From NCBI GenBank assembly GCA_026195895.1, contig JAPHRO010000011.1, forward strand, positions 1 to 64,000: DNA of 64,000 bases, written 5' to 3'. This DNA is from Gammaproteobacteria bacterium. GTDB taxonomy: Bacteria > Pseudomonadota > Gammaproteobacteria > SZUA-229. The position numbers and the translations under genes were made by a program. The notes beneath the pieces were generated by a model. The model was given only the letters and a program-made list of their open reading frames with translations. It was not told where the DNA came from and made no database searches. Positions 1 to 64,000 of this stretch are shown here, in pieces (within the stretch, counting starts at the first letter, position 1; the number at the start of each line of letters is the position of its first letter).

Positions 1-37
1 CCTCAACGGCCTTATTAAAATCAAATTGTTCAGACAT
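1..37 (-). CDS. Transposase, probable IS256 family (N-terminus only, cut by window edge)
   Basis: Reading leftward from an ATG at 37, the first 12 residues are MSEQFDFNKAVE. This resembles the conserved start of IS256-family (mutator-type) transposases, which usually continue into an LTGKDG motif outside this window. A good ribosome binding site (GAGG) lies about 10 bases upstream of the ATG. The rest of the gene is outside the window, so the DDE catalytic domain cannot be checked. The call rests on the N-terminal resemblance and on the terminal-repeat-like sequence just upstream. It would place an insertion sequence at the edge of the AT-rich accessory island. Confidence 0.5.
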   Translation of the reverse strand, partial: MSEQFDFNKAVE

Positions 38-70
38 GTATCATTCCTCTTATTTGCTATTTTATAGAAA

Positions 71-94
71 TGACACAGAATTTCTAACACTCCC
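71..94. repeat. Possible terminal inverted repeat of the IS256-type element
   Basis: Read on the minus strand, this 24-base stretch runs GGGAGTGTT then AGAAATTCTGTGTCA. The GTGTCA core about 35-60 bases ahead of the transposase start is typical of IS256-family ends. The matching right end and the target duplication lie outside the window, so the exact boundary is inferred. Confidence 0.4.
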
Positions 95-160
95 GTTTTA
101 TCTGACAGTTGTACTGAATTATTTACATCGTACAGTCTCTTATATTTAAATTTTATTTAA

Positions 161-883
161 TTACAGGGAGCTATTGTTAGGAATTAGCGTATCCAGGATA
201 ATATTTTTAATTTTTTCTCTTCTGTTTATTTTGATGTATGAATGGCGTATTAAATAGTTATAAATAATGTCGACTGACTCTTTTATGCTTAATTTCGATG
301 TATCTAAAACAATTTCTGGATCATTGGGTTGCTCATAAGGGGAGTCAATGCCCGTAAATTGTTTGATTTCACCAGTTCTTGCTTTCTGATAGAGTCCTTT
401 AACATCTCTTCTTTCACATAATTCAAGCGGGCATTTTACATGTATTTCAATAAATTCAGTATCATGAACTATGCTGCGTACAAAATTTCTGTCAGATTTG
501 AATGGTGATATGAATGACGTTAGCACCATGACACCGGCATCAACGAATAATTTAGATACTTCACCAATACGTCTAATATTCTCTTTTCGGTCTGCATCGC
601 TGAAGCTAAGATCGCCACATAAACCATGACGGATATTGTCTCCATCCAGTATATATGTTCTTAAATTAATTTCATGCAGGTGTTTTTCCAGGGCATCGGC
701 TATTGTAGATTTTCCAGATCCAGATAATCCGGTAAACCACAAAATTGCTGAGCGTTGGTTATTTAACAGGTTTCTTCGTTCTTTGGTAATGATAGTGCTT
801 GTCCAGACAACATTGCTTGATCGTCTATCTACAATGTCATGTGTTCTTCTGTCCTTGGCGTTACCATGTCTTCTGTTATACAT
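161..883 (-). CDS. cysC: Adenylylsulfate (APS) kinase
   Basis: CysC phosphorylates adenosine 5'-phosphosulfate with ATP to give PAPS, the sulfuryl donor for sulfotransferases and an intermediate of sulfate assimilation. It is cytosolic. The protein has the P-loop GLSGSGKS near residues 52-59, then the family motifs LDGDNIRHGL, FSDADRKENIRR, FISPFKSDR, KGLYQKAR and FTGIDSPYE. It is a single-domain kinase of 240 residues, slightly longer than usual (about 200) because of an Arg-rich N-terminal extension. I chose the ATG at 883; the frame stays open to a TTG at 934, but that start is weaker. No ATP sulfurylase (cysN/cysD) is in the window. The gene diverges from the chrA-sulfotransferase genes and is AT-rich like them. 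Its product is the co-substrate of the sulfotransferase two genes away. Confidence 0.93.
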   Translation of the reverse strand: MYNRRHGNAKDRRTHDIVDRRSSNVVWTSTIITKERRNLLNNQRSAILWFTGLSGSGKSTIADALEKHLHEINLRTYILDGDNIRHGLCGDLSFSDADRKENIRRIGEVSKLFVDAGVMVLTSFISPFKSDRNFVRSIVHDTEFIEIHVKCPLELCERRDVKGLYQKARTGEIKQFTGIDSPYEQPNDPEIVLDTSKLSIKESVDIIYNYLIRHSYIKINRREKIKNIILDTLIPNNSSL

Positions 884-1281
884 AAAATTATCTAAACCTG
901 TATTGTTAAGTAGTAATAATATTTCTGTTAACAAAATAATATTAAAATTAATTAATAAAAAACCATTGCATATAAAAAATATAGCACTAATAGATAATTA
1001 TATTTATGGGTAATTTTCCTGAAACGACTAATAAAAGATAAAATACTATATTAGAATATTCGTCGATACATGAGGGGGTTATATGAATGTTAGCTAGGAA
1101 AAATTCCCATTTATTCGTGATTACCTTATATATTAAATTGAACCATCTATAATTAAATATAAGAGCATGTTGCAAACGTATTGTATTTGTTATTTCCATA
1201 AAAAATAGAAAGCATAAAAATAAATTGTAATAATATTGTCTATTATCGTAAAGATTATCCTTGTTTATAGAGATTGTATTG
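884..1281. other. AT-rich divergent intergenic region (cysC / chrA)
   Basis: About 400 bases separate the two divergent genes. The stretch is extremely AT-rich, with many TAATTA and TATAAT-like words, so candidate promoters for both directions are present but none can be singled out. Short open frames on both strands here have no recognisable protein character. No convincing operator or terminator was seen. Confidence 0.5.
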
Positions 1282-2496
1282 ATGTCAAGTAGTGTGGTGC
1301 TAAAAAACGCAAACAATGAGTATTCATATTGGATTCTATTTTTTACATTTTTAAAAATAGGCAGTACAGCTTTTGGTGGTTTTATGGCGCTAATTTCAGT
1401 TGTACAAAATTATGTGGTAGAAAGAAAAAAACTACTAAGTCAGGAAGAAATGTTAGACGGTGTATCCCTGGCTACTTTATTGCCGGGGCCTGTAGCCGTT
1501 AATGTCGTTGCATATGTAGGTTATAAAATACGCGGTATATGGGGTGCAGCAATATGTTTTACTGCCGTCATACTACCATCATTCTTTCTTATACTAGGCT
1601 TAAGCTATGCCTATTTCAAATGGGGTTCGTTACCTGCTGTTAATAATATTTTCAATGGTGTATTACCGGCTGTGGCCGCAATAATAACAGTGGCGGCATT
1701 TAACATGGGCCGGAAAACATTTACAGGATCGGTAGAAATACTATTCGCAGTATCAGCAATGCTTGGATTGATATTAGTAGGTGGGTTTTATAGTACCGTT
1801 ATCATTATGGCATTATCTGGATTAATAGGGCTGGTTCTATTTAAAAGAAAAGATAATCAATCATCTCATATAGATAAAAGTATTACAAAGAACTTAACTT
1901 TATTACCATCGATCAAGGTATCTTCTGCAGCAATTGTTCTAATTATAGTATTTATCGTTGCATTGTTAAAATCTAATGCATTAATAAGTGCCAAATTATT
2001 TATATCATTTTCTTCCATGAGTCTATTTCTATTTGGTGGAGGATTTGTATTTATACCGATGATTCAGGAAATAGTTGTAGATTCATATGGCTGGGTAACG
2101 CAGAAAGAGTTTATTGACGGTATTGCGCTAGGCCAGGTGACGCCGGGTCCAATTCTTATTAGCGCTACATTTATAGGGTACAAAGTGGCTGGATTGTTCG
2201 GTGCAGTAGCGGCCACTATAGGAATATTTGTTCCACCAGCAATATTGATGCTGATATGTACTCATTTTCTAGATAAATTAAAATCTTCAGAAAATATTAA
2301 AGCAATATTGAAGGGTATACGCTGTGGTGTAATTGGTATGATCGCGGCGGCTGCCTATGTGGTTTTATTGTCTGCGATGCCTGGCTATATTTCAATAATC
2401 ATATTTGTTCTATCTTTGGCAGCACTGTTAATGTTGAAGTTAGAAGTCGTATGGATAATTCCTGCGGCAGGGATAATAGGGTTTTTAATTTATTAA
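1282..2496 (+). CDS. chrA: CHR-family chromate/sulfate transporter, ChrA-like
   Basis: This is an integral membrane protein of the CHR superfamily. Known members export chromate or are linked to sulfate. The 404-residue length matches the bidomain (long-chain) type. Two homologous halves each begin with the family signature: FLKIGSTAFGG near residues 20-30, and FLFGGGFVFIP in the second half. Each half is followed by a PGP motif (LLPGPVAVN and VTPGPILIS). About ten hydrophobic segments are visible. I chose the ATG at 1282; an in-frame TTG lies 21 bases upstream at 1261, and neither has a strong ribosome binding site. The gene sits between cysC and a sulfotransferase, so sulfate or another oxyanion is as plausible a substrate as chromate. 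It is followed after 19 bases by the sulfotransferase, probably in one transcript. Confidence 0.85.
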   Translation: MSSSVVLKNANNEYSYWILFFTFLKIGSTAFGGFMALISVVQNYVVERKKLLSQEEMLDGVSLATLLPGPVAVNVVAYVGYKIRGIWGAAICFTAVILPSFFLILGLSYAYFKWGSLPAVNNIFNGVLPAVAAIITVAAFNMGRKTFTGSVEILFAVSAMLGLILVGGFYSTVIIMALSGLIGLVLFKRKDNQSSHIDKSITKNLTLLPSIKVSSAAIVLIIVFIVALLKSNALISAKLFISFSSMSLFLFGGGFVFIPMIQEIVVDSYGWVTQKEFIDGIALGQVTPGPILISATFIGYKVAGLFGAVAATIGIFVPPAILMLICTHFLDKLKSSENIKAILKGIRCGVIGMIAAAAYVVLLSAMPGYISIIIFVLSLAALLMLKLEVVWIIPAAGIIGFLIY

Positions 2497-2515
2497 ACAT
2501 TCTCGGAGGTATAGT

Positions 2516-3523
2516 ATGACACCGATTTTTATGATTGGAACACAACGATCAGGTTCTAATTTGTTGCGACTTATGATAAATCAACTGGATCATTTGGCAT
2601 CACCACATCCGCCACATATTCTTGAAAGAGTATATCCATTGTTAGACCATTATGGTGATCTTGATAAAAAAGAAAACTTTGAATTATTAGTTGATGATGT
2701 TTGTCGTTTAGTGGAGTTAAATCCAGTGGCCTGGGAAGGCGTTAGATTAGATAGACGAGATGTCATAGAAAGATGTAAAAAAAATAGTTTAGTGGCTGTT
2801 CATGGCGCTATTTATGATATTTATGCTGAACATAGAAAGGCGTTAAACTGGTGTTGCAAAAGTCTTGCAAATATTAACTATGTGAATGATATCGAAGATT
2901 ACTTTAATAAGCCGAAATACATTTATCTATATCGTGATGGTCGCGATGTTGCGTTGTCTTTTCAAAAGGCCGTTGTTGGCGAAAAACATATCTACAATAT
3001 AGCAAAAGAATGGACTGAAACTCAGGAACTGGCTATAAAGCTTCGACAATGTATCGATCCTAATCGATTCTTTAGTATTAGTTATGAAGAGCTGACAATG
3101 CAGCCTGTGGTAAGTGCTATGTCTTTATGTGAATTTCTTGATATGGAATATACAGAAAAAATGCTAAGTTTTCACGAAACCAATGAGGCGAAAAATGCAG
3201 CAGCATCCAGTAAATTATGGAGTAATGTAGCTAATCCAGTAATGAAAGGTAATTCAAAAAAGTACAAAAAAGAAATGAATTTTGTCGACATTCAGGTATT
3301 TGAATCAATAGCAGGGAATGTTTTAGATCAGTTAGGGTACGAGAGAGATTATATAAACAAAGGCGAAGAATATGAATTTACCAAGGAAGAGATAGACGAG
3401 TTTAATAATAATAATAAGCGGATGAAAATGGAGGCGCTACTTCGAGTAGATAAGGATGATCTGGAAAGAAGGCAGCGGCAGTCTAAATTATTAGATAAGA
3501 TAAAAGCAAGGAGAGCAGCATAG
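2516..3523 (+). CDS. PAPS-dependent sulfotransferase family protein
   Basis: The protein should transfer a sulfuryl group from PAPS to an unknown acceptor. The N-terminal 5'-phosphosulfate-binding loop is GTQRSGSN at residues 8-15. The 3'-phosphate-binding motif YRDGRDVALS lies near residues 139-148, followed by the conserved region FFSISYEELT. The length of 335 residues is normal for bacterial members of the Sulfotransfer_1/3 families. No signal peptide is visible, so it is likely cytosolic. A strong ribosome binding site (GGAGG) precedes the ATG. The C-terminal 60 residues are highly charged and probably helical. Together with cysC it makes a donor-plus-transferase pair, suggesting sulfation of a small molecule, lipid or polysaccharide; the acceptor cannot be read from the sequence. 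Confidence 0.87.
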   Translation: MTPIFMIGTQRSGSNLLRLMINQLDHLASPHPPHILERVYPLLDHYGDLDKKENFELLVDDVCRLVELNPVAWEGVRLDRRDVIERCKKNSLVAVHGAIYDIYAEHRKALNWCCKSLANINYVNDIEDYFNKPKYIYLYRDGRDVALSFQKAVVGEKHIYNIAKEWTETQELAIKLRQCIDPNRFFSISYEELTMQPVVSAMSLCEFLDMEYTEKMLSFHETNEAKNAAASSKLWSNVANPVMKGNSKKYKKEMNFVDIQVFESIAGNVLDQLGYERDYINKGEEYEFTKEEIDEFNNNNKRMKMEALLRVDKDDLERRQRQSKLLDKIKARRAA

Positions 3524-3579
3524 AATTCATATTTAAAGAATATTGCGTATAAGTAAATGCATTATTTGGAGTATATACA

Positions 3580-4407
3580 ATGTTAAACCATGTTCTCAGC
3601 TTAACTTCTTTATCAATAATTTTACTGGCTTATCCGGTCACGGTGTTATCTGATTATATATTTACAGCCCCGCCACGTGAGAGTATGGAGCGAGGAATAG
3701 AAATATATAAACCTATTGCAGATTATCTAACAAGAACGACGGGTGAGAAATTTACTTATAGGCATCCACAAAACTGGAGTGATTACAGTAAAGGCATGCA
3801 GAATCATGAATTCGATATGGCTTTTGATGGTCCGCATTTTGTAAGTTGGCGTATAAAAAATATCAATCATGACACTATTGCGAAATTGCCCCAATTACAT
3901 ATATGGCGAGTTATTGCACGACGTGACAATGATCAGGTTAATTCCGTGGATGATTTAGTGGGCCGTAAAGTTTGTGCGCCAAAATCACCAAATTTTGGTA
4001 TGTTAACAATGATGAGTCACTTTTCTAATCCAGATAAACAACCAGTACACATAGTAACAAAAGGATGGAAAGATGGTTTCAATGGTGTTGTATTAGAAAA
4101 ATGTGAAGCGGCCGTATTGCCAAAAACAAATCATAGGAAATTTGATCCTCAGCTGTCTGAAACAAAGGCAATTCATACCCATTTGCCATACCCTAATCAG
4201 GCATTCACTCTTGGCCCAAGAATAACACCGGACATTAAGATGAAAATACAGAAAAATTTGTTATCGGAAGATGGGCAAGTTGCGCTATCAAAATTACGAG
4301 ATAGATTTACACGAGGAGCAAAACTGGTAAGTGCAGAAAATGAGGAGTACGAAGGTATTAGTATGGTTTTAAAAAGAGCCGGTAACTTTTTAGCAGAGAA
4401 TGAGTAA
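3580..4407 (+). CDS. PhnD-like periplasmic substrate-binding protein
   Basis: This is a phosphate/phosphonate-type (PhnD/SsuA/transferrin-fold) periplasmic binding protein of 275 residues. A signal peptide occupies about the first 24 residues and ends near VLS-DYIF. Family features include the PRES..RGIEIYKPIADYL start, FDMAFDGPHFVSWR, the hinge segment VDDLVGRKVCAP and the paired segment VLEKCEAAVLP. A ribosome binding site (GGAG) lies 9 bases before the ATG. No ABC permease or ATPase follows, so it is either an orphan binding protein or the sensory partner of a two-component kinase. The latter fits the short truncated reading frame that overlaps its stop codon. The ligand is unknown; an oxyanion such as sulfate, sulfonate or phosphonate is an inference from context. 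Confidence 0.8.
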   Translation: MLNHVLSLTSLSIILLAYPVTVLSDYIFTAPPRESMERGIEIYKPIADYLTRTTGEKFTYRHPQNWSDYSKGMQNHEFDMAFDGPHFVSWRIKNINHDTIAKLPQLHIWRVIARRDNDQVNSVDDLVGRKVCAPKSPNFGMLTMMSHFSNPDKQPVHIVTKGWKDGFNGVVLEKCEAAVLPKTNHRKFDPQLSETKAIHTHLPYPNQAFTLGPRITPDIKMKIQKNLLSEDGQVALSKLRDRFTRGAKLVSAENEEYEGISMVLKRAGNFLAENE

Positions 4408-4507
4408 ATTATCATCTAAATTATGTTTCATTTATTATCCGTTAATCATTGGTCTGGTTTCCATACATAAAGGCAGGCGTGTATTGATTGGTCATTGTTG
4501 CTTTTGA
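4400..4507 (+). CDS. Short membrane ORF overlapping the binding protein; possible truncated sensor gene
   Basis: An ATG at 4400 overlaps the end of the PhnD-like gene (ATGAGTAA arrangement) and opens a 35-residue frame. It begins MSKLSSKLCFIYYPLIIGLV, a short basic start followed by a hydrophobic helix, then a basic stretch and a TGA. This is how inner-membrane sensor kinases often begin, and PhnD-like proteins are often encoded next to such kinases. It may be the remnant of a deleted downstream partner, or a chance ORF. The region up to 4587 shows nothing else. Confidence 0.3.
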   Translation: MSKLSSKLCFIYYPLIIGLVSIHKGRRVLIGHCCF

Positions 4508-4586
4508 TCCAGTTTAAGAATTATCAATTCCACTATACGAATTAATGAAACATTTGTTCGTGTTTATTAAGTTATTGATTAATAAA

Positions 4587-5324
4587 TTAATTGTGGATGA
4601 AATGAATAATGGATTCAAAGTTATTCGTAGTTGAAACACATCCGCAATAATCATGGTACATCTCGGGTAAAATAATATCCTGCATATACCAATGATTTTC
4701 AGTACGGTTTTTCAAGTTTTCAATAAATCGGGCGGGTTCAGGTGGTATGCTGACACTAAATTGCCCTGGCGCAAGATGTAGCCCCTGCCCAGTGACTTTC
4801 ATATGAGCTTCTTTTCTGGTCCAGACCTGAAAAAAAGCATTTTTTTGTTGCTTTTCAGGTAAGGAAAATATGCCAGCCTGTTCGGTCGGTGTGAAAAAAC
4901 GCCTGATTAATTTAGCCCACTCATTTTTGCGGCCCATATACTCAATATCTATACCAATTGGGTGATTTTTACATACAGCAAGTATGGCCAGGTTATTTGA
5001 GTGACTAAGATTAAAACGAATATCAGGTTCATCGGCTGTGAGTAGTAGTTCTGGTTTACCTCTTTCTGAGTAGCAAAATTTAAGTTCACCGGCTGACTTG
5101 TGAAAATAAGTTGAAAGAACACTGCGCATGAATCCATGTGAGGCTATAAATCGTTTTCGATGTTTGAAAAATTTAAATTTTTCGCTGCGTTCTTTTTCTT
5201 CCTCAGAAAGATATGGATATAAGTGTTTTAATCGTGCTTGATGTATATTGAGGTAATTGAGCCAAATATGGATGGTGTTATCGTCAAGGCTCAGGTTTTC
5301 GTTTGAGGTGTGCCAGGCGTTCAC
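4587..5324 (-). CDS. 4'-phosphopantetheinyl transferase, Sfp type
   Basis: The enzyme transfers the phosphopantetheine arm of CoA to a serine of a carrier protein (ACP, PCP or ArCP). The Mg-binding motif IGIDIEYM and the W-T-R-K-E-A-x-x-K motif (WTRKEAHMK) are both intact, and the length of 245 residues is standard for the Sfp/EntD class. The start is GTG at 5324, overlapping the stop of the upstream RND permease gene in a GTGA arrangement, so translation is probably coupled. This makes it the third gene of an adaptor-RND-PPTase operon. Its carrier-protein partners (polyketide, peptide or fatty-acid-like synthases) are not in the window. Confidence 0.9.
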   Translation of the reverse strand: MNAWHTSNENLSLDDNTIHIWLNYLNIHQARLKHLYPYLSEEEKERSEKFKFFKHRKRFIASHGFMRSVLSTYFHKSAGELKFCYSERGKPELLLTADEPDIRFNLSHSNNLAILAVCKNHPIGIDIEYMGRKNEWAKLIRRFFTPTEQAGIFSLPEKQQKNAFFQVWTRKEAHMKVTGQGLHLAPGQFSVSIPPEPARFIENLKNRTENHWYMQDIILPEMYHDYCGCVSTTNNFESIIHFIHN

Positions 5325-8300
5325 GCAGCATATTCTCGATGGTAGAGTATGTAGAGTAATGGGATCAGGAATAAAGATACAAGCATAGAGAAGCTTAAAC
5401 CAAATACGATTACTGTAGCCATTGGTCGCAACATTTCTGAGCCTTCACCCAATCCGATAGCGAGTGGTAGCATGCCCATAACAGTTGTCAGAGTGGTCAT
5501 AAGAATAGGGCGTAGTCGTAATCTGGCACCTTCAACTACGGCATTGAGAATTTGTTGACCCTGTTCGCGTTGAATTTCAATTTGTTCGACTAATACAATG
5601 GCATTGTTAACGACAATGCCTGCCAGCATGATAATTCCAATTTTTGCTGGCATTGTTAATTGTTCATCGAGAAAGAACTCAGCACCTAGATATACTCCAA
5701 TCAGTGAAAATGGTACGCCAGACATAATTACGAGTGGATTTTTTAGAGATTCATACTGTACAGCCATTACGACAAATACCAGGAATAGTGCAAGTGCGAG
5801 TATAATATAACCTGCATTTTGATCTTTATTTAGATCACTCAAGGCACCCGCATCATAGATATTGTAACCTTCAGGCAATTCTAATTTTTCAATACGCTTA
5901 AAAATATTCTCCATAACCCTGGCAAGGTCAGCGTCTTCAGACAGGGTGCCACCGATTTCCACAATACGGCGTTGATTGTCTCTTTTAATATAGCTGGGTG
6001 TCGGCAGCACTTCTGTACTGGCAACCTCTCTAAGGCGTATGGTTTTTCCCTGGTTAACACTAACGATTATATTGCCTATATCGTTGGTAGACTGGGTGAT
6101 GGTTTTATTCATACGTATACGAACATCAAATTGTCGATCATCTTCAATATAGTCAGAAACAACCAGTCCATTTAAAGCAACACTGAGCGACTGACCAATG
6201 TCTTCTGTACTGACACCAAGATCGGCAGCACGTTCTCGGTTAATATTTAATACCAGCTCTTCAATCTGTTCTTCATAATTGTGCCAGACATTGGTAAGTC
6301 CGGGCACATCCTGGATTTTATCTACCACAATATCGCCGGCTTCGATGAGTGTTTTTATGTCCGAGCCCTGGATTCTTAAGCTAATATCATCATCACCCCG
6401 GCCCATGTGAACGCCACGTAAGCCCCGTACTCTAAGTCTTACTTTAAAACCAGTAAGTTTCATTTCCTTGATAGTTTTGTTCATTTTATCAACCCAGGCT
6501 TTACTGCTGATTTTTCTTTGTTGTAAAGGTTTGAGTTGCAGGTCGATAGAGCCTCGATTGGTCTGTTGAGTGCGAGACCGGCCAAATACCCAGCCACCAG
6601 AGGTTACAAAAACAGTTTCTACATCGGGCTGGTTAATAAATAGTTGTTCCAGTTGACTGAGATGTTTATCCAGTTCCTCGAGGCGAGTGCCAGGTTCACC
6701 CGTGATACCGACATTGATTTGGCCTTCATCCATAGTAGGAAACATGGGTTGTTTAGAATTGTAAAGTTGGAAAGCGCTATAAAATAGTAATGGAAACAGT
6801 AGTACAAATAGCCAGTAGAATTTATTGATACTGGTTTTTAGGAGATTACCATACGCGTTCTGAAGCTGATTGAATAATTTGTCAAAAGCACGAATATTGG
6901 TATCGGAAATACTGTTGACGGCACCTGCTTTTGCTCCCAGTGCCGGGATCAATGTGAGCGCTACTAGCAATGAGGCAACAATTGCCGCGGATAGAGTGAT
7001 AATCAGTTCGCTAAACAACAGCCCGACCAGTCCGCCAATAAATAGAAAAGGTAGAACAGCAACCAGATTGGTTGTTGTTGATGCGGTAATAGCGCTGGTT
7101 ATTTCAGCGGCAGCATCTACGGCGGATTCTTCCTTGCTGGATGTTAATTTCTGGTGGCGAGAAATATTTTCCAGCATAACAATGGTGTTATCTACTAACA
7201 GGCCAATGCCAAGTGCAAGTCCGCCCAGTGACATAATATTAAGTGTCAGGCCGGTGACGCCCATAATGGAAAAGGTGACTAATATAGCGAGGGGAATGGC
7301 AGTTGATATGATTAATGTGCGCCGGATATTGCCAATAAAAATATAGACGATCAGCATAGCGAGTAAGGCGCCAGACAAAGCAGCAATAGAGGCATTACGC
7401 AGGGCGTGACGCACATAGGTCGATCCATCCGCAACTTTTTCAACATTTATACTTTCGGGTAATAAATTTTGCTGTTTAAACCAATCAAGTTTTTTCAGTA
7501 CCGCATCAACCACCGCAACGGTATTGGCGGTAGGTTGTTTTTGAATAGATAACTTAATGCCGGGCGTACCATTCAAACGAATACGTAATTCTTCATCACC
7601 ATGAGTATCAAGTATTTTGGCTACATCACCCAGGCGAATAGCATCATCAACTGTTTGTGAATCGGCTGAGGTAAGTGGTAGTCGCGCCAACTCTTTGATG
7701 TTGGTAAATCGCCCCCTGGTGCGTGTGCTGAGCTGGCGGTTCTGCATATACAAAGTGCCACTGGCTATATCCAGATTTTCTTTTTTAAGAATTTCAATGA
7801 CATCATTAAACTCAAAACCAGCCGCTGCCAGTTTCTCCTGATCGACAATGATCTGTATTTCGCGAACCAGCCCACCGCCAATTTCAGCGGCGGCCACGCC
7901 TTCGATGGTTAAAAACCATTTGGAAAATTCATAATCGACCCAGCTACGTAATTCCACCGGATCGAGCTGATCGGAGCTGACACTGAGTTCCAGTACCGGT
8001 ATTTGCGAAGGGTCTCGTTTATATATAATTGGAGGTTCAATCGTGTCAGGCAGAAAACGTTTTGCTCTGTCCAGACGTGTGCTGGCGTCGCGCAGTGCAA
8101 CATCAATATCTGTGCCATAGGGAAAACTTAAACTAACCTGGCTACGACCTTCCGAACTATCCGATTGCACAACAATGGCATCTTCGGTTATGGCTAGCTG
8201 TTCTTCAAGTTGTCGTGTTATTTGATCTTCCATGATACGTGCGGGAACGCCCGGATCTAAAACGCGTACCCGGATATCCGGGTAAATCAGTTTAGGTAAT

Positions 8301-8428
8301 AGGTCGATATTTAAGCGGTCGAAAGAAAAAATACCCAGTACGGCTATTGCCAGGGCCAACATGCTCACGGCTATCGGTCGATGAATTGACCAGGCTGCCA
8401 GACCTCCGGTTCGAAAGCGTCTTTTCAT
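5321..8428 (-). CDS. RND efflux permease (AcrB/CzcA superfamily)
   Basis: This is a proton-driven inner-membrane pump of 1035 residues, standard for the family. A first membrane helix lies at about residues 12-30, followed by a large periplasmic loop, helices 2-6 near 345-490, a second periplasmic loop, and five helices near 860-1020. The fourth helix carries LLVDNTIVMLEN near residue 410. The second residue of the usual Asp pair is Asn, which is common in several RND subfamilies. The gene overlaps the adaptor gene upstream and the phosphopantetheinyl transferase downstream by four bases each. No outer-membrane factor is in this operon; the TolC-family gene at 12302 could serve it. Substrate unknown; it looks more HAE-like than metal-specific. 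Confidence 0.93.
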   Translation of the reverse strand: MKRRFRTGGLAAWSIHRPIAVSMLALAIAVLGIFSFDRLNIDLLPKLIYPDIRVRVLDPGVPARIMEDQITRQLEEQLAITEDAIVVQSDSSEGRSQVSLSFPYGTDIDVALRDASTRLDRAKRFLPDTIEPPIIYKRDPSQIPVLELSVSSDQLDPVELRSWVDYEFSKWFLTIEGVAAAEIGGGLVREIQIIVDQEKLAAAGFEFNDVIEILKKENLDIASGTLYMQNRQLSTRTRGRFTNIKELARLPLTSADSQTVDDAIRLGDVAKILDTHGDEELRIRLNGTPGIKLSIQKQPTANTVAVVDAVLKKLDWFKQQNLLPESINVEKVADGSTYVRHALRNASIAALSGALLAMLIVYIFIGNIRRTLIISTAIPLAILVTFSIMGVTGLTLNIMSLGGLALGIGLLVDNTIVMLENISRHQKLTSSKEESAVDAAAEITSAITASTTTNLVAVLPFLFIGGLVGLLFSELIITLSAAIVASLLVALTLIPALGAKAGAVNSISDTNIRAFDKLFNQLQNAYGNLLKTSINKFYWLFVLLFPLLFYSAFQLYNSKQPMFPTMDEGQINVGITGEPGTRLEELDKHLSQLEQLFINQPDVETVFVTSGGWVFGRSRTQQTNRGSIDLQLKPLQQRKISSKAWVDKMNKTIKEMKLTGFKVRLRVRGLRGVHMGRGDDDISLRIQGSDIKTLIEAGDIVVDKIQDVPGLTNVWHNYEEQIEELVLNINRERAADLGVSTEDIGQSLSVALNGLVVSDYIEDDRQFDVRIRMNKTITQSTNDIGNIIVSVNQGKTIRLREVASTEVLPTPSYIKRDNQRRIVEIGGTLSEDADLARVMENIFKRIEKLELPEGYNIYDAGALSDLNKDQNAGYIILALALFLVFVVMAVQYESLKNPLVIMSGVPFSLIGVYLGAEFFLDEQLTMPAKIGIIMLAGIVVNNAIVLVEQIEIQREQGQQILNAVVEGARLRLRPILMTTLTTVMGMLPLAIGLGEGSEMLRPMATVIVFGLSFSMLVSLFLIPLLYILYHREYAA

Positions 8429-9495
8429 TTATTCGTCACGTCTTTTATTTTGATGACCATATCGTTTTTGAGACCAAAGAAACCTTTGACGACGACGATA
8501 TCGTTTTCTTTCAGGCCTTCCAGTACTTCTATCTCATTACGATTCTCAAGGCCGGTATGAATAGCCTGCTGAACGGCCCTGTTGTTTTCTACTACATAAA
8601 CATAAGCGCCCTGGATGTTGTGGCGCACCGCATCAAATGGAATCATCAGTCGATTCCTGTTTTGTGTTTTTAATGTGATTCGACATAGTTGACCGGGTAA
8701 AGCGCCCGGGGGCACTGGATCCAGCTTAATTTCAATGGTACCGCTTCTGGTTATGGTGTCGATGGTTGGATGCAGTCGGGTTATACGGCCCCGGTATGGT
8801 TTATTGTTTTCACTGTCAGATGCTTCAGCAAGGGCATCAATTTTTATGGCAACTTCATCGCCGAGTTGAATCAACGGCAACAATAATTCTGACACATGCA
8901 CCCTGGCTTTCAGGCTTGAGGTATCAATCAGTGTCAACAGGTGGCTATGAATGGGTATAACGTCTCCCGGTTCGGCCAGTCGTTCACTAATAGTGCCGTT
9001 CAATGGCGCATAAATCTGAGTGCGGGTAAATCGCGCCTGATTTTGATTCAGTTCCGCCTGGGCTATATCAACTGCCGTTTGTGCTTTGGCAACTTCATCA
9101 TCGGATGCCAGTTTGCGAGGAACAAGGTCTTTTAAACGTTTCAAATCTAGCTGGTACTGTTTTAATGAAGCGCGGGCCTTATTAAAATCGGCTTTAATCA
9201 GGGCGTCGTCCAGCTTGGCCAGTAGATCACCTTTTTTTACAATGTCGCCTTCATAGTGTGGCAGGCGAATGAGCAGGCCTTCTTCCTGGTTAAAGATTTT
9301 TATACTGCGGACGGTTTCCAGCGTTCCTGGCAGGGTTTTACTGATACTTACCGGTTTGATTCGGGCGATGCCTGTTTCGACTAAATGCGGGTCTTTGGGG
9401 CGTTTTTTGGGTTTGGATTGATCTTCCGTGCAGGCCAGTAGCGACAATACTGCAGCAAGCAGAAACAATACCTTTATAGAGTTAGGGAAAATCAT
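8425..9495 (-). CDS. RND periplasmic adaptor (membrane fusion protein), lipoprotein
   Basis: This 356-residue periplasmic adaptor links the RND pump to an outer-membrane channel. A lipoprotein signal ends in LLAC with the acylated Cys at residue 22. The HlyD-like order is visible: a barrel-sandwich segment (EEGLLIRLPHYEGDIVKKGDLLAKLD), an alpha-hairpin from about residue 110 to 160, a return lipoyl half (YAPLNGTISERLAEPGD) and a beta-barrel. The stop overlaps the permease start (ATGA), so the two are translationally coupled. The 155-base gap to the divergent ABC exporter gene at 9651 must hold both promoters. Confidence 0.92.
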   Translation of the reverse strand: MIFPNSIKVLFLLAAVLSLLACTEDQSKPKKRPKDPHLVETGIARIKPVSISKTLPGTLETVRSIKIFNQEEGLLIRLPHYEGDIVKKGDLLAKLDDALIKADFNKARASLKQYQLDLKRLKDLVPRKLASDDEVAKAQTAVDIAQAELNQNQARFTRTQIYAPLNGTISERLAEPGDVIPIHSHLLTLIDTSSLKARVHVSELLLPLIQLGDEVAIKIDALAEASDSENNKPYRGRITRLHPTIDTITRSGTIEIKLDPVPPGALPGQLCRITLKTQNRNRLMIPFDAVRHNIQGAYVYVVENNRAVQQAIHTGLENRNEIEVLEGLKENDIVVVKGFFGLKNDMVIKIKDVTNK

Positions 9496-9650
9496 AGGTT
9501 CAAGTATTAGCCCGTATTATTTATTAGGCATAGTATAAGGCACTGCTTTGATTTCGGGAATGTGCATCTGAATCCAGGGTAAATCAATCATGATTTGTGT
9601 GCAGATTGCTTTATACTTTCTGGCTTTGAAACTGGAATAAATGAAACACA

Positions 9651-11471
9651 ATGTACGTTAATTTTCGCCCCACGGAGGCGCCGCATAGCGAGCGCAATGA
9701 TCTGCAAAATATCAAACGTATGCTGCCTTTTCTGTGGAGCTATCGGGGGCGAGTATTTATAGCATTGGCTTCATTAATGTTAGCCAAGTTCGCTATTGTA
9801 GGTATTCCGCTGGTGCTGAAAGAAATTGTTGATCAGCTGGATGTTACTCTGGCAGATACCGCATCAATTCCAGTTGAATTACCGTTAGCGCTATTACTTG
9901 GCTACGGTGCATTGCGCCTGGCCAATGTCCTGTTCAGTGAATTACGTGATGCGGTTTTTTCTCGGGTGCGATATCGAGCCATGCGGGATATTTCTACCAA
10001 AGTGGTGCGGCATCTATACCAATTATCTCTGGGCTTTCACCTGGAACGGCGTACCGGAGGTATTTCGCGGGATCTCGAGCGAGGTACCCGCAGTCTGTCA
10101 TCAATTCTTAATTATCTGACATTTAATATTATCCCGACCATGGTGGAGTTTGTGCTGGTTGCCGCGGTGTTATTCAGCCAATATGACTCCCATTTTGCCT
10201 TGATTACCTTTGGCACTGTGGTGGTATACCTGGCCTATACCATGGCAGTGACTGAATGGCGGATGCATTTTCGCCATGAGATGAATGCCCATGACTCTAA
10301 AGCCAATTCCCAGGCAGTCGATGGTTTAATCAATTACGAGACGGTGAAGTATTTCAACAATGAAACCTATGAGTTACATCGCTATGACAAAACCCTCAAT
10401 GCATGGGAAGACGCGGCAGTAAAAAGTACCAGTTCAATGGCCTTATTGAATTTTGGTCAGGGCGCCATTATTGCGATTGGTGTTACTATTGTTATGATCT
10501 TTGCCGCCCAGGGTGTGGTCGACAAAGATATGAGCCTGGGTGATCTGGTGCTGGTCAATGCCATGATGCTGCAGTTGTTCATACCGCTGGGTTTTCTTGG
10601 CATTATTTATCGCTCGATGAAACATGCAATGGCCGACATGGATCTGATGTTCAAATTGCTGGACAGGCAACCCGAAATACTCGATCAGGATGATGCAAAC
10701 GAGTTAAGGGTCAATAATGCCACGGTGAAATTTGAACAGGTAGAGTTTGCCTACAATCCAGAACGGCAGATTCTTCATGGCATCAGTTTTGAAATCCCCC
10801 CAGGTAAAAAACTCGCAGTGGTGGGTCCCTCCGGTGCCGGCAAATCCACGCTAGCGAGACTGTTGTTTCGCTTTTACGATGTCGATAGCGGCTGTATTAG
10901 TGTCGATGGGCAGGATATTCGCGGTATTTCCCAGGTCAGCTTGCGAGAAGCTATTGGCATCGTGCCGCAGGATACCGTGCTGTTCAACGAAAGTATTTTT
11001 CACAATATCCAGTATGCCAAACCTGGTGCCACTGAAGGCGAAGTGCGTCGTGCAGCCAAACTGGCCAATATTGCTGAATTTATTGAAAACCTGCCGGATG
11101 GTTATGACACCATTGTTGGTGAGCGGGGCCTGAAGCTGTCGGGCGGCGAAAAGCAGCGTGTGGCGATTGCCCGAGTGATATTAAAGAATCCCAACATACT
11201 GGTATTTGATGAGGCCACGTCTTCGCTGGATTCCCATTCTGAACAGGTCATATTGCAGTCGCTCCGGGAGGTCGCAGAAGAACATACCACCCTGGTGATC
11301 GCGCACCGTCTTTCGACCATTATTGATGCTGACCAGATTCTGGTGATGGAGCAGGGCATGATTGTGGAGCAGGGTACGCATCAGCAGTTGTTGGCGCAGC
11401 AGGGGCTGTATGCCAACCTCTGGCAGATTCAGCAGGAGAAAGAATATGATCCAGTGTCGGAGGCTGATTAG
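9651..11471 (+). CDS. ABC exporter, Atm1/HMT-like (fused permease and ATPase)
   Basis: This 606-residue half-transporter has an N-terminal six-helix membrane domain (about residues 30-330) and a C-terminal ATPase. It shows Walker A GPSGAGKST, signature LSGGEKQR, Walker B ILVFDEATSSLD and the switch His in IAHRLST. The segment NYETVKYFNNE is characteristic of the Atm1/ABCB7/HMT1 group, which exports glutathione-linked sulfur species or metal conjugates. A homodimer is expected in the inner membrane. It stands alone between two RND operons. Another ATG lies 10 bases upstream of the chosen start, in a different frame. The specific substrate is not predictable. Confidence 0.9.
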   Translation: MYVNFRPTEAPHSERNDLQNIKRMLPFLWSYRGRVFIALASLMLAKFAIVGIPLVLKEIVDQLDVTLADTASIPVELPLALLLGYGALRLANVLFSELRDAVFSRVRYRAMRDISTKVVRHLYQLSLGFHLERRTGGISRDLERGTRSLSSILNYLTFNIIPTMVEFVLVAAVLFSQYDSHFALITFGTVVVYLAYTMAVTEWRMHFRHEMNAHDSKANSQAVDGLINYETVKYFNNETYELHRYDKTLNAWEDAAVKSTSSMALLNFGQGAIIAIGVTIVMIFAAQGVVDKDMSLGDLVLVNAMMLQLFIPLGFLGIIYRSMKHAMADMDLMFKLLDRQPEILDQDDANELRVNNATVKFEQVEFAYNPERQILHGISFEIPPGKKLAVVGPSGAGKSTLARLLFRFYDVDSGCISVDGQDIRGISQVSLREAIGIVPQDTVLFNESIFHNIQYAKPGATEGEVRRAAKLANIAEFIENLPDGYDTIVGERGLKLSGGEKQRVAIARVILKNPNILVFDEATSSLDSHSEQVILQSLREVAEEHTTLVIAHRLSTIIDADQILVMEQGMIVEQGTHQQLLAQQGLYANLWQIQQEKEYDPVSEAD

Positions 11472-11607
11472 GTTTCCCGGATATGCCGGCTACTTGTGAC
11501 AATTGACTGCTTTGTCATAACGCCGGTTTGTGCTGTTACAGGGGCGTCCTGCTCTTATTTGTTTCGATATCAAAAATAACTGGACACCGGGTCATTAGCG
11601 ATGATTT

Positions 11608-11629
11608 AATAACTGACCAGTCAGTTATT
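11608..11629. promoter_or_regulatory. Palindromic TetR-type operator
   Basis: Perfect 10-base arms AATAACTGAC and GTCAGTTATT flank a 2-base centre. The palindrome ends 10 bases before the start codon of the TetR-family gene and covers the space where its promoter and leader must be. The position and the GAC/GTC core fit autoregulation of the TetR-TolC-RND operon by its own repressor. Confidence 0.8.
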
Positions 11630-11639
11630 AAGGTGAAAC

Positions 11640-12284
11640 ATGGTTTTTTGTAGTCACAAATCCGCTACAGCCTGTCGCTGGAAACGTCGTAAAGAAGCCC
11701 GTCCTGAAGAAATACTGGATGCCGCGCTCGCACTGTTTACCGAAAAAGGATTCAGTGCCACACGCATGGTGGATGTGGCCAAAAAGGCCGGTATTTCCAA
11801 AGGCACTCTTTATCTTTATTTTGATAATAAAGAAGCCATTTTTCGTTCTGTCATTCAGGAAAAAATTACGCCTCAGCTAAGCAGAGTCGAGGATCTGATC
11901 GAGCATTTTGAGGGCAGCTCGGCAGAGCTCCTGCAGCAAATTATTCAACATTGGTGGAATAGCATTGGGCAGACAGAGCTGTCGGCTATTCCCAAGCTGG
12001 TCGTATCCGAAGCGGGTAATTTCCCGGAGTTTGCCGAGTTTTTTGTTAATAATGTCGTAAAGCGCGCTCGCAAATTAATGGCCAGTGCGATTAGCCGGGG
12101 TATGGCTTCCGGTGAATTCAATGTTTATGAGCCAGAAACCGTGGCGCGCTTAGTAATTTCGCCGCTAGTTCAGATGGTTATCTGGATGCATTCCCTGCAA
12201 CCCTATGACGACGCTATGAATGTAGACGATGTGGTGAACTTGCATGTGGAGTTCATTATTAACGGACTCGTGAAAAAACAATAA
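11640..12284 (+). CDS. TetR/AcrR-family transcriptional repressor
   Basis: This 214-residue DNA-binding regulator has its helix-turn-helix domain at about residues 22-68: ILDAALALFTEKGFSATRM, then VAKKAGISKGTLYLYF and DNKEAIF. The C-terminal ligand-binding domain is helical. It is preceded by a near-perfect palindromic operator and followed, 17 bases after its stop, by tolC and the RND gene. It most likely represses this operon and responds to a pump substrate. The basic, Cys-containing N-terminal extension (about 20 residues) is longer than usual. No other in-frame ATG lies before the HTH, so the start stays at 11640. Confidence 0.93.
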   Translation: MVFCSHKSATACRWKRRKEARPEEILDAALALFTEKGFSATRMVDVAKKAGISKGTLYLYFDNKEAIFRSVIQEKITPQLSRVEDLIEHFEGSSAELLQQIIQHWWNSIGQTELSAIPKLVVSEAGNFPEFAEFFVNNVVKRARKLMASAISRGMASGEFNVYEPETVARLVISPLVQMVIWMHSLQPYDDAMNVDDVVNLHVEFIINGLVKKQ

Positions 12285-12301
12285 GTAAAAAGGGTAAATA
12301 A

Positions 12302-13765
12302 ATGAATGCATTACTAAAGCCGTTTAGTTTTGTTGTCTTAAGTTTTTTCATGGCATCAACTATATCGGCTCAATCTATGACCCTTGAGCAGGTGTTGCAA
12401 CAGGTGATGGATCATTACCCCTCATTAAAAACAGCCGCGCTACAGGTACAGCGCGCGCAACAGGAAAGTTTAAAAGTTGAAAGCCAGTTGGGCTGGCAGC
12501 TCGGCGCCCAGGCCGGTATCTCCCATGACCTGTCGCTGTTTGGAACACCAACGGATAGTCTTGATCTGGGTGGCAGTATCAGTCGTAGTCTGGAATCAGG
12601 TGGCCGTCTGGGATTTAATGCAAATATTTCCCGTGATGATGCGGATGCTTCTCTGAGTCCACAATTGCCCAATCCAGCCACCAGTACCAGTGTTGATGTG
12701 ACTTATACCTTGCCACTGGCTAAGGGTAGTGATAATCCCTTATATACGGAAGGTCTGGCAAGTGCCCAGGCGGGTGAACAACTGGCTGATGCAGAGCGTC
12801 TGGCAATGTATGACCAACTGGCGACACAGGTAATTGATGTTTTTCTGGCAGCGGCTATTACCAGAGTGCGTATAAAAAATATCGATAAAACTATTGAGCG
12901 CACTGAACGCTTAAAAAAATATATTAAAGACCAGTATTCACTGGGTTTAACCGAAGACAAAGATGTATTGCAGATTGAAGCGAGATTAAAAAATAACCAG
13001 GCAGAAAAACGCGGCTTGCAGGTCGCCTGGCAGCAGCAAAAAATTTCTTTGAACCGATTAATGGGGCGAGCATGGAATGCTGAACTGCTACCTGAAATCA
13101 ATCTGGTGAATACTGACAACAATGATTTTGAGTTTCTGTTCGAAGAAAGTAAACATCACAGCCCGTCATTGAATCGAATCAAAAGCCGCCTAAAACTTGC
13201 TGACAGCGCCATTAAAACGGCTCGTGATGCGCGCCAGGATAATCTCGACCTGGTGATGTTTCTGGGAAATAAAACCAATGCCGGTGACACAACAAGCGGA
13301 GATGTGGATGAATCAGAAGTTGTGGGTGGTATCAGGCTGGAATTTTCTCAGGGGCTGGATAAAAGCGGCTACGATGCGGAGCTTTATCAGGCACAGATGG
13401 ACAGAAGTATCGCACTGCAGGATCAGTTGCAGATACTGGAAGATTTAAAATATGACCTGTCCAGTTTGTTAGCAGAAATCAATGCGGCCAGGGATGCGTT
13501 AGATGCTTATACAACAAGTATCAATAGTGAACAGAAAAAACTTGATGAAGCGCTGGAACGTTATCAGGTAGGACGTGCGGGCACCGATGATATTATTCAG
13601 TACGAATCAGAGCTGTCAATTGCTGAATTATCATTTGATTTACAGAAAATGGAACTGGCGCGTCGTCTGCGTAAATTAAATTTGTTACGCGGCCAGTTGT
13701 GGAAGAATATCCGTCTGCCGGAATATCAGTTGCCTGAACTGGAACTTACAGGGAAGGAGAAATAA
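12302..13765 (+). CDS. TolC-family outer membrane efflux protein
   Basis: This 487-residue protein starts with a clear Sec signal peptide (cleavage near TISAQS, residues 21-25). It then shows the two-repeat TolC layout: long amphipathic, Ala/Gln/Glu-rich helices alternating with strand segments, including the repeat starts TLEQVLQQVMDHYPSLKTA and the Gln-rich region near residue 370. It should form a trimeric tunnel through the outer membrane and periplasm. It lies two bases upstream of the RND permease gene, in the same operon as tetR. Confidence 0.9.
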   Translation: MNALLKPFSFVVLSFFMASTISAQSMTLEQVLQQVMDHYPSLKTAALQVQRAQQESLKVESQLGWQLGAQAGISHDLSLFGTPTDSLDLGGSISRSLESGGRLGFNANISRDDADASLSPQLPNPATSTSVDVTYTLPLAKGSDNPLYTEGLASAQAGEQLADAERLAMYDQLATQVIDVFLAAAITRVRIKNIDKTIERTERLKKYIKDQYSLGLTEDKDVLQIEARLKNNQAEKRGLQVAWQQQKISLNRLMGRAWNAELLPEINLVNTDNNDFEFLFEESKHHSPSLNRIKSRLKLADSAIKTARDARQDNLDLVMFLGNKTNAGDTTSGDVDESEVVGGIRLEFSQGLDKSGYDAELYQAQMDRSIALQDQLQILEDLKYDLSSLLAEINAARDALDAYTTSINSEQKKLDEALERYQVGRAGTDDIIQYESELSIAELSFDLQKMELARRLRKLNLLRGQLWKNIRLPEYQLPELELTGKEK

Positions 13766-13767
13766 AC

Positions 13768-16700
13768 ATGGCAACTATAATACGATTCCTGGTAGAACGA
13801 TCACTGGTAGTAAATCTGATTTCGATATTTTTGCTGTTATTAGGTTTGGCGACATCACTATTTTTAACGCAAATAGAAGCTTTTCCAAATGTTAATTTAG
13901 ATCAGATACAGATCAATGCCAGCTATCCCGGTGCATCACCAAAAGAAGTCGAACAGTTGGTGATTACGCCTATTGAGCAGGAGCTGCGCGCTCTGGACGG
14001 TATCGACAAAATGATTTCCATGTCATTTCCCGGTACCGGCAGAATTATTCTGGAAGTCGATCCTGACGCCAGCAATCGTACGCGTTTATCCAGTGATATC
14101 AGTATCGCGGTGGATCGTGCAAGTCTGCCCAATGATCTTCCCTTTGATCCGGTGGTTACAGAAATTGATGGTTCTGTATTTCCAATCATTCGAATGGCTG
14201 TATCTGCACCGATGTCAGATCTTGAACTGAAGCGTCTCGGTGATGACATGGAAAATGACCTGCTACTGGTGCCGGGTGTGGCTCGTGTCACCAACCTGAG
14301 TGAGCGAAAATCTGAAATTCGTATAGTGGCCAGGCCTGAAGCGATGAAAAAGCATCGTATCTCGGTGAGTGATATTGAGAAAGGTGTCATGCAGTGGAAT
14401 CTGAATTCACCGGGTGGTGATCTGGATACACCCGATGGGCAAAAAGCAGTGCGTATTGTGGGTGAGTTTAAAGACACACAGGATGCAGAAAACCTGATAT
14501 TAAAAGCCAATGCACGGGGTAATAATCTTAAATTAGGTGATGTGGCCACCGTGGTTGAATCACTGGAAGTGCCGCAAACGCTTAATGATGTGGCAGGTAA
14601 ACCTGCATTGTCTTTAATCATTCTTAAAAAAACCGATGCGGATATTATTAAAACGGTTGATGCCTTAAAAGAATATATAAAAACTGTACCCGAAAGGTAT
14701 GGCGAGGATGTAAAAGTTTCTACATTTCAGGATTTTTCCAAATTCGCCAAAATGCGCCTGGGTGTATTAACCAATAACGGTATTGTAGGCCTGGCCCTGG
14801 TATTTATTTCTTTATTGTTGTTTTTGCGTTTTTCCGTTGCCATGACAACGACCTGGGGTTTGCCAATTATTTTCATGGCGGGTATGTTTGCCTTATATGC
14901 CGGGGGTATTACTTTAAATCTAATTTCCATGATGGGCTTTATCATGGTGCTTGGTATGCTGGTTGATGATGCCATTATTATTGGCGAAAACATTACCTGG
15001 CACATGGAGCAGGGGATGAGTCCGGTTGAGTCAGCAGTGAAAGGCGCAGTTGAACTCATGGGGCCGGTAACTACAACCATTATGACTACCATCGCTGCCT
15101 TCATGCCAATGATGTTTATGTCAGGAATTATAGGTAAATTCATTATTGCTATTCCTGTTGTGGTTATAGCGTTATTAATATTTTCATGGCTGGAATCTTT
15201 TTTGATTTTGCCCAGTCATGTAGCACATGTTACCAATCCCAATAAACATCCGCCTGAGCGCAAGTGGCTGATCGTGCTGGAAGATAGTTATGGCTGGTTT
15301 CTGGATAAAGCAGTACGCTTTCGTTGGGTGACAGTTATCGGTTCATTTATTGTTCTGGCATTTGCAATAAAACTTGCGACGACGATGCCGTTTCAATTAT
15401 TCCCAGCCGAAGCAGTTGATGAATATGTTATTCGAGTGACCGCAAAGCCGGGCACTAATTTGCAAACTATGCGACAGTATTTGCGCGATATTGATACCGA
15501 ATTGCGTCAACATGTTGAAGAAAAATATATCGAAGCAACGCTGGCAAAAAGCGGTGATGTATCAGTGGATGAAGGTGATCCGTTAACTCAGCGTGGTAGT
15601 CGTTATGGTCAGATTCGTACTATTTACACGCCCGCAGTATCCCGTGTTGGGCACAGTGCGCTCGAAGATATGAAAAAACTGGCTGATTTATTGCCGGGAA
15701 AATTTCCTCAGCTTGAAATTGCACTCACGGCAATAAAGCCCGGGCCACCGGTGGGCCGAGCGCTGGAAGCAGAAATTTCCAGCTTTAACGATCACTATAG
15801 TGAACAGGCGGCGCGCAATTTAATGGAATATTTAAAAACTATCGAGGGAGTTAGCAGTATTGATAGCGGTTTGAAGAAAGGTGATGATGAATTGCATGTA
15901 GTGCTTGATCGTGGGCTGGCAACCTATGCTGGTGTTGATCTGGCAACGGCATCCAAACAAATACGTGCTGCGGTAGGTGGACTGGTGGTATCAAATCTAC
16001 GTCGCGGCACCGAAGAAATCGATGTCACTATTCGCTTCCCGGAAAAGGACGTGGATGAATTAAAACAGCTCAAAGATTTGCTTATTCCCAATAATCGAAA
16101 TGGCCTGATACCGCTGCATAAAATTGCCCGCTTCGAGCAGCATGATGGTTTTACCACTATACGCCATAAAGATGCTGTTCGTATTATGAATGTGGTCGCT
16201 GATATCGATGAAAATCTTATTTCGAGCCTGGAACTAAATAACATAGTCAGAAAAAATCAGCAAAAATGGGCAGGTGAAATGGCCGATAAAGTTACCGTAA
16301 ATTATGGTGGCGAAGAGGAAAAAAATCAGGAGTCATTTCAAAGCCTGTTATTTGCTTTTGGTTTTGCGCTGGTGGCGATATTTTTCATACTGGCTATTCA
16401 GTTTAACAATATGGTATATCCATTTATTGTCATGCTGGCGATACCCTTCGGCGCTATTGGCGTGATATTCAGTTTTTATTTACACGATATCTTCTGGAAG
16501 CCGATGCCATTATCTTTCTTTTCCACTATGGGTATGATTGCCCTGACCGGTGTTGTGGTAAATAGCTCACTGGTGCTGCTGGTATTCATACAAAGAGCAA
16601 GGCAGGCCGGTATGGCGGTGCATGAGGCAATAGTCCAGGCAGGCCGGCGACGTTTACGCGCGGTATTGTTAACGGCAACTACTACAGTGGTTGGACTATT

Positions 16701-16872
16701 GCCTACAGCCTATGGCTGGGGTGGCCTGGATCCGTTTGTTTCACCAATGGCTCTGTCATTGTCCTGGGGTTTGATGTTTGCTACGGTCATTACCTTAATT
16801 ACTATTCCTGCTGTGCTTGCTGTGGGGCATGATGTAAGGGCGGGTTTGCGTCGATTTTTTCGACTCAATTAA
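13768..16872 (+). CDS. RND efflux permease (HAE-1-like)
   Basis: This 1034-residue proton-driven pump has the usual twelve-helix, two-loop architecture. The proton-relay helix carries LVDDAIIIGENI near residue 400 with both Asp residues present. The gene has a good ribosome binding site (AAGGAG) and follows tolC after two bases. The operon lacks a membrane-fusion protein, which RND pumps normally need. The adaptor at 8425-9495 is the nearest candidate. No metal-binding Met clusters or other substrate clues were noticed. Confidence 0.92.
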   Translation: MATIIRFLVERSLVVNLISIFLLLLGLATSLFLTQIEAFPNVNLDQIQINASYPGASPKEVEQLVITPIEQELRALDGIDKMISMSFPGTGRIILEVDPDASNRTRLSSDISIAVDRASLPNDLPFDPVVTEIDGSVFPIIRMAVSAPMSDLELKRLGDDMENDLLLVPGVARVTNLSERKSEIRIVARPEAMKKHRISVSDIEKGVMQWNLNSPGGDLDTPDGQKAVRIVGEFKDTQDAENLILKANARGNNLKLGDVATVVESLEVPQTLNDVAGKPALSLIILKKTDADIIKTVDALKEYIKTVPERYGEDVKVSTFQDFSKFAKMRLGVLTNNGIVGLALVFISLLLFLRFSVAMTTTWGLPIIFMAGMFALYAGGITLNLISMMGFIMVLGMLVDDAIIIGENITWHMEQGMSPVESAVKGAVELMGPVTTTIMTTIAAFMPMMFMSGIIGKFIIAIPVVVIALLIFSWLESFLILPSHVAHVTNPNKHPPERKWLIVLEDSYGWFLDKAVRFRWVTVIGSFIVLAFAIKLATTMPFQLFPAEAVDEYVIRVTAKPGTNLQTMRQYLRDIDTELRQHVEEKYIEATLAKSGDVSVDEGDPLTQRGSRYGQIRTIYTPAVSRVGHSALEDMKKLADLLPGKFPQLEIALTAIKPGPPVGRALEAEISSFNDHYSEQAARNLMEYLKTIEGVSSIDSGLKKGDDELHVVLDRGLATYAGVDLATASKQIRAAVGGLVVSNLRRGTEEIDVTIRFPEKDVDELKQLKDLLIPNNRNGLIPLHKIARFEQHDGFTTIRHKDAVRIMNVVADIDENLISSLELNNIVRKNQQKWAGEMADKVTVNYGGEEEKNQESFQSLLFAFGFALVAIFFILAIQFNNMVYPFIVMLAIPFGAIGVIFSFYLHDIFWKPMPLSFFSTMGMIALTGVVVNSSLVLLVFIQRARQAGMAVHEAIVQAGRRRLRAVLLTATTTVVGLLPTAYGWGGLDPFVSPMALSLSWGLMFATVITLITIPAVLAVGHDVRAGLRRFFRLN

Positions 16873-16934
16873 TATACTTCTTGTTATACTTTCGGCTGCT
16901 ACAATTACCGGCAATCGGGACGAGGAAATAATGT

Positions 16935-17546
16935 ATGAAAATAACTATTATCAGTGGTAGCCATCGGCAGAATTCCCAGAGTTATAAGGTGGCGCAGCAC
17001 ATACAGAAAACGCTGGAGAATGGCATCTGTGATGAAACCTGGCTATTCAGTCTTGCAGGCAATCCACTGCCATTATGGGATCAGGGCGTATGGGACGGTG
17101 AGCAGAAGTGGCAGGATGTGTTGACGCCTGTCAAAGAACAACTGGCATCCAGCGATGCCTTCGTGGTGATTGCACCCGAATGGCATGGTCAGGTGCCGGC
17201 CGGCTTGAAAAATTTTTTTCTGTTATTCGGTAAAAACGAACTGGGCCATAAGCCCGCACAAATTGTTACCGTATCCTCAGGTGATGGTGGGTCTTATCCG
17301 GTGGCTGAACTACGCATGAGCAGTTACAAAAATAATCGAATTTGTTACATACCTGATCATTTGATTTTACGCAATGTGGAATCTATCCTGAATACTAACG
17401 CAGCAGACAACAACGAAAGCGCAGACAGTTATTTCCGTGAGCGCATTGAATGGTCGTTAAACATACTCAAAGAATATGCGGTGGCGCTGAAACAGGTGCG
17501 AGCTAGTGGTGCGACAGAAACAGATAAATTTAATAACGGAATGTGA
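16935..17546 (+). CDS. NAD(P)H-dependent FMN reductase-like flavoprotein
   Basis: This 203-residue flavodoxin-fold protein belongs to the FMN_red family. The phosphate-binding loop is SGSHRQNSQSYKVA near residues 8-21. The conserved middle motif is APEWHGQVPAGLKNFF, the equivalent of the PEYN-G-xP-G-LKN motif, followed by VSSGDGGSYP. It probably reduces flavin, quinones or other acceptors in the cytosol. It follows the RND gene after 62 bases on the same strand and may belong to the same stress-response unit, but it could also have its own promoter. Confidence 0.82.
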   Translation: MKITIISGSHRQNSQSYKVAQHIQKTLENGICDETWLFSLAGNPLPLWDQGVWDGEQKWQDVLTPVKEQLASSDAFVVIAPEWHGQVPAGLKNFFLLFGKNELGHKPAQIVTVSSGDGGSYPVAELRMSSYKNNRICYIPDHLILRNVESILNTNAADNNESADSYFRERIEWSLNILKEYAVALKQVRASGATETDKFNNGM

Positions 17547-17591
17547 TTGTCTTTAAAGAAGGTATTTATTGACCAGATCTTGATGTCGAGG

Positions 17592-18110
17592 CTACTTGAT
17601 AGCCCATGGAACATTGGATGAAATTTCTGGCATTGCGGTGGGGATGCCCCCATAAGTGACCTGGCTTTTTTTCGATTTATTGAAAATAATTTCTGCTTTA
17701 TCAGGCGTTACATTCTCAATAGTAAAGTCACAAGTTCTAGTGTTTATATAAGGTATTTCAGCAGTGGCTATTCTCCAGGGCGGAATTGAGACTTTAATGT
17801 AGCTGTTTGCTTGCCGTCTTATATACGCTAAAGTAAAACAGGTTTCACTAAGATGGGGTAAACCTTTATTTGCCCCTCTAACCTGTATTACATGTACGCC
17901 CGTGTTAAGCACCATTGATACGGCTTCCTGGCTAGATATCAATGCCACATCTTTATTGTCAATGGTGACTATTGCACGGTTCAAGTAGTGATTCCTGTCA
18001 GGCCAGATGATTCTTAATTCACCGGCATTATCTTTATCTGGTACAGGCAGTAGCTCGATTCCTGGTGTGCAAGCTGAAAGAGCTATTGACACCAAAATAG
18101 CAAATGCCAA
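17592..18110 (-). CDS. Hypothetical lipoprotein; N-terminus apparently frameshifted
   Basis: Not recognised as a named family. The open frame begins at a TTG (18110) and reads MAFAILVSIALSAC, a lipobox with a Cys at residue 14 but no positively charged start. One frame over, an ATG at 18132-18130 reads MTHRLKK up to a run of seven A. Joining the two by one base gives a textbook lipoprotein signal. The mature part (about 155 residues) has two Cys (SETCFTLAY and TRTCDFTIE), is predicted to be beta-rich, and has no transmembrane segment. Its true start lies 10 bases after the Lon-like protease stop, so it may be co-transcribed with that gene. See the finding on the frameshift. Confidence 0.6.
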   Translation of the reverse strand: MAFAILVSIALSACTPGIELLPVPDKDNAGELRIIWPDRNHYLNRAIVTIDNKDVALISSQEAVSMVLNTGVHVIQVRGANKGLPHLSETCFTLAYIRRQANSYIKVSIPPWRIATAEIPYINTRTCDFTIENVTPDKAEIIFNKSKKSQVTYGGIPTAMPEISSNVPWAIK

Positions 18111-18142
18111 ATTTTTTTAGCCTGTGTGTCATAGATTAAGGC

Positions 18143-20551
18143 TTAAATTACAATTTGCGCAGCTTTTCGCTGCCTGGCAAATTGACACAAACGTTTAACT
18201 ACCCGGTCGTTTAAGCTGCCTTTATCAAAACTACCATCCACGTGTTCTTCGCCGGCTGGGATGCCAGTCAGTATTTCAAGTGCCTGTTCATAGTGTTCTA
18301 CAGGGTAAATATGAAATGTGCCCTGATCAATTGCGTCGATGATATCTTTGCGTAGTGATACATTTTTTACATTTACCTGTGGAATGATACAGCCCTGCTT
18401 GCCAGTCAGCCCGCGGGTTTTGCAAACGTCATAAAAGCCTTCAATTTTTTCATTTACGCCACCAATGGCCTGTACCTGTCCCTGCTGATTCAATGAGCCG
18501 GTTACCGCATAACCCTGGGATATCGGTATATAGGTTAATGCAGAAATCAGTGCGCACAGCTCGGCTAATGACGCGCTGTCGCCATCAATATGGCCATAAG
18601 ATTGTTCAAAGGTAATACTGGCAGAAAAAGATAGTGGTGTATCCCAGGAGTATCGACTGGCCAGTAAGGCGGATAAAATTAATACTCCTTTATCGTGAAT
18701 GGAGCCACTTAAATCTACTTCACGTTCGATGTTAATAATTTTTCCATCGCCCAGATGTACGGTGGCAGAAATTCGAGAGGGTTGGCCAAAACTGTATTTA
18801 CCAACATCGAACACGGATAGACCATTAATCTGGCCGGTTTTTTCGCCACTGGTCGCAATCATTAAGGTACCGCGTTGGATGTCGGACTGAATTAATTCCT
18901 GGATACGGCCAGTACGCCCTATCTGGGCATCAATCGCAAGTTGCACATCCTCGGTAGTTATTAATTTATGATTTGCCTGTTCGGCCCAGTACTGGGTTTC
19001 AATAAGTAAATCATCAATGGTTCTTAAACGAGTCGACAAACGTTCAGAATCCTGTGCCAGTCGGGAACTGAATTCAATCAGTCGAGCAACGGCATCGGCG
19101 GTCAGATCATGCAGATTAAATTTACGGGCGCGTGATGCTATTAATCTGGCATATTGCAGTGTGGTGTTTTCATCGCGTAGCAGTTCTTCGTCAAAGTCGG
19201 CTTCCACTTTAAACAGTTCGGCGAAATCAGGGTCCATTTCATGAAGTACGTAATAGGTTCTGCGATCACCTAGAAGAATAATTTTTACTTTTAAGGGTAT
19301 CGGTTCTGGTTCGAGGGTAATCGTGGTGTCGGCGTTAACCAGTTGATCGAGGGATTCTATTTTTACTTTTTTTGCGTACAGAGTACGTTTCAGTGCATCC
19401 CAGGAATGGGGGGCATTGAGAATTTTATGCGCATCCAGTATCAGATATCCGCCGTTGGCTTCCAGCAGGGCGCCGGATTTAATCAGGGTAAAGTTGGTAT
19501 TTAAACCCGTGGCTCGATTTTCGTATTCGATGCGGCCCATTAAATTGTGATAGGTGGGATTATCCAGATAAATGACCGGTGCACCTTCCTTGCGGCTGCT
19601 GTCAACGATCAGATTGACCTGATAGCGTTCCAGTGCCTCGCTTTTAGTAACGTTAGAAGTGGCGTTAGCACTGGACTCAGCTTCGGATGATTCTTCGTCT
19701 TCAGCGGGTTCAGCAAAGTCTTCCAGGTGATCGAGTACATCTTCCTGCACACCCTTCAGGTAATTGATCACTTCCGGTAATGTTTTGTAACGTCGTTTGA
19801 CATCTTTAATCAGGTTGCTGGTCGCAAACAGGGCGACTTTACGATTCAGCTTCTTGATTTTGATATTGTGTTCGCGGCGCTGACGGGAAATTTCCGGTAC
19901 CAGATATTCCAGTTCATCCTGAAATACGCCAATTTTTTCATCGATTTCAAATTTCTGTTCTTCTGGTAGTGCTTCGAATTCTTCTTCAGACAGTGTTTTT
20001 CCATCCAGCATGGGCGTTAGCATAAAGCCGGATGGTGTCTGACCCAGATGGATGCTTTGTTGCCGGGCTTTGTCGACATGTTTGTCTATCAGGCTGGACT
20101 GTTTCTTTTCAAACATTTTTTCAATATTTTGCACCTGTTCCTGATATTCGCTGGTTTCAAATGCGGCATTGATGGCTTTACCCAGATCTTCTACCAGATT
20201 CTTCAAGTGTTTCTTGAAGATTTTTCCCTTGCCAGGGGGCAGTTTCAGTGCCCGAGGTTTGTAGTCCTGTTCAAAGTTACGTACATAGCACCAGTCTGCG
20301 GGTGCGTTTTCGCTCTGCGCCCGGCGGGCCAGGTATTTACGGATAATGCCGTGTTTGCCCAGTCCGGATGGACCCATAACATAGAGATTGAAACCGCGGT
20401 GGGGAACACCAAGTCCAAATTCGATCGCTTTCAGTGCACGGTCCTGCCCCAGGATGTTGGGTAGATCTGCCAGTTCAGCAGTTGTTTTAAAGGGTAAATT
20501 TTCAGCCGTACATTGCGGACGGAGTTGTGAAGCTGTTAGTGCTTTGATCAT
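18143..20551 (-). CDS. Lon-related ATP-dependent protease (AAA_32 + Lon C-terminal domain)
   Basis: This 802-residue protein belongs to the Lon-related family that includes E. coli YcbZ (LonH). An N-terminal AAA domain has Walker A GPSGLGKH near residue 60. A long charged, coiled-coil-like insert spans roughly residues 110-290. The C-terminal Lon protease domain carries a Ser-Lys dyad: Ser near residue 658 in GDSASLAEL and Lys near residue 701 in GGVNEKIEGF. The 43-residue spacing is the same as in classical Lon. It is cytosolic and probably degrades damaged or regulatory proteins. It is divergent from the M16 protease gene across a 182-base gap that holds both promoters. Confidence 0.9.
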   Translation of the reverse strand: MIKALTASQLRPQCTAENLPFKTTAELADLPNILGQDRALKAIEFGLGVPHRGFNLYVMGPSGLGKHGIIRKYLARRAQSENAPADWCYVRNFEQDYKPRALKLPPGKGKIFKKHLKNLVEDLGKAINAAFETSEYQEQVQNIEKMFEKKQSSLIDKHVDKARQQSIHLGQTPSGFMLTPMLDGKTLSEEEFEALPEEQKFEIDEKIGVFQDELEYLVPEISRQRREHNIKIKKLNRKVALFATSNLIKDVKRRYKTLPEVINYLKGVQEDVLDHLEDFAEPAEDEESSEAESSANATSNVTKSEALERYQVNLIVDSSRKEGAPVIYLDNPTYHNLMGRIEYENRATGLNTNFTLIKSGALLEANGGYLILDAHKILNAPHSWDALKRTLYAKKVKIESLDQLVNADTTITLEPEPIPLKVKIILLGDRRTYYVLHEMDPDFAELFKVEADFDEELLRDENTTLQYARLIASRARKFNLHDLTADAVARLIEFSSRLAQDSERLSTRLRTIDDLLIETQYWAEQANHKLITTEDVQLAIDAQIGRTGRIQELIQSDIQRGTLMIATSGEKTGQINGLSVFDVGKYSFGQPSRISATVHLGDGKIINIEREVDLSGSIHDKGVLILSALLASRYSWDTPLSFSASITFEQSYGHIDGDSASLAELCALISALTYIPISQGYAVTGSLNQQGQVQAIGGVNEKIEGFYDVCKTRGLTGKQGCIIPQVNVKNVSLRKDIIDAIDQGTFHIYPVEHYEQALEILTGIPAGEEHVDGSFDKGSLNDRVVKRLCQFARQRKAAQIVI

Positions 20552-20733
20552 TATCGAGTTCTTTTATTTTTTCGAGCCGGTATGGATATTCTCGCATAAA
20601 TCCAGGCTGGAAAAAATTCACACATAAGGTCTACGAGAATTATATTTATGCGCATGTCGTTTATTCGCTTCCCCTTGAAGGGTACAATCTAGGCCGCATA
20701 TTGATTTAATACCCTATAAAATACGGAATCCTG

Positions 20734-23667
20734 ATGGCATTAGCGAAATTTAAACCGGCGAAAATACACCCAGCATTTGAATGGTTAGGTTCGGAACGCA
20801 TCGAATCCCTTAATATTGTTGTCGAAGAATATCGGCATATTAAGACCGGTGCCCAGCATTATCACCTGGTTGCAGATAATAGCGAGAATGTATTTCTGGT
20901 AGCGCTGCGCACAGTGCCTATGGATTCTACCGGTGTGGCGCATATGCTTGAGCATACTGCGTTGTGCGGCAGTGAGTCCTATCCGGTGCGCGACCCCTTT
21001 TTCATGATGATTCGTCGTTCACTGAATACCTTCATGAACGCTTTTACCAGTAGCGACTGGACGGCTTATCCTTTCGCCAGCCAGAATCGTAAGGATTTTA
21101 ATAATCTGATGGATGTGTATCTGGATGCCGTGTTTTTCTCACGTCTGCATGAACTGGATTTTGCCCAGGAAGGCCATCGATTTGAATTTGCAAAAGCCGA
21201 TGACCCGAATTCTGATCTGGTTTTTAAAGGTGTTGTGTTCAATGAAATGAAAGGTGCAATGAGTTCGCCCGTTAGCACTTTATGGCAGACATTAACCGAA
21301 CATCTGTTTCCAACCACCACTTACCACTACAACTCTGGTGGTGATCCGGAGCATATCCCTGATCTAAGTTATGAAGAATTAAAGGCCTTTTATAAAACCC
21401 ATTATCACCCATCCAATGCCGTGTTCATGACGTTTGGTGATATCAGCGCCTATGAACACCACCTGCGTTTTGAAGAAAAAGCATTGCGTCGGTTTGACAG
21501 GCTGGATGTACAGATTGAGGTGGATGATGAGCAACGTTATCAGGCGCCACGCGAGTTCGAAGATGTGTATGCGCTGGATGAAGACGATTTAGATGATAAA
21601 ACCCATATCGTCATGGGCTGGTTATTAGGTAAAAGCACTTCGCTGGAAGATATGTTGCAGGCCCATTTGATGTCCAGTGTGCTACTGGATAATGGTTCAT
21701 CGCCGTTACGCCATGCACTGGAAACTACCGAACTGGGTGCTGCACCATCCCCCTTGTGTGGTTTGGAAGATTCTAACCGGGAAATGAGTTTTATGTGCGG
21801 TGTCGAAGGATCAGAAGCCGACAACACCAAAGCGGTTGAAGCACTGATAATGCAAGTTATCGAAGATGTGGCAAACAATGGCGTACCGCAGGAAAGTGTC
21901 GAAGCTGTGTTGCACCAGTTAGAACTGGGGCAGCGCGAAATAGGCGGTGATGGCTATCCCTATGGCATGCAATTAATTCTGGGTAGTTTATCGGCCGCAA
22001 TCCACCGCGGCGATCCAGTGGCTGTAATGAACCTTGATCCGGTACTGGAAAAGCTGCGCCAGGATATTCAGGACCCGGAATTTATTAAGCAGTTAGTCAG
22101 AAAAAATCTGCTGGAAAACCAGCATCGTGTCTGCCTGACCATGAAGCCTGATGCGGAACTCAACAAGCGAAAAGAACAGGCAGAAGCCGAACGTCTGGCG
22201 GCGGTTAAAGCAAAACTGAGCGATGCGGAAAAACAGCACATCATCGACCAGGCCGCAGCACTCCAGGCGAGACAGAATGAACAGGATGATCCGGATGTAT
22301 TGCCCCGGGTGGGCCTGGACGATGTTCCCGCGGCAATGAATATTCCCACAGGTAGTTTGATCAATATCGGTAATGCGCAAACATCGATTTATGAACAGGG
22401 AACCAATGGCCTGATTTATCAGCAGGTGGTTATTGATTTACCTGAACTGGATGAAGAATTGATCGATTTATTGCCGTATTACACCAGTTGTTTAACCGAG
22501 CTGGGTTGTGGCGATAAAGATTATTTGCAGACTCAGGCCTGGCAATCGAGTGTCAGTGGTGGCTTGAATGCCTACACCTCAGTGCGCGGTGGCGTTGATG
22601 ATGTGCAGGCAGTCAAAGGCGTGTTTGTATTATCGGGTAAAGCGCTGGCGAGGAATCATCAGCAATTGAATGAGCTGATGCAGCAGACGCTGGAAAACGT
22701 GCGTTTTGACGAGCAGGCAAGAATTCGTGAATTGATGGCACAGAAACGTGCGCGCAGGGAACAGAGTATTACTGGATCTGGGCACAGTCTGGCGATGACG
22801 GCCGCCAGCAGCGGTATGAGTCCGGCAGCCGCATTATCACACCGATTATCCGGTCTGGCAGGTGTAAAGTATCTTAAACAACTGGATGATAGTCTGGATG
22901 ATGCTGAAAACCTGAACGTCTTATGTGAGAAATTCAAAAGCCTGCATGAAAAAATATTGCAGGCGCCCAGGCAGTATTTACTGGTAACAGAAAACGCGAT
23001 GCAGGAAGCACTGGAAAAAGATATGGCAACGTTCTGGCAGCATAATCCGCAAGCGGTGGATAGTGATTTCACATTAGCGGAAATGCAGTACCAGGTTAAA
23101 CAGGCCTGGATTACCAGTACCCAGGTTAATTTCTGCGCCAAATCCTATGCCACGGTGAATGTTGAACATGAAGATGCAGCAGCCCTGACCGTGCTTGGCG
23201 GCTTTATGCGCAATGGTTTTTTACACCGGGTTATTCGTGAGCAGGGTGGTGCCTATGGTGGTGGAGCAAGTCATGAGCCGGCGAATGCCTGTTTCAAATT
23301 TTATTCTTACCGTGATCCGCGCCTGACTGAAACCCTTGATGATTTTGATCAGTCGATAAAATGGTTACTGGAAGAAGATCATGAATGGCGCCAACTGGAA
23401 GAAGCAATACTCGGTGTGATTAGCAGCCTGGATAAACCCGGATCACCTGCAGGTGAGGCCAAACAGGCGTTTCATAACGATATCTTTGGTCGAACGGCAG
23501 AGCAACGTCAGCACTTCAGACAACGGGTATTAAAAGTCAGCCTGGATGACTTGAAGCGTGTTGGTAAAACCTATTTGCGACCTGAGAATGCCAGTATTGC
23601 GGTCATTACAAATAGCGCAATGGCAGATACTGTTAAACAGTTAGGTCTGGAAACGATTCATCTTTAA
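20734..23667 (+). CDS. M16C metallopeptidase, presequence-protease (PreP)-like
   Basis: This 977-residue zinc protease belongs to the pitrilysin/insulinase superfamily. The inverted zinc motif HMLEH is at residues 70-74, with the downstream Glu in VVFNEMKGAM. Four M16 domains and the C-terminal half typical of PreP follow, including QGGAYGGGA near residue 840. It has no signal peptide and should be cytosolic, degrading unstructured peptides up to about 60 residues. After its stop an 8-base inverted repeat (CACCCTGT at 23678 and ACAGGGTG at 23713) encloses a T-rich loop. This might help end transcription but is not a canonical terminator. Confidence 0.92.
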   Translation: MALAKFKPAKIHPAFEWLGSERIESLNIVVEEYRHIKTGAQHYHLVADNSENVFLVALRTVPMDSTGVAHMLEHTALCGSESYPVRDPFFMMIRRSLNTFMNAFTSSDWTAYPFASQNRKDFNNLMDVYLDAVFFSRLHELDFAQEGHRFEFAKADDPNSDLVFKGVVFNEMKGAMSSPVSTLWQTLTEHLFPTTTYHYNSGGDPEHIPDLSYEELKAFYKTHYHPSNAVFMTFGDISAYEHHLRFEEKALRRFDRLDVQIEVDDEQRYQAPREFEDVYALDEDDLDDKTHIVMGWLLGKSTSLEDMLQAHLMSSVLLDNGSSPLRHALETTELGAAPSPLCGLEDSNREMSFMCGVEGSEADNTKAVEALIMQVIEDVANNGVPQESVEAVLHQLELGQREIGGDGYPYGMQLILGSLSAAIHRGDPVAVMNLDPVLEKLRQDIQDPEFIKQLVRKNLLENQHRVCLTMKPDAELNKRKEQAEAERLAAVKAKLSDAEKQHIIDQAAALQARQNEQDDPDVLPRVGLDDVPAAMNIPTGSLINIGNAQTSIYEQGTNGLIYQQVVIDLPELDEELIDLLPYYTSCLTELGCGDKDYLQTQAWQSSVSGGLNAYTSVRGGVDDVQAVKGVFVLSGKALARNHQQLNELMQQTLENVRFDEQARIRELMAQKRARREQSITGSGHSLAMTAASSGMSPAAALSHRLSGLAGVKYLKQLDDSLDDAENLNVLCEKFKSLHEKILQAPRQYLLVTENAMQEALEKDMATFWQHNPQAVDSDFTLAEMQYQVKQAWITSTQVNFCAKSYATVNVEHEDAAALTVLGGFMRNGFLHRVIREQGGAYGGGASHEPANACFKFYSYRDPRLTETLDDFDQSIKWLLEEDHEWRQLEEAILGVISSLDKPGSPAGEAKQAFHNDIFGRTAEQRQHFRQRVLKVSLDDLKRVGKTYLRPENASIAVITNSAMADTVKQLGLETIHL

Positions 23668-23799
23668 CTATTGATGGCACCCTGTTCATGATCGGATTTT
23701 TTATGCTTGTGTACAGGGTGATACAGGAATACGCTGACAAACTAAGAATCGTTCAAACTAATTAATCAGCCTGCCCTGGATCATTTAAACTCGTATCTA

Positions 23800-24081
23800 A
23801 TGCATATCATCCTGATCGTTATAGAATTGCATATCCCCTTTGCGCATTCCTTAAAGGAAAAACGCAAACACATTAGAAGTCTGAAAGACCGCTTGCAGAA
23901 TAAATTCAATGCATCAGTTGCTGAAATAGATGCAAAAGAAGAATGGCAAAAATCAATTCTTGGTATCACTATGATTAGTTCTGACAAACGTTTTCTGGAA
24001 TCACAAAGCAGTGCTATTGAGCAAATTGTTCTTGAATACGGCGAGCTTGAACTCATAAAAATTCAGAAAGAATGGTTATAA
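23800..24081 (+). CDS. DUF503 (YlxP-like) small protein
   Basis: This 93-residue protein shows the DUF503 pattern: a hydrophobic strand (IILIVIELHIPFAHSLKEKR), the conserved KSLKDRLQNKFNASVAEI-like helix and a second strand region LGITMISSDKRF. The family has a ferredoxin-like fold. Its biochemical role is not established; YlxP in Bacillus sits in the nusA-infB-rbfA operon. Here it precedes a basic DNA-binding-like protein by about 90 bases. The ATG lacks a strong ribosome binding site. Confidence 0.82.
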   Translation: MHIILIVIELHIPFAHSLKEKRKHIRSLKDRLQNKFNASVAEIDAKEEWQKSILGITMISSDKRFLESQSSAIEQIVLEYGELELIKIQKEWL

Positions 24082-24168
24082 AACCAGATATTTCACTAAC
24101 AAAATTTGAATATTTTTTAATCAGTGTCTAAAATCAGGTTTCCCAACAACAATTATGTGGTAGATGAC

Positions 24169-24420
24169 ATGGCTCGTAAAAAAGCAGTTAGACGTAAAAC
24201 AGCAGCTAAGAAAGCAAATCCTACTGTTGCATTAAAAGCACGTTTGGCAGAATTAACAGCTCAGGTTAAAGCAGTTACTTCTGAAACTAAAGAAGTTGCT
24301 AAACGTACAGATGCATTTATTAAAGCAAATCTGGCAACACCACCAGGCAAACCCGCACCTGCTGCGAAAAAGAAAACAGCAAAAAAACGTCGTAAAGCAG
24401 GTAAAAAAGCCAGGAAGTAA
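24169..24420 (+). CDS. Histone-H1-like Lys/Ala-rich basic protein
   Basis: The 83-residue protein begins MARKKAVRRKTAAKKA and ends in a Lys/Ala/Pro-rich tail, with a predicted helical middle (ALKARLAELTAQVKAV). The composition matches bacterial histone-H1-like or nucleoid-associated proteins, which bind DNA or RNA without sequence specificity. I prefer the ATG at 24169; the frame stays open to a GTG at 24124 that would add 15 non-basic residues. Codon use is unusually biased to AAA and GCA/GCT, suggesting high expression. A strong intrinsic terminator follows directly. Confidence 0.72.
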   Translation: MARKKAVRRKTAAKKANPTVALKARLAELTAQVKAVTSETKEVAKRTDAFIKANLATPPGKPAPAAKKKTAKKRRKAGKKARK

Positions 24421-24441
24421 AATTATTCAGCTTTTTGACAT

Positions 24442-24468
24442 AAAAAAGGGGCGGTTAGCCCCTTTTTT
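24442..24468 (+). terminator. Rho-independent terminator after the H1-like gene
   Basis: A perfect 11-base stem AAAAAAGGGGC / GCCCCTTTTTT encloses the loop GGTTA. The stem ends in a run of six T, 21 bases after the stop codon. Confidence 0.93.
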
Positions 24469-24587
24469 GTTGCCTGGTTGGAATGCTTGTTTTGTTGGAC
24501 AACATGCTAGCATTTGATTCAAACTTGAGGCTTCTCTCTTCCATAAATTAACTTACTCCTGAATCATGCCAGTCGGAGGTAGGTATC

Positions 24588-25653
24588 ATGTAATCTAAAC
24601 GCCTATATACGTGCTGAGTCTGCGTATGGGAAGCAACGTGCCATTGAATAAGCTGATTCCCGTGCAAGGTGAACCGTTCAGTGGGCAAATTCAGGGGGCA
24701 CATCCTGATACTTCGTGACCAGCCACCAGCCTTACCCTTGCACCTTGATGATATAGCGCAGATTGATTTTGCTACCCGCCATAAAAAATAAAAACATTAA
24801 ATTCGCAGATGGCATAGAGCTACAGAATGGCGATCGATTCAGGGGTCAGATTCGTACTGAGAATCTGATATTAGATAAACAAAATAGTTTCCAGTTGGAG
24901 AGTATCCATCTACCTGATATTGAAAGCCGCATGGATGATGAACTGATTATGGCGCAGATGACATCAAATAACGGAGATATTCGGCGATTTGAAATAGTGG
25001 CGAAGTCGATTGTCATAGATACAGCTTATGGAGAGCCTGGATATCCCCGTCTCTTATCTGAGTGCCCTGGCATTTAAGGTCAGACATCATCCTCGCCAGA
25101 CAGGATTTGATTTTCGTCGTAAACTTAACCCGGCTAATTTGATTTGAAACCCGATGTCAGATGGAGATCTGGCGCCAGAAATGATTAGTCTTCGTGGGGC
25201 GTTTTTATCAGAAGGGATATACAGGGAAATGGTGATAGTGATGAAACACCGCCCAAACAGGTAAATTTGCCAGCTTTTGCTATAGGTATATATGAAATCA
25301 GTTTTGATGAGTATGACCATTTTGTGAAGGTACTCAACGTGAAAGGCCCGATGATGGCGGCTGGGGTCGAGCTGCTCGGCCAGTCAGACCCGTTACTGGT
25401 GCGGGAGAAGTTGACACTGGTAAAGCTAATTGTGAGCAATGTGGCGCGTTATGGGCTGGTGAAAAAACCACACCCGTGGCTAAGTTTTCTGCCAACGGAT
25501 AAACCGGGTTGAGGTAAGCGGGTTATTCAAGTCGGCGTATGGAGTTTTCCAGCGAAAGAAATACGCTCAGCGAATCGCTGGCGAGATTGGCCGACACGAG
25601 GTAGTGACGACACGGGTTTTCGTGTCGTAATAGAGCTGGATTCTTCTTGCTAA
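24588..25653 (+). pseudogene. Decayed formylglycine-generating-enzyme-like (FGE-sulfatase/SUMF1) gene
   Basis: A good ribosome binding site (GGAGGT at 24575) precedes ATG at 24588, which is followed at once by TAA. Fragments of one ancestral protein can then be read in shifting frames. Two repeats of a beta domain appear: QGEPFSGQI...LPLHLDDIAQIDFA at 24626-24786, and GDRFRGQI...IHLPDIES at 24790-25077. Then FGE-sulfatase pieces follow in order: APEMISLRGAFL, GDSDETPPKQV, LPAFAIGIYEISFDEYD, RPDDGGWGRAARPV, GKANCEQCG, TTPVAKFSANG, and the C-terminal block VGVWSFPAKEIRSANR...GFRVVIEL ending at 25653. At least five frameshifts and deletions of catalytic segments make it non-functional. Confidence 0.8.
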
Positions 25654-25669
25654 CAGGAGGGTGGTATCA

Positions 25670-25990
25670 ATGATCAGATATCTGTTGTTTGTGTTGGCGT
25701 TCGTCTACTGTCTGCCAGTGAATGCAGGAAAAACCTATTTTGATTTCCGTTATGATAATCGTACTGGTGAATTTAGTCTGGTAATACCCTCATCGGGAAA
25801 AAGCTACGATGGTTATGGGTATAATATGAAAACCGGGCAGATGTGGTTTAATCAGATCAATCCACAGGGGGCTCGAGGTGTCGATCCTCATGGCAATTAC
25901 TGGATATATGACCGTAGAAGCGGCGTCTATATAAACAGCAATGGCAGGCGTTGTATGGGCTTTGGCCGCTACCGTCGCTGCAACTGGTAA
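25670..25990 (+). CDS. Hypothetical secreted protein
   Basis: Not recognised. The 106-residue protein has a Sec signal peptide (about residues 1-20, ending VNAGKTY). The mature part is rich in Tyr, Gly, Asn and Arg, with a repeated Y-x-x-R/K-T/S-G pattern (YDNRTGEF, YNMKTGQM, YDRRSGVY), suggesting short repeated beta turns. It ends CMGFGRYRRCNW, with a Cys pair that may form a disulfide. A strong ribosome binding site (AGGAGGG) decides for ATG at 25670 over a GTG at 25661. It lies directly behind the FGE-like pseudogene and is intact. Confidence 0.7.
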   Translation: MIRYLLFVLAFVYCLPVNAGKTYFDFRYDNRTGEFSLVIPSSGKSYDGYGYNMKTGQMWFNQINPQGARGVDPHGNYWIYDRRSGVYINSNGRRCMGFGRYRRCNW

Positions 25991-26046
25991 GTCTAAATTA
26001 GAATATTGATTAATTTTTTGAGCTGGAATCAGGGCCTTGCGTATAA

Positions 26047-28515
26047 ATGAGCATCAGACGCGGTATTAATTATGTAGCCAGGAAAATTCTTTATCTCTGG
26101 GTAAAATCTGAAGCGGTTCCTGCTCGTGCAGAATTATTAAATATCAATCCGGACATACCCGTAATCTATGTTCTGGATGCTCGCGCCTGGTCAAATTTAC
26201 TGGTGCTGGAAGCCGAATGTGATCGGCTGAATGTGCCTTCACCCATAGATCGCATTCCCTCAGAATTATTGGCCGCCTGGCACTCGGTATATACCATCGC
26301 ACCGCGGCAGCCCTTTAAAGCATGGCTGCAAAAACAACCCAAACGTTCAAGAATGCTACGGGGTATTGTTGAAATATTGCGTGAAAACCCAGAACAGGAT
26401 ATTCAGTTTCTGCCGGTGACGGTTTTCTGGGGACGACCTGTTGCCACGCAGAAACACTGGCTAACATTATTATTTGCTGATAGCTGGGGATTGGCGGGTC
26501 GCACCCGCAAGCTGTTTACTATTTTGTTTCATGGTCGTCATACGCTGGTGAATTTCTCAGAAGTGATTACCTATCGTGGGAGTAGTTTTAATCATTTCTC
26601 GGATGATGAAATAATAGATAAACTACAACAGCGTTTTTCGACAAGTCTGAATGAATTAAAAACCGCAACCCTGGGGCCGGATGTTTCACATCGACGTACC
26701 CTGGTGCGGGATTTAATCTTAAAGCCAGATGTACAAAAGGCGATAAAAAAACGCAGCGAAGAAGACAATCGAAGCGAATATAAGGCCACCCTTCAAGCCA
26801 GACGCTATTTGAATGAAATTGTCGCAGATTGTACCAGTATCACCATACAGGTAATGCAGCGAGGATTGACTGCTTTCTGGCATAAGTTTTATTCGGGTAT
26901 CAATATCACCAATAATGAATATCTGAAAAATCTGGCTTTGACCCATGAACTGGTGTACGTGCCCTGTCATCGCAGTCATATCGATTATTTATTGTTGTCG
27001 TACATTATTTACTATGAGGGTTTAGCCTTGCCCTATATCGCAGCGGGTAAAAATCTTAATATGCCTGTTATTGGGTCAATTCTACGCGGGGGTGGTGCCT
27101 TTTTTATTCGCCGCAGTTTTCGCGGCAATGAACTTTATTCCACTGTGCTGTTTGAATATCTGGCGGAATTAATTTCTACGGGCATGCCAATTGAGTATTT
27201 TATCGAAGGTGGGCGTAGCCGTACCGGGCGCTTATTAAAGCCAAAGCCAGGTATGTTAGCCATGACTATACGCGGTTTTTTGAAATATCGAAAAAGACCA
27301 TTGGCTTTTATTCCGGTGTATATAGGATATGAAAAATTACTCGAAGGCAAAGCTTACCAGACAGAACTTTCTGGAGAAGATAAAAAAAGTGAAACTTTTT
27401 TTAATTCAATGCGTTCGATGTTAAGAATCAAAGGTGAATTTGGTAAAGTTGCGGCCAATTTTGGTAAACCGGTATTTTTAAATCAAATGCTGGATTGCCA
27501 TCATCCATCATGGTCATCAGAAGCTTACGATGATGCCACGCGCCCTGAATGGCTGTTCGAGGTAGTGAATAAGACAGCTCAAAAAATAATGCGTCATATT
27601 AACCAGGCCGTTACTGTTAATTCCATCAACCTTATTTCAACTGTGCTGTTAGCCACATCAAAACAAACGATGGATGAAATTGAGCTTGTCAGGATGGTTG
27701 AAATGTATCAGTCCATGATTACATCACAGGCTTATTCTGACCGTATGATTGTCACCAGCCGCAGTGGTGCTGATCAAATAAAGCATGCTGAAAATCTTAA
27801 AATGATAAAACGCCGCAAGCATCAACTGGGCGATATTATTTATCTCGATGCAAGGCATGCCATATCTATGACCTATTACAGGAATAATATTATTCATTTG
27901 ATGGCATTGCCGTCGTTAATTGCCTGCTGTTTTTTTAATATGCGTTCGCTGACTCGGGATGAAATTGTCAATCTGGTGGCGCTTGCCTATCCGTTTGTAA
28001 AGACAGAGCTTTTTTTAGTCTGGAAAAAAGCAGAACTGGCGGCAGCTATAGATCGTATGCTGGATGTAATGGCTAGCCAGGGTCTACTGATAAAGAATGA
28101 GCAAATAAACGTATTCACACGGCCCGGATCAGGTGCAGTAGAATTTAATCAGCTGAGCCTGCTGGCGAGAGTAATATCACCTATCCTGGAGGTGTATTAT
28201 CTGACTCTGGCTATGGTATCGCGTAGCGGCACCGAGAGAATATCCAAGGAAGAGCTTGAAAATCGTTGTTACCTGATGGCGCAGCGTGTGGCAATGATAT
28301 ATGAGCTGAATTCACCGGATTTCTCAGATAAGAAATTAATTTCTAATTTTATCGATACTCTGATTCATATCGATTATTTAAAAGTCTATGATACCGAACA
28401 CCTGGAATACAGCGAGGTTTTTCATAAGGCGGACAGGCGTATTCGCTTGCTGTTAAGCAAAGAAATGCGTTCCAATATTCTGCAGATGTTAAAAATCAAT
28501 CAAGCTGATATATGA
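26047..28515 (+). CDS. plsB: Glycerol-3-phosphate 1-O-acyltransferase
   Basis: PlsB acylates position 1 of sn-glycerol 3-phosphate with acyl-ACP or acyl-CoA, the first step of phospholipid synthesis, at the inner membrane. Acyltransferase block I is HRSHID near residue 307, almost the same position as in E. coli PlsB. Block II is FFIRRSFRGN, block III is EGGRSRTGR and block IV is FIPVYIGYE. The length of 822 residues is typical. No strong ribosome binding site is seen, and the gene starts 57 bases after the secreted-protein gene. Confidence 0.97.
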   Translation: MSIRRGINYVARKILYLWVKSEAVPARAELLNINPDIPVIYVLDARAWSNLLVLEAECDRLNVPSPIDRIPSELLAAWHSVYTIAPRQPFKAWLQKQPKRSRMLRGIVEILRENPEQDIQFLPVTVFWGRPVATQKHWLTLLFADSWGLAGRTRKLFTILFHGRHTLVNFSEVITYRGSSFNHFSDDEIIDKLQQRFSTSLNELKTATLGPDVSHRRTLVRDLILKPDVQKAIKKRSEEDNRSEYKATLQARRYLNEIVADCTSITIQVMQRGLTAFWHKFYSGINITNNEYLKNLALTHELVYVPCHRSHIDYLLLSYIIYYEGLALPYIAAGKNLNMPVIGSILRGGGAFFIRRSFRGNELYSTVLFEYLAELISTGMPIEYFIEGGRSRTGRLLKPKPGMLAMTIRGFLKYRKRPLAFIPVYIGYEKLLEGKAYQTELSGEDKKSETFFNSMRSMLRIKGEFGKVAANFGKPVFLNQMLDCHHPSWSSEAYDDATRPEWLFEVVNKTAQKIMRHINQAVTVNSINLISTVLLATSKQTMDEIELVRMVEMYQSMITSQAYSDRMIVTSRSGADQIKHAENLKMIKRRKHQLGDIIYLDARHAISMTYYRNNIIHLMALPSLIACCFFNMRSLTRDEIVNLVALAYPFVKTELFLVWKKAELAAAIDRMLDVMASQGLLIKNEQINVFTRPGSGAVEFNQLSLLARVISPILEVYYLTLAMVSRSGTERISKEELENRCYLMAQRVAMIYELNSPDFSDKKLISNFIDTLIHIDYLKVYDTEHLEYSEVFHKADRRIRLLLSKEMRSNILQMLKINQADI

Positions 28516-28525
28516 AATAAGTTAG

Positions 28526-29155
28526 ATGATGACAAAAATTGGCATCCTGAGCGATATACATGCAACCCCTGCACCAGTGGCAGAGGCATTGGCGATTTTT
28601 AAAAAGCAGAATGTTTCCCTGGTTCTGTGCGCCGGTGATATAGCGGGTTATGGCAGCGGACTGGAAGAAACAATCGAGTTGCTCATCGAAAACAATTGCC
28701 AGTCGATTTCGGGAAATCATGATGAATGGTATTTGCGTGATTCGACAGATGCAGAAAATTCGGCCAATAAATATTTAAGTGAATTACCATCGGTTAGAGA
28801 ATTTTATATGGAAAATAAAAATATTTATATGGTTCATGCCAGTCCTCCAGATTCATCTTTAGATGGCATGAAGATGCTTGATGAAAACGGACATATCCTG
28901 TCCGCGGAAAAGAGTTATTGGACGCAGCAACTTGCAGACTTTAAACCAGAGGTGCTGATAGTTGGGCACACGCATCAGGTGTTTGCAGAAAATATTGGCA
29001 ATACATTTGTCATTAATCCTGGGAGTACATGTTTTAATCACAGTTGCGTGATACTTGAACTACCTTCATTAAGTGTGAGTATTTTTCCTCTTTCTGGAAA
29101 GTCTATTCATAAAACATGGAACTGGGGTATGTATTATTCAAAAGGTAAAAGTTAG
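28526..29155 (+). CDS. Metallophosphoesterase (YfcE/calcineurin-like)
   Basis: This 209-residue two-metal phosphoesterase has the motifs GILSDIHATP (residues 6-15), CAGDIAGYG, SGNHDEW, HASPPD and VGHTHQVF...NPGS in the expected order. It is probably a cytosolic phosphodiesterase or phosphatase of unknown substrate. It starts 10 bases after plsB and is likely co-transcribed. Tandem ATG codons at 28526 and 28529 leave the exact start open. Confidence 0.85.
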   Translation: MMTKIGILSDIHATPAPVAEALAIFKKQNVSLVLCAGDIAGYGSGLEETIELLIENNCQSISGNHDEWYLRDSTDAENSANKYLSELPSVREFYMENKNIYMVHASPPDSSLDGMKMLDENGHILSAEKSYWTQQLADFKPEVLIVGHTHQVFAENIGNTFVINPGSTCFNHSCVILELPSLSVSIFPLSGKSIHKTWNWGMYYSKGKS

Positions 29156-29463
29156 GAAAACATATATGAAATTAATGCCATTTTTTATCGTTTAACTCAA
29201 AAATTTAATAAATATTTACTATATGCAATCTAAGTGATTGTGTTTAAAGCAAAAAAAAGTTCAGACTAGAGGTGGTATCTTCGCTAGTATTCTCCTGTAT
29301 AATCGATTTACCAGGGCGAAATATAAGACCCCGGATCATTAGACTATATTGATTATGATTAATATTCTTACTTTGCCAGATTGATATACTGGATTAAAGG
29401 AAGAGTGAAAAATCAATAATTATTAAAATAAAAATATATTCATTTTCATTCATGGATGAGACT

Positions 29464-29542
29464 CACGTAAGTTGCCTTGTAGCAGGTTGATGCTTCGGTA
29501 TCTCCTGTGGGTAGCAAGGTTACGTGTCCGGCGCTGACCGGA
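29464..29542 (+). promoter_or_regulatory. Structured leader (two hairpins) upstream of the GGDEF-EAL gene
   Basis: The 416-base gap 29156-29571 is AT-rich and featureless up to about 29455. A long hairpin follows: CACGTAA (29464-29470) pairs with TTACGTG (29520-29526), CCTTG with CAAGG, AGG with CCT, GAT with ATC, closed by a C(TTCG)G tetraloop, with purine-rich asymmetric internal loops. A second hairpin TCCGG/CCGGA follows at 29527-29542. The structure ends 29 bases before the start codon. It resembles a regulatory RNA element, but it does not match the c-di-GMP-I consensus as I know it. Confidence 0.45.
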
Positions 29543-29571
29543 TTTTATATGGAACTGGGAAGTTGTATTGA

Positions 29572-31911
29572 ATGGCGGATTATAAGAAAGAAATTGAGGC
29601 TGAACTCAGAAAGCTACTAAAAGATTTGAAAGCTGATTTTTCAAATCAGAAAGAAGTCAGCGTTATGCAGCGGGTTATGTACGGCCTGGAAGTTCACCAG
29701 GTAGAGCAGGAACTGCAAAATTTAGAATTCCAGCGAGTTCGTGCAGATCTGGAGCAGACGCGAGACCGTTATGCTGAATTATATGACTTCGCACCCGTTG
29801 CATATGTCACCTTCGATAATCAGGCGCACATCACCGAGTTGAATCTTGCAGCTGCAAAATTGCTTGGTTTAGATCATGAGCATATCGTTAACCAGCCGAT
29901 TAGTCGCTGGCTTTCAGAAAAAGACGTTCAACATTTTCTGCAGCACCTTTACCAGGTTTCTTTATCCAGGAAAAAAACTTCTACTGAGCTTACGCTGATT
30001 CGTGAGAATAAAAGTGAAGTAATCGTGCGTCTGGAAAGTATCGCTGTACGTGATGCCGATGGCGTAGCAACGCGTTGTCAGACCGCAATCCTGGATATTA
30101 CGGATAGCAAACGTGCTCAGCAGGCAATGCATCTTTCGCAGGAAGAACTTGCCCATAGAGTTAAAGAAAGAACCTATGAATTAGAGCGCACAAATCGGGC
30201 GTTGCAACAGGAAATTAGCCAGCATGCTAAAGCGAGCGAAAAGCTACGCCAGGCTTCTATTGTCTTTGACAATACTGAAGACGGTATTATTTTCATGGAT
30301 GCACAATTTAATATCGTTAACGTTAATCGCTCATTTTCGCGAATAACTGGATATGCTCCAGCAGAGCTGATTGGCGAAACGCCAATAAATCTGTTTACCA
30401 GTCGCACTGACAATGACCAGTACAAAACCATGCAGATGGCATTAAATGGTTATGGCCACTGGAAGGGTGAGCTCTGGTATCAGTGTAAGGATGGTGAGCA
30501 AATACCTATCTGGGAAAATATAAACGTTGTTAAAGATGAAACTGGAAAAATTAGCCATTATGTTGCCATAGTGACAGATATTACCGCGCTCAAAGAAACT
30601 GAAATGCGCCTTGAGCATCTGGCCCATCATGATGCGCTTACTGGATTGCCTAACAGGTTGAACTACTCGGCAATACTTGAACAGGCGATGAAACGTGTGC
30701 AGCGTCGGAAAAAAAGCCTGGCTTTGCTGTTGCTTGATTTAGATGGCTTTAAGCAGATTAATGATACCCATGGTCATGCTGCAGGCGACACCCTGTTAAA
30801 AGTCGTAGCCGAGCGCTTACAGGATTCGATACGCAATGAAGATACCGTTGCCAGATTGGGTGGTGACGAATTTACTGTTGTTTTAGAAGATATCAGTCAA
30901 TTTGAAGATGCCGGATTAATTGCCGAAAAAATCCTGTATTCGGTGGCGGAGCCCATTGAATTTGAAGGAAAGATGATATCACCCACGACCAGTATTGGCA
31001 TTAGTGTTTATCCCGATGATGCGGAAGATGCAGAGAATTTATTGCGCGCGGCAGACGCTGCAATGTATCGTTCCAAAGAACTTGGTGGCAATACCTATCA
31101 ATTTTTTACCCAGGATTTATCCGAACTGGCCGTTGAAAGCCTGGTGCTGGAAAAACAGTTACGCAATGCATTGCAGGAAGATCAGTTTGAAGTTTATTAC
31201 CAGCCTAAAGTGACCTTGAGTGATGACAAAATAGTTGGTATGGAAGCCTTATTGCGTTGGAATCATCCGGAAAGAGGTTTGTTGAAGCCCGATGCCTTTA
31301 TATCGGTTGCTGAGGAAACCGGACTCATTGTAGAGATAGACGACTGGGTGCTGAATACGGCCTGTGCCCAGGTAATGCTCTGGCAAAAGTTAATGCTGGC
31401 ACCCATTCGAATTGCTATAAATCTTGCTGGGCGAACTCTGGTGCATAATCCAAATATTGTTGAGCAGGTGAAAAGTGCACTTAATGCCACGGAGCTGGAA
31501 CCCTCCTGTCTTGAGTTGGAAATACCTGAGCTGGCATTGAAAGGCTCGAAACAGTGCATCAATACTCTGCATAAATTAAAAGCCCTGGGTATAACCCTTT
31601 CGATTAATGATTTTGGTACTGGTTTCTCCTCAATCAGTTCATTGAAGGATTTGCCAATAGATGTACTTAAAATCGACCGATCTTTTGTCAGCGACATTCC
31701 TAATAATCCCAATGATATTGCTCTGGCGTCTGCCATAATAGCCATGGGAAGAAACCTGAAATTAAAAGTCACCGCTGAAGGTGTTGGCACCGCCGAACAG
31801 CTCAATTATCTGCGGGATCTGGGTTGTGATGAAATGCAGGGTTATCTGTTTAGTCGGCCAGTTTCCTCAGAAGGCGCTCAGAATTACATTGAAAAGGGAA
31901 AACTGCATTGA
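29572..31911 (+). CDS. PAS-GGDEF-EAL cyclic-di-GMP signalling protein with altered EAL site
   Basis: This 779-residue cytosolic protein has an N-terminal coiled coil (1-60), PAS near 70-170, a second PAS near 225-345, GGDEF near 355-515 and EAL near 530-775. The diguanylate cyclase site GGDEF (430-434) and the inhibitory RxxD site (RNED, from residue 421) are intact, so c-di-GMP synthesis with product inhibition is expected. The EAL motif (from residue 557), KIDRSF and the QGYLFSRP end are present. The loop motif usually written DDFGTG is NDFGTG (Asn 679), and the usual E-x-TES segment is EIPEL. Since the first Asp binds catalytic metal in known phosphodiesterases, hydrolysis is probably weak or lost. 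No membrane helix is seen. Confidence 0.93.
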   Translation: MADYKKEIEAELRKLLKDLKADFSNQKEVSVMQRVMYGLEVHQVEQELQNLEFQRVRADLEQTRDRYAELYDFAPVAYVTFDNQAHITELNLAAAKLLGLDHEHIVNQPISRWLSEKDVQHFLQHLYQVSLSRKKTSTELTLIRENKSEVIVRLESIAVRDADGVATRCQTAILDITDSKRAQQAMHLSQEELAHRVKERTYELERTNRALQQEISQHAKASEKLRQASIVFDNTEDGIIFMDAQFNIVNVNRSFSRITGYAPAELIGETPINLFTSRTDNDQYKTMQMALNGYGHWKGELWYQCKDGEQIPIWENINVVKDETGKISHYVAIVTDITALKETEMRLEHLAHHDALTGLPNRLNYSAILEQAMKRVQRRKKSLALLLLDLDGFKQINDTHGHAAGDTLLKVVAERLQDSIRNEDTVARLGGDEFTVVLEDISQFEDAGLIAEKILYSVAEPIEFEGKMISPTTSIGISVYPDDAEDAENLLRAADAAMYRSKELGGNTYQFFTQDLSELAVESLVLEKQLRNALQEDQFEVYYQPKVTLSDDKIVGMEALLRWNHPERGLLKPDAFISVAEETGLIVEIDDWVLNTACAQVMLWQKLMLAPIRIAINLAGRTLVHNPNIVEQVKSALNATELEPSCLELEIPELALKGSKQCINTLHKLKALGITLSINDFGTGFSSISSLKDLPIDVLKIDRSFVSDIPNNPNDIALASAIIAMGRNLKLKVTAEGVGTAEQLNYLRDLGCDEMQGYLFSRPVSSEGAQNYIEKGKLH

Positions 31912-32145
31912 GCCATCTAGTGGTTTTTGTTATCCATCCGCTTTAATTTACTAGCCATTTCAGGCTGCATTCAAGTAGACTTTCTTTAATCGCCGGTTCA
32001 CCAAAGTATGGTGATGTGTAGGCAAATTCCTGGAAAATAGTGCTTGTCATATTTAATAGCGTGTTTCCTGCTATTCTTAATTTCAAAGCTAATTAGTCAT
32101 GTTTTATGACTAAATATTTCTATAAAAACAAATGGGGTATGAAAA

Positions 32146-33075
32146 ATGAAACTGGCTATGATCGGTCTTGGCAAAATGGGCGCCAATATGGTACGTCGAC
32201 TGGTGAACCATGGGCATGAGGTTACCGCTTATGACGTAGAGCATGATGTCGCCACTGCTCTGGCTGATGAATTGAAAAATGTTACGGCTACCAGCACGCT
32301 TAAAGCGACGCTGGAGGATTTACCTGTACCTCGCGTAGTCTGGCTAATGGTGCCGCATCAGTTTGTGGATGCATCTATTGACGATTTAATAGTAGCCGGT
32401 CTTGCCAGAGGCGATGTGGTTGTCGATGGTGGTAATTCGAACTTTAAGCTGAGCCAGCAACGGGCGGTTAATCTGGCAGAACAGGGTATCCAGTTTGTTG
32501 ATTCAGGTACTTCTGGTGGTGTCTGGGGATTAAACAATGGTTACAGCATTATGGTCGGTGGTACAAAAGAAGCGGTTGCTCTGGTGCAACCGGCGCTGGA
32601 GGCGCTGGCACCTGCACCGGATTTGGGCTGGGGCCATGTGGGGCCTGCAGGTGCTGGTCATTACGTGAAGATGGTACACAACGGTATTGAGTATGCTCTG
32701 ATGGAGGCTTATGCCGAGGGTTTCGAGTTGATGGACACCAGGCAGGAAATGGATCTTGATCTGCACCAGATTTCCCGTATCTGGCAGCATGGCAGCGTCG
32801 TGCGTTCCTGGTTGCTGGATTTGATCGCCGATGCGCTGGAAAGTGATGCGTCGTTGCGATCGTTGAGCGATTATGTCGATGATTCGGGTGAAGGTCGCTG
32901 GACGATAGTGGATTCTATCGAAAATGCGGTGCCAGTTCCGGTACTTGCGCTGGCCTTACAAATGCGTTTTCGCAGCAGACAATCACCTTCCTATGCGTGT
33001 AAGGTATTGAATGCAATGCGTGCAGGATTTGGTGGTCACGCTATACGTCCAGCAGGTGACGGTGAGGAGAGTTAA
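32146..33075 (+). CDS. gnd: 6-phosphogluconate dehydrogenase (decarboxylating), short YqeC/GndA type
   Basis: The enzyme oxidises and decarboxylates 6-phosphogluconate to ribulose 5-phosphate. The Rossmann motif GLGKMG is at residues 7-12, the substrate-binding segment DSGTSGG follows, and the catalytic block is GHYVKMVHNGIEY. At 309 residues it is the short form, often NAD-preferring, rather than the 470-residue E. coli form. The ribosome binding site GGGG lies close to the ATG. It heads the gnd-zwf-pgl operon (gaps of 2 and 21 bases). Confidence 0.95.
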   Translation: MKLAMIGLGKMGANMVRRLVNHGHEVTAYDVEHDVATALADELKNVTATSTLKATLEDLPVPRVVWLMVPHQFVDASIDDLIVAGLARGDVVVDGGNSNFKLSQQRAVNLAEQGIQFVDSGTSGGVWGLNNGYSIMVGGTKEAVALVQPALEALAPAPDLGWGHVGPAGAGHYVKMVHNGIEYALMEAYAEGFELMDTRQEMDLDLHQISRIWQHGSVVRSWLLDLIADALESDASLRSLSDYVDDSGEGRWTIVDSIENAVPVPVLALALQMRFRSRQSPSYACKVLNAMRAGFGGHAIRPAGDGEES

Positions 33076-33077
33076 GG

Positions 33078-34571
33078 GTGGTGAGTAAAGAACAAAATGT
33101 TATTTGTATGGATCAGGCGGACCCTGCCAATATCGTTATTTTTGGTGCGGCAGGTGATTTGACCAAGCGTAAACTCATGCCTGCGCTGTATAAAATGGTG
33201 CACTGTGGTCTGGTGCATCCGGAAAGTAAAATTATTGGTATCGTCAATAATCGAACTGATGAAGTCTGGCTATCGTTAATTAAAGATGGCCTGAAAGAAA
33301 ATCTGCCCGAGCCAATGTCCGAAGAAATGTGGCAGCACTTTTCTGATATGTTGAAAATGGTTCCCGGCGATCTGGCAGATGAGGAAACCTACAGTCGATT
33401 GACTAATGCGCTGGAAGTTTACGATGGCAGGAAAAATGCGATGTTTTATTGTGCTATTCCGCCACAATGGTATGGGGCTGCGGCAATTGGCTTGCAGAAT
33501 GCAGGTTTAGTGGATGAAGCGGATGGCTATCGTCGCATCGTTATTGAAAAACCCATTGGTACCAATCTGGAAACTGCGCAGAAATTAAATCACGAAATGC
33601 AGGCGGTTTTCGATGAATCACAGATCTATAGAATTGATCATTACCTGGGCAAGGAAAGCGTACAAAATCTTTTAGTGTATCGTTTCGCCAACGGCATTAT
33701 GGAACCGCTGTGGAATCGAAATTATATTGATCATATTCAGATTTCCGCTTCGGAAACATTGGGTATTGAATATCGAGCCAGGTATTACGAGAAATCCGGG
33801 GCCTTACGCGACATGATTCAGAGTCATCTTATGCAGGTGATGACCCTGGTTGCGATGGAGCCGCCGGTAGAATTTACTGCAGATGCGGTGCGCGATGAAA
33901 AAATGAAAGTGTTGCGTGCCGTGCGTCGTATTGATCCAGATGAAGACAAGCATTTATCGGTAGCCGCGCAATATGCATCGGGACAGATTGACGGCGAAAC
34001 GGTACCTGCTTATGTGAGTGAAGAAGGGGTGTCGCCTGAATCAGCAACTGAAACTTTTGCCGCGGTTAAGTTTTACATCGATAACTGGCGCTGGCAGGGT
34101 GTGCCATTTATTCTGTGGACTGGCAAGCGCCTGGAGAAAAAAGTCTCTGAAGTGGTAATACGTTTTCGTAAACCACCGTTTAATCTTTTTGATTCACATG
34201 CCACTGTGCCTAAAGCCAATGCACTGGTTTTTCGTTTGCAGCCGGATGAAGGGATCGTGTTGCGCATGAATGCAAAAATGCCCGGCCTGACGACGGACAT
34301 CCAGCGCATGGTGATGCGAGCACCCTATGCCCATGAAGGCATGCATGTTTCTGAGGCCTATGAAATATTATTGCATGATGTACTCATGGGTGACGCGACA
34401 CTGTTTTCCAGGTCAGATGAAATAGAAGAGTCGTGGGATATTGTTGAGCCCCTGATTAAATCCTGGCAGGATCGATTTTCTATCGAGCGCTACCGGGCAG
34501 GTACCTGGAATGTGCCGGCAATGGATGAATTACTGGAAGGATGTGAAGGCGGCTGGCATAAGCCAACCTAG
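33078..34571 (+). CDS. zwf: Glucose-6-phosphate 1-dehydrogenase
   Basis: This enzyme oxidises glucose 6-phosphate to 6-phosphogluconolactone with NADP or NAD. The nucleotide-binding motif GAAGDLTKRKL is near residue 23, the active-site motif RIDHYLGKE near residue 190, and EKPIGTNL precedes it. The length of 497 residues is typical. The start is one of two adjacent GTG codons (33078 or 33081), preceded by GAGGAG. It is the second gene of the oxidative pentose phosphate operon. Confidence 0.97.
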   Translation: MVSKEQNVICMDQADPANIVIFGAAGDLTKRKLMPALYKMVHCGLVHPESKIIGIVNNRTDEVWLSLIKDGLKENLPEPMSEEMWQHFSDMLKMVPGDLADEETYSRLTNALEVYDGRKNAMFYCAIPPQWYGAAAIGLQNAGLVDEADGYRRIVIEKPIGTNLETAQKLNHEMQAVFDESQIYRIDHYLGKESVQNLLVYRFANGIMEPLWNRNYIDHIQISASETLGIEYRARYYEKSGALRDMIQSHLMQVMTLVAMEPPVEFTADAVRDEKMKVLRAVRRIDPDEDKHLSVAAQYASGQIDGETVPAYVSEEGVSPESATETFAAVKFYIDNWRWQGVPFILWTGKRLEKKVSEVVIRFRKPPFNLFDSHATVPKANALVFRLQPDEGIVLRMNAKMPGLTTDIQRMVMRAPYAHEGMHVSEAYEILLHDVLMGDATLFSRSDEIEESWDIVEPLIKSWQDRFSIERYRAGTWNVPAMDELLEGCEGGWHKPT

Positions 34572-34592
34572 GGGCGGGAGGTGTTCTGAATC

Positions 34593-35258
34593 ATGCATAC
34601 ATGGCATGTTTATACAACAAAAGACCTGGCGGTTCAGGCGGTTACTGAATTTCTAGCGAGTAATATTCAGCAGGTTCTGCAATCTCAGCAGCAATGCCAC
34701 ATTGCTTTGCCGGGCGGTAATACGCCTGTGCCATGCTTAAAAAAATTATCAACTATGGATTTTCCCTGGCAACGTATTCATTGGTATCTGGGTGACGAAC
34801 GTTGTTACCCGGCTGGTCATCCAGATCGCAACGACACCATGATCCGAAAATATTTGTGGTCAAAAATCGAATCGCCAGAATCGAATAATCATCCGATAGC
34901 GGCTGAACTGGGACCGGAAAAAGCAGCGCAACTTTATGGTGATGAAATCGATAACTTGCCTGCGCTGGATATTGTTTTTTTAGGCATGGGTGAAGATGGA
35001 CATACCGCAAGTCTGTTTCCAGATAACGAAGCCTTGCACAATGATATGTCGGTGGTGCCAGTATTCAATGCGCCTAAACCACCGGACAAGCGGGTGTCAC
35101 TGGGCCGTTCTACATTAAAATCTGCAAAGCTCAGAATAGTGCTCGCTTTGGGTGAGGGTAAGCAGTCGCCTATTCAGAAAATTAAAAAGGGTATTGCATT
35201 GCCGGTAAATACTATTGGTGATATCGAATGGTTTGTGGATGAGAAGGCGGTTAAATAA
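34593..35258 (+). CDS. pgl: 6-phosphogluconolactonase
   Basis: This enzyme hydrolyses 6-phosphogluconolactone to 6-phosphogluconate, between the Zwf and Gnd steps. The 221-residue protein carries the SugarP_isomerase-type motifs LPGGNTPVPCL, YLGDERCYP and FLGMGEDGHTASLFP. All three oxidative-branch enzymes are therefore encoded together on one strand. Confidence 0.94.
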   Translation: MHTWHVYTTKDLAVQAVTEFLASNIQQVLQSQQQCHIALPGGNTPVPCLKKLSTMDFPWQRIHWYLGDERCYPAGHPDRNDTMIRKYLWSKIESPESNNHPIAAELGPEKAAQLYGDEIDNLPALDIVFLGMGEDGHTASLFPDNEALHNDMSVVPVFNAPKPPDKRVSLGRSTLKSAKLRIVLALGEGKQSPIQKIKKGIALPVNTIGDIEWFVDEKAVK

Positions 35259-35333
35259 ATTTGTTAATTACCCCGTAAAAAGTATTAAACTAAATCCAGC
35301 CGTTTAAAAATACATTTACCGAGATGATCGAGA

Positions 35334-35795
35334 ATGAAATTGTTGTTAATGCAGCATGGTGAGGCTTTATCCAGACAGGATGATATAAATCGGCCGTTGT
35401 CAGATAAAGGTAAAAATGATATCCAGCGCATGGCGAATTTTCTTGGCAATGCCAATATCAGCATAGACAGAGTTATACATAGCGGAAAAACACGGGCCGA
35501 GCAGACAGCATCGATTATTGCGTCGGGTTTATCTGGCTCGTGCACAATTCAGCAAGTGGATTTTATTAATCCGAATGATGATGTCGACGACTTTCTAAAT
35601 CGGTTGGATCCGCAGGTGGCAGGTGTAATGGTAGTCGGACATCTTCCATTTCTGGCTCGGCTGGTAGCGCATTTGAGCGTTAATGACAGCAGTAAATCAG
35701 TGGTTGCCTATGTGCCGGGTAGTATGGTTTGTCTGGAAAATAATGAGGATGATGAGTGGGAAATCTGCTGGATGATCCGACCCGAACTGGTTTAA
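35334..35795 (+). CDS. SixA-like histidine phosphatase with Gln in place of the RHG Arg
   Basis: This 153-residue protein matches the SixA branch of the histidine phosphatase superfamily: N-terminal LLMQHGEAL, RPLSDKGKNDI, VIHSGKTRAEQTA and MVVGHLPFLARL with the second catalytic His. The first motif is QHG rather than RHG, so the Arg that normally helps bind phosphate is a Gln, although the nucleophilic His remains. SixA removes phosphate from histidine phosphotransfer domains in E. coli. The activity of this variant is uncertain. It lies 75 bases after pgl. Confidence 0.85.
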   Translation: MKLLLMQHGEALSRQDDINRPLSDKGKNDIQRMANFLGNANISIDRVIHSGKTRAEQTASIIASGLSGSCTIQQVDFINPNDDVDDFLNRLDPQVAGVMVVGHLPFLARLVAHLSVNDSSKSVVAYVPGSMVCLENNEDDEWEICWMIRPELV

Positions 35796-35909
35796 TCAGT
35801 CATAAGGTTTATTTTAAATAATTGCCAGGCAATCAAATGATTTTATAAGTGACTATGTGCTCCCGGGGTATAATATAAATAATTATACAAGGGTATAAGG
35901 AGTGTATGT

Positions 35910-36095
35910 ATGGTCACTCGAAATGTTGAAAAGATTCCAGATACCGAATCAAACCATGAGCTAATTAGCTGCGAGATTTGTCTTAAATCTATTCCCAAAT
36001 CAGATTCAACTTCAGCGGAAGCCGATGATTATATTGCTTATTTTTGCGGTCTTGAATGCTATGACCAATGGGTTAAATCTAAACACGATAAATAA
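35910..36095 (+). CDS. Small DUF3330-like zinc-ribbon protein
   Basis: The 61-residue protein has CEICLKSIP near residues 22-30 and FCGLECYDQW near residues 47-56. These two Cys pairs probably bind one zinc. The pattern E-x-I-S-C-E-x-C...DYIAYFCGLECY matches the DUF3330 family, known mainly from mercury-resistance transposons and sulfur- or metal-tolerant proteobacteria. Its function is unknown. It has a good ribosome binding site (AAGGAG) and its own short upstream gap. Confidence 0.75.
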   Translation: MVTRNVEKIPDTESNHELISCEICLKSIPKSDSTSAEADDYIAYFCGLECYDQWVKSKHDK

Positions 36096-36142
36096 TAAGA
36101 CGGGTTTGATGTTCTTTGTTTAGCTGATATTTCTAATCAGGG

Positions 36143-36667
36143 ATGGATGTTTTGCTGGATAAAAAATTAATGAAAAGATTAATATTGGCCAGGCACGCAA
36201 AATCCAGTTGGGATAGTGTCGCTGTTGCGGATATTGACAGGCCATTGAATAAACGGGGATTTAAAAACGCGCCTGTCATGGCAAAACATCTCGGCGAATT
36301 AGGGTTGACAGTTGATTTGATTCTCTCCAGTCCAGCCAGCAGGGCATACAGCACAGCAGAATATTATGCGCAGGAATTACTGGCTTCGAGGGATAAGCTG
36401 CGGATTGATGATGCCATTTATCTGGCAAGTCAAAATGACCTGTTTGAGATAATTTCTGAAGTGCCAGATGATATTAGCAGGCTGATGGTGGTGGGGCACA
36501 ATCCAGGTATGACATCTTTTGCGAGTTTATTGTCTCAGCAATATATAGATAACATTCCAACCTGTGGAGTGGCTGTCATTGATTTTGAAATTGATAGCTG
36601 GTCTCAAATAAAAAATACCAGCGGTAAAATGATGTATTTCGAGTATCCTGAAAAACTGTCAATTTAA
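36143..36667 (+). CDS. SixA-like histidine phosphatase (RHAK type)
   Basis: This second member of the histidine phosphatase family keeps the catalytic start LARHAKSSW, followed by DRPLNKRGFKNAP, ILSSPASRAYSTAE and VVGHNPGMTSFA. The length is up to 174 residues. The ATG at 36143 sits directly behind its only purine-rich stretch, so the ATG at 36170 (MKRLILARHAK) may be the true start. It ends convergently against the small minus-strand gene, with a 4-base overlap. Confidence 0.87.
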   Translation: MDVLLDKKLMKRLILARHAKSSWDSVAVADIDRPLNKRGFKNAPVMAKHLGELGLTVDLILSSPASRAYSTAEYYAQELLASRDKLRIDDAIYLASQNDLFEIISEVPDDISRLMVVGHNPGMTSFASLLSQQYIDNIPTCGVAVIDFEIDSWSQIKNTSGKMMYFEYPEKLSI

Positions 36668-36870
36668 TCTAAGGTGCCTTGGGAATTTTTTTCATAAACT
36701 GACATGATTTCTTTCAGTTCTTTAATCAGGGCCCGAACCTCTGCCGGGTTCATCTGCGCAGTCTGCTCAATACTATCTCCATTTTGTAAAACTTCAATAA
36801 TGGCATTGACCGAAGTGCAGCCCTGGTTGCAGATGAGTTCAACAGCGTGTGAGACTTTAGCGTGATCCAT
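36664..36870 (-). CDS. Conserved small hypothetical protein
   Basis: The 68-residue protein begins MDHAKVSHAVELICNQGCTSVNAII, has a C-x3-C pair at residues 14-18 and a charged helical C-terminus (ALIKELKEIMSVYE). I have an impression of similar small proteins in other gammaproteobacteria but cannot name a family. It starts 4 bases after the double-thioredoxin gene, so the two are likely one operon. The Cys pair may relate to that redox context. Confidence 0.65.
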   Translation of the reverse strand: MDHAKVSHAVELICNQGCTSVNAIIEVLQNGDSIEQTAQMNPAEVRALIKELKEIMSVYEKNSQGTLD

Positions 36871-36874
36871 AAGA

Positions 36875-37897
36875 TTATCTGTTTAGCTGGTCGCGCCAGA
36901 TCTGGAAAGTTGGGTATTTTTCATAACCTTTGCCTAGTACATACACCAGTACATTATTTAGCCTGTATAAGCGTACCACTGATTCAATACGAAGAATTTC
37001 TTTTCCCTCTGGATCAAAAAATATGATGGTAGGAGCGAAATTGAGTTCAAGATCATCGGCCCATTGTCTGGCGGTGGTTTTTTTCCCGGCGGGTGTAATG
37101 ACCTGAGTATTGGAGGCGGTATTTATCTGTACGACGTCCATATTGTGAAGATTGGTGCCAACTTCCGGATTACTCATGGGGCCGCCATGGAGTATGTCGC
37201 AGGCATGGCAGCGGGGATGCTCAAAAAATACTGCCAGAGGGGAATTGCCGGGTGTTTTGCTGCGGTCTAAATTATAGGGTGGCGACATGAAGGCGTCGTG
37301 TTCATTGAGTTCTTCCTGACCGAAACTGAGCGCTTCTTCTGCGCGGGCCAGGTAGTGTCTGAAGGGCTCTTTGTAATAATGTGCATCGGCGACATATTCG
37401 AGGGCAGCGCGGAATTGATAAATGGGTCGATAACCGGGCAGGCGTAGTGCTAACTGGCCTTTACGATCATAAAACAGCAATGAGGGTGTAAAGTCGGTGC
37501 GCATGCGCGCAGAAAATTCTTTTTCGGTATAGGTTTTGCCATCAAAATCGGTGACTGTGCGCTGGCCGCGTACATCTATGGCGATGACATGGAAATGCTC
37601 AATGGTGTAATCACGGATATCTTTCGAGCCCCAGTTGCCTTCCAGTAGCGCTTTACAGTAGGCACAATCTTTACGTCCAAAATAAATGATGAGGCCGCGT
37701 TTGCCGGCCTGCATCGCTTCGTCCAGGCTGTCCTGCAAATCCAGAAAACTCAGATTAAACCAGTTGGGTAAGTCCAGCTCATCGGTCAGGGGATAATCGT
37801 CGAATGCCATCGGGTCATTTTGCTGAGCCGCAAATGACGGGCTACAAACAAGATGTAAAGCAAACCAGATAATGATTGTTGTCAGAGTTTTTGTCAT
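36875..37897 (-). CDS. Periplasmic protein with two thioredoxin-like domains
   Basis: The 340-residue protein has a signal peptide (MTKTLTTIIIWFALHLV..., ending near SFAAQQ). The first thioredoxin-fold domain has CAYC within FGRKDCAYCKALL and the cis-Pro motif FTPSLLFYD. The second has PRCHACDIL (CHAC) and FAPTIIFFD. Both resemble SoxW/DsbE-like thiol reductases acting outside the cytoplasm. I chose ATG at 37897, where the signal peptide begins; the frame is open to another ATG at 37927. Partners are unknown. Confidence 0.82.
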   Translation of the reverse strand: MTKTLTTIIIWFALHLVCSPSFAAQQNDPMAFDDYPLTDELDLPNWFNLSFLDLQDSLDEAMQAGKRGLIIYFGRKDCAYCKALLEGNWGSKDIRDYTIEHFHVIAIDVRGQRTVTDFDGKTYTEKEFSARMRTDFTPSLLFYDRKGQLALRLPGYRPIYQFRAALEYVADAHYYKEPFRHYLARAEEALSFGQEELNEHDAFMSPPYNLDRSKTPGNSPLAVFFEHPRCHACDILHGGPMSNPEVGTNLHNMDVVQINTASNTQVITPAGKKTTARQWADDLELNFAPTIIFFDPEGKEILRIESVVRLYRLNNVLVYVLGKGYEKYPTFQIWRDQLNR

Positions 37898-37957
37898 GCT
37901 TGAGTTTAGTGCCTCACCATGGGCCAATCATACCTAGATATTATTGTAATGTCTTTG

Positions 37958-39052
37958 TCAGGGCTTATGTGCCCTTGCCATATAGTCATGGGAGCGCATT
38001 TCTTCTAACCGGCTAATGGTGCGCTGGAATTCAAATTGTAGCTGATGGCCACTATACAGATTCTGTGGCAGTGTTTCAGCGCTGATAATGAGCTTCACAT
38101 TGCGATCATAAAATTCGTCAATTAAATCCACAAAGCGTTTGGCCTTATCGTCACTGGCTTCATTTAGCTCTGGAATATCCGAGATAAACACGGTATGGAA
38201 CAGTCGGGCGATTTCAATATAGTCAGCCGCGGCTCGCGGGCCGTCACAGAGTGCGTCAAAGCTAAACCAGACAACATCTTCGGCGCGGATGACGGTTTCA
38301 ATGTAGCGATAATTGATTTCCAGGCGTTCGTTTTTCTGGCCACAGCAGGGGGCGAGTTGATCAAAGCGAGCTTCCAGTACCTGGGTGCTGGTTTCGTCGA
38401 CAGTGATATACCAGGTTTCGGCTTTTTCCAGTAGCCGTAGTCTGTGGTCGGTGCCACCATCGATATTGATGGTTTGGGTGTGTTTTGTGATCAGTTCGAT
38501 GGCGGGTAAAAATCGCTCCCGTTGCAGGCCGTTTTTATACAGCTCGTCCGGCGGCAAATTGGAGGTGGCGACTAAAATAACACCCTCTTTGAACAGGGCG
38601 TCAAGCAGGCCATAAAGTAACATGGCGTCGGTAATATCTTCTACATGAAATTCGTCCAGGCATAGCACGCTGCTTTTTCTGGCGAAATTTCTGGCAACCA
38701 GTATCAGCGGATTTTTATGGCCTTTTAACAGGCTGAGCTGGTCGTGGATGGCCTGCATAAAATGATGGAAATGCAGGCGTATTTTGTCGGGGTGGGGTAG
38801 TGTTTCATAGAACAGATCCATCAGCCAGGTTTTACCGCGACCAACGCCTCCCCATAAGTAGAGTCCCTGAATGGCAGGTTGCCTGATGCCGAGGAATTGT
38901 TTGAAGCTGAATCGAAAAGTGTTTTTTGCCAGAGATTTTTTACTGAGTAAGCGATGCAATTTATCCAGATTTTCTATTGCCCTGGCCTGGGCTGGATCAG
39001 CCACATAGGTCTTTTCTTTTATTCGTTCCAGATAGAGTGATTTGGGCGTCAT
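37958..39052 (-). CDS. zapE: Cell division ATPase ZapE (AFG1-like)
   Basis: ZapE is a Z-ring-associated AFG1-type AAA ATPase. The 364-residue protein has Walker A WGGVGRGKT near residue 70, the LHFHHFM segment, Walker B VLCLDEFHV and sensor ATSNLPPDELYKNGLQRERF. These are all diagnostic of the family. It is transcribed away from pyrG and toward the thioredoxin gene. Confidence 0.95.
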   Translation of the reverse strand: MTPKSLYLERIKEKTYVADPAQARAIENLDKLHRLLSKKSLAKNTFRFSFKQFLGIRQPAIQGLYLWGGVGRGKTWLMDLFYETLPHPDKIRLHFHHFMQAIHDQLSLLKGHKNPLILVARNFARKSSVLCLDEFHVEDITDAMLLYGLLDALFKEGVILVATSNLPPDELYKNGLQRERFLPAIELITKHTQTINIDGGTDHRLRLLEKAETWYITVDETSTQVLEARFDQLAPCCGQKNERLEINYRYIETVIRAEDVVWFSFDALCDGPRAAADYIEIARLFHTVFISDIPELNEASDDKAKRFVDLIDEFYDRNVKLIISAETLPQNLYSGHQLQFEFQRTISRLEEMRSHDYMARAHKP

Positions 39053-39183
39053 AAATAAATTATATGGCTATTATAATAATATTAAACAATAGGTTATGAG
39101 TTAAAGCTTAAGTTAATAGTTAAGAGTTCCACGAGCAATGACAGGCTTTAATGAAAGCCCTTCTTTAGCAGGAGTATGAATCA

Positions 39184-39209
39184 AAAAAAATCTCCTATCA
39201 GATTTTTTT
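39184..39209. terminator. AT-rich hairpin between zapE and pyrG
   Basis: A 10-base stem AAAAAAATCT / AGATTTTTTT encloses the loop CCTATC. The T-run after a GC-poor stem looks terminator-like in form, but it lies between divergent genes, so its role is unclear. It could be a regulatory hairpin ahead of pyrG. Confidence 0.3.
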
Positions 39210-39327
39210 AATGCTTTTTATAAATCTGGCAGGTGTTAATGTAAGTGATTGAGGCAGCATCAAATATTTGCTAATATACCGCCCGAATCTGGGCCTCCCA
39301 ATAACTCTCTCAAAGGCCGTAAAATAA

Positions 39328-40976
<1,649 letters not shown>

Positions 40977-40977
<1 letters not shown>

Positions 40978-41810
40978 TGGAACTCTGCGGATATCAGGTT
41001 GGCCTGGATCAGCCGTTTTTTCTATTTGCCGGGCCCTGTGTTATTGAGTCTGAGGCTATGGCGCTGGAAACAGCCAGCCAGTTGAAAGCCATTACCGACA
41101 GGCTCGGTATCCCGTTTGTGTACAAGTCATCATTTGATAAGGCTAATCGTTCATCGATGGACAGTTTCCGCGGTCTGGGAATGGCAGAAGGTTTACGGAT
41201 TCTGCAAAAGGTCAAAGATGAAGTGGGTGTGCCGGTCATTACCGATGTGCATGAAGATACGCCTATGGACGAAGTGGCGGATGTTGTCGACGTACTGCAG
41301 ACTCCGGCATTTCTGTGTCGACAGACCAATTTTATTCTGAAAGTCGCGGCAGCGGGTAAGCCGGTGAATATCAAAAAAGGGCAATTTATGGCGCCCTGGG
41401 ATATGAAGAACGTGGTGGATAAAGCCAGAACGACAGGCAATCAGCAGATCATGGTCTGCGATCGCGGCGTATCCTTTGGTTATAACAACCTGGTGTCCGA
41501 TATGCGTGCCCTGGCGGTGATGCGTGAAACGGGTTGCCCGGTGGTTTTCGATGCCACGCATTCAGTGCAGTTGCCCGGCGGTCAGGGCGCTACCTCGGGT
41601 GGTCAACGAGAGCATGTGCCAGTGTTAGCCAGAGCCGCAGTCGCCGCCGGTGTTTCTGGCCTGTTTATGGAGACGCATCCTGACCCCGGTCAAGCCCTGA
41701 GCGATGGCCCCAATGCCTGGCCGTTGCCAAAAATGGAAGCCTTATTATCCAGGTTAAAAGATATTGATGCGTTGGTAAAAAGCCAGCCATTTGAAGAGTC
41801 GCAGCTTTAA
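40977..41810 (+). CDS. kdsA: 3-deoxy-8-phosphooctulonate (KDO8P) synthase
   Basis: KdsA condenses phosphoenolpyruvate with arabinose 5-phosphate to KDO 8-phosphate for the lipopolysaccharide inner core. The 277-residue TIM-barrel protein shows [10 protein letters not shown], the [10 protein letters not shown] segment, [22 protein letters not shown] and [11 protein letters not shown]. Asn in KANRSS suggests the metal-independent type. It overlaps pyrG and pairs functionally with kdsB at 60657. Confidence 0.97.
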
Positions 41811-41917
41811 TTCATTAGCGTGTAACAAAGCAGCGTTAAAGTAATAATTGGAATTAAAAATATATTCTAAGTATATGAAAATATTGGGTTAATGAAAAAT
41901 AATTTGGCCCAATCTAG

Positions 41918-43219
<1,302 letters not shown>

Positions 43220-43225
43220 GAAGCC

Positions 43226-43531
43226 GTGAAATGGATCATCGCCTTACTCATTGGCCTGTTGCTGCTGTTGCAGTACAGGCTGTGGATAAGCGATGGCGGC
43301 ATTCCTGAAGTGCTGCATCTGCAACAGGAAGTTACCACGCTTGAGCAGGAAAAATCCCAGCTGGAAGAGCGTAATAATCAGCTTGGTGCCGAGGTAACCG
43401 ATCTGAAAACAGGTCTGGATGCCATCGAAGAACGGGCGCGAAGTGAAATGGGCATGATCGGTAAGGATGAGACCTTTTACCAGATCATTAAAACGCCCGA
43501 CACCGAAATTCAATCCACACCATCACCATGA
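43226..43531 (+). CDS. ftsB: Cell division protein FtsB
   Basis: This is a small bitopic inner-membrane protein of the divisome FtsQLB complex. One transmembrane helix spans about residues 3-20 (WIIALLIGLLLLLQYRLW). A Glu/Gln-rich coiled coil from about 28 to 68 follows, then the conserved ARSEMGMIGKDETFYQI end. The start is GTG at 43226, seven bases after the eno stop. Its stop overlaps the ispD start by four bases. Confidence 0.93.
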   Translation: MKWIIALLIGLLLLLQYRLWISDGGIPEVLHLQQEVTTLEQEKSQLEERNNQLGAEVTDLKTGLDAIEERARSEMGMIGKDETFYQIIKTPDTEIQSTPSP

Positions 43532-44379
43532 AGCAGAAAAAAACATTCTGGGCGATTGTTCCCGCTGCGGGTGTCGGCAAGCGCATGGTCGCGGACAGGC
43601 CCAAGCAATATCTGGAATTACATCATCGCACTGTCATTGAGCATAGCCTGCAACGGCTACTGGATGTACCGGCCATATCGGGCGCGATTGTCTCACTAGA
43701 TGTTCATGATCAATACTGGCCCGAGCTAAAATTTAGTCATGAGAAATCGGTGGTTACTGTTGCTGGTGGGGCTGAGAGATACGATTCTGTATTGAATGCC
43801 CTCAACAAGTTAAAAGAGATAATTAAAGTAGATTCTAATGATGAGGTCTGGGTGCTGGTGCACGATGCTGCCAGACCCTGTGTGCGAGCTGAAGACCTGA
43901 TACACCTGATCGAGGTTGCCAGTCATGACGACCATGGCGGCCTGCTGGCATTGCCAGTCAGGGATACCATGAAAAGAACGCAGGAAGCGTTGTTTCGCGG
44001 CAGCCCCGAAGGGGAGAGTCTCAGGGATGAGACGAACAAAAGAGCGTCAGGAACGCTGTTTCGCGGCAGCCCCGAAGGGGAGAGTCTCAGGGATGAGACG
44101 AACAAAAGGCAGCATCAAAATAACCGAGTGCAAACGACCGTGGACCGAACCGGTTTGTGGCATGCCTTAACGCCACAGATGTTTAAACTGGATCTGCTGA
44201 TCAATGCCCTCCAGCAGGCACAGCAAAAAGGCTTGCAGGTGACGGATGATGCATCGGCGATGGAGCTGGCGGGTTATCATCCGTTACTGGTAGAGGGGCA
44301 TGAAGACAATATCAAAATTACCCGGCCGTTTGATTTGCAGTTGGCCAGTCTTTATATAAAGGAATTCGATCATGACTGA
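43528..44379 (+). CDS. ispD: 2-C-methyl-D-erythritol 4-phosphate cytidylyltransferase with a repeat insertion
   Basis: IspD couples CTP to MEP in the non-mevalonate isoprenoid pathway. The CTP-binding start [37 protein letters not shown] and [16 protein letters not shown] are all intact. The protein is 283 residues, about 45 more than usual. The excess lies between MKR (residue 150) and TVDR (residue 204), where E. coli has about ten residues. It is made of two copies of an 18-residue peptide beginning [10 protein letters not shown] at residues 155 and 177. This region is the beta-arm used for dimer contact in IspD structures, so function may be tolerated. The gene overlaps ftsB and ispF. Confidence 0.95.
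43991..44108 (+). repeat. Tandem palindromic repeat inside ispD (2 x 52 bp, 66-bp period)
   Basis: Two identical 52-base copies lie at 43991-44042 and 44057-44108, separated by 14 bases. Each contains two hairpins: CCCC-GAA-GGGG, and GTCTCA-GGGA-TGAGAC with a perfect 6-base stem. The 66-base period keeps the reading frame. Imperfect similarity extends upstream (CAGGAA at 43981 and 44048), which suggests duplication of a slightly larger unit. No other copy was noticed in the window. Confidence 0.93.
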
Positions 44380-44863
44380 TATTCGAATAGGCCATGGTTT
44401 TGATGTACACGGGTTTATGGATGGCGATTATATTATTGTTGGCGGTGTGCGTATTCCGCATACCAAAGCTTTTCAGGCACATTCCGATGGTGATGTGTTG
44501 ATCCATGCCATCTGTGACGCCCTGTTAGGCGCTCTGGCGCTGGGGGATATAGGCCAGCATTTTCCTGATACCGATGCGCAGTATAAAGGGGCAAACAGTC
44601 GTGAGCTGTTAAAGCAGGTGCTTAAGCTGATAAAACAGCAGGGTTACCTATTGGGGAATCTGGACTCAACCATTATTGCCCAGGCACCTAAAATGACGCC
44701 TCATATTGACGCCATGCGCCAGTGTCTGGCAGCAGATCTGGAAGTTGCTAGCAACCAGATTGGCATTAAGGCGACAACTACCGAGCGGTTGGGCTTTGTC
44801 GGTAGAAAGGAGGGGGTTTCCGCACACGCTGTAGTGTTATTGAAAAAGAATAAGCATTTTTAA
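44372..44863 (+). CDS. ispF: 2-C-methyl-D-erythritol 2,4-cyclodiphosphate synthase
   Basis: IspF cyclises CDP-ME 2-phosphate in the MEP pathway. The 163-residue protein shows [11 protein letters not shown] with the zinc-binding Asp and His, [28 protein letters not shown], and the C-terminal [16 protein letters not shown]. It overlaps ispD by eight bases, the usual ispDF arrangement. Confidence 0.97.
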
Positions 44864-44912
44864 AATAATCACTTATACTCGTTTCTTAAAGATGTTTTTA
44901 ATTGACGAATAT

Positions 44913-45512
44913 ATGTTGATATATATACACGGTTTTAACAGTTCACCCGCTTCATTTAAGGCCAGTTTACTGCAAAATTTTGCAGCGACGAACAATATCG
45001 CCGATCGCATACTTATTCCTGGAATATCCTCTGTTCCCGCTACTGCGATTGAGCAACTAAAACAACTGATCGAACAAAATACGCCTATTGGCAAAAGCTG
45101 CCCTATTTGTCTGGTAGGTAGTTCTCTCGGCGGCTTTTACGCAACCTGGCTGGCTGAGCATTATGACTGTCGGGTGGTGCTGATTAATCCGGCGGTTAAA
45201 CCTTACGAATTACTGGATGCCTATCTGGGTTCCAATACTAATTACTATACCGGCGAAGAATTTGAACTGACCATGGAGCACATGAACCAGTTGCGTGAGC
45301 TGGAGGTTAAAAAGATTACCCATCCGGACCGGTATCTACTCATGTTGCAGACCGGTGACGAGGTACTGGATTATAAACGGGCCATTGAAAAATATGCCGC
45401 AGTTCCTTCTATAGTCGAGGAAGGCGGCTCCCATGCTTTCATGGGTTTCGACCGGCACCTGCAAACTGTGTTAGCCTTCTGTGGCATAAATTGTCTAAAA
45501 AACTACGCTTGA
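44913..45512 (+). CDS. yqiA: YqiA-like alpha/beta-hydrolase (esterase)
   Basis: The protein is about 199 residues and begins MLIYIHGFNSSPASFKA. It has the nucleophile elbow GSSLGGFYA near residue 70 and a C-terminal His in GGSHAFMGFDRH. These match the YqiA/YcfP family of small esterases. I chose the ATG at 44913, next to the conserved LIYIHGFNSS start; another ATG lies at 44892. The physiological substrate is unknown. Confidence 0.87.
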   Translation: MLIYIHGFNSSPASFKASLLQNFAATNNIADRILIPGISSVPATAIEQLKQLIEQNTPIGKSCPICLVGSSLGGFYATWLAEHYDCRVVLINPAVKPYELLDAYLGSNTNYYTGEEFELTMEHMNQLRELEVKKITHPDRYLLMLQTGDEVLDYKRAIEKYAAVPSIVEEGGSHAFMGFDRHLQTVLAFCGINCLKNYA

Positions 45513-45619
45513 ATTACACCTGAAAACTGCAGTTAATCGCTATGTGCAAGAACTAAAAATATGATTAATATTGTGTTTCTCATTATTACCAGTATCACCC
45601 ATTGGCTGAATACGCTATG

Positions 45620-45690
45620 CAGCGGATGGCAAGGCGCGGAGCGTAGTCAATGGCAAGCCCCTGACAAGTTTCGTAACGCCGCCATGCACT
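45620..45690. repeat. Intergenic imperfect inverted repeat (REP-like)
   Basis: In the 236-base gap between yqiA and nagZ, CAG-x3-ATGGC-AA-GGCG (from 45620) pairs with CGCC-GCCAT-x3-CTG (to 45690). The loop of about 40 bases contains CGGAGCG. The GC-rich stem in an otherwise average region resembles a mobile or repetitive extragenic palindrome. No protein-coding character was seen. Confidence 0.5.
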
Positions 45691-45748
45691 GGAAAAAACG
45701 CACCCTCCACTGCATTCAACTAGCGGTTTCAGGTTAAAGGATAAAAGC

Positions 45749-46795
45749 ATGTCATTAGGCCCGGTCATGCTCGACCTGGTGGGGACTTCCATTACCCCCG
45801 TAGAAAAAGAAATGTTGCAGCATCCGCAGACGGGCGGTGTTATTTTATTTACCCGTAACTATGAATCGCCAGAGCAGATTACTGAATTAATCAATGAAAT
45901 TCATGCGTTGAGATCGCCTCATCTGCTGGTGGCAGTCGATCACGAAGGTGGTCGAGTGCAGCGATTCAAAGAAGGCTTTACCCATATTCCTCCCGCAGGT
46001 TTATATGGCCGTCTGTATAAATCCAGCAAGCAGGAAGCAAAAAAACTGGCAGAAGCCTGCGGCTGGCTGATGGCGGCAGAATGTCGATCCGTGGGCGTCG
46101 ATCTAAGCTTTGCACCGGTGCTGGATTTAGGCAAAGGTGTGAGTGGGGTTATTGGTGATCGCGCTTTTCATCATAATCCTGAACGGGTGGCCGAGCTGGC
46201 CCATGAATATATGAACGGCATGCATCGTGCCGGTATGGCGGCTACTGGAAAACATTTCCCCGGTCATGGCTCTATTAAAGAAGATTCACATGTTGCTCAT
46301 CCAGTTGATCGTCGCCCGTTGAACCAGATTATGCTGGAAGATATTTTACCCTTTGAGCGGATGATCCATTTTGGTCTGGAAGCAATGATGCCGGCTCATG
46401 TGGTCTATCCCAATGTGGATGACAAACCCGCAGGCTATTCATCCATATGGGTACAGAATATACTACGCCAACAACTGGGTTTTCAGGGTGTGATTTTTAG
46501 CGATGACCTGAGTATGGAAGCTGCGGGTGTCGTCGGTGATTATGGCCAAAGAGCGCAAACAGCGCTGGCGGCAGGTTGCGATATGGTGCTGGTTTGTAAT
46601 CATTCAGAGGCAGCGGCACAGGTACTGGAAAGCCTGGAAGATTATTCAAGCCCGGCTTCGCAGTTACGCCTGGTGCGCATGCATGGTCGGGGTCGGATAG
46701 ATCGAACAGCATTAAGGTCATCGAAAGAATGGCATCAGATTGTCGAGATGATAAATGAGCTGGATCAGAATCCCGAATTAGAGCTGGATGTGTAA
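45749..46795 (+). CDS. nagZ: Beta-N-acetylhexosaminidase
   Basis: NagZ removes N-acetylglucosamine from anhydromuropeptides during peptidoglycan recycling in the cytosol. This is a family GH3 protein of 348 residues. It has AVDHEGGRVQRF, FAPVLDLGKG, the catalytic segment KHFPGHGSIKEDSHVAHP (with the Asp-His pair) and the nucleophile Asp in IFSDDLSMEAAG. The ribosome binding site AAAGGA lies upstream of the ATG. Confidence 0.95.
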   Translation: MSLGPVMLDLVGTSITPVEKEMLQHPQTGGVILFTRNYESPEQITELINEIHALRSPHLLVAVDHEGGRVQRFKEGFTHIPPAGLYGRLYKSSKQEAKKLAEACGWLMAAECRSVGVDLSFAPVLDLGKGVSGVIGDRAFHHNPERVAELAHEYMNGMHRAGMAATGKHFPGHGSIKEDSHVAHPVDRRPLNQIMLEDILPFERMIHFGLEAMMPAHVVYPNVDDKPAGYSSIWVQNILRQQLGFQGVIFSDDLSMEAAGVVGDYGQRAQTALAAGCDMVLVCNHSEAAAQVLESLEDYSSPASQLRLVRMHGRGRIDRTALRSSKEWHQIVEMINELDQNPELELDV

Positions 46796-46801
46796 ACAAA
46801 A

Positions 46802-47251
46802 GTGAATCTGCAGGAATATACAGAATATCTGGGTAGTGCAGGTGTTTCTGGTTGTGCTGGCATCCATGCTGATTAATTATTTTCAGAAACGTGCTCTCAA
46901 CCGGCTGCAAAAGAAACGGTGGAAACTATTGGCATCCGATACGAGGATGCTCACAAGATGGCGGCTATAGTTGCAGGTGTTGAGAATATGTTGCGTAATC
47001 ATAGTGAAATTGATACCAGTCAGACACTGATGATGAACTTCAATGCATTTGCTGCATCTTCAATCGATTTTTTTGTTTATACATTTACCAGCACCACAGA
47101 CTGGGTACAATATCATCAGATAACACAGGATGTACTGTTAAAGATTATGGAAATCATTGAAATGCAGAGTGCAGAAATCGCATTCCCTACGTCAACTTCG
47201 CATGTACAGTCTTTACCTGTAGATGCTTTTAATCCCCAACTGGAATCCTGA
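46802..47251 (+). pseudogene. Remnant of an MscS-family mechanosensitive channel gene
   Basis: From a GTG at 46802, three frames must be joined. First comes NLQEYTEYLG, then (after a shift near 46831) VVQVFLVVLASMLINYF and KRALNRLQKK, an MscS-type first membrane helix. Then, directly joined at about 46918, comes the MscS C-terminal domain ETIGIRYEDA...SSIDFFVYTFTSTTDWVQY...IAFPTSTSHVQS ending at 47251. The middle of the protein, including the pore helix and the beta domain, is missing. The C-terminal piece remains an intact 110-codon frame starting at a GTG, but it cannot form a channel. It sits 2 bases upstream of the DsrE-like gene. Confidence 0.82.
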
Positions 47252-47253
47252 GC

Positions 47254-47622
47254 ATGGCGGACAAACTTCTAATAGTGATGGCGAATGCCGATTTATCCAA
47301 GCCAGCTGAATTGCTGCCACCCCTGTTGCAGGCAACAGTTGCAGCAGCCATGGAATATGAAGTTGAAGTCTTACTGACGGGACAGGCGGGTCAGTTAGCG
47401 ATGCAGGGTGAGGCTGAGAAAATAGTATTCCACGAGGGTGATTGCAAAACCTACTATGACCATATTAAACAGGCTAAAAATGTCGGCGTAAAAATCAAAG
47501 TCTGTACCCCTGCATTGAAATTCTGGGGCGAAAACCTGATCCCGGAAATAGATGAAACGGTCGGCGGCGCCTATATCATCAACGAAGCTATGGATGATAG
47601 CACTGTTACCTTTACCTATTGA
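47254..47622 (+). CDS. DsrE/F-like small protein
   Basis: The 122-residue protein has the DsrE fold pattern: an N-terminal LLIVMANADLSKPAELLPPLL strand-helix, a central YEVEVLLTGQA strand, a Cys-containing VKIKVCTPALKFWG segment and VGGAYIINEAM. Family members relay sulfur or act as peroxiredoxin-like proteins. Two Cys are present (EGDCKTYY and KVCTPAL), the second at the position of the usual DsrE active Cys. It follows the MscS remnant after two bases, so it may now depend on that region for expression. Confidence 0.8.
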   Translation: MADKLLIVMANADLSKPAELLPPLLQATVAAAMEYEVEVLLTGQAGQLAMQGEAEKIVFHEGDCKTYYDHIKQAKNVGVKIKVCTPALKFWGENLIPEIDETVGGAYIINEAMDDSTVTFTY

Positions 47623-47632
47623 AATCAAGCCT

Positions 47633-48202
47633 ATGTCCGTTACACTCGAACAAGCCCAGCAGGTTTTAGATAATGCGGATCTGATTTATTCTGCGGATGA
47701 TATTTCAATTGCGCTGGATAAACTGGCTTCCGATTTATCAGCAGCAGTTGCTGCGCAATTATTCAACGACAAGCCAGTAATCGTTATTAGCATCATGAAT
47801 GGCGGACTGGTGTTAAGTGGGCATTTGCTTACACGCTTACAGTTTCCATTGCAGGTGGATTTTATTCATGCCACGCGGTATCGCAATCAGACTAGCGGCG
47901 GTGAGCTGGAATGGAAAGTCGAGCCGCACCAGTCAATAAAAAATCGAACGTTGATCATACTGGATGACATACTGGATGAAGGTTATACGCTGGATGCCAT
48001 CAAACAGTACTGTTATGACAAAGGGGCTGCGAATGTCATTTCTGCGGTACTGGTTGAGAAAAAACATGAGCGAAGAAAAGCCGATGTTGATTGTGATTTT
48101 GTTGGCTTGCCTGTTGAAGATCGCTATGTTTTTGGCTTCGGTATGGATTACAAGGGATATCATAGAAATCTGAATGGTATTTATGCCGTATCGGATGATT
48201 AA
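47633..48202 (+). CDS. hpt: Hypoxanthine-guanine phosphoribosyltransferase
   Basis: The enzyme converts hypoxanthine or guanine plus PRPP to IMP or GMP. The 189-residue protein carries the PRPP loop LIILDDILDEGYTLDAI, the ISIMNGGLVLSGHL loop and VGLPVEDRYVFGFGMDYKG. The ATG at 47633 gives a normal length; the frame is open further upstream into the DsrE-like gene. It is followed by a methylthioinosine phosphorylase gene that supplies hypoxanthine, so the two steps form a salvage pair. Confidence 0.94.
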   Translation: MSVTLEQAQQVLDNADLIYSADDISIALDKLASDLSAAVAAQLFNDKPVIVISIMNGGLVLSGHLLTRLQFPLQVDFIHATRYRNQTSGGELEWKVEPHQSIKNRTLIILDDILDEGYTLDAIKQYCYDKGAANVISAVLVEKKHERRKADVDCDFVGLPVEDRYVFGFGMDYKGYHRNLNGIYAVSDD

Positions 48203-48260
48203 CATATAAGATTCATTTTCCAAAACACAGGAAGATAACAAGGGTAAGGTTGGCAACAGC

Positions 48261-49022
48261 ATGTCATTCACAGCGATTATTGGCGGTACCGGTTTAACAA
48301 AATTAAATAACCTTGAAATTACTCACAAAGAAATGGTGAGTACTCCTTATGGTACCCCGTCCGGACCGCTTACTTTTGGCAAGATTTGCGATCTTGATGT
48401 GGTGTTTCTCGCCCGTCATGGGTATCAGCATACGATCCCTCCCCATATGATAAATTATCGGGCCAATCTGTGGGCGCTGAAAAATGTTGACGTTAGCAAA
48501 ATTATCGCGGTAGCGGCTGTTGGCGGTATTACGTCTGAAATGGGGCCAGAACGACTGGTTATCCCTGATCAGATTATTGATTACACCTATGGCCGATCAC
48601 AGACCTTTTTTGAAGATGATCTAAGTTTTGTCACTCATATCGATTTTACCCGGCCCTATAGTGACGAAATAAGAAAGGTATTACTGGACAGTGCAGAGTC
48701 GCTAAAGTTTGATGCCGTCGATGGTGCGGTGTATGGGGCGACTCAGGGGCCCAGGCTGGAGACTGCGGCGGAAGTAAACCGTTTAGAACGTGATGGCTGC
48801 GATATTGTCGGCATGACCGGGATGCCGGAAGCGGCGCTGGCGCGGGAGCTGGATTTAGAGTATGCCGCCTGTGCTCTGGTGATCAACTGGGCGGCAGGTC
48901 GTGGTGGGCAGACAGAGATCAGCTTACAGGAAATGGAAAAGTGTCTGGAATCTGGAATGACGAGGGTGAAGCAGTTGCTGGAAACCGCATTACCCGGCAT
49001 CGAATCCTGCACGACGGCGTAA
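48261..49022 (+). CDS. S-methyl-5'-thioinosine phosphorylase (PNP/MTAP family)
   Basis: This 253-residue phosphorylase has the N-terminal phosphate motif IIGGTGLTKL, then FLARHGYQHTIPPH, VAAVGGI, GATQGPRLETAAE, DIVGMTGMPEAALARE and CALVINWAAGRG. The last block has Asn-Trp-Ala in place of the Asn-x-Asp adenine-binding pattern, as in the gammaproteobacterial MTIP enzymes that split methylthioinosine to hypoxanthine. It lies just after hpt, which would recycle the hypoxanthine. Classical MTA phosphorylase is the alternative. Confidence 0.87.
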   Translation: MSFTAIIGGTGLTKLNNLEITHKEMVSTPYGTPSGPLTFGKICDLDVVFLARHGYQHTIPPHMINYRANLWALKNVDVSKIIAVAAVGGITSEMGPERLVIPDQIIDYTYGRSQTFFEDDLSFVTHIDFTRPYSDEIRKVLLDSAESLKFDAVDGAVYGATQGPRLETAAEVNRLERDGCDIVGMTGMPEAALARELDLEYAACALVINWAAGRGGQTEISLQEMEKCLESGMTRVKQLLETALPGIESCTTA

Positions 49023-49096
49023 AGCTGGAAAATATCCTGAAAAATACCGTTTGATGTTATAAAATACCGCCGCATTTCAATATATCAGGATATTTC

Positions 49097-49678
49097 ATGG
49101 CACGCGTAGATTCTGTTTCAGACGCCACTGGCATTAGCAAACTTGTTCTTTTCCTTCGATACCACGAACAATCACGTCAGTGGTTTGCCGTTTTATTTGT
49201 ATTGTTAGTCAGTTTACTGGGGCAGCCGCAGCAAACATTGCTGTATATCGGCACCGGTATAGCGGTAATCGGCATGGCTGTTCGTATGTGGGCAGCAGGC
49301 TATGTGATGAAAAATAAAGAGCTGGCCACTACTGGGCCTTATGCTTATGTAAGACATCCGCTATATGTAGGAAATATCCTGTTGCTGGTGGCTTATTCGC
49401 TGGCATCTTCATTGTGGTGGTCTTTTGTACTGATGGCTTTTTTACTCTGGTTCTATTATCCACCAACAATTGCTTATGAAGACAATAAGCTGCGTAATAT
49501 TTTCGGTGAAGAATGGGAAAACTGGAGTAAGAATATTCATGCCTTAATTCCTACCTTTGGGCACAAGGCCGGCAGCGCAAAGAGCGAATGGTCTTTCAAA
49601 AAAAGCCTGATGCAAAATGGTGAGCCGATAATCGTAATTTATCTGATCTGGTGCCTGTACCTGCTATACACCAAGTAA
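49097..49678 (+). CDS. Isoprenylcysteine carboxyl methyltransferase-like membrane protein
   Basis: The 193-residue protein has about five membrane helices and the ICMT/PEMT signature TTGPYAYVRHPLYVGNILLL. It ends with a second conserved segment YYPPTIAYEDNKLRNIFGEEWENW, where Glu and Arg bind S-adenosylmethionine. Bacterial members methylate unknown lipids or small molecules. The substrate is not predictable. It precedes a kinase-like gene by 20 bases. Confidence 0.83.
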   Translation: MARVDSVSDATGISKLVLFLRYHEQSRQWFAVLFVLLVSLLGQPQQTLLYIGTGIAVIGMAVRMWAAGYVMKNKELATTGPYAYVRHPLYVGNILLLVAYSLASSLWWSFVLMAFLLWFYYPPTIAYEDNKLRNIFGEEWENWSKNIHALIPTFGHKAGSAKSEWSFKKSLMQNGEPIIVIYLIWCLYLLYTK

Positions 49679-49698
49679 ATTGATTCAAGTATCTGGTT

Positions 49699-50391
49699 AT
49701 GATTAGCGAACTCCAGGGGCTTGACGAAACAAAACTAAAGGGCTGGATAGAATCCAGCCTGGAACAAAACACCCATATACTGGCAGCCGGTTATCAGGGT
49801 AAAACTCTCAAATATGAAGATGCTAATCACCAGTTAGTTATCAAAATTCCCCATGGCAGTGGATTAATAAAACGCTTCCATATTCGTATGCTCAAACATG
49901 AGTATGATGTCTACCAGAAATTATCCGGTTTCAAAGGTGCGCCAAAATGTTTTGGCATGATTGATAATCAATATCTGGTCATTGAGTTTATTAATGGTCA
50001 ACCTATTCGCAGTGCTCGTCCCGTCGATGAAGAACGCTTCTTTCGCCAATTATTTGAGTATATTGAAGCAATGCATGGTTGCGAGGTGGCGCATATGGAT
50101 TTAAAAAGAAAAGATAATCTGCTGGTTGTTAATGGTAATGAACCCTGTCTAATAGATTTTGGTGCAGCCGTAATCAGGAAGCATGGTTTTCATCCTTTCA
50201 ATAGCTTCTGGTATAAGCTGGCGCAGCGTTTTGATTACAATGCCTGGATCAAGCATAAATATCAAAATCAGTTTCATCTAATCAGCGATGAAGACAGGCC
50301 GTATTACAGGAAAACTGTTACCGAAATAGTTTCACGAAAAATAAAACGTTTTTATAAAGACTTTATTTACAACAGGAAAAAACAGAAATAA
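49699..50391 (+). CDS. RIO/KDO-kinase-like small kinase
   Basis: The 230-residue protein has a minimal kinase core: the Lys strand LVIKIPHG, a helix with Glu (MLKHEYDVY), the catalytic loop VAHMDLKRKDNLLV (H-x-D-L...N) and the metal motif LIDFGAAV. These match the lipopolysaccharide core (KDO/heptose) kinase and RIO-like group. Phosphorylation of a sugar or lipid is more likely than of protein. It has no membrane helix but a very basic C-terminus (KIKRFYKDFIYNRKKQK), suggesting membrane association. Confidence 0.75.
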   Translation: MISELQGLDETKLKGWIESSLEQNTHILAAGYQGKTLKYEDANHQLVIKIPHGSGLIKRFHIRMLKHEYDVYQKLSGFKGAPKCFGMIDNQYLVIEFINGQPIRSARPVDEERFFRQLFEYIEAMHGCEVAHMDLKRKDNLLVVNGNEPCLIDFGAAVIRKHGFHPFNSFWYKLAQRFDYNAWIKHKYQNQFHLISDEDRPYYRKTVTEIVSRKIKRFYKDFIYNRKKQK

Positions 50392-50499
50392 TGAATCTGA
50401 ATTGAAATTGGGAAATAGCACTCAATTCATGTTTCTACATTCCCAATGCATTGAATCCCAGCTGACTAAAAACATATAATTTCGCCGGGGAGAACGTCT

Positions 50500-50673
50500 C
50501 TGGATGAAAATTACATCGCGCCATTTAGTATCAATATCAGTGAGCATGTCACTAGTGTCGAAATAACTGACAGGCCCCATTTCAAAAAAGAATGGCAACG
50601 ATTATTTGTGATAGTGCAGGTAGTCGGTTTGCTGATCATTTTAATCTCCAGCTTGCATTATTGGTGGGCTTGA
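50500..50673 (+). CDS. Putative 57-residue C-tail-anchored membrane protein with CTG start
   Basis: In the 473-base gap 50392-50864 one frame is open and protein-like but has no ATG, GTG or TTG start ahead of its helix. A strong ribosome binding site GGGGAGA (50487-50493) sits six bases before CTG at 50500. The product would begin LDENYIAPFSINISEH, with a charged middle (DRPHFKKEWQR) and a C-terminal membrane helix LFVIVQVVGLLIILISSLHYWWA. An ATG four bases further on, in another frame, gives only 20 codons. The rest of the gap holds a weak inverted repeat, TGATGGC at 50811 and GCCATCA at 50831, just past the end of hflD. Confidence 0.45.
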   Translation: MDENYIAPFSINISEHVTSVEITDRPHFKKEWQRLFVIVQVVGLLIILISSLHYWWA

Positions 50674-50864
50674 TTGTTATAAAGCAAAATGCATGCCTTC
50701 AAAATACCGGGTTTCTACTAAGGCTTAAGTCGCTGAAATAAATGAATTTATAAAAGACTCCATGGGAAAGGTAGTTATCAGGCGTGCTCTTTTATAGTGC
50801 GTAATAAATTTGATGGCCGCAAAATGGTGCGCCATCAGTATTGAATAAACTGAATGTTATTGTG

Positions 50865-51488
50865 TTAGATTTGAGCGAGCAGTTCTTTACTGGTATTCAG
50901 GTAGGATTTCCTGCCAAATAAAAATTGCAGTTTATTACCGCCGCACTGACGCCATAAAACGGCAGACCGAATCCCGGCCAGTAACAGAGCTCGGATTTTA
51001 TTGGCATTGCTTTGCTGAGACAGATAATTTTGTTCACCCTGCACAATGATTCGAGGCATTAATGTGCTAATCGTGTCCTGATACAGTCCGGCAAGATTGG
51101 CCAGCACATTTTCATGGGTCAGGCTGAAATATTCCATCTGATTCTGGGTGTTTTCCAGTCCTTTGGACATCTTGTCCAGCATGGGTTTATTCTTACTGAG
51201 TTTTTTTTCCAGATGTAATAGGGAAATAACATAACGGGTGATATCCATGTTTTTTTTATCGCTATCGGATGACATCTGATCAATAAGTGTTTTTAATCCC
51301 GTCGATAATTCGGCGATACCGCCATAAACATTGCCGACACTGGCACTATCAAATTTAAACAGTGTTTCCAGGCAGGATTCCATGGCTGCGCCAGATACCT
51401 GGCCGGTACGGGCGATGTCTTCAACCAGTTTGGCGGCCTGGAAAACGCCGGCCAGTGCCAGGGTTCGATCTTCTTGTGTATGTTTCAT
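50865..51488 (-). CDS. hflD: HflD-like lysogenization/membrane-associated regulator
   Basis: The 207-residue all-helical protein matches HflD: QEDRTLALAGVFQAAKLVEDIARTG at the start, LGTLF-like CLETLFKFD, DITRYVISLLHLEKKL in the middle, and IRALLLAGIRSAVLWRQCGG near the C-terminus. It is peripheral on the inner membrane in E. coli. I chose ATG at 51488, the conserved MKHTQ-type start; the frame is open 141 bases upstream into mnmA. The mnmA-hflD order is standard in gammaproteobacteria. Confidence 0.92.
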   Translation of the reverse strand: MKHTQEDRTLALAGVFQAAKLVEDIARTGQVSGAAMESCLETLFKFDSASVGNVYGGIAELSTGLKTLIDQMSSDSDKKNMDITRYVISLLHLEKKLSKNKPMLDKMSKGLENTQNQMEYFSLTHENVLANLAGLYQDTISTLMPRIIVQGEQNYLSQQSNANKIRALLLAGIRSAVLWRQCGGNKLQFLFGRKSYLNTSKELLAQI

Positions 51489-51501
51489 CGGTAGTTTCCG
51501 T

Positions 51502-52602
51502 TTAGCCGGGCGAGTTAAACATTTCATCGATAACGCCGCCGCCCAGACAGACATCACCATCATAAAAAACAATTGATTGACCCGGCGTAATCGCACGTTG
51601 CGGCTGGTTAAATTCAACAATGCATTCATTATTTTTCATCTGAATGATCTGACAGGCCTGATCCGGTTGGCGATAGCGAACTTTTGCCATGCAGGAAATA
51701 TTTTTTTTGGGCGAGGTGCCGCTAACCCAATGTAGTTGGCTGGCCTTTAAATGGGTATGGAATAATCGCGGATGATTTTTTCCCTGAGCAACGATAAGAA
51801 TATTATTCTTCAGATCTTTATCAACGCTATACCAGGGATCTTCGGAACTGCCTTTTATGCCGCCAATGCCGAGTCCTTTGCGCTGCCCTAAGGTGTAATA
51901 CATTAAGCCATGATGTCTGCCAATTAAGTCGCCATTGACGGTTCTGATTTCACCTGGTTGAGCGGGAAGATATTTTTGCAAAAACTCTTTGAATTTGCGT
52001 TCACCTATAAAGCAGATGCCGGTGCTGTCTTTTTTTGCGTGATTAACAAATGCAGATTTTTCAGCAAGTCGTCGTACTTTGGGTTTTTCTATATCGCCAA
52101 CTGGAAACAGACTGTGGCTCAGTTGCTGTTGACCAAGCGTATAAAGAAAATAGCTTTGGTCTTTATTATTATCTACCCCTTTTAACAGATAAAAGCTCCC
52201 ATTGCGTTGTGTGACCCGCACATAATGCCCGGTGGCAATGTAATCAGCGCCAAGCTGTAAGGCATAGTCCAGGAATGCTTTGAATTTAATTTCTTTATTG
52301 CACAGGATGTCAGGATTGGGTGTGCGCCCGGCACTGTATTCATCAAGAAAGTGCTGGAAAACCCTGTCCCAGTATTGATCAGAAAAATTAACGCTATGTA
52401 GTTTTATCCCGAGTTGGTTACTAACTTTCTGTGCGTCTTCCAGATCCACGGCGGCGGCACAATAATCATCGTCGTCATCCTGTTCCCAGTTTTTCATGAA
52501 CAGGCCTTCTACCTGATAGCCCTGTTCTATGAGCTGCAGGGCGGCAACAGATGAATCTACGCCACCGGACATGCCGACAATAACACGCTTACGACTATTC
52601 AT
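51502..52602 (-). CDS. mnmA: tRNA-specific 2-thiouridylase
   Basis: MnmA installs sulfur at U34 of tRNA Lys, Glu and Gln. The PP-loop [14 protein letters not shown] is near residue 8. The catalytic Cys pair lies in [12 protein letters not shown] and [10 protein letters not shown]. The 366-residue length from ATG at 52602 matches E. coli. This start lies inside the last eight bases of the upstream gene, suggesting coupling; ATG at 52623 is an alternative. Sulfur relay partners are not in the window. Confidence 0.96.
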
Positions 52603-53209
52603 TGGTGATAGTGTTTGCGTCATTGGGGAATTTTTCCGAAGCAGAAAAAATATTTCCCAGGTCACCAGGGAGATATTTGTTTTGTTTCCAGCTTGCCAGT
52701 GATTCAATTTCCGGAACTGTCAGGTGATTTTCACTCGCTTTAATGACATAAATTTTTCCGGAAGTTGTTGCCTGTATGACGCAAACATTTTCAGTCATGC
52801 CAAACCAGGAGCTGCGCTGCTCGATTTTTCGGATAAAATGAAATTTAATCAGTTTGGCATCGAGCAGGGTGCTTATATAGGATTTAATATTAAGTGCCAT
52901 ATCGCGGTCATTCATCCAGTTGCGTATTTCGGTGGTGCTGGCATCCGAAGATTTCTCTGCCAGTCTGTGCAGGGCATCGGTTTCCATTAGCATGATCGCT
53001 TTGGCAATGTATTGTCTCTCAACCGAATCATTTTCAACGGGCGATTCAAAAAGTTGCAGGATTTCGACCCAGGCTGGATCGGATAGTTTAATGGTTTGTT
53101 TTATATTGCAATCACCGTCCAGGCAAAGCCGTATCTCTGGTGTCGCAAAACTGGCACTGCTCATAACAAGAGTCATTAGCAATAGAAGTGGTCGCATAAT
53201 GTGATTCAT
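52595..53209 (-). CDS. Hypothetical exported protein
   Basis: Not recognised. The 204-residue protein has a signal peptide ([18 protein letters not shown] from the second Met) and a mature domain with a Cys pair (LCLDGDC, residues 28-34 region) and one further Cys (ENVCVIQ). Mixed helices and strands follow, with no membrane segment. It starts one base into the nudJ stop (TAATG) and overlaps mnmA by eight bases, so it is embedded in the nudJ-mnmA-hflD operon. A periplasmic role is inferred only from the signal peptide. Confidence 0.7.
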
Positions 53210-53661
53210 TATAGATCAATCAGTAGATGGAGAGGGTATCGATGACCTGCAAGATAGTCGTCGATGCATTTTATAACCATCGGGCTGCGAAGTTTATCCG
53301 GTTGCTGCAGTAATTCATCACGACTCATCCAGATAGCTCGGATGATGCCTTCATCCAGAACTTGCTCCGGTTGCAGATCATCACAACTGCCGCAGAAACA
53401 GACACGCAAAAAGGTTCGGCCCGTATCAGTTTGTTGCCAGCGATAGATGCCGGTAATAGCCTGGGGATGAAATCGCCAGGCAGTTTCTTCGCGGGTTTCG
53501 CGTATCGCGGCTTCGATCAGACTTTCATTCGGATCGAGATGACCGGCTGGCTGGTTATAAACCACCTGGCCATCACTTTCTTCTTCAACCATTAAAAATT
53601 TATTATCACGCTCAATCACTGCGGCTACAGTGGCGTGGGGTTTCCAGATTTCTGTGTTCAT
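53209..53661 (-). CDS. nudJ: NUDIX hydrolase, NudJ-like phosphatase
   Basis: The 150-residue protein has a complete Nudix box, from GHLDPNESL to RETREETAW (G-x5-E-x7-REUxEE). The family-specific start WKPHATVAAVIE and PVGHL-like NQPAGHLD point to NudJ, which removes phosphate from nucleoside di/triphosphates and thiamine pyrophosphate derivatives. In E. coli it also lies directly upstream of mnmA. It overlaps the DUF2062 gene (ATGA). Confidence 0.9.
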   Translation of the reverse strand: MNTEIWKPHATVAAVIERDNKFLMVEEESDGQVVYNQPAGHLDPNESLIEAAIRETREETAWRFHPQAITGIYRWQQTDTGRTFLRVCFCGSCDDLQPEQVLDEGIIRAIWMSRDELLQQPDKLRSPMVIKCIDDYLAGHRYPLHLLIDL

Positions 53662-54191
53662 AAGTTCTGTTTTTTAAGTCGTCTTTTTTCCCGCTTCTGT
53701 TTTAAATAGCGCACGATATGCAGGCGCCAGAGCAGACGCATGGTGATAAACCCCAGGCTGCTGCTAAAAAAGGCCAGGGTAAAGCAGCCCAGCAGGAACG
53801 GTTTCCAGATCGCCAGCATTTCATTGAGCAGCCAGTCGTAACTGGGTTCAAAAAAGAATTCAGAGGCGGGTGCTCCAATCATCCCGGCGCCGAACTGGTA
53901 GGCAAAGTAAAACAACGGGGGCATGGTAACCGGATTGCTGATCCAGACCAGCGCGACGGATATGGGTAGATTGCTTCTTACGATAATGGCCACACCGGCC
54001 GCGAGTGCCATCTGAAAAGGTACAGGAATCCACATAAAAAACAGGCCGACAGCAAATGCAACCGAGACAGATCGACGGTTCAGGTGCCATAGATTTGGAT
54101 CATGTAACAAAGTGCCAAATATGCGCAGTGTTTTATGTTCTTTGATTTTATGCGAATCAGGCAGGTACTTACGAATGAACTTCTTAGGCAT
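53658..54191 (-). CDS. DUF2062 membrane protein
   Basis: The 177-residue protein shows the DUF2062 pattern: a basic N-terminus, DPNLWHLNRRSVSVAFAVGLFFMWIPVPFQM, NLPISVALVWISNPVTMPPLFYFAYQFG and a third hydrophobic segment near residue 135, ending in a Lys/Arg-rich tail. There are about three to four membrane segments. Its function is not established. It is commonly a neighbour of comEC in gammaproteobacteria, as here, on the opposite strand. Confidence 0.88.
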   Translation of the reverse strand: MPKKFIRKYLPDSHKIKEHKTLRIFGTLLHDPNLWHLNRRSVSVAFAVGLFFMWIPVPFQMALAAGVAIIVRSNLPISVALVWISNPVTMPPLFYFAYQFGAGMIGAPASEFFFEPSYDWLLNEMLAIWKPFLLGCFTLAFFSSSLGFITMRLLWRLHIVRYLKQKREKRRLKKQNL

Positions 54192-54255
54192 ATTGTGATT
54201 GTGTTAATCTGTGGTCGATTTTTTACATTATCGCCTGTTAAGGCGTTACACACAA

Positions 54256-56586
54256 ATGACGGATCGATTACAAACACGGAATAGTTTGCCAATCTATGCG
54301 CTGGTATTTCTGGGCGGCATTGGTTCATTGCAATTTTTTAGCAGGCTGCCAGATCCCTACTGGCTGGGCTTGCTGCCGCTGGTTTTTCTGCTGGTTTTTT
54401 TTAAACCGAGATTAAGATTGCTCTGCCTTGGGCTTGCGGGATTTCTCTGGGCTTTGCTTCATGCACACTGGTATTTTTTACATGTTTTACCGGAAGCGCT
54501 GGCCGGTCAGGATGTCTGGATTGAAGGTGTTATCGCTGATATTCCGACCAAAGCCGATCGAGTGCAGCGCTAAGAAATCGGTGTTAAACGATTTCAGCCG
54601 GTCGAACCGCAATCAGCGGCAGCGAATGAGGAAAACTATCATCCCAGATATTTACGGATCAGTTGGTACGATAATACGCAGCAAATAAGGGCCGGTGAAC
54701 ACTGGCGTTTGAAAGTGCGCTTAAAACCCCCCCATGGCTTTAGAAATACCGGTGGTTTTGACTACGAAATGTGGCTGTACCAGCAAGGCATTCACGCCAC
54801 CGGCTATGTACGAAAAGACGCGTCCAATCAACGGCTGGCATTAGCCGATCCCTGTTCGCTGGGCGGGATTCGACAGCAGCTGGCAGATCGTATTTTGCAG
54901 CTTGAAACGCTGGAGTTTGGCGGCCTGATCGCCGCGCTTGCGGTGGGCTACAAAGATGCGATTCAGCCTGAGCACTGGCGGTTGCTAATGCGCACCGGCA
55001 CGAATCATTTGATGGCTATATCTGGGTTACATATTGGACTGGTGGCCGCCATGGGTTTCTGGCTGGTCAGGTGGTTGCTGCCCGTAAGCATAATTCAGCG
55101 AGTACCGGCCAACCAGTTAGCCGCCTGTGTTTCGCTGTTGCTGGCTTTTGCTTACGCTCTGTTAGCAGGTTTTGCGATTCCTACCCAGCGCGCCATGCTG
55201 ATGTTGATGGTGGTGCTGGGTGCTGTCCTGTTCAGACGCCATATTCGGCCGCTAAATGGCCTGTCGCTGGCGTTAATTGTCGTATTGCTGATTGATCCAG
55301 TAGCGGTTTTATCGGCCGGTTTCTGGTTTTCATTTCTCGCGGTCGGTGTACTTGCCTACAGTTTCAGTGGTCGGCTGAGCCGACCCGGCAGGTTGTGGCA
55401 GTGGGGGCGAGTGCAGTGGGTGATCGCGCTGGCGTTATTTCCCGTTTCCCTGTTCATGTTCCAGCAGGCATCGCTGGTGGCGCCGCTGGTTAATGTAGTG
55501 CTGGTGCCCTGGGTCAGTTTCCTGATAGTGCCGTTGGTGTTGTTGGTCCTGTGCGTTATCTGGCCATTTCCAGTATTGGCAGATGGGCTGCTGACGCTGG
55601 CGGATTTCCTGTTGTCGCTAGCCTGGCCCCTGGTGAATTATCTGGGTGTATCGCCGCTTAGCAGTTGGCAGCAGGCATCTCCACCGCTGATTTATCTGTT
55701 GCTGGCGATGGTGGGGATGGCATTGTTGCTGGCACCGAAAGGATTCCCGCAGCGCTGGTCAGGTCTGCTCATGTTGCTGCCCGCGTTGCTCAATGAGCCA
55801 GCAAAACCGGCCCCAGGGGATTTCTGGATGAGCTTACTGGATGTGGGGCAGGGTCTTGCGGTGTTTATTCAGACACACGATCACAGCCTGGTGTTTGATA
55901 CCGGCGCCAAATTCAGTGACCGATTCAATGCCGGAGACCGGGTACTGGTGCCCTATCTGAAAAATCGGGGTATTTCATCCCTGGATACTCTGCTTGTTAG
56001 CCACGGTGACAACGACCATGTGGGTGGTGCCGCGTCGTTGATTCAGCAGGTCCCGGTCAGGCAGCTTCTGGGGCAGGATATCGACAGCCTGGATCATGAC
56101 AATAAGCAGGCCTGTCGGCAGGGCCAGCACTGGCAATGGGATGGCGTGGATTTTCAGATACTGCATCCGGACAGACCCTATAAACAGCGCAATAATCGAG
56201 GTTGTGTTCTGCTGGTGAGTAGCGGAACCGGACGGCTGTTGCTGGCGGCAGATATCGAACGCAAGGTAGAGTCTCGCCTGGTGAAGGAATATGGCCGGCA
56301 GCTCAAGTCGGATGTACTTGTCGTACCCCATCATGGCAGTGAAACTTCATCGAGCAGCGCCTGGATTCGTACGGTGAATCCCGACTATGCACTGGTATCC
56401 GTGGGCTATAAAAATCGCTTTAATCATCCGCGCCCAGCGATAGTCAATGCCTATGAAAATATTGATGCCCAACTGCTGTCCACAGCCGACCTGGGGGCGA
56501 TAAATATCAAATTTTCCAGAACCACAGGCATAAGCGTCAGCAGTGTGCGGCAACAACAGCAGCATTATTGGAATCATTTACCCTGA
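54256..56586 (+). pseudogene. comEC: comEC/rec2 DNA-uptake channel gene interrupted by one in-frame TAA
   Basis: ComEC forms the inner-membrane channel for transforming DNA. From ATG at 54256 the frame reads N-terminal membrane helices and the start of the OB-like domain, meets TAA at 54571-54573, and continues in the same frame to 56586. It goes on through the rest of the OB domain (HGFRNTGGFDYE), the competence domain with many helices (GTNHLMAISGLHIGL) and the metallo-beta-lactamase-like domain (SHGDNDHVGG, VPHHGSETSS). Without the stop the protein would be about 776 residues, the normal size. An internal TTG at 54709 could start a 625-residue C-terminal piece. Either the gene is newly inactivated or the stop is a sequence error. 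Confidence 0.9.
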
Positions 56587-56636
56587 TAACGTATCATGTT
56601 GGCCATTCTAATTAATCTTCATGAGGGCTTGATAAC

Positions 56637-57278
56637 GTGTTTGAAATGGTCAAAGCAGGTGGCTGGCTAATGTTTCCGATTATTGCCTGTTCCATCATCG
56701 CATTCGGTATTATTCTCGAGCGTTTCTGGACTTTACAAAAGAAAAAAATTGCTCCCAAGCATCTGGTTGCGACAATCTGGCACTGGGTCAAAGAAGGCCA
56801 GCTGGAACGTTCCAAAATTGAGGAGTTAAGCAAACAGTCAGCATTGGGTGCGATTCTGGCAACCGGCTTGAATAACCGGCATCTGGAGCGTGAGCGCATC
56901 AAGGAAAGTATCGAAGAAGCGGGGCGTCAGGTGGTCCATGAAATGGAGCGGTTCCTGAATACGCTGGGTACCATCGCGGCTATTTCACCGCTACTAGGCC
57001 TGCTGGGCACCGTTATTGGTATGATCAAGGTATTCAACGCCATCACCAGTTCCGGGGTTGGCAATGCCGCACCTCTGGCCGGAGGCATATCCGAGGCATT
57101 GATTACCACAGCAGCGGGTTTGTCAGTGGCTATTGTTGCTCTCATGTTTCATCGTTATTTTCGTGGACGTGTCGATGAACTGGTTGTAAAAATGGAAGAA
57201 GAGGCCATTAAGATGGTCGATGTGTTACATAATAATCGGAGTATTATGGCGGCAAATGATTCGGAGAAAGCGGCTTGA
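56637..57278 (+). CDS. exbB: ExbB/TolQ-family proton channel subunit
   Basis: The 213-residue inner-membrane protein has three helices (near residues 9-29, 115-140 and 155-180) with the conserved stretches LLGLLGTVIGMIKVF and GGISEALITTAAGLSVAI. With ExbD it uses the proton gradient to energise outer-membrane receptors or Tol-like envelope work. The start is GTG at 56637 behind GAGGG. It overlaps exbD by four bases. This ExbBD type just upstream of msbA-lpxK is common in gammaproteobacteria. Confidence 0.92.
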   Translation: MFEMVKAGGWLMFPIIACSIIAFGIILERFWTLQKKKIAPKHLVATIWHWVKEGQLERSKIEELSKQSALGAILATGLNNRHLERERIKESIEEAGRQVVHEMERFLNTLGTIAAISPLLGLLGTVIGMIKVFNAITSSGVGNAAPLAGGISEALITTAAGLSVAIVALMFHRYFRGRVDELVVKMEEEAIKMVDVLHNNRSIMAANDSEKAA

Positions 57279-57691
57279 ATTTTAAAATAGAACGGCGTGA
57301 TGATATCGAGCTAAATTTAACACCGCTCATAGACGTCGTATTCCTGTTGCTAATCTTTTTTATGGTATCCACGACCTTCGAAAAACAGTCGAAGCTTAAA
57401 GTGGAATTACCGGAGGCATCGTCCAGTGCGGTTAAGCAGGATTCTGAGGCGGTTGTCATTGGTATTGATGCCAAAGGTCGTTTTTACATTAATGATCGAC
57501 AGCTAGTTAATACACAGTTAAAGACCCTGAAAATCGCCCTGATGAAAACGGTTGGTGATAATAAAGAGACGCCGCTGATATTGCGTGCTGATGCACAGAC
57601 ACCCCATCAGTCAGTGGTTACTGCAATGGACGCGGCTGCGCAACTTGGCCTGGTTCGATTATCCATTGCAACCCTTGAAAATAGTGATTAA
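57275..57691 (+). CDS. exbD: ExbD/TolR-family biopolymer transport protein
   Basis: The 138-residue protein has one N-terminal helix containing the proton-path Asp in LTPLIDVVFLLLIFFMV (near residue 20) and a periplasmic domain ending VRLSIATLE. The start is TTG at 57275, overlapping the exbB stop (TTGA), so translation depends on exbB. Its periplasmic domain is compact, as in ExbD. Confidence 0.92.
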   Translation: MNFKIERRDDIELNLTPLIDVVFLLLIFFMVSTTFEKQSKLKVELPEASSSAVKQDSEAVVIGIDAKGRFYINDRQLVNTQLKTLKIALMKTVGDNKETPLILRADAQTPHQSVVTAMDAAAQLGLVRLSIATLENSD

Positions 57692-57708
57692 AAGTAAACA
57701 ACGGGTTC

Positions 57709-59490
57709 ATGGCTAATTCTACCGTGCCATCTGACACATCATCGGATACCCAGTCGACATATCGTCGTTTGATCGGCTACACCTTTAATTACTGGCAAGT
57801 TTTTTCGCTGGCAATTGTCGGCATGGTACTGGTTGCACTTTCCCAGCCCGGCTTTGCCGCCTTGATGCAACCCATGCTGGATGGCAGTTTTGTCGAGCGT
57901 GACCCGCAAACCATCAAGTGGATTCCGTTAGCCCTGGTCGGCGTGTTTTTAGTGCGCGCATTTTCAGGATTCTTATCCGAATATTGCATGAACTGGGTCG
58001 GCCGTCAGGTAATTATGGAATTGCGCGACGCCATGTTTACCAGGCTAATGCAATTACCCAATGCATACTATGACAGTAATTCCACTGGCAATACGATTTC
58101 TAAATTTACTTATGATGTGGAGCAGGTGGCGCAGGCAGCGACTTCGGCCATTACTATCATCATTCGCGATGTGATTATGGTGGTTAGCCTGATTGCCTGG
58201 ATGTTTTATTTAAGCCCTATGCTAGCTGCAGTGTTTGTCATTATTGGTCCTTTTATCGCTTTGATGGTGGGTCTGGTTTCAAAGCGATTTCGCAAGGTAA
58301 GTCAGCGCATTCAACAATCCATGGGCAAGGTTACCCATGTTGTGGAAGAAGCCATACAGGCTCAGCGCGTGGTAAAAATATTTGGTGGACAAAATTATGA
58401 AACAACACAGTTTCATCAAAGTAATGAACGTAACCGCCAGCAAAATTTAAAGCTGGTTGCAACCACTGCTGTCAGTACGCCGATTATTCAGATTGTGGTT
58501 TCTTTTGCATTGGCAGGAATTGTTTATCTGGCCACCATGGAGGGTGCACCACAAAGCATAAGTGTCGGCACCTTTATGTCATTTATGGCATCTATGTTAA
58601 TGCTGTTTGCACCGGTGAAACGGCTGACCAATGTAAATGCAATTTTACAAAAAGGTATTGCAGCGGCAGATAGTATTTTTGGCTTACTGGATACGGACAT
58701 AGAGACTGATACAGGACAGTATGAAACGGATCGTGTACAGGGAAAATTACAATTTAATGATGTCAGCTTTAAATACAAAGCAACGGATAATGAAGTTTTA
58801 AAATCGATTACTCTTGATATCCAGCCAGGACAAACCATCGCTTTTGTTGGTCGTTCGGGCAGTGGCAAGTCCACCCTGGTTAATTTGTTACCCCGCTTAT
58901 ATGATTCTTACCAGGGCGAAATACTGCTCGATGGTAAAGACATAAGAGAATACAGCTTAACCAATTTGAGAGATCAAATAGCTTATGTGGGTCAGGAGAT
59001 CGTATTATTCAACGATACCATTGCGCATAATATTGCTTATGGTCGTTTACATGATGTTGATGAAGCTAAAATTATCGCCGCGGCAAAGTCGGCTTATGCG
59101 CATGAGTTTATTGCAGCAAAACCTGACGGCTATGAAACTATTGTTGGTGAAAAAGGCGTGACCTTATCAGGTGGACAAAGACAACGTGTTGCCATCGCTC
59201 GCGCACTGCTAAAAAATGCCCCGGTATTGATAATGGATGAAGCGACATCTGCACTGGATACAGAATCAGAGCGTTATATTCAGGCAGCACTGGTTGAATT
59301 GATTAAAGATAGAACCACACTGGTTATTGCTCACCGTCTGTCAACCATCGAGAATGCCGACCTGATTGTTGTAATGGATGCGGGTCGAATTGTTGAGACT
59401 GGCACGCATGAGCAATTGATAACCAGGGATGGTGCTTATGCTGCTTTGCACCGCATGCAGTTTTCAGAACCGAATGATGACAGCAATTAA
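57709..59490 (+). CDS. msbA: Lipid A export ABC transporter MsbA
   Basis: MsbA flips lipid A-core across the inner membrane. The 593-residue half-transporter has six helices in the first 320 residues, then Walker A GRSGSGKST, Q-loop YVGQEIVLF, signature LSGGQRQR, Walker B VLIMDEATSALD and IAHRLSTIENAD. It lies between exbD and lpxK, the standard msbA-lpxK order, with 14 bases before lpxK. Confidence 0.96.
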   Translation: MANSTVPSDTSSDTQSTYRRLIGYTFNYWQVFSLAIVGMVLVALSQPGFAALMQPMLDGSFVERDPQTIKWIPLALVGVFLVRAFSGFLSEYCMNWVGRQVIMELRDAMFTRLMQLPNAYYDSNSTGNTISKFTYDVEQVAQAATSAITIIIRDVIMVVSLIAWMFYLSPMLAAVFVIIGPFIALMVGLVSKRFRKVSQRIQQSMGKVTHVVEEAIQAQRVVKIFGGQNYETTQFHQSNERNRQQNLKLVATTAVSTPIIQIVVSFALAGIVYLATMEGAPQSISVGTFMSFMASMLMLFAPVKRLTNVNAILQKGIAAADSIFGLLDTDIETDTGQYETDRVQGKLQFNDVSFKYKATDNEVLKSITLDIQPGQTIAFVGRSGSGKSTLVNLLPRLYDSYQGEILLDGKDIREYSLTNLRDQIAYVGQEIVLFNDTIAHNIAYGRLHDVDEAKIIAAAKSAYAHEFIAAKPDGYETIVGEKGVTLSGGQRQRVAIARALLKNAPVLIMDEATSALDTESERYIQAALVELIKDRTTLVIAHRLSTIENADLIVVMDAGRIVETGTHEQLITRDGAYAALHRMQFSEPNDDSN

Positions 59491-59504
59491 ATTTTGCGAG
59501 CATT

Positions 59505-60485
59505 ATGAAGCGTCTTGATGACTACTGGTATAGCCAGAATCCCATTGCCTGGTTATTGTTGCCACTGGCGGGATTGTTTTGTCTTATCAGCATGCTAAGA
59601 AAATTGTGTTTTAAAATCGGGTTGTTCAAATCATATCAGGCACCCGTGCCGGTAATTATAGTTGGCAATATATCGGTTGGCGGAACTGGCAAAACACCAC
59701 TGCTGATTGAGCTATGTACGCAACTTAAACAGAAAGGATTTAAACCTGGTGTAATATCTCGCGGCTATGGCGGACAGGCCAAACAATGGCCTTTGGCGGT
59801 GAATGCAAATAGTGATGTAATTGAAACAGGTGATGAGCCGCTGTTGATCGCGATGCGTACCCAGTGCCCGGTAGTAGTCGGTCCAGATAGAGTTGATGAT
59901 GTAAATCACCTGTTAAAGAATTTTGAATGTAATGTAATATTATCGGATGATGGTATGCAGCATTATCGGCTAAAACGGGACGCTGAAATTGCCGTTGTTG
60001 ATGCTGATAGAAAATTTGGCAATGGCTTTTGTTTGCCTGCGGGGCCGCTAAGAGAATCGCTGAAAAAACTCAATACAGTTGACATGACTATTTTAAACGG
60101 CGGACGCTCTGATCAAATAGCATTTAGTATAAAAGCAGATCATTGTGTATCGCTGATTAAACAAGAGCAGGTCAAAGCCCTGTCGGAATTCACAGGTAAA
60201 CAGGTACATGCTATTGCCGGTATTGGTCATCCTGGGCGATTTTTTAATATGCTGAAAAAAATGGGTGTGCGCTGCATTGAGCATGCATTTAATGATCATC
60301 ATAATTTTTCTCAAAACGAAATCTGTTTTGATGATGAGCTGCCGGTGTTGATGACTGAAAAAGACGCGGTTAAATGCAAAAACTTTAAATTATCCAGTCA
60401 CTGGTATGTGCCCATTGATGTGGAATTATCTGATTCAGCACAGAAAAAATTTGATCAAATTATAGAACAGGTGTGTCATGGATAA
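59505..60485 (+). CDS. lpxK: Tetraacyldisaccharide 4'-kinase
   Basis: LpxK phosphorylates the lipid A precursor at the 4' position at the inner membrane. The 326-residue protein has one N-terminal helix, Walker [14 protein letters not shown] (near residue 50), SRGYGG, the [11 protein letters not shown] Asp motif and [10 protein letters not shown]. It overlaps the Trm112-like gene by eight bases. Confidence 0.96.
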
Positions 60486-60654
60486 AAAATTACTTGAGAT
60501 TCTGGTTTGCCCAAAATGCAAAGGTAAACTGGAGTACGAAAAAAAAACCAGTGAATTAATCTGTAAAAAAGATGCGTTGGCATTTCCTGTGCGTGATGGT
60601 ATTCCAGTAATGCTGGAAAATGAAGCGCGTCAGTTGTCTGCAACTGCTGAGTAA
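60478..60654 (+). CDS. Trm112-family small protein (YcaR-like)
   Basis: The 58-residue protein begins [16 protein letters not shown], has one N-terminal Cys pair (C-P-K-C), and continues [27 protein letters not shown]. This is the typical YcaR/Trm112 pattern located between lpxK and kdsB. In eukaryotes Trm112 activates methyltransferases; the bacterial role is uncertain. It starts within lpxK and ends two bases before kdsB. Confidence 0.93.
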
Positions 60655-60656
60655 TT

Positions 60657-61418
60657 ATGTCACTTGGTTTTAAAATTGTTATTCCAGCACGTTATGCCTC
60701 CAGTCGTTTCCCGGGTAAGCCGTTAGCGCAATTACAGGGCAAGCCAATGCTGCAGCACGTTTATGAATGTGCAATCTCATCAGGCGCAGAACAGGTGGTG
60801 ATTGCTACCGACGATGAACGTATAAAACAGGTTGCCCAGGATTTTGGTGCTGCGGTTTGTATGACTTCACCAGATCACCCGTCTGGCACTGATCGACTGG
60901 CCGAAGTGAGCATAATAAATGACTGGGATATTGATGATATCGTGGTGAATCTACAGGGCGATGAACCCTTGACGCCACCAGAAATATTAAAACAGGTCGC
61001 GCTTAATCTTGCCGATCATCCTAAAGCGGGAATAGCGACTTTATCGACGCCGATTCAAACTGCAGAAGATGTATTTGATCCTAATATAGTTAAAGTGGTA
61101 GCCGATGCGGAAGGTTATGCACTGTATTTTAGTCGTGCCCCTATACCCTGGAACAGGGATCTGGGCAGGAATTTATCGGATCAGCAGGCAAGGGCATATC
61201 AGCGTCACCTGGGTATTTATGCCTATCGGGTCAATTTTTTACATGCCTATACCAATATGCTGGCCTGTGAACTGGAAACGACCGAAAAACTGGAGCAGTT
61301 ACGGGCGCTGCACAGTGGTATAGCGATTCATGTGGAAGAAGCGGTAAAACTGCCGGGGCCGGGAATTGATACTCCGGAAGATCTCATTGCTGTTGGCGAT
61401 ATCATAGGCCAAAAATAA
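60657..61418 (+). CDS. kdsB: 3-deoxy-manno-octulosonate cytidylyltransferase
   Basis: KdsB activates KDO as CMP-KDO for lipopolysaccharide synthesis. The 253-residue protein begins with the nucleotide-binding motif IPARYASSRFPGKPLA. It shows DDERI, LQGDEPL, and the C-terminal KLPGPGIDTPEDL. It is two bases after the Trm112-like gene, in the msbA-lpxK operon. Confidence 0.97.
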   Translation: MSLGFKIVIPARYASSRFPGKPLAQLQGKPMLQHVYECAISSGAEQVVIATDDERIKQVAQDFGAAVCMTSPDHPSGTDRLAEVSIINDWDIDDIVVNLQGDEPLTPPEILKQVALNLADHPKAGIATLSTPIQTAEDVFDPNIVKVVADAEGYALYFSRAPIPWNRDLGRNLSDQQARAYQRHLGIYAYRVNFLHAYTNMLACELETTEKLEQLRALHSGIAIHVEEAVKLPGPGIDTPEDLIAVGDIIGQK

Positions 61419-61421
61419 CCC

Positions 61422-63563
61422 ATGACCACACTTCAAAAATATTTTGCTAGCTGCCCGAAAGGGGTCGAGGATTTATTACAAAAAGAAATCCAGCAGTTGG
61501 GCGCCAGTAATGTTAGCGCGGCTTTTTCTGGCGTCAATTTTGAAGGGGATCTAAAAACAGCTTATAAAGTTTGTTTATGGTCGCGAATTGCCAGCCGGGT
61601 GCTGTTACCGCTAAAAGAATTTGAAGCAACGACTGAAGATGAACTGTATAAGCAGGTGCAGTCGATCAACTGGTCTTTGCATTTGCCGATGGATGGAACT
61701 CTGGCGGTCAACTGTTTTATAAATGATTCCAATATTAGCAATAGTCATTATGCAGCCCTGAAGGTTAAGGATGCTATCGTTGATCAGTTTCGTGAACTTT
61801 ATGAAGAAAGGCCGTCTGTTGATCGAGATCGACCGAATATCCGGCTCAATTTGCATATTAATAAAAACCAGGCGATTTTAAGTCTGGATTTGTCAGGTGA
61901 AGCCCTGCATAAACGTGGCTATCGCATGACTAATGTGGCCGCACCACTGAAAGAGAATCTGGCGGCTGCTATTTTAATGAGATCGGGCTGGCCTAATGAT
62001 AAACTGACACTGGTGGATCTGATGTGTGGTTCGGGTACGTTTCTGACGGAAGCGGCCATGATGGCTTTACATATTGCACCCGGTTTAAGGCGGGATTATT
62101 TTGGCTTTCTGGGCTGGAAGAAACACGATGCCGAAAGCTGGAAAAGCTTATTAAAAGAAGCCCATGCAATAAAAGAAAATCACAGTAACCAGAATCTAAA
62201 TATTAAAGGCTATGATGCAGCCATCTCATCGGTAAAAGCAGCTAAACAAAACGTGCATGCGGCGGGCTTGCAGGATGTTATTGATGTTGAGCAACGATCG
62301 GTGGAAGAATGCTCCGACCCTGTGGATAGCCGGCCCGGTTTGCTGGTAGTTAATCCTCCCTATGGCGAGCGTTTGGGTGATGTCCGTGAACTGGCTTATC
62401 TGTATTCAGATCTGGCTGACTGCTGGAAAAATCATTTCAGTGACTGGTCGGTCGCATTGTTTACCGGTAATCTCGATTTGGTCAAACACATCGGCTTAAG
62501 AGCGCACAAAACCAATACTTTATTGAATGGTGCAATCAAGTGTAAATTATTTCACTATAAAATCCGTCCGGCACAGTCAGCAGAAGTAATGCAGGCAATT
62601 GAACAGCGTGATACTGAATCGCGCACTATGATTGCCAATCGACTGAAAAAAAATCTAAAGCATTTAAAACGTTGGGCGAATAGAAATGGCATTGAATGTT
62701 ATCGCGTATACGATGCGGATTTGCCAGAGTTCTCGGCTGCTGTGGATATTTATGATGACTGGGTACACGTGCAGGAATATCAGGCGCCGTCTTCGATTGA
62801 TATCCGAAAAGCGCGGCAACGTTTAGACCATCTGGTGGCTGTTATACCTGAAGTGCTCGGCGTCGAAAGAGAGAAAGTTGTGGTAAAAACCCGTCGCCAG
62901 CAGAAAGGCCTTGCGCAATATGAAAAACAGGCGAGTGTGGGTTATCAGCAAACTGTAAATGAAGGTGGTCTGAAATTTATCGTAAATCTTCGAGACTATC
63001 TGGATACCGGCCTGTTTCTTGATCATCGAGATACTCGAGAAAAAGTAAGAGAATGGTCAAAAGGCAAGCGATTTCTTAATCTGTTTGCCTATACTGGCTC
63101 CGTTTCCGTTTATGCGGCAGCCGGCGGTGCTGTATCCACCACGACTGTCGATATGTCGAATACCTATCTAAATTGGGCTAAGCAGAATTTTGAGTTAAAT
63201 GGCTTTACCCAGAGTATTCATCAGTTTGTTAAGGCCGATTGTATTCAATGGCTGAAAACACAGCAGGAATCAGCTGCACGCTATGATCTTATTTTTCTTG
63301 ATCCGCCAACATTTTCTAATTCAAAAACAATGGAAACGGTTTTTGATGTGCAGAAAGACCATGTAGACCTTATTAAATTAGCTTTAGGCCTGTTAGATAA
63401 TAAAGGTACGCTGGTATTTTCGAACAATTTCCGAAAATTTAAGCTGGATCCCTGGGTGACCAGGACTTACGATGTTGAGGAAATTAGCAAACACACGATT
63501 CCAGAAGATTTTAAAAGGAATCAGAAAATTCACAGGTGCTGGATAATTAAATTCAGGCAATAA
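61422..63563 (+). CDS. rlmL: Bifunctional 23S rRNA methyltransferase RlmL/RlmK
   Basis: The fused enzyme makes m2G2445 and m7G2069 in 23S rRNA. The order is THUMP (about 1-160), the RlmL methyltransferase domain with LVDLMCGSGTFLTEAA (near 195) and VVNPPYGERLG (near 305), and the RlmK half with LNLFAYTGSVSVYAA (near 548) and FLDPPTFSNSK. At 713 residues it is the full fused form. It follows kdsB after three bases and is closed by a strong terminator. Confidence 0.95.
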   Translation: MTTLQKYFASCPKGVEDLLQKEIQQLGASNVSAAFSGVNFEGDLKTAYKVCLWSRIASRVLLPLKEFEATTEDELYKQVQSINWSLHLPMDGTLAVNCFINDSNISNSHYAALKVKDAIVDQFRELYEERPSVDRDRPNIRLNLHINKNQAILSLDLSGEALHKRGYRMTNVAAPLKENLAAAILMRSGWPNDKLTLVDLMCGSGTFLTEAAMMALHIAPGLRRDYFGFLGWKKHDAESWKSLLKEAHAIKENHSNQNLNIKGYDAAISSVKAAKQNVHAAGLQDVIDVEQRSVEECSDPVDSRPGLLVVNPPYGERLGDVRELAYLYSDLADCWKNHFSDWSVALFTGNLDLVKHIGLRAHKTNTLLNGAIKCKLFHYKIRPAQSAEVMQAIEQRDTESRTMIANRLKKNLKHLKRWANRNGIECYRVYDADLPEFSAAVDIYDDWVHVQEYQAPSSIDIRKARQRLDHLVAVIPEVLGVEREKVVVKTRRQQKGLAQYEKQASVGYQQTVNEGGLKFIVNLRDYLDTGLFLDHRDTREKVREWSKGKRFLNLFAYTGSVSVYAAAGGAVSTTTVDMSNTYLNWAKQNFELNGFTQSIHQFVKADCIQWLKTQQESAARYDLIFLDPPTFSNSKTMETVFDVQKDHVDLIKLALGLLDNKGTLVFSNNFRKFKLDPWVTRTYDVEEISKHTIPEDFKRNQKIHRCWIIKFRQ

Positions 63564-63589
63564 AAAAACCGGGATATCCCGGTTTTTTT
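63562..63589. terminator. Bidirectional rho-independent terminator (rlmL / rsd)
   Basis: A perfect palindrome with arms AAAAAAACCGGGAT and ATCCCGGTTTTTTT overlaps the last bases of rlmL and lies between the two convergent genes. It can end transcription in both directions. Confidence 0.93.
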
Positions 63590-63608
63590 ATCTATATCTA
63601 TTTCGATA

Positions 63609-64000
63609 TTACTGGAGTGCTGTTGCGGCTTCTGTTTTCGGTGCCAGCAGGGTATTGATTAACTTATCTTCCAGTTCAATACGCGTCGCCAGGTCTTCTC
63701 CCAGTTTTGACAGATAATCCGGTAATTTTTCCTTCAGCTCATTGCTGAAGTTATTGCCACCATCATACATGTCATTGAACATGACGGCAGTCTGAGTGGT
63801 TTTTTCAATTCGCGGATAAATGGTATCGGCCAGTTTTATAATGTCCTGGCGGCGCTCTTCGCCCTCTGAAATGCGGCGGTAAAGTTCGAAGTGGCCGGTT
63901 GCCATGTAGTCGATAAGTAGCTGACAAAATTCCTGTAATGACTCATTATCAATTTCGTCAGATGCTTTATCGCCATTGCCATTGCAACCCGCGAGGCTGC
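63609..64000 (-). CDS. rsd: Rsd/AlgQ-family anti-sigma-70 regulator (N-terminus outside window)
   Basis: The visible 130 residues run in from the right edge without a start. They match the C-terminal two thirds of Rsd/AlgQ: LQEFCQLLIDYMATGHFELYRRI, TQTAVMFNDMYD, and the end LSKLGEDLATRIELEDKLIN. Rsd binds region 4 of the housekeeping sigma factor in the cytosol and favours alternative sigma factors. An internal Met at 63905 is not the start, since the conserved FCQLLIDY segment lies upstream of it. About 30 N-terminal residues lie beyond position 64000. Confidence 0.85.
   Translation of the reverse strand, partial: SLAGCNGNGDKASDEIDNESLQEFCQLLIDYMATGHFELYRRISEGEERRQDIIKLADTIYPRIEKTTQTAVMFNDMYDGGNNFSNELKEKLPDYLSKLGEDLATRIELEDKLINTLLAPKTEAATALQ

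Follow-up and report, generated by a model that had tools for sequence, protein, structure and literature searches.

What would an APS kinase, a CHR-superfamily transporter, a sulfotransferase (ST) and a PhnD-like binding protein do together, and do their genes form a unit at all or only lie side by side next to an insertion sequence (IS)? The question is raised by the left end of the window, i.e., the whole stretch of 64,000 nucleotides analysed here, whose first base is also that of contig C25 (70,281 bp) in a draft genome of 3.33 Mb that is 99% complete. The following features were identified at this end:

1-94, minus strand: right end of an IS256-type insertion sequence, with the transposase start MSEQFDFNKAVE... 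(bases 37-1) and a terminal inverted repeat that extends to 94
95-102, no strand: GTTTTATC, the 8-bp target-site duplication; contig C33 has the identical sequence at its end (L065:15905-15912)
161-934, minus strand: cysC, APS kinase (PAPS synthesis); Pfam APS_kinase, 229.6 bits, 2.1e-68
1282-2496, plus strand: chrA-like gene for a CHR-superfamily transporter; Pfam Chromate_transp, 289 bits, 1.4e-86; NCBIfam TIGR00937 above cut-off
2516-3523, plus strand: predicted PAPS-dependent sulfotransferase of the HPPH-motif ortholog group; Pfam Sulfotransfer_3, 95 bits
3580-4407, plus strand: PhnD-like periplasmic binding protein, a probable sensor; Pfam Phosphonate-bd, 68 bits, 1e-18

The divergent cysC and the row of chrA, ST and phnD-like genes, described in the original prediction from the letters of the window, were both recovered, and all four products scored above the Pfam cut-offs. 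The real start of cysC is probably near 883, inside the listed ORF, and for chrA the alignment points to the ATG at 1282 as the likely start (the listed ORF begins at 1261). No phosphonate ABC ATPase or permease gene (PhnC/PhnE type) was seen beside the phnD-like gene among the window ORFs and the listed family loci.

The insertion sequence and the adjoining chemosensory operon

The predicted transposase start at the border of the gene set proved to be real: its start codon lies at 37-35 on the minus strand, the end of the element (which we take to belong to the family IS256) occupies bases 1-94, and bases 1-92 occur in six exact copies within the genome. Since the window starts at base 1 of its contig, the assembly broke at the IS. 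Contig C33 (26,009 bp) ends in the opposite inverted repeat of the same IS, and GTTTTATC is found directly outside the element on both contigs. The inverted repeats, the shared 8-bp duplication and the synteny in relatives place C33, the IS and C25 in one line, and show that C33, with its chemosensory operon, and C25 were contiguous before the IS was inserted. The supposition that the IS had cut off genes for ATP sulfurylase or acceptor synthesis, to be sought leftward as cysD/cysN or glycan genes, was not borne out, as a Chp-like chemosensory operon lies to the left instead. An ATP sulfurylase fused to APS kinase is encoded on contig C28 near an ST paralog, in a separate cluster that looks like one for exopolysaccharide.

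The C33 operon begins with two receivers (PilG-like and PilH-like), CheW, an MCP and a CheA-receiver hybrid of 1189 aa, which is the pilG-pilH-pilI-pilJ-chpA order (L065 4322-12130) of the Pil-Chp system, including the C-terminal receiver of CheA; two CheW-like genes, a HisKA_3 kinase and a LuxR-type response regulator make up the rest. These additional genes set it apart from Pil-Chp, and its CheA is shorter than the ChpA-like protein (1930 aa) of the separate canonical pil-chp operon that the same genome carries on contig C54. The C33 operon is a second chemosensory system beside the canonical one.

The base composition agrees with the predicted AT-richness of the cassette: GC3 is 0.28-0.29 in its four genes versus 0.458 +/- 0.056 (mean and SD; minimum 0.36) in the 41 window genes beyond 5.4 kb, and intermediate in the right-hand neighbours (a 4'-phosphopantetheinyl transferase and an RND permease). 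On C33, the chemosensory operon has a GC3 of 0.19-0.34 and the genes to its left are above 0.42, so the AT-rich unit consists of the operon and the cassette together, and the edges of the AT-rich block coincide with both ends of the joined locus.

Conservation and variants of the cassette

Five other genomes of the same family encode the ST (61-67% identity), and the cysC / chrA-ST-phnD order is kept wherever the contig is long enough (cysC orthologs in the same divergent position share 61-65% identity); chemosensory genes lie on the cysC side in four of them (G009, G015, G023, G028). An alignment-based contig scan recovered 21 loci, in Gammaproteobacteria, Gallionellales/Nitrosomonadales, Muproteobacteria, Nitrospirota and Bacteroidota (a scan with a single sequence recovered none), and wider genome samples yielded further loci. 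The genomes are mostly MAGs, contig ends truncate several loci, and gene calls in related loci were made from ORFs and BLAST with selected Pfam checks. ST orthologs overall show 39-67% identity, and the PHPPH segment is invariant in them.

The neighbours of the ST at 39 ortholog and 12 paralog loci were scored by BLAST comparison with cassette references, and representative loci were checked with Pfam. The ortholog loci come from Gammaproteobacteria, Gallionellales, the Nitrospirota search, Bacteroidota and Serratia conjugative plasmids; chrA adjoins the ST in 35 of the 39, compared with 0 of the 12 paralog loci. Of the ST loci without chrA (L054, L099, L146, L149), three are on the Bacteroidota side and the fourth holds a distant ST (39% identity) recovered in the Nitrospirota search. 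Of 369 gammaproteobacterial genomes, six (G000, G015, G135, G230, G284, G291; five families) encode the ST ortholog, and exactly these six also encode the cassette-type CHR, with ST orthologs scoring at least 426 bits (next 154) and cassette-type CHR proteins at least 400 bits (next 195). The chance of two identical 6-in-369 sets is about 3e-13 in a hand calculation that assumes independent genomes, which these are not, so that the value is a guide only. The two genes are also co-inherited: their pairwise distances over 33 loci correlate with r=0.93, a value reached in 0 of 10,000 permutations and to which shared species history contributes. The original prediction was to be abandoned if the genes did not occur together in other genomes; they do, and its view of the four genes as a functional unit is supported by the conserved order and the co-occurrence. 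The cassette is a conserved and apparently undescribed module in at least four bacterial groups. A literature search, with subscription journals mostly outside it, found no account of such an ST in the context of CHR, CysQ/chrA, PilJ or chemosensory genes, in agreement with the earlier remark that no system of exactly these four genes had been described.

The distribution of the cassette is patchy. When the order of Sideroxyarcus was sampled, the seed genome alone had it, and the cassette is therefore rare in that order; none was found in phages, and among the matches listed E. coli had only chromosomal cysQ. Two matches from the Nitrospirota search that had been considered as a selenoprotein were rejected because the flagged in-frame TGA is the terminal stop.

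PAPS-synthesis genes and CysQ recur across the cassette loci. In Nitrospirota and Gallionellales, CysC is replaced by a Sat-CysC fusion (domains PUA_2, ATP-sulfurylase and APS_kinase), and genes for CysQ-type phosphatases are present too. Two Serratia strains from river water (Serratia sp. JSRIV002 and JSRIV004) carry sat-cysC, tauE, ST, cysQ and chrA on conjugative plasmids; since a minimal set moves as a package there, PAPS synthesis, sulfuryl transfer, PAP removal and the CHR protein seem to belong together. In four Bacteroidota genomes, chrA-ST is followed or preceded by a gene of the arylsulfotransferase family, and no PAPS-synthesis homolog was detected near these loci. Arylsulfotransferases take aryl sulfates as donors. 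As they are, moreover, PAPS-independent (PMC10932419), the chrA-ST-arylsulfotransferase arrangement would fit export by the CHR protein. The neighbour itself fits the export of a small sulfated donor. An arylsulfotransferase relay as a general feature was rejected, the gene being absent from all but one of the non-Bacteroidota cassette genomes checked.

The phnD-like gene is repeatedly linked to signalling genes. PhnD-histidine kinase fusions were found in L052, L097 and L098, and the order ST-chrA-[PhnD fused to histidine kinase]-response regulator/SpoIIE is seen in Chromatium and two genomes of the Nitrospirota-phylum search. Elsewhere the gene comes straight after a CheA-like gene (L156; G291, and the same place in G230) or precedes MCP-CheA (L041, L043), and some Nitrospirota have the order chrA-ST-phnD-MCP-CheA. 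The versions in Bacteroidota and Serratia lack this gene, which makes PhnD-based sensing appear as an added layer rather than part of the core. Sensing is, to that extent, not universal, which speaks against the export model set out below.

Predicted properties of the encoded proteins

The ST has the motifs GTQRSGSNLL (5'-phosphosulfate type) and YRDGRDVA (3'-phosphate RDxRD type), and PHPPH, R11, K115, R140 and R143 are invariant in an alignment of 32 ST sequences. PAPS-dependent sulfation, the obvious chemistry for such a protein and already proposed in the original prediction, is supported by these binding motifs and the Pfam match, and can be considered secure within the limits of sequence evidence. 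In the AF2 model (pLDDT 92.7) the nearest folds are the CurM ST and tyrosylprotein ST, and CurM/olefin-synthase and tyrosylprotein sulfotransferases are the nearest solved folds and sequences, at about 18-20% identity. The acidic GEETR segment of tyrosylprotein sulfotransferase (TPST) is replaced in the cassette ST by PHPPH, which sets it apart from tyrosylprotein sulfotransferases; because PHPPH is invariant at the place of GEETR, H31 or H34 is a candidate catalytic base.

CHR-superfamily proteins are widespread and named after chromate, which is unlikely to be the natural substrate of most of them. The cassette protein has paired Chromate_transp domains and a TIGR00937 match above the cut-off, as in the long-chain CHR superfamily (PMC5699817), but cassette-type proteins form a group separate from other CHR proteins (at least 400 bits to the profile, compared with at most 195). 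They were found only together with the ST in the sampled Gammaproteobacteria, and no chrB or chrF neighbours of the cassette chrA were seen. This genomic context argues for a substrate other than chromate and suggests that cassette-type transporters may handle a sulfated molecule instead. We know of no CHR protein that carries an organic sulfate.

The AF2 model of the PhnD-like protein (pLDDT 83.9) is nearest to PtxB, HtxB, ArrX and AioX; ArrX and AioX, which are among the nearest solved folds although sequence identity is only about 14%, serve in signalling of arsenic oxyanions (PMC5908839), and sensors of tetrathionate and thiosulfate have been found by way of PhnD-like sensor domains (PMC5408782). 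As in AioX/ArxX/ArrX (PMC5908839), TtrS and the thiosulfate sensor (PMC5408782), a PhnD-like protein or domain would feed a signalling protein; unlike those sensors, the cassette protein is tied to a sulfotransferase and a CHR protein, and often to a chemoreceptor/CheA array. The sensing role put forward in the original prediction is probable, given the fusion of homologs to histidine kinases or their proximity to chemosensory genes. The cassette protein may bind sulfate or thiosulfate instead of the ST product.

Possible roles of the chemosensory-sulfation locus

Our preferred, still tentative reading, to which we give a probability of about 0.4, is that the four genes supply the sulfation half of a combined chemosensory and sulfation locus, in which the ST product is exported by the CHR protein and sensed by the PhnD-like protein. 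It builds on the gene identities, the contiguity with the chemosensory operon, and the conservation, co-occurrence and co-inheritance of the genes; beyond these we infer the reaction, the acceptor size, the transport direction, the PhnD ligand and the coupling to the receptor. CysC (elsewhere the Sat-CysC fusion) would make PAPS, from which the HPPH-type ST would transfer the sulfuryl group to a small acceptor in the cytosol. The product, a sulfated anion, would leave across the inner membrane through the CHR-superfamily protein. In the periplasm, the PhnD-like protein would bind this anion or a sulfur oxyanion related to it, and would then signal to the systems encoded beyond the IS, namely the Chp-like chemoreceptor/CheA array and the HK/LuxR-type response regulator. 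The repeated linkage or fusion of PhnD-like proteins to signalling proteins supports the sensing step.

The transport direction could be reversed, the CHR protein importing sulfate or another oxyanion for a dedicated PAPS supply, the ST sulfating a surface or extracellular acceptor, and the PhnD-like protein sensing external sulfate. The CHR gene accompanies Sat-CysC or CysC and CysQ, CHR substrates resemble sulfate, and PhnD-like proteins bind oxyanions (PMC5908839), all of which would suit import; we nevertheless regard it as doubtful, since SulP-type sulfate-transporter genes are present in 21 of the 22 cassette-bearing genomes, characterised CHR proteins are efflux pumps (PMC5699817), and Bacteroidota keep chrA with the ST and an arylsulfotransferase at the loci where PAPS-synthesis homologs were not detected nearby. 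Because of the SulP genes and the efflux precedent, we judge outward transport of the product no less likely than sulfate import and put it ahead, both directions being compatible with the CHR protein. A CHR protein dedicated to sulfate import could still operate alongside SulP transporters encoded elsewhere.

The ST might also act on a surface structure (pilin, adhesin, exopolysaccharide or lipid), with the chemosensory system controlling attachment or twitching and the CHR protein merely balancing sulfate or other anions. The adjoining Chp-like operon, the chaperone-usher fimbrial operon beside the cassette on the JSRIV004 plasmid and the presence of ST paralogs in glycan clusters are in line with this, but genes for glycosyltransferases, pilins or polymers do not accompany the ST ortholog group, whereas the paralogs sit in such clusters, and the genome has its own separate canonical pil-chp operon on C54; we consider it unlikely. 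Still less probable is a detoxification role, in which phenolic or similar toxic compounds would be sulfated and exported upon induction by the sensor: it would be unusual for a detoxification gene pair to be regulated by a whole chemosensory array, and no catabolic or efflux genes recur as neighbours, even if a cytosolic PAPS-dependent ST with a transporter, the accessory location on conjugative plasmids and the patchy distribution would be expected of such a system. That the genes are chance neighbours gathered in an AT-rich region with an adjoining IS is refuted by the conserved order in independent genomes and the reciprocal co-occurrence, and we give this practically no weight.

Under the preferred export-and-sensing reading, a close parallel is the Rax system, which has PAPS genes (raxP/raxQ) and two-component control. 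In Rax of Xanthomonas (raxX-raxSTAB, PMC6637879), one gene cluster combines sulfotransferase, secretion and a sulfated signal, as is proposed for the cassette. The cassette differs in having a CHR transporter in place of the ABC/type I exporter (no ABC exporter gene recurs as a neighbour in the loci listed), as well as a periplasmic PhnD-like sensor and a chemosensory array; nor was a RaxX-type peptide precursor noticed. A still more specific version, which we offer as speculation, is that a sulfated small molecule exported via CHR is read back by the PhnD-like sensor wired into the Chp-like array, and that this CHR clade comprises organic-sulfate exporters. A CHR clade that occurs only with one ST in the sampled Gammaproteobacteria offers a concrete, testable natural role for such transporters, and PAPS-dependent sulfation would become linked to chemosensory signalling. 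Surface glycans, Nod factors and RaxX are otherwise the main settings in which bacterial PAPS-dependent sulfation is known. For work at the bench, the Serratia plasmids offer a compact version of five genes.

Sulfation cassettes and sulfotransferase orthologs at other loci

In river-water Serratia JSRIV004 and JSRIV002, conjugative plasmids of the MOBF type carry a self-contained sulfation cassette of five genes; on pJSRIV004_1 of Serratia sp. JSRIV004 (L163:11988-18029) it is adjoined by a chaperone-usher fimbrial operon. At three further loci, an additional sulfotransferase (27-29% identity to that of the window) was found no more than a few kb from the cassette, with PhnD-like genes close by:

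L040:5837-7015, second, divergent sulfotransferase
L047:6214-7422, second, divergent sulfotransferase
L049:5839-7017, second, divergent sulfotransferase

The Bacteroidota-side sulfotransferase orthologs of L054, L146 and L149 (43-46%) have no adjoining CHR gene, and these loci possibly represent an ancestral or reduced form.

Chp-type systems of the source genome

A canonical pil-chp operon (L154), whose ChpA-like protein (1930 aa) contains four Hpt stretches, is located on another contig of the source genome, which therefore has two Chp-type systems.

G000:C54:12319-22141, canonical pil-chp operon

Other features of the window

4587-9495, all (-), 4'-phosphopantetheinyl transferase, directly followed by RND permease and adaptor
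43972-44108, tandem repeat (66-bp unit, about two copies, 94% matching)
54709-56586, putative ComEC/Rec2-like membrane-protein ORF (named by eye)

GC3 increases stepwise from 0.35 to 0.46 across 4587-9495, and an unusual AT skew (-0.33) at 55-56 kb overlaps the putative ComEC/Rec2-like ORF.
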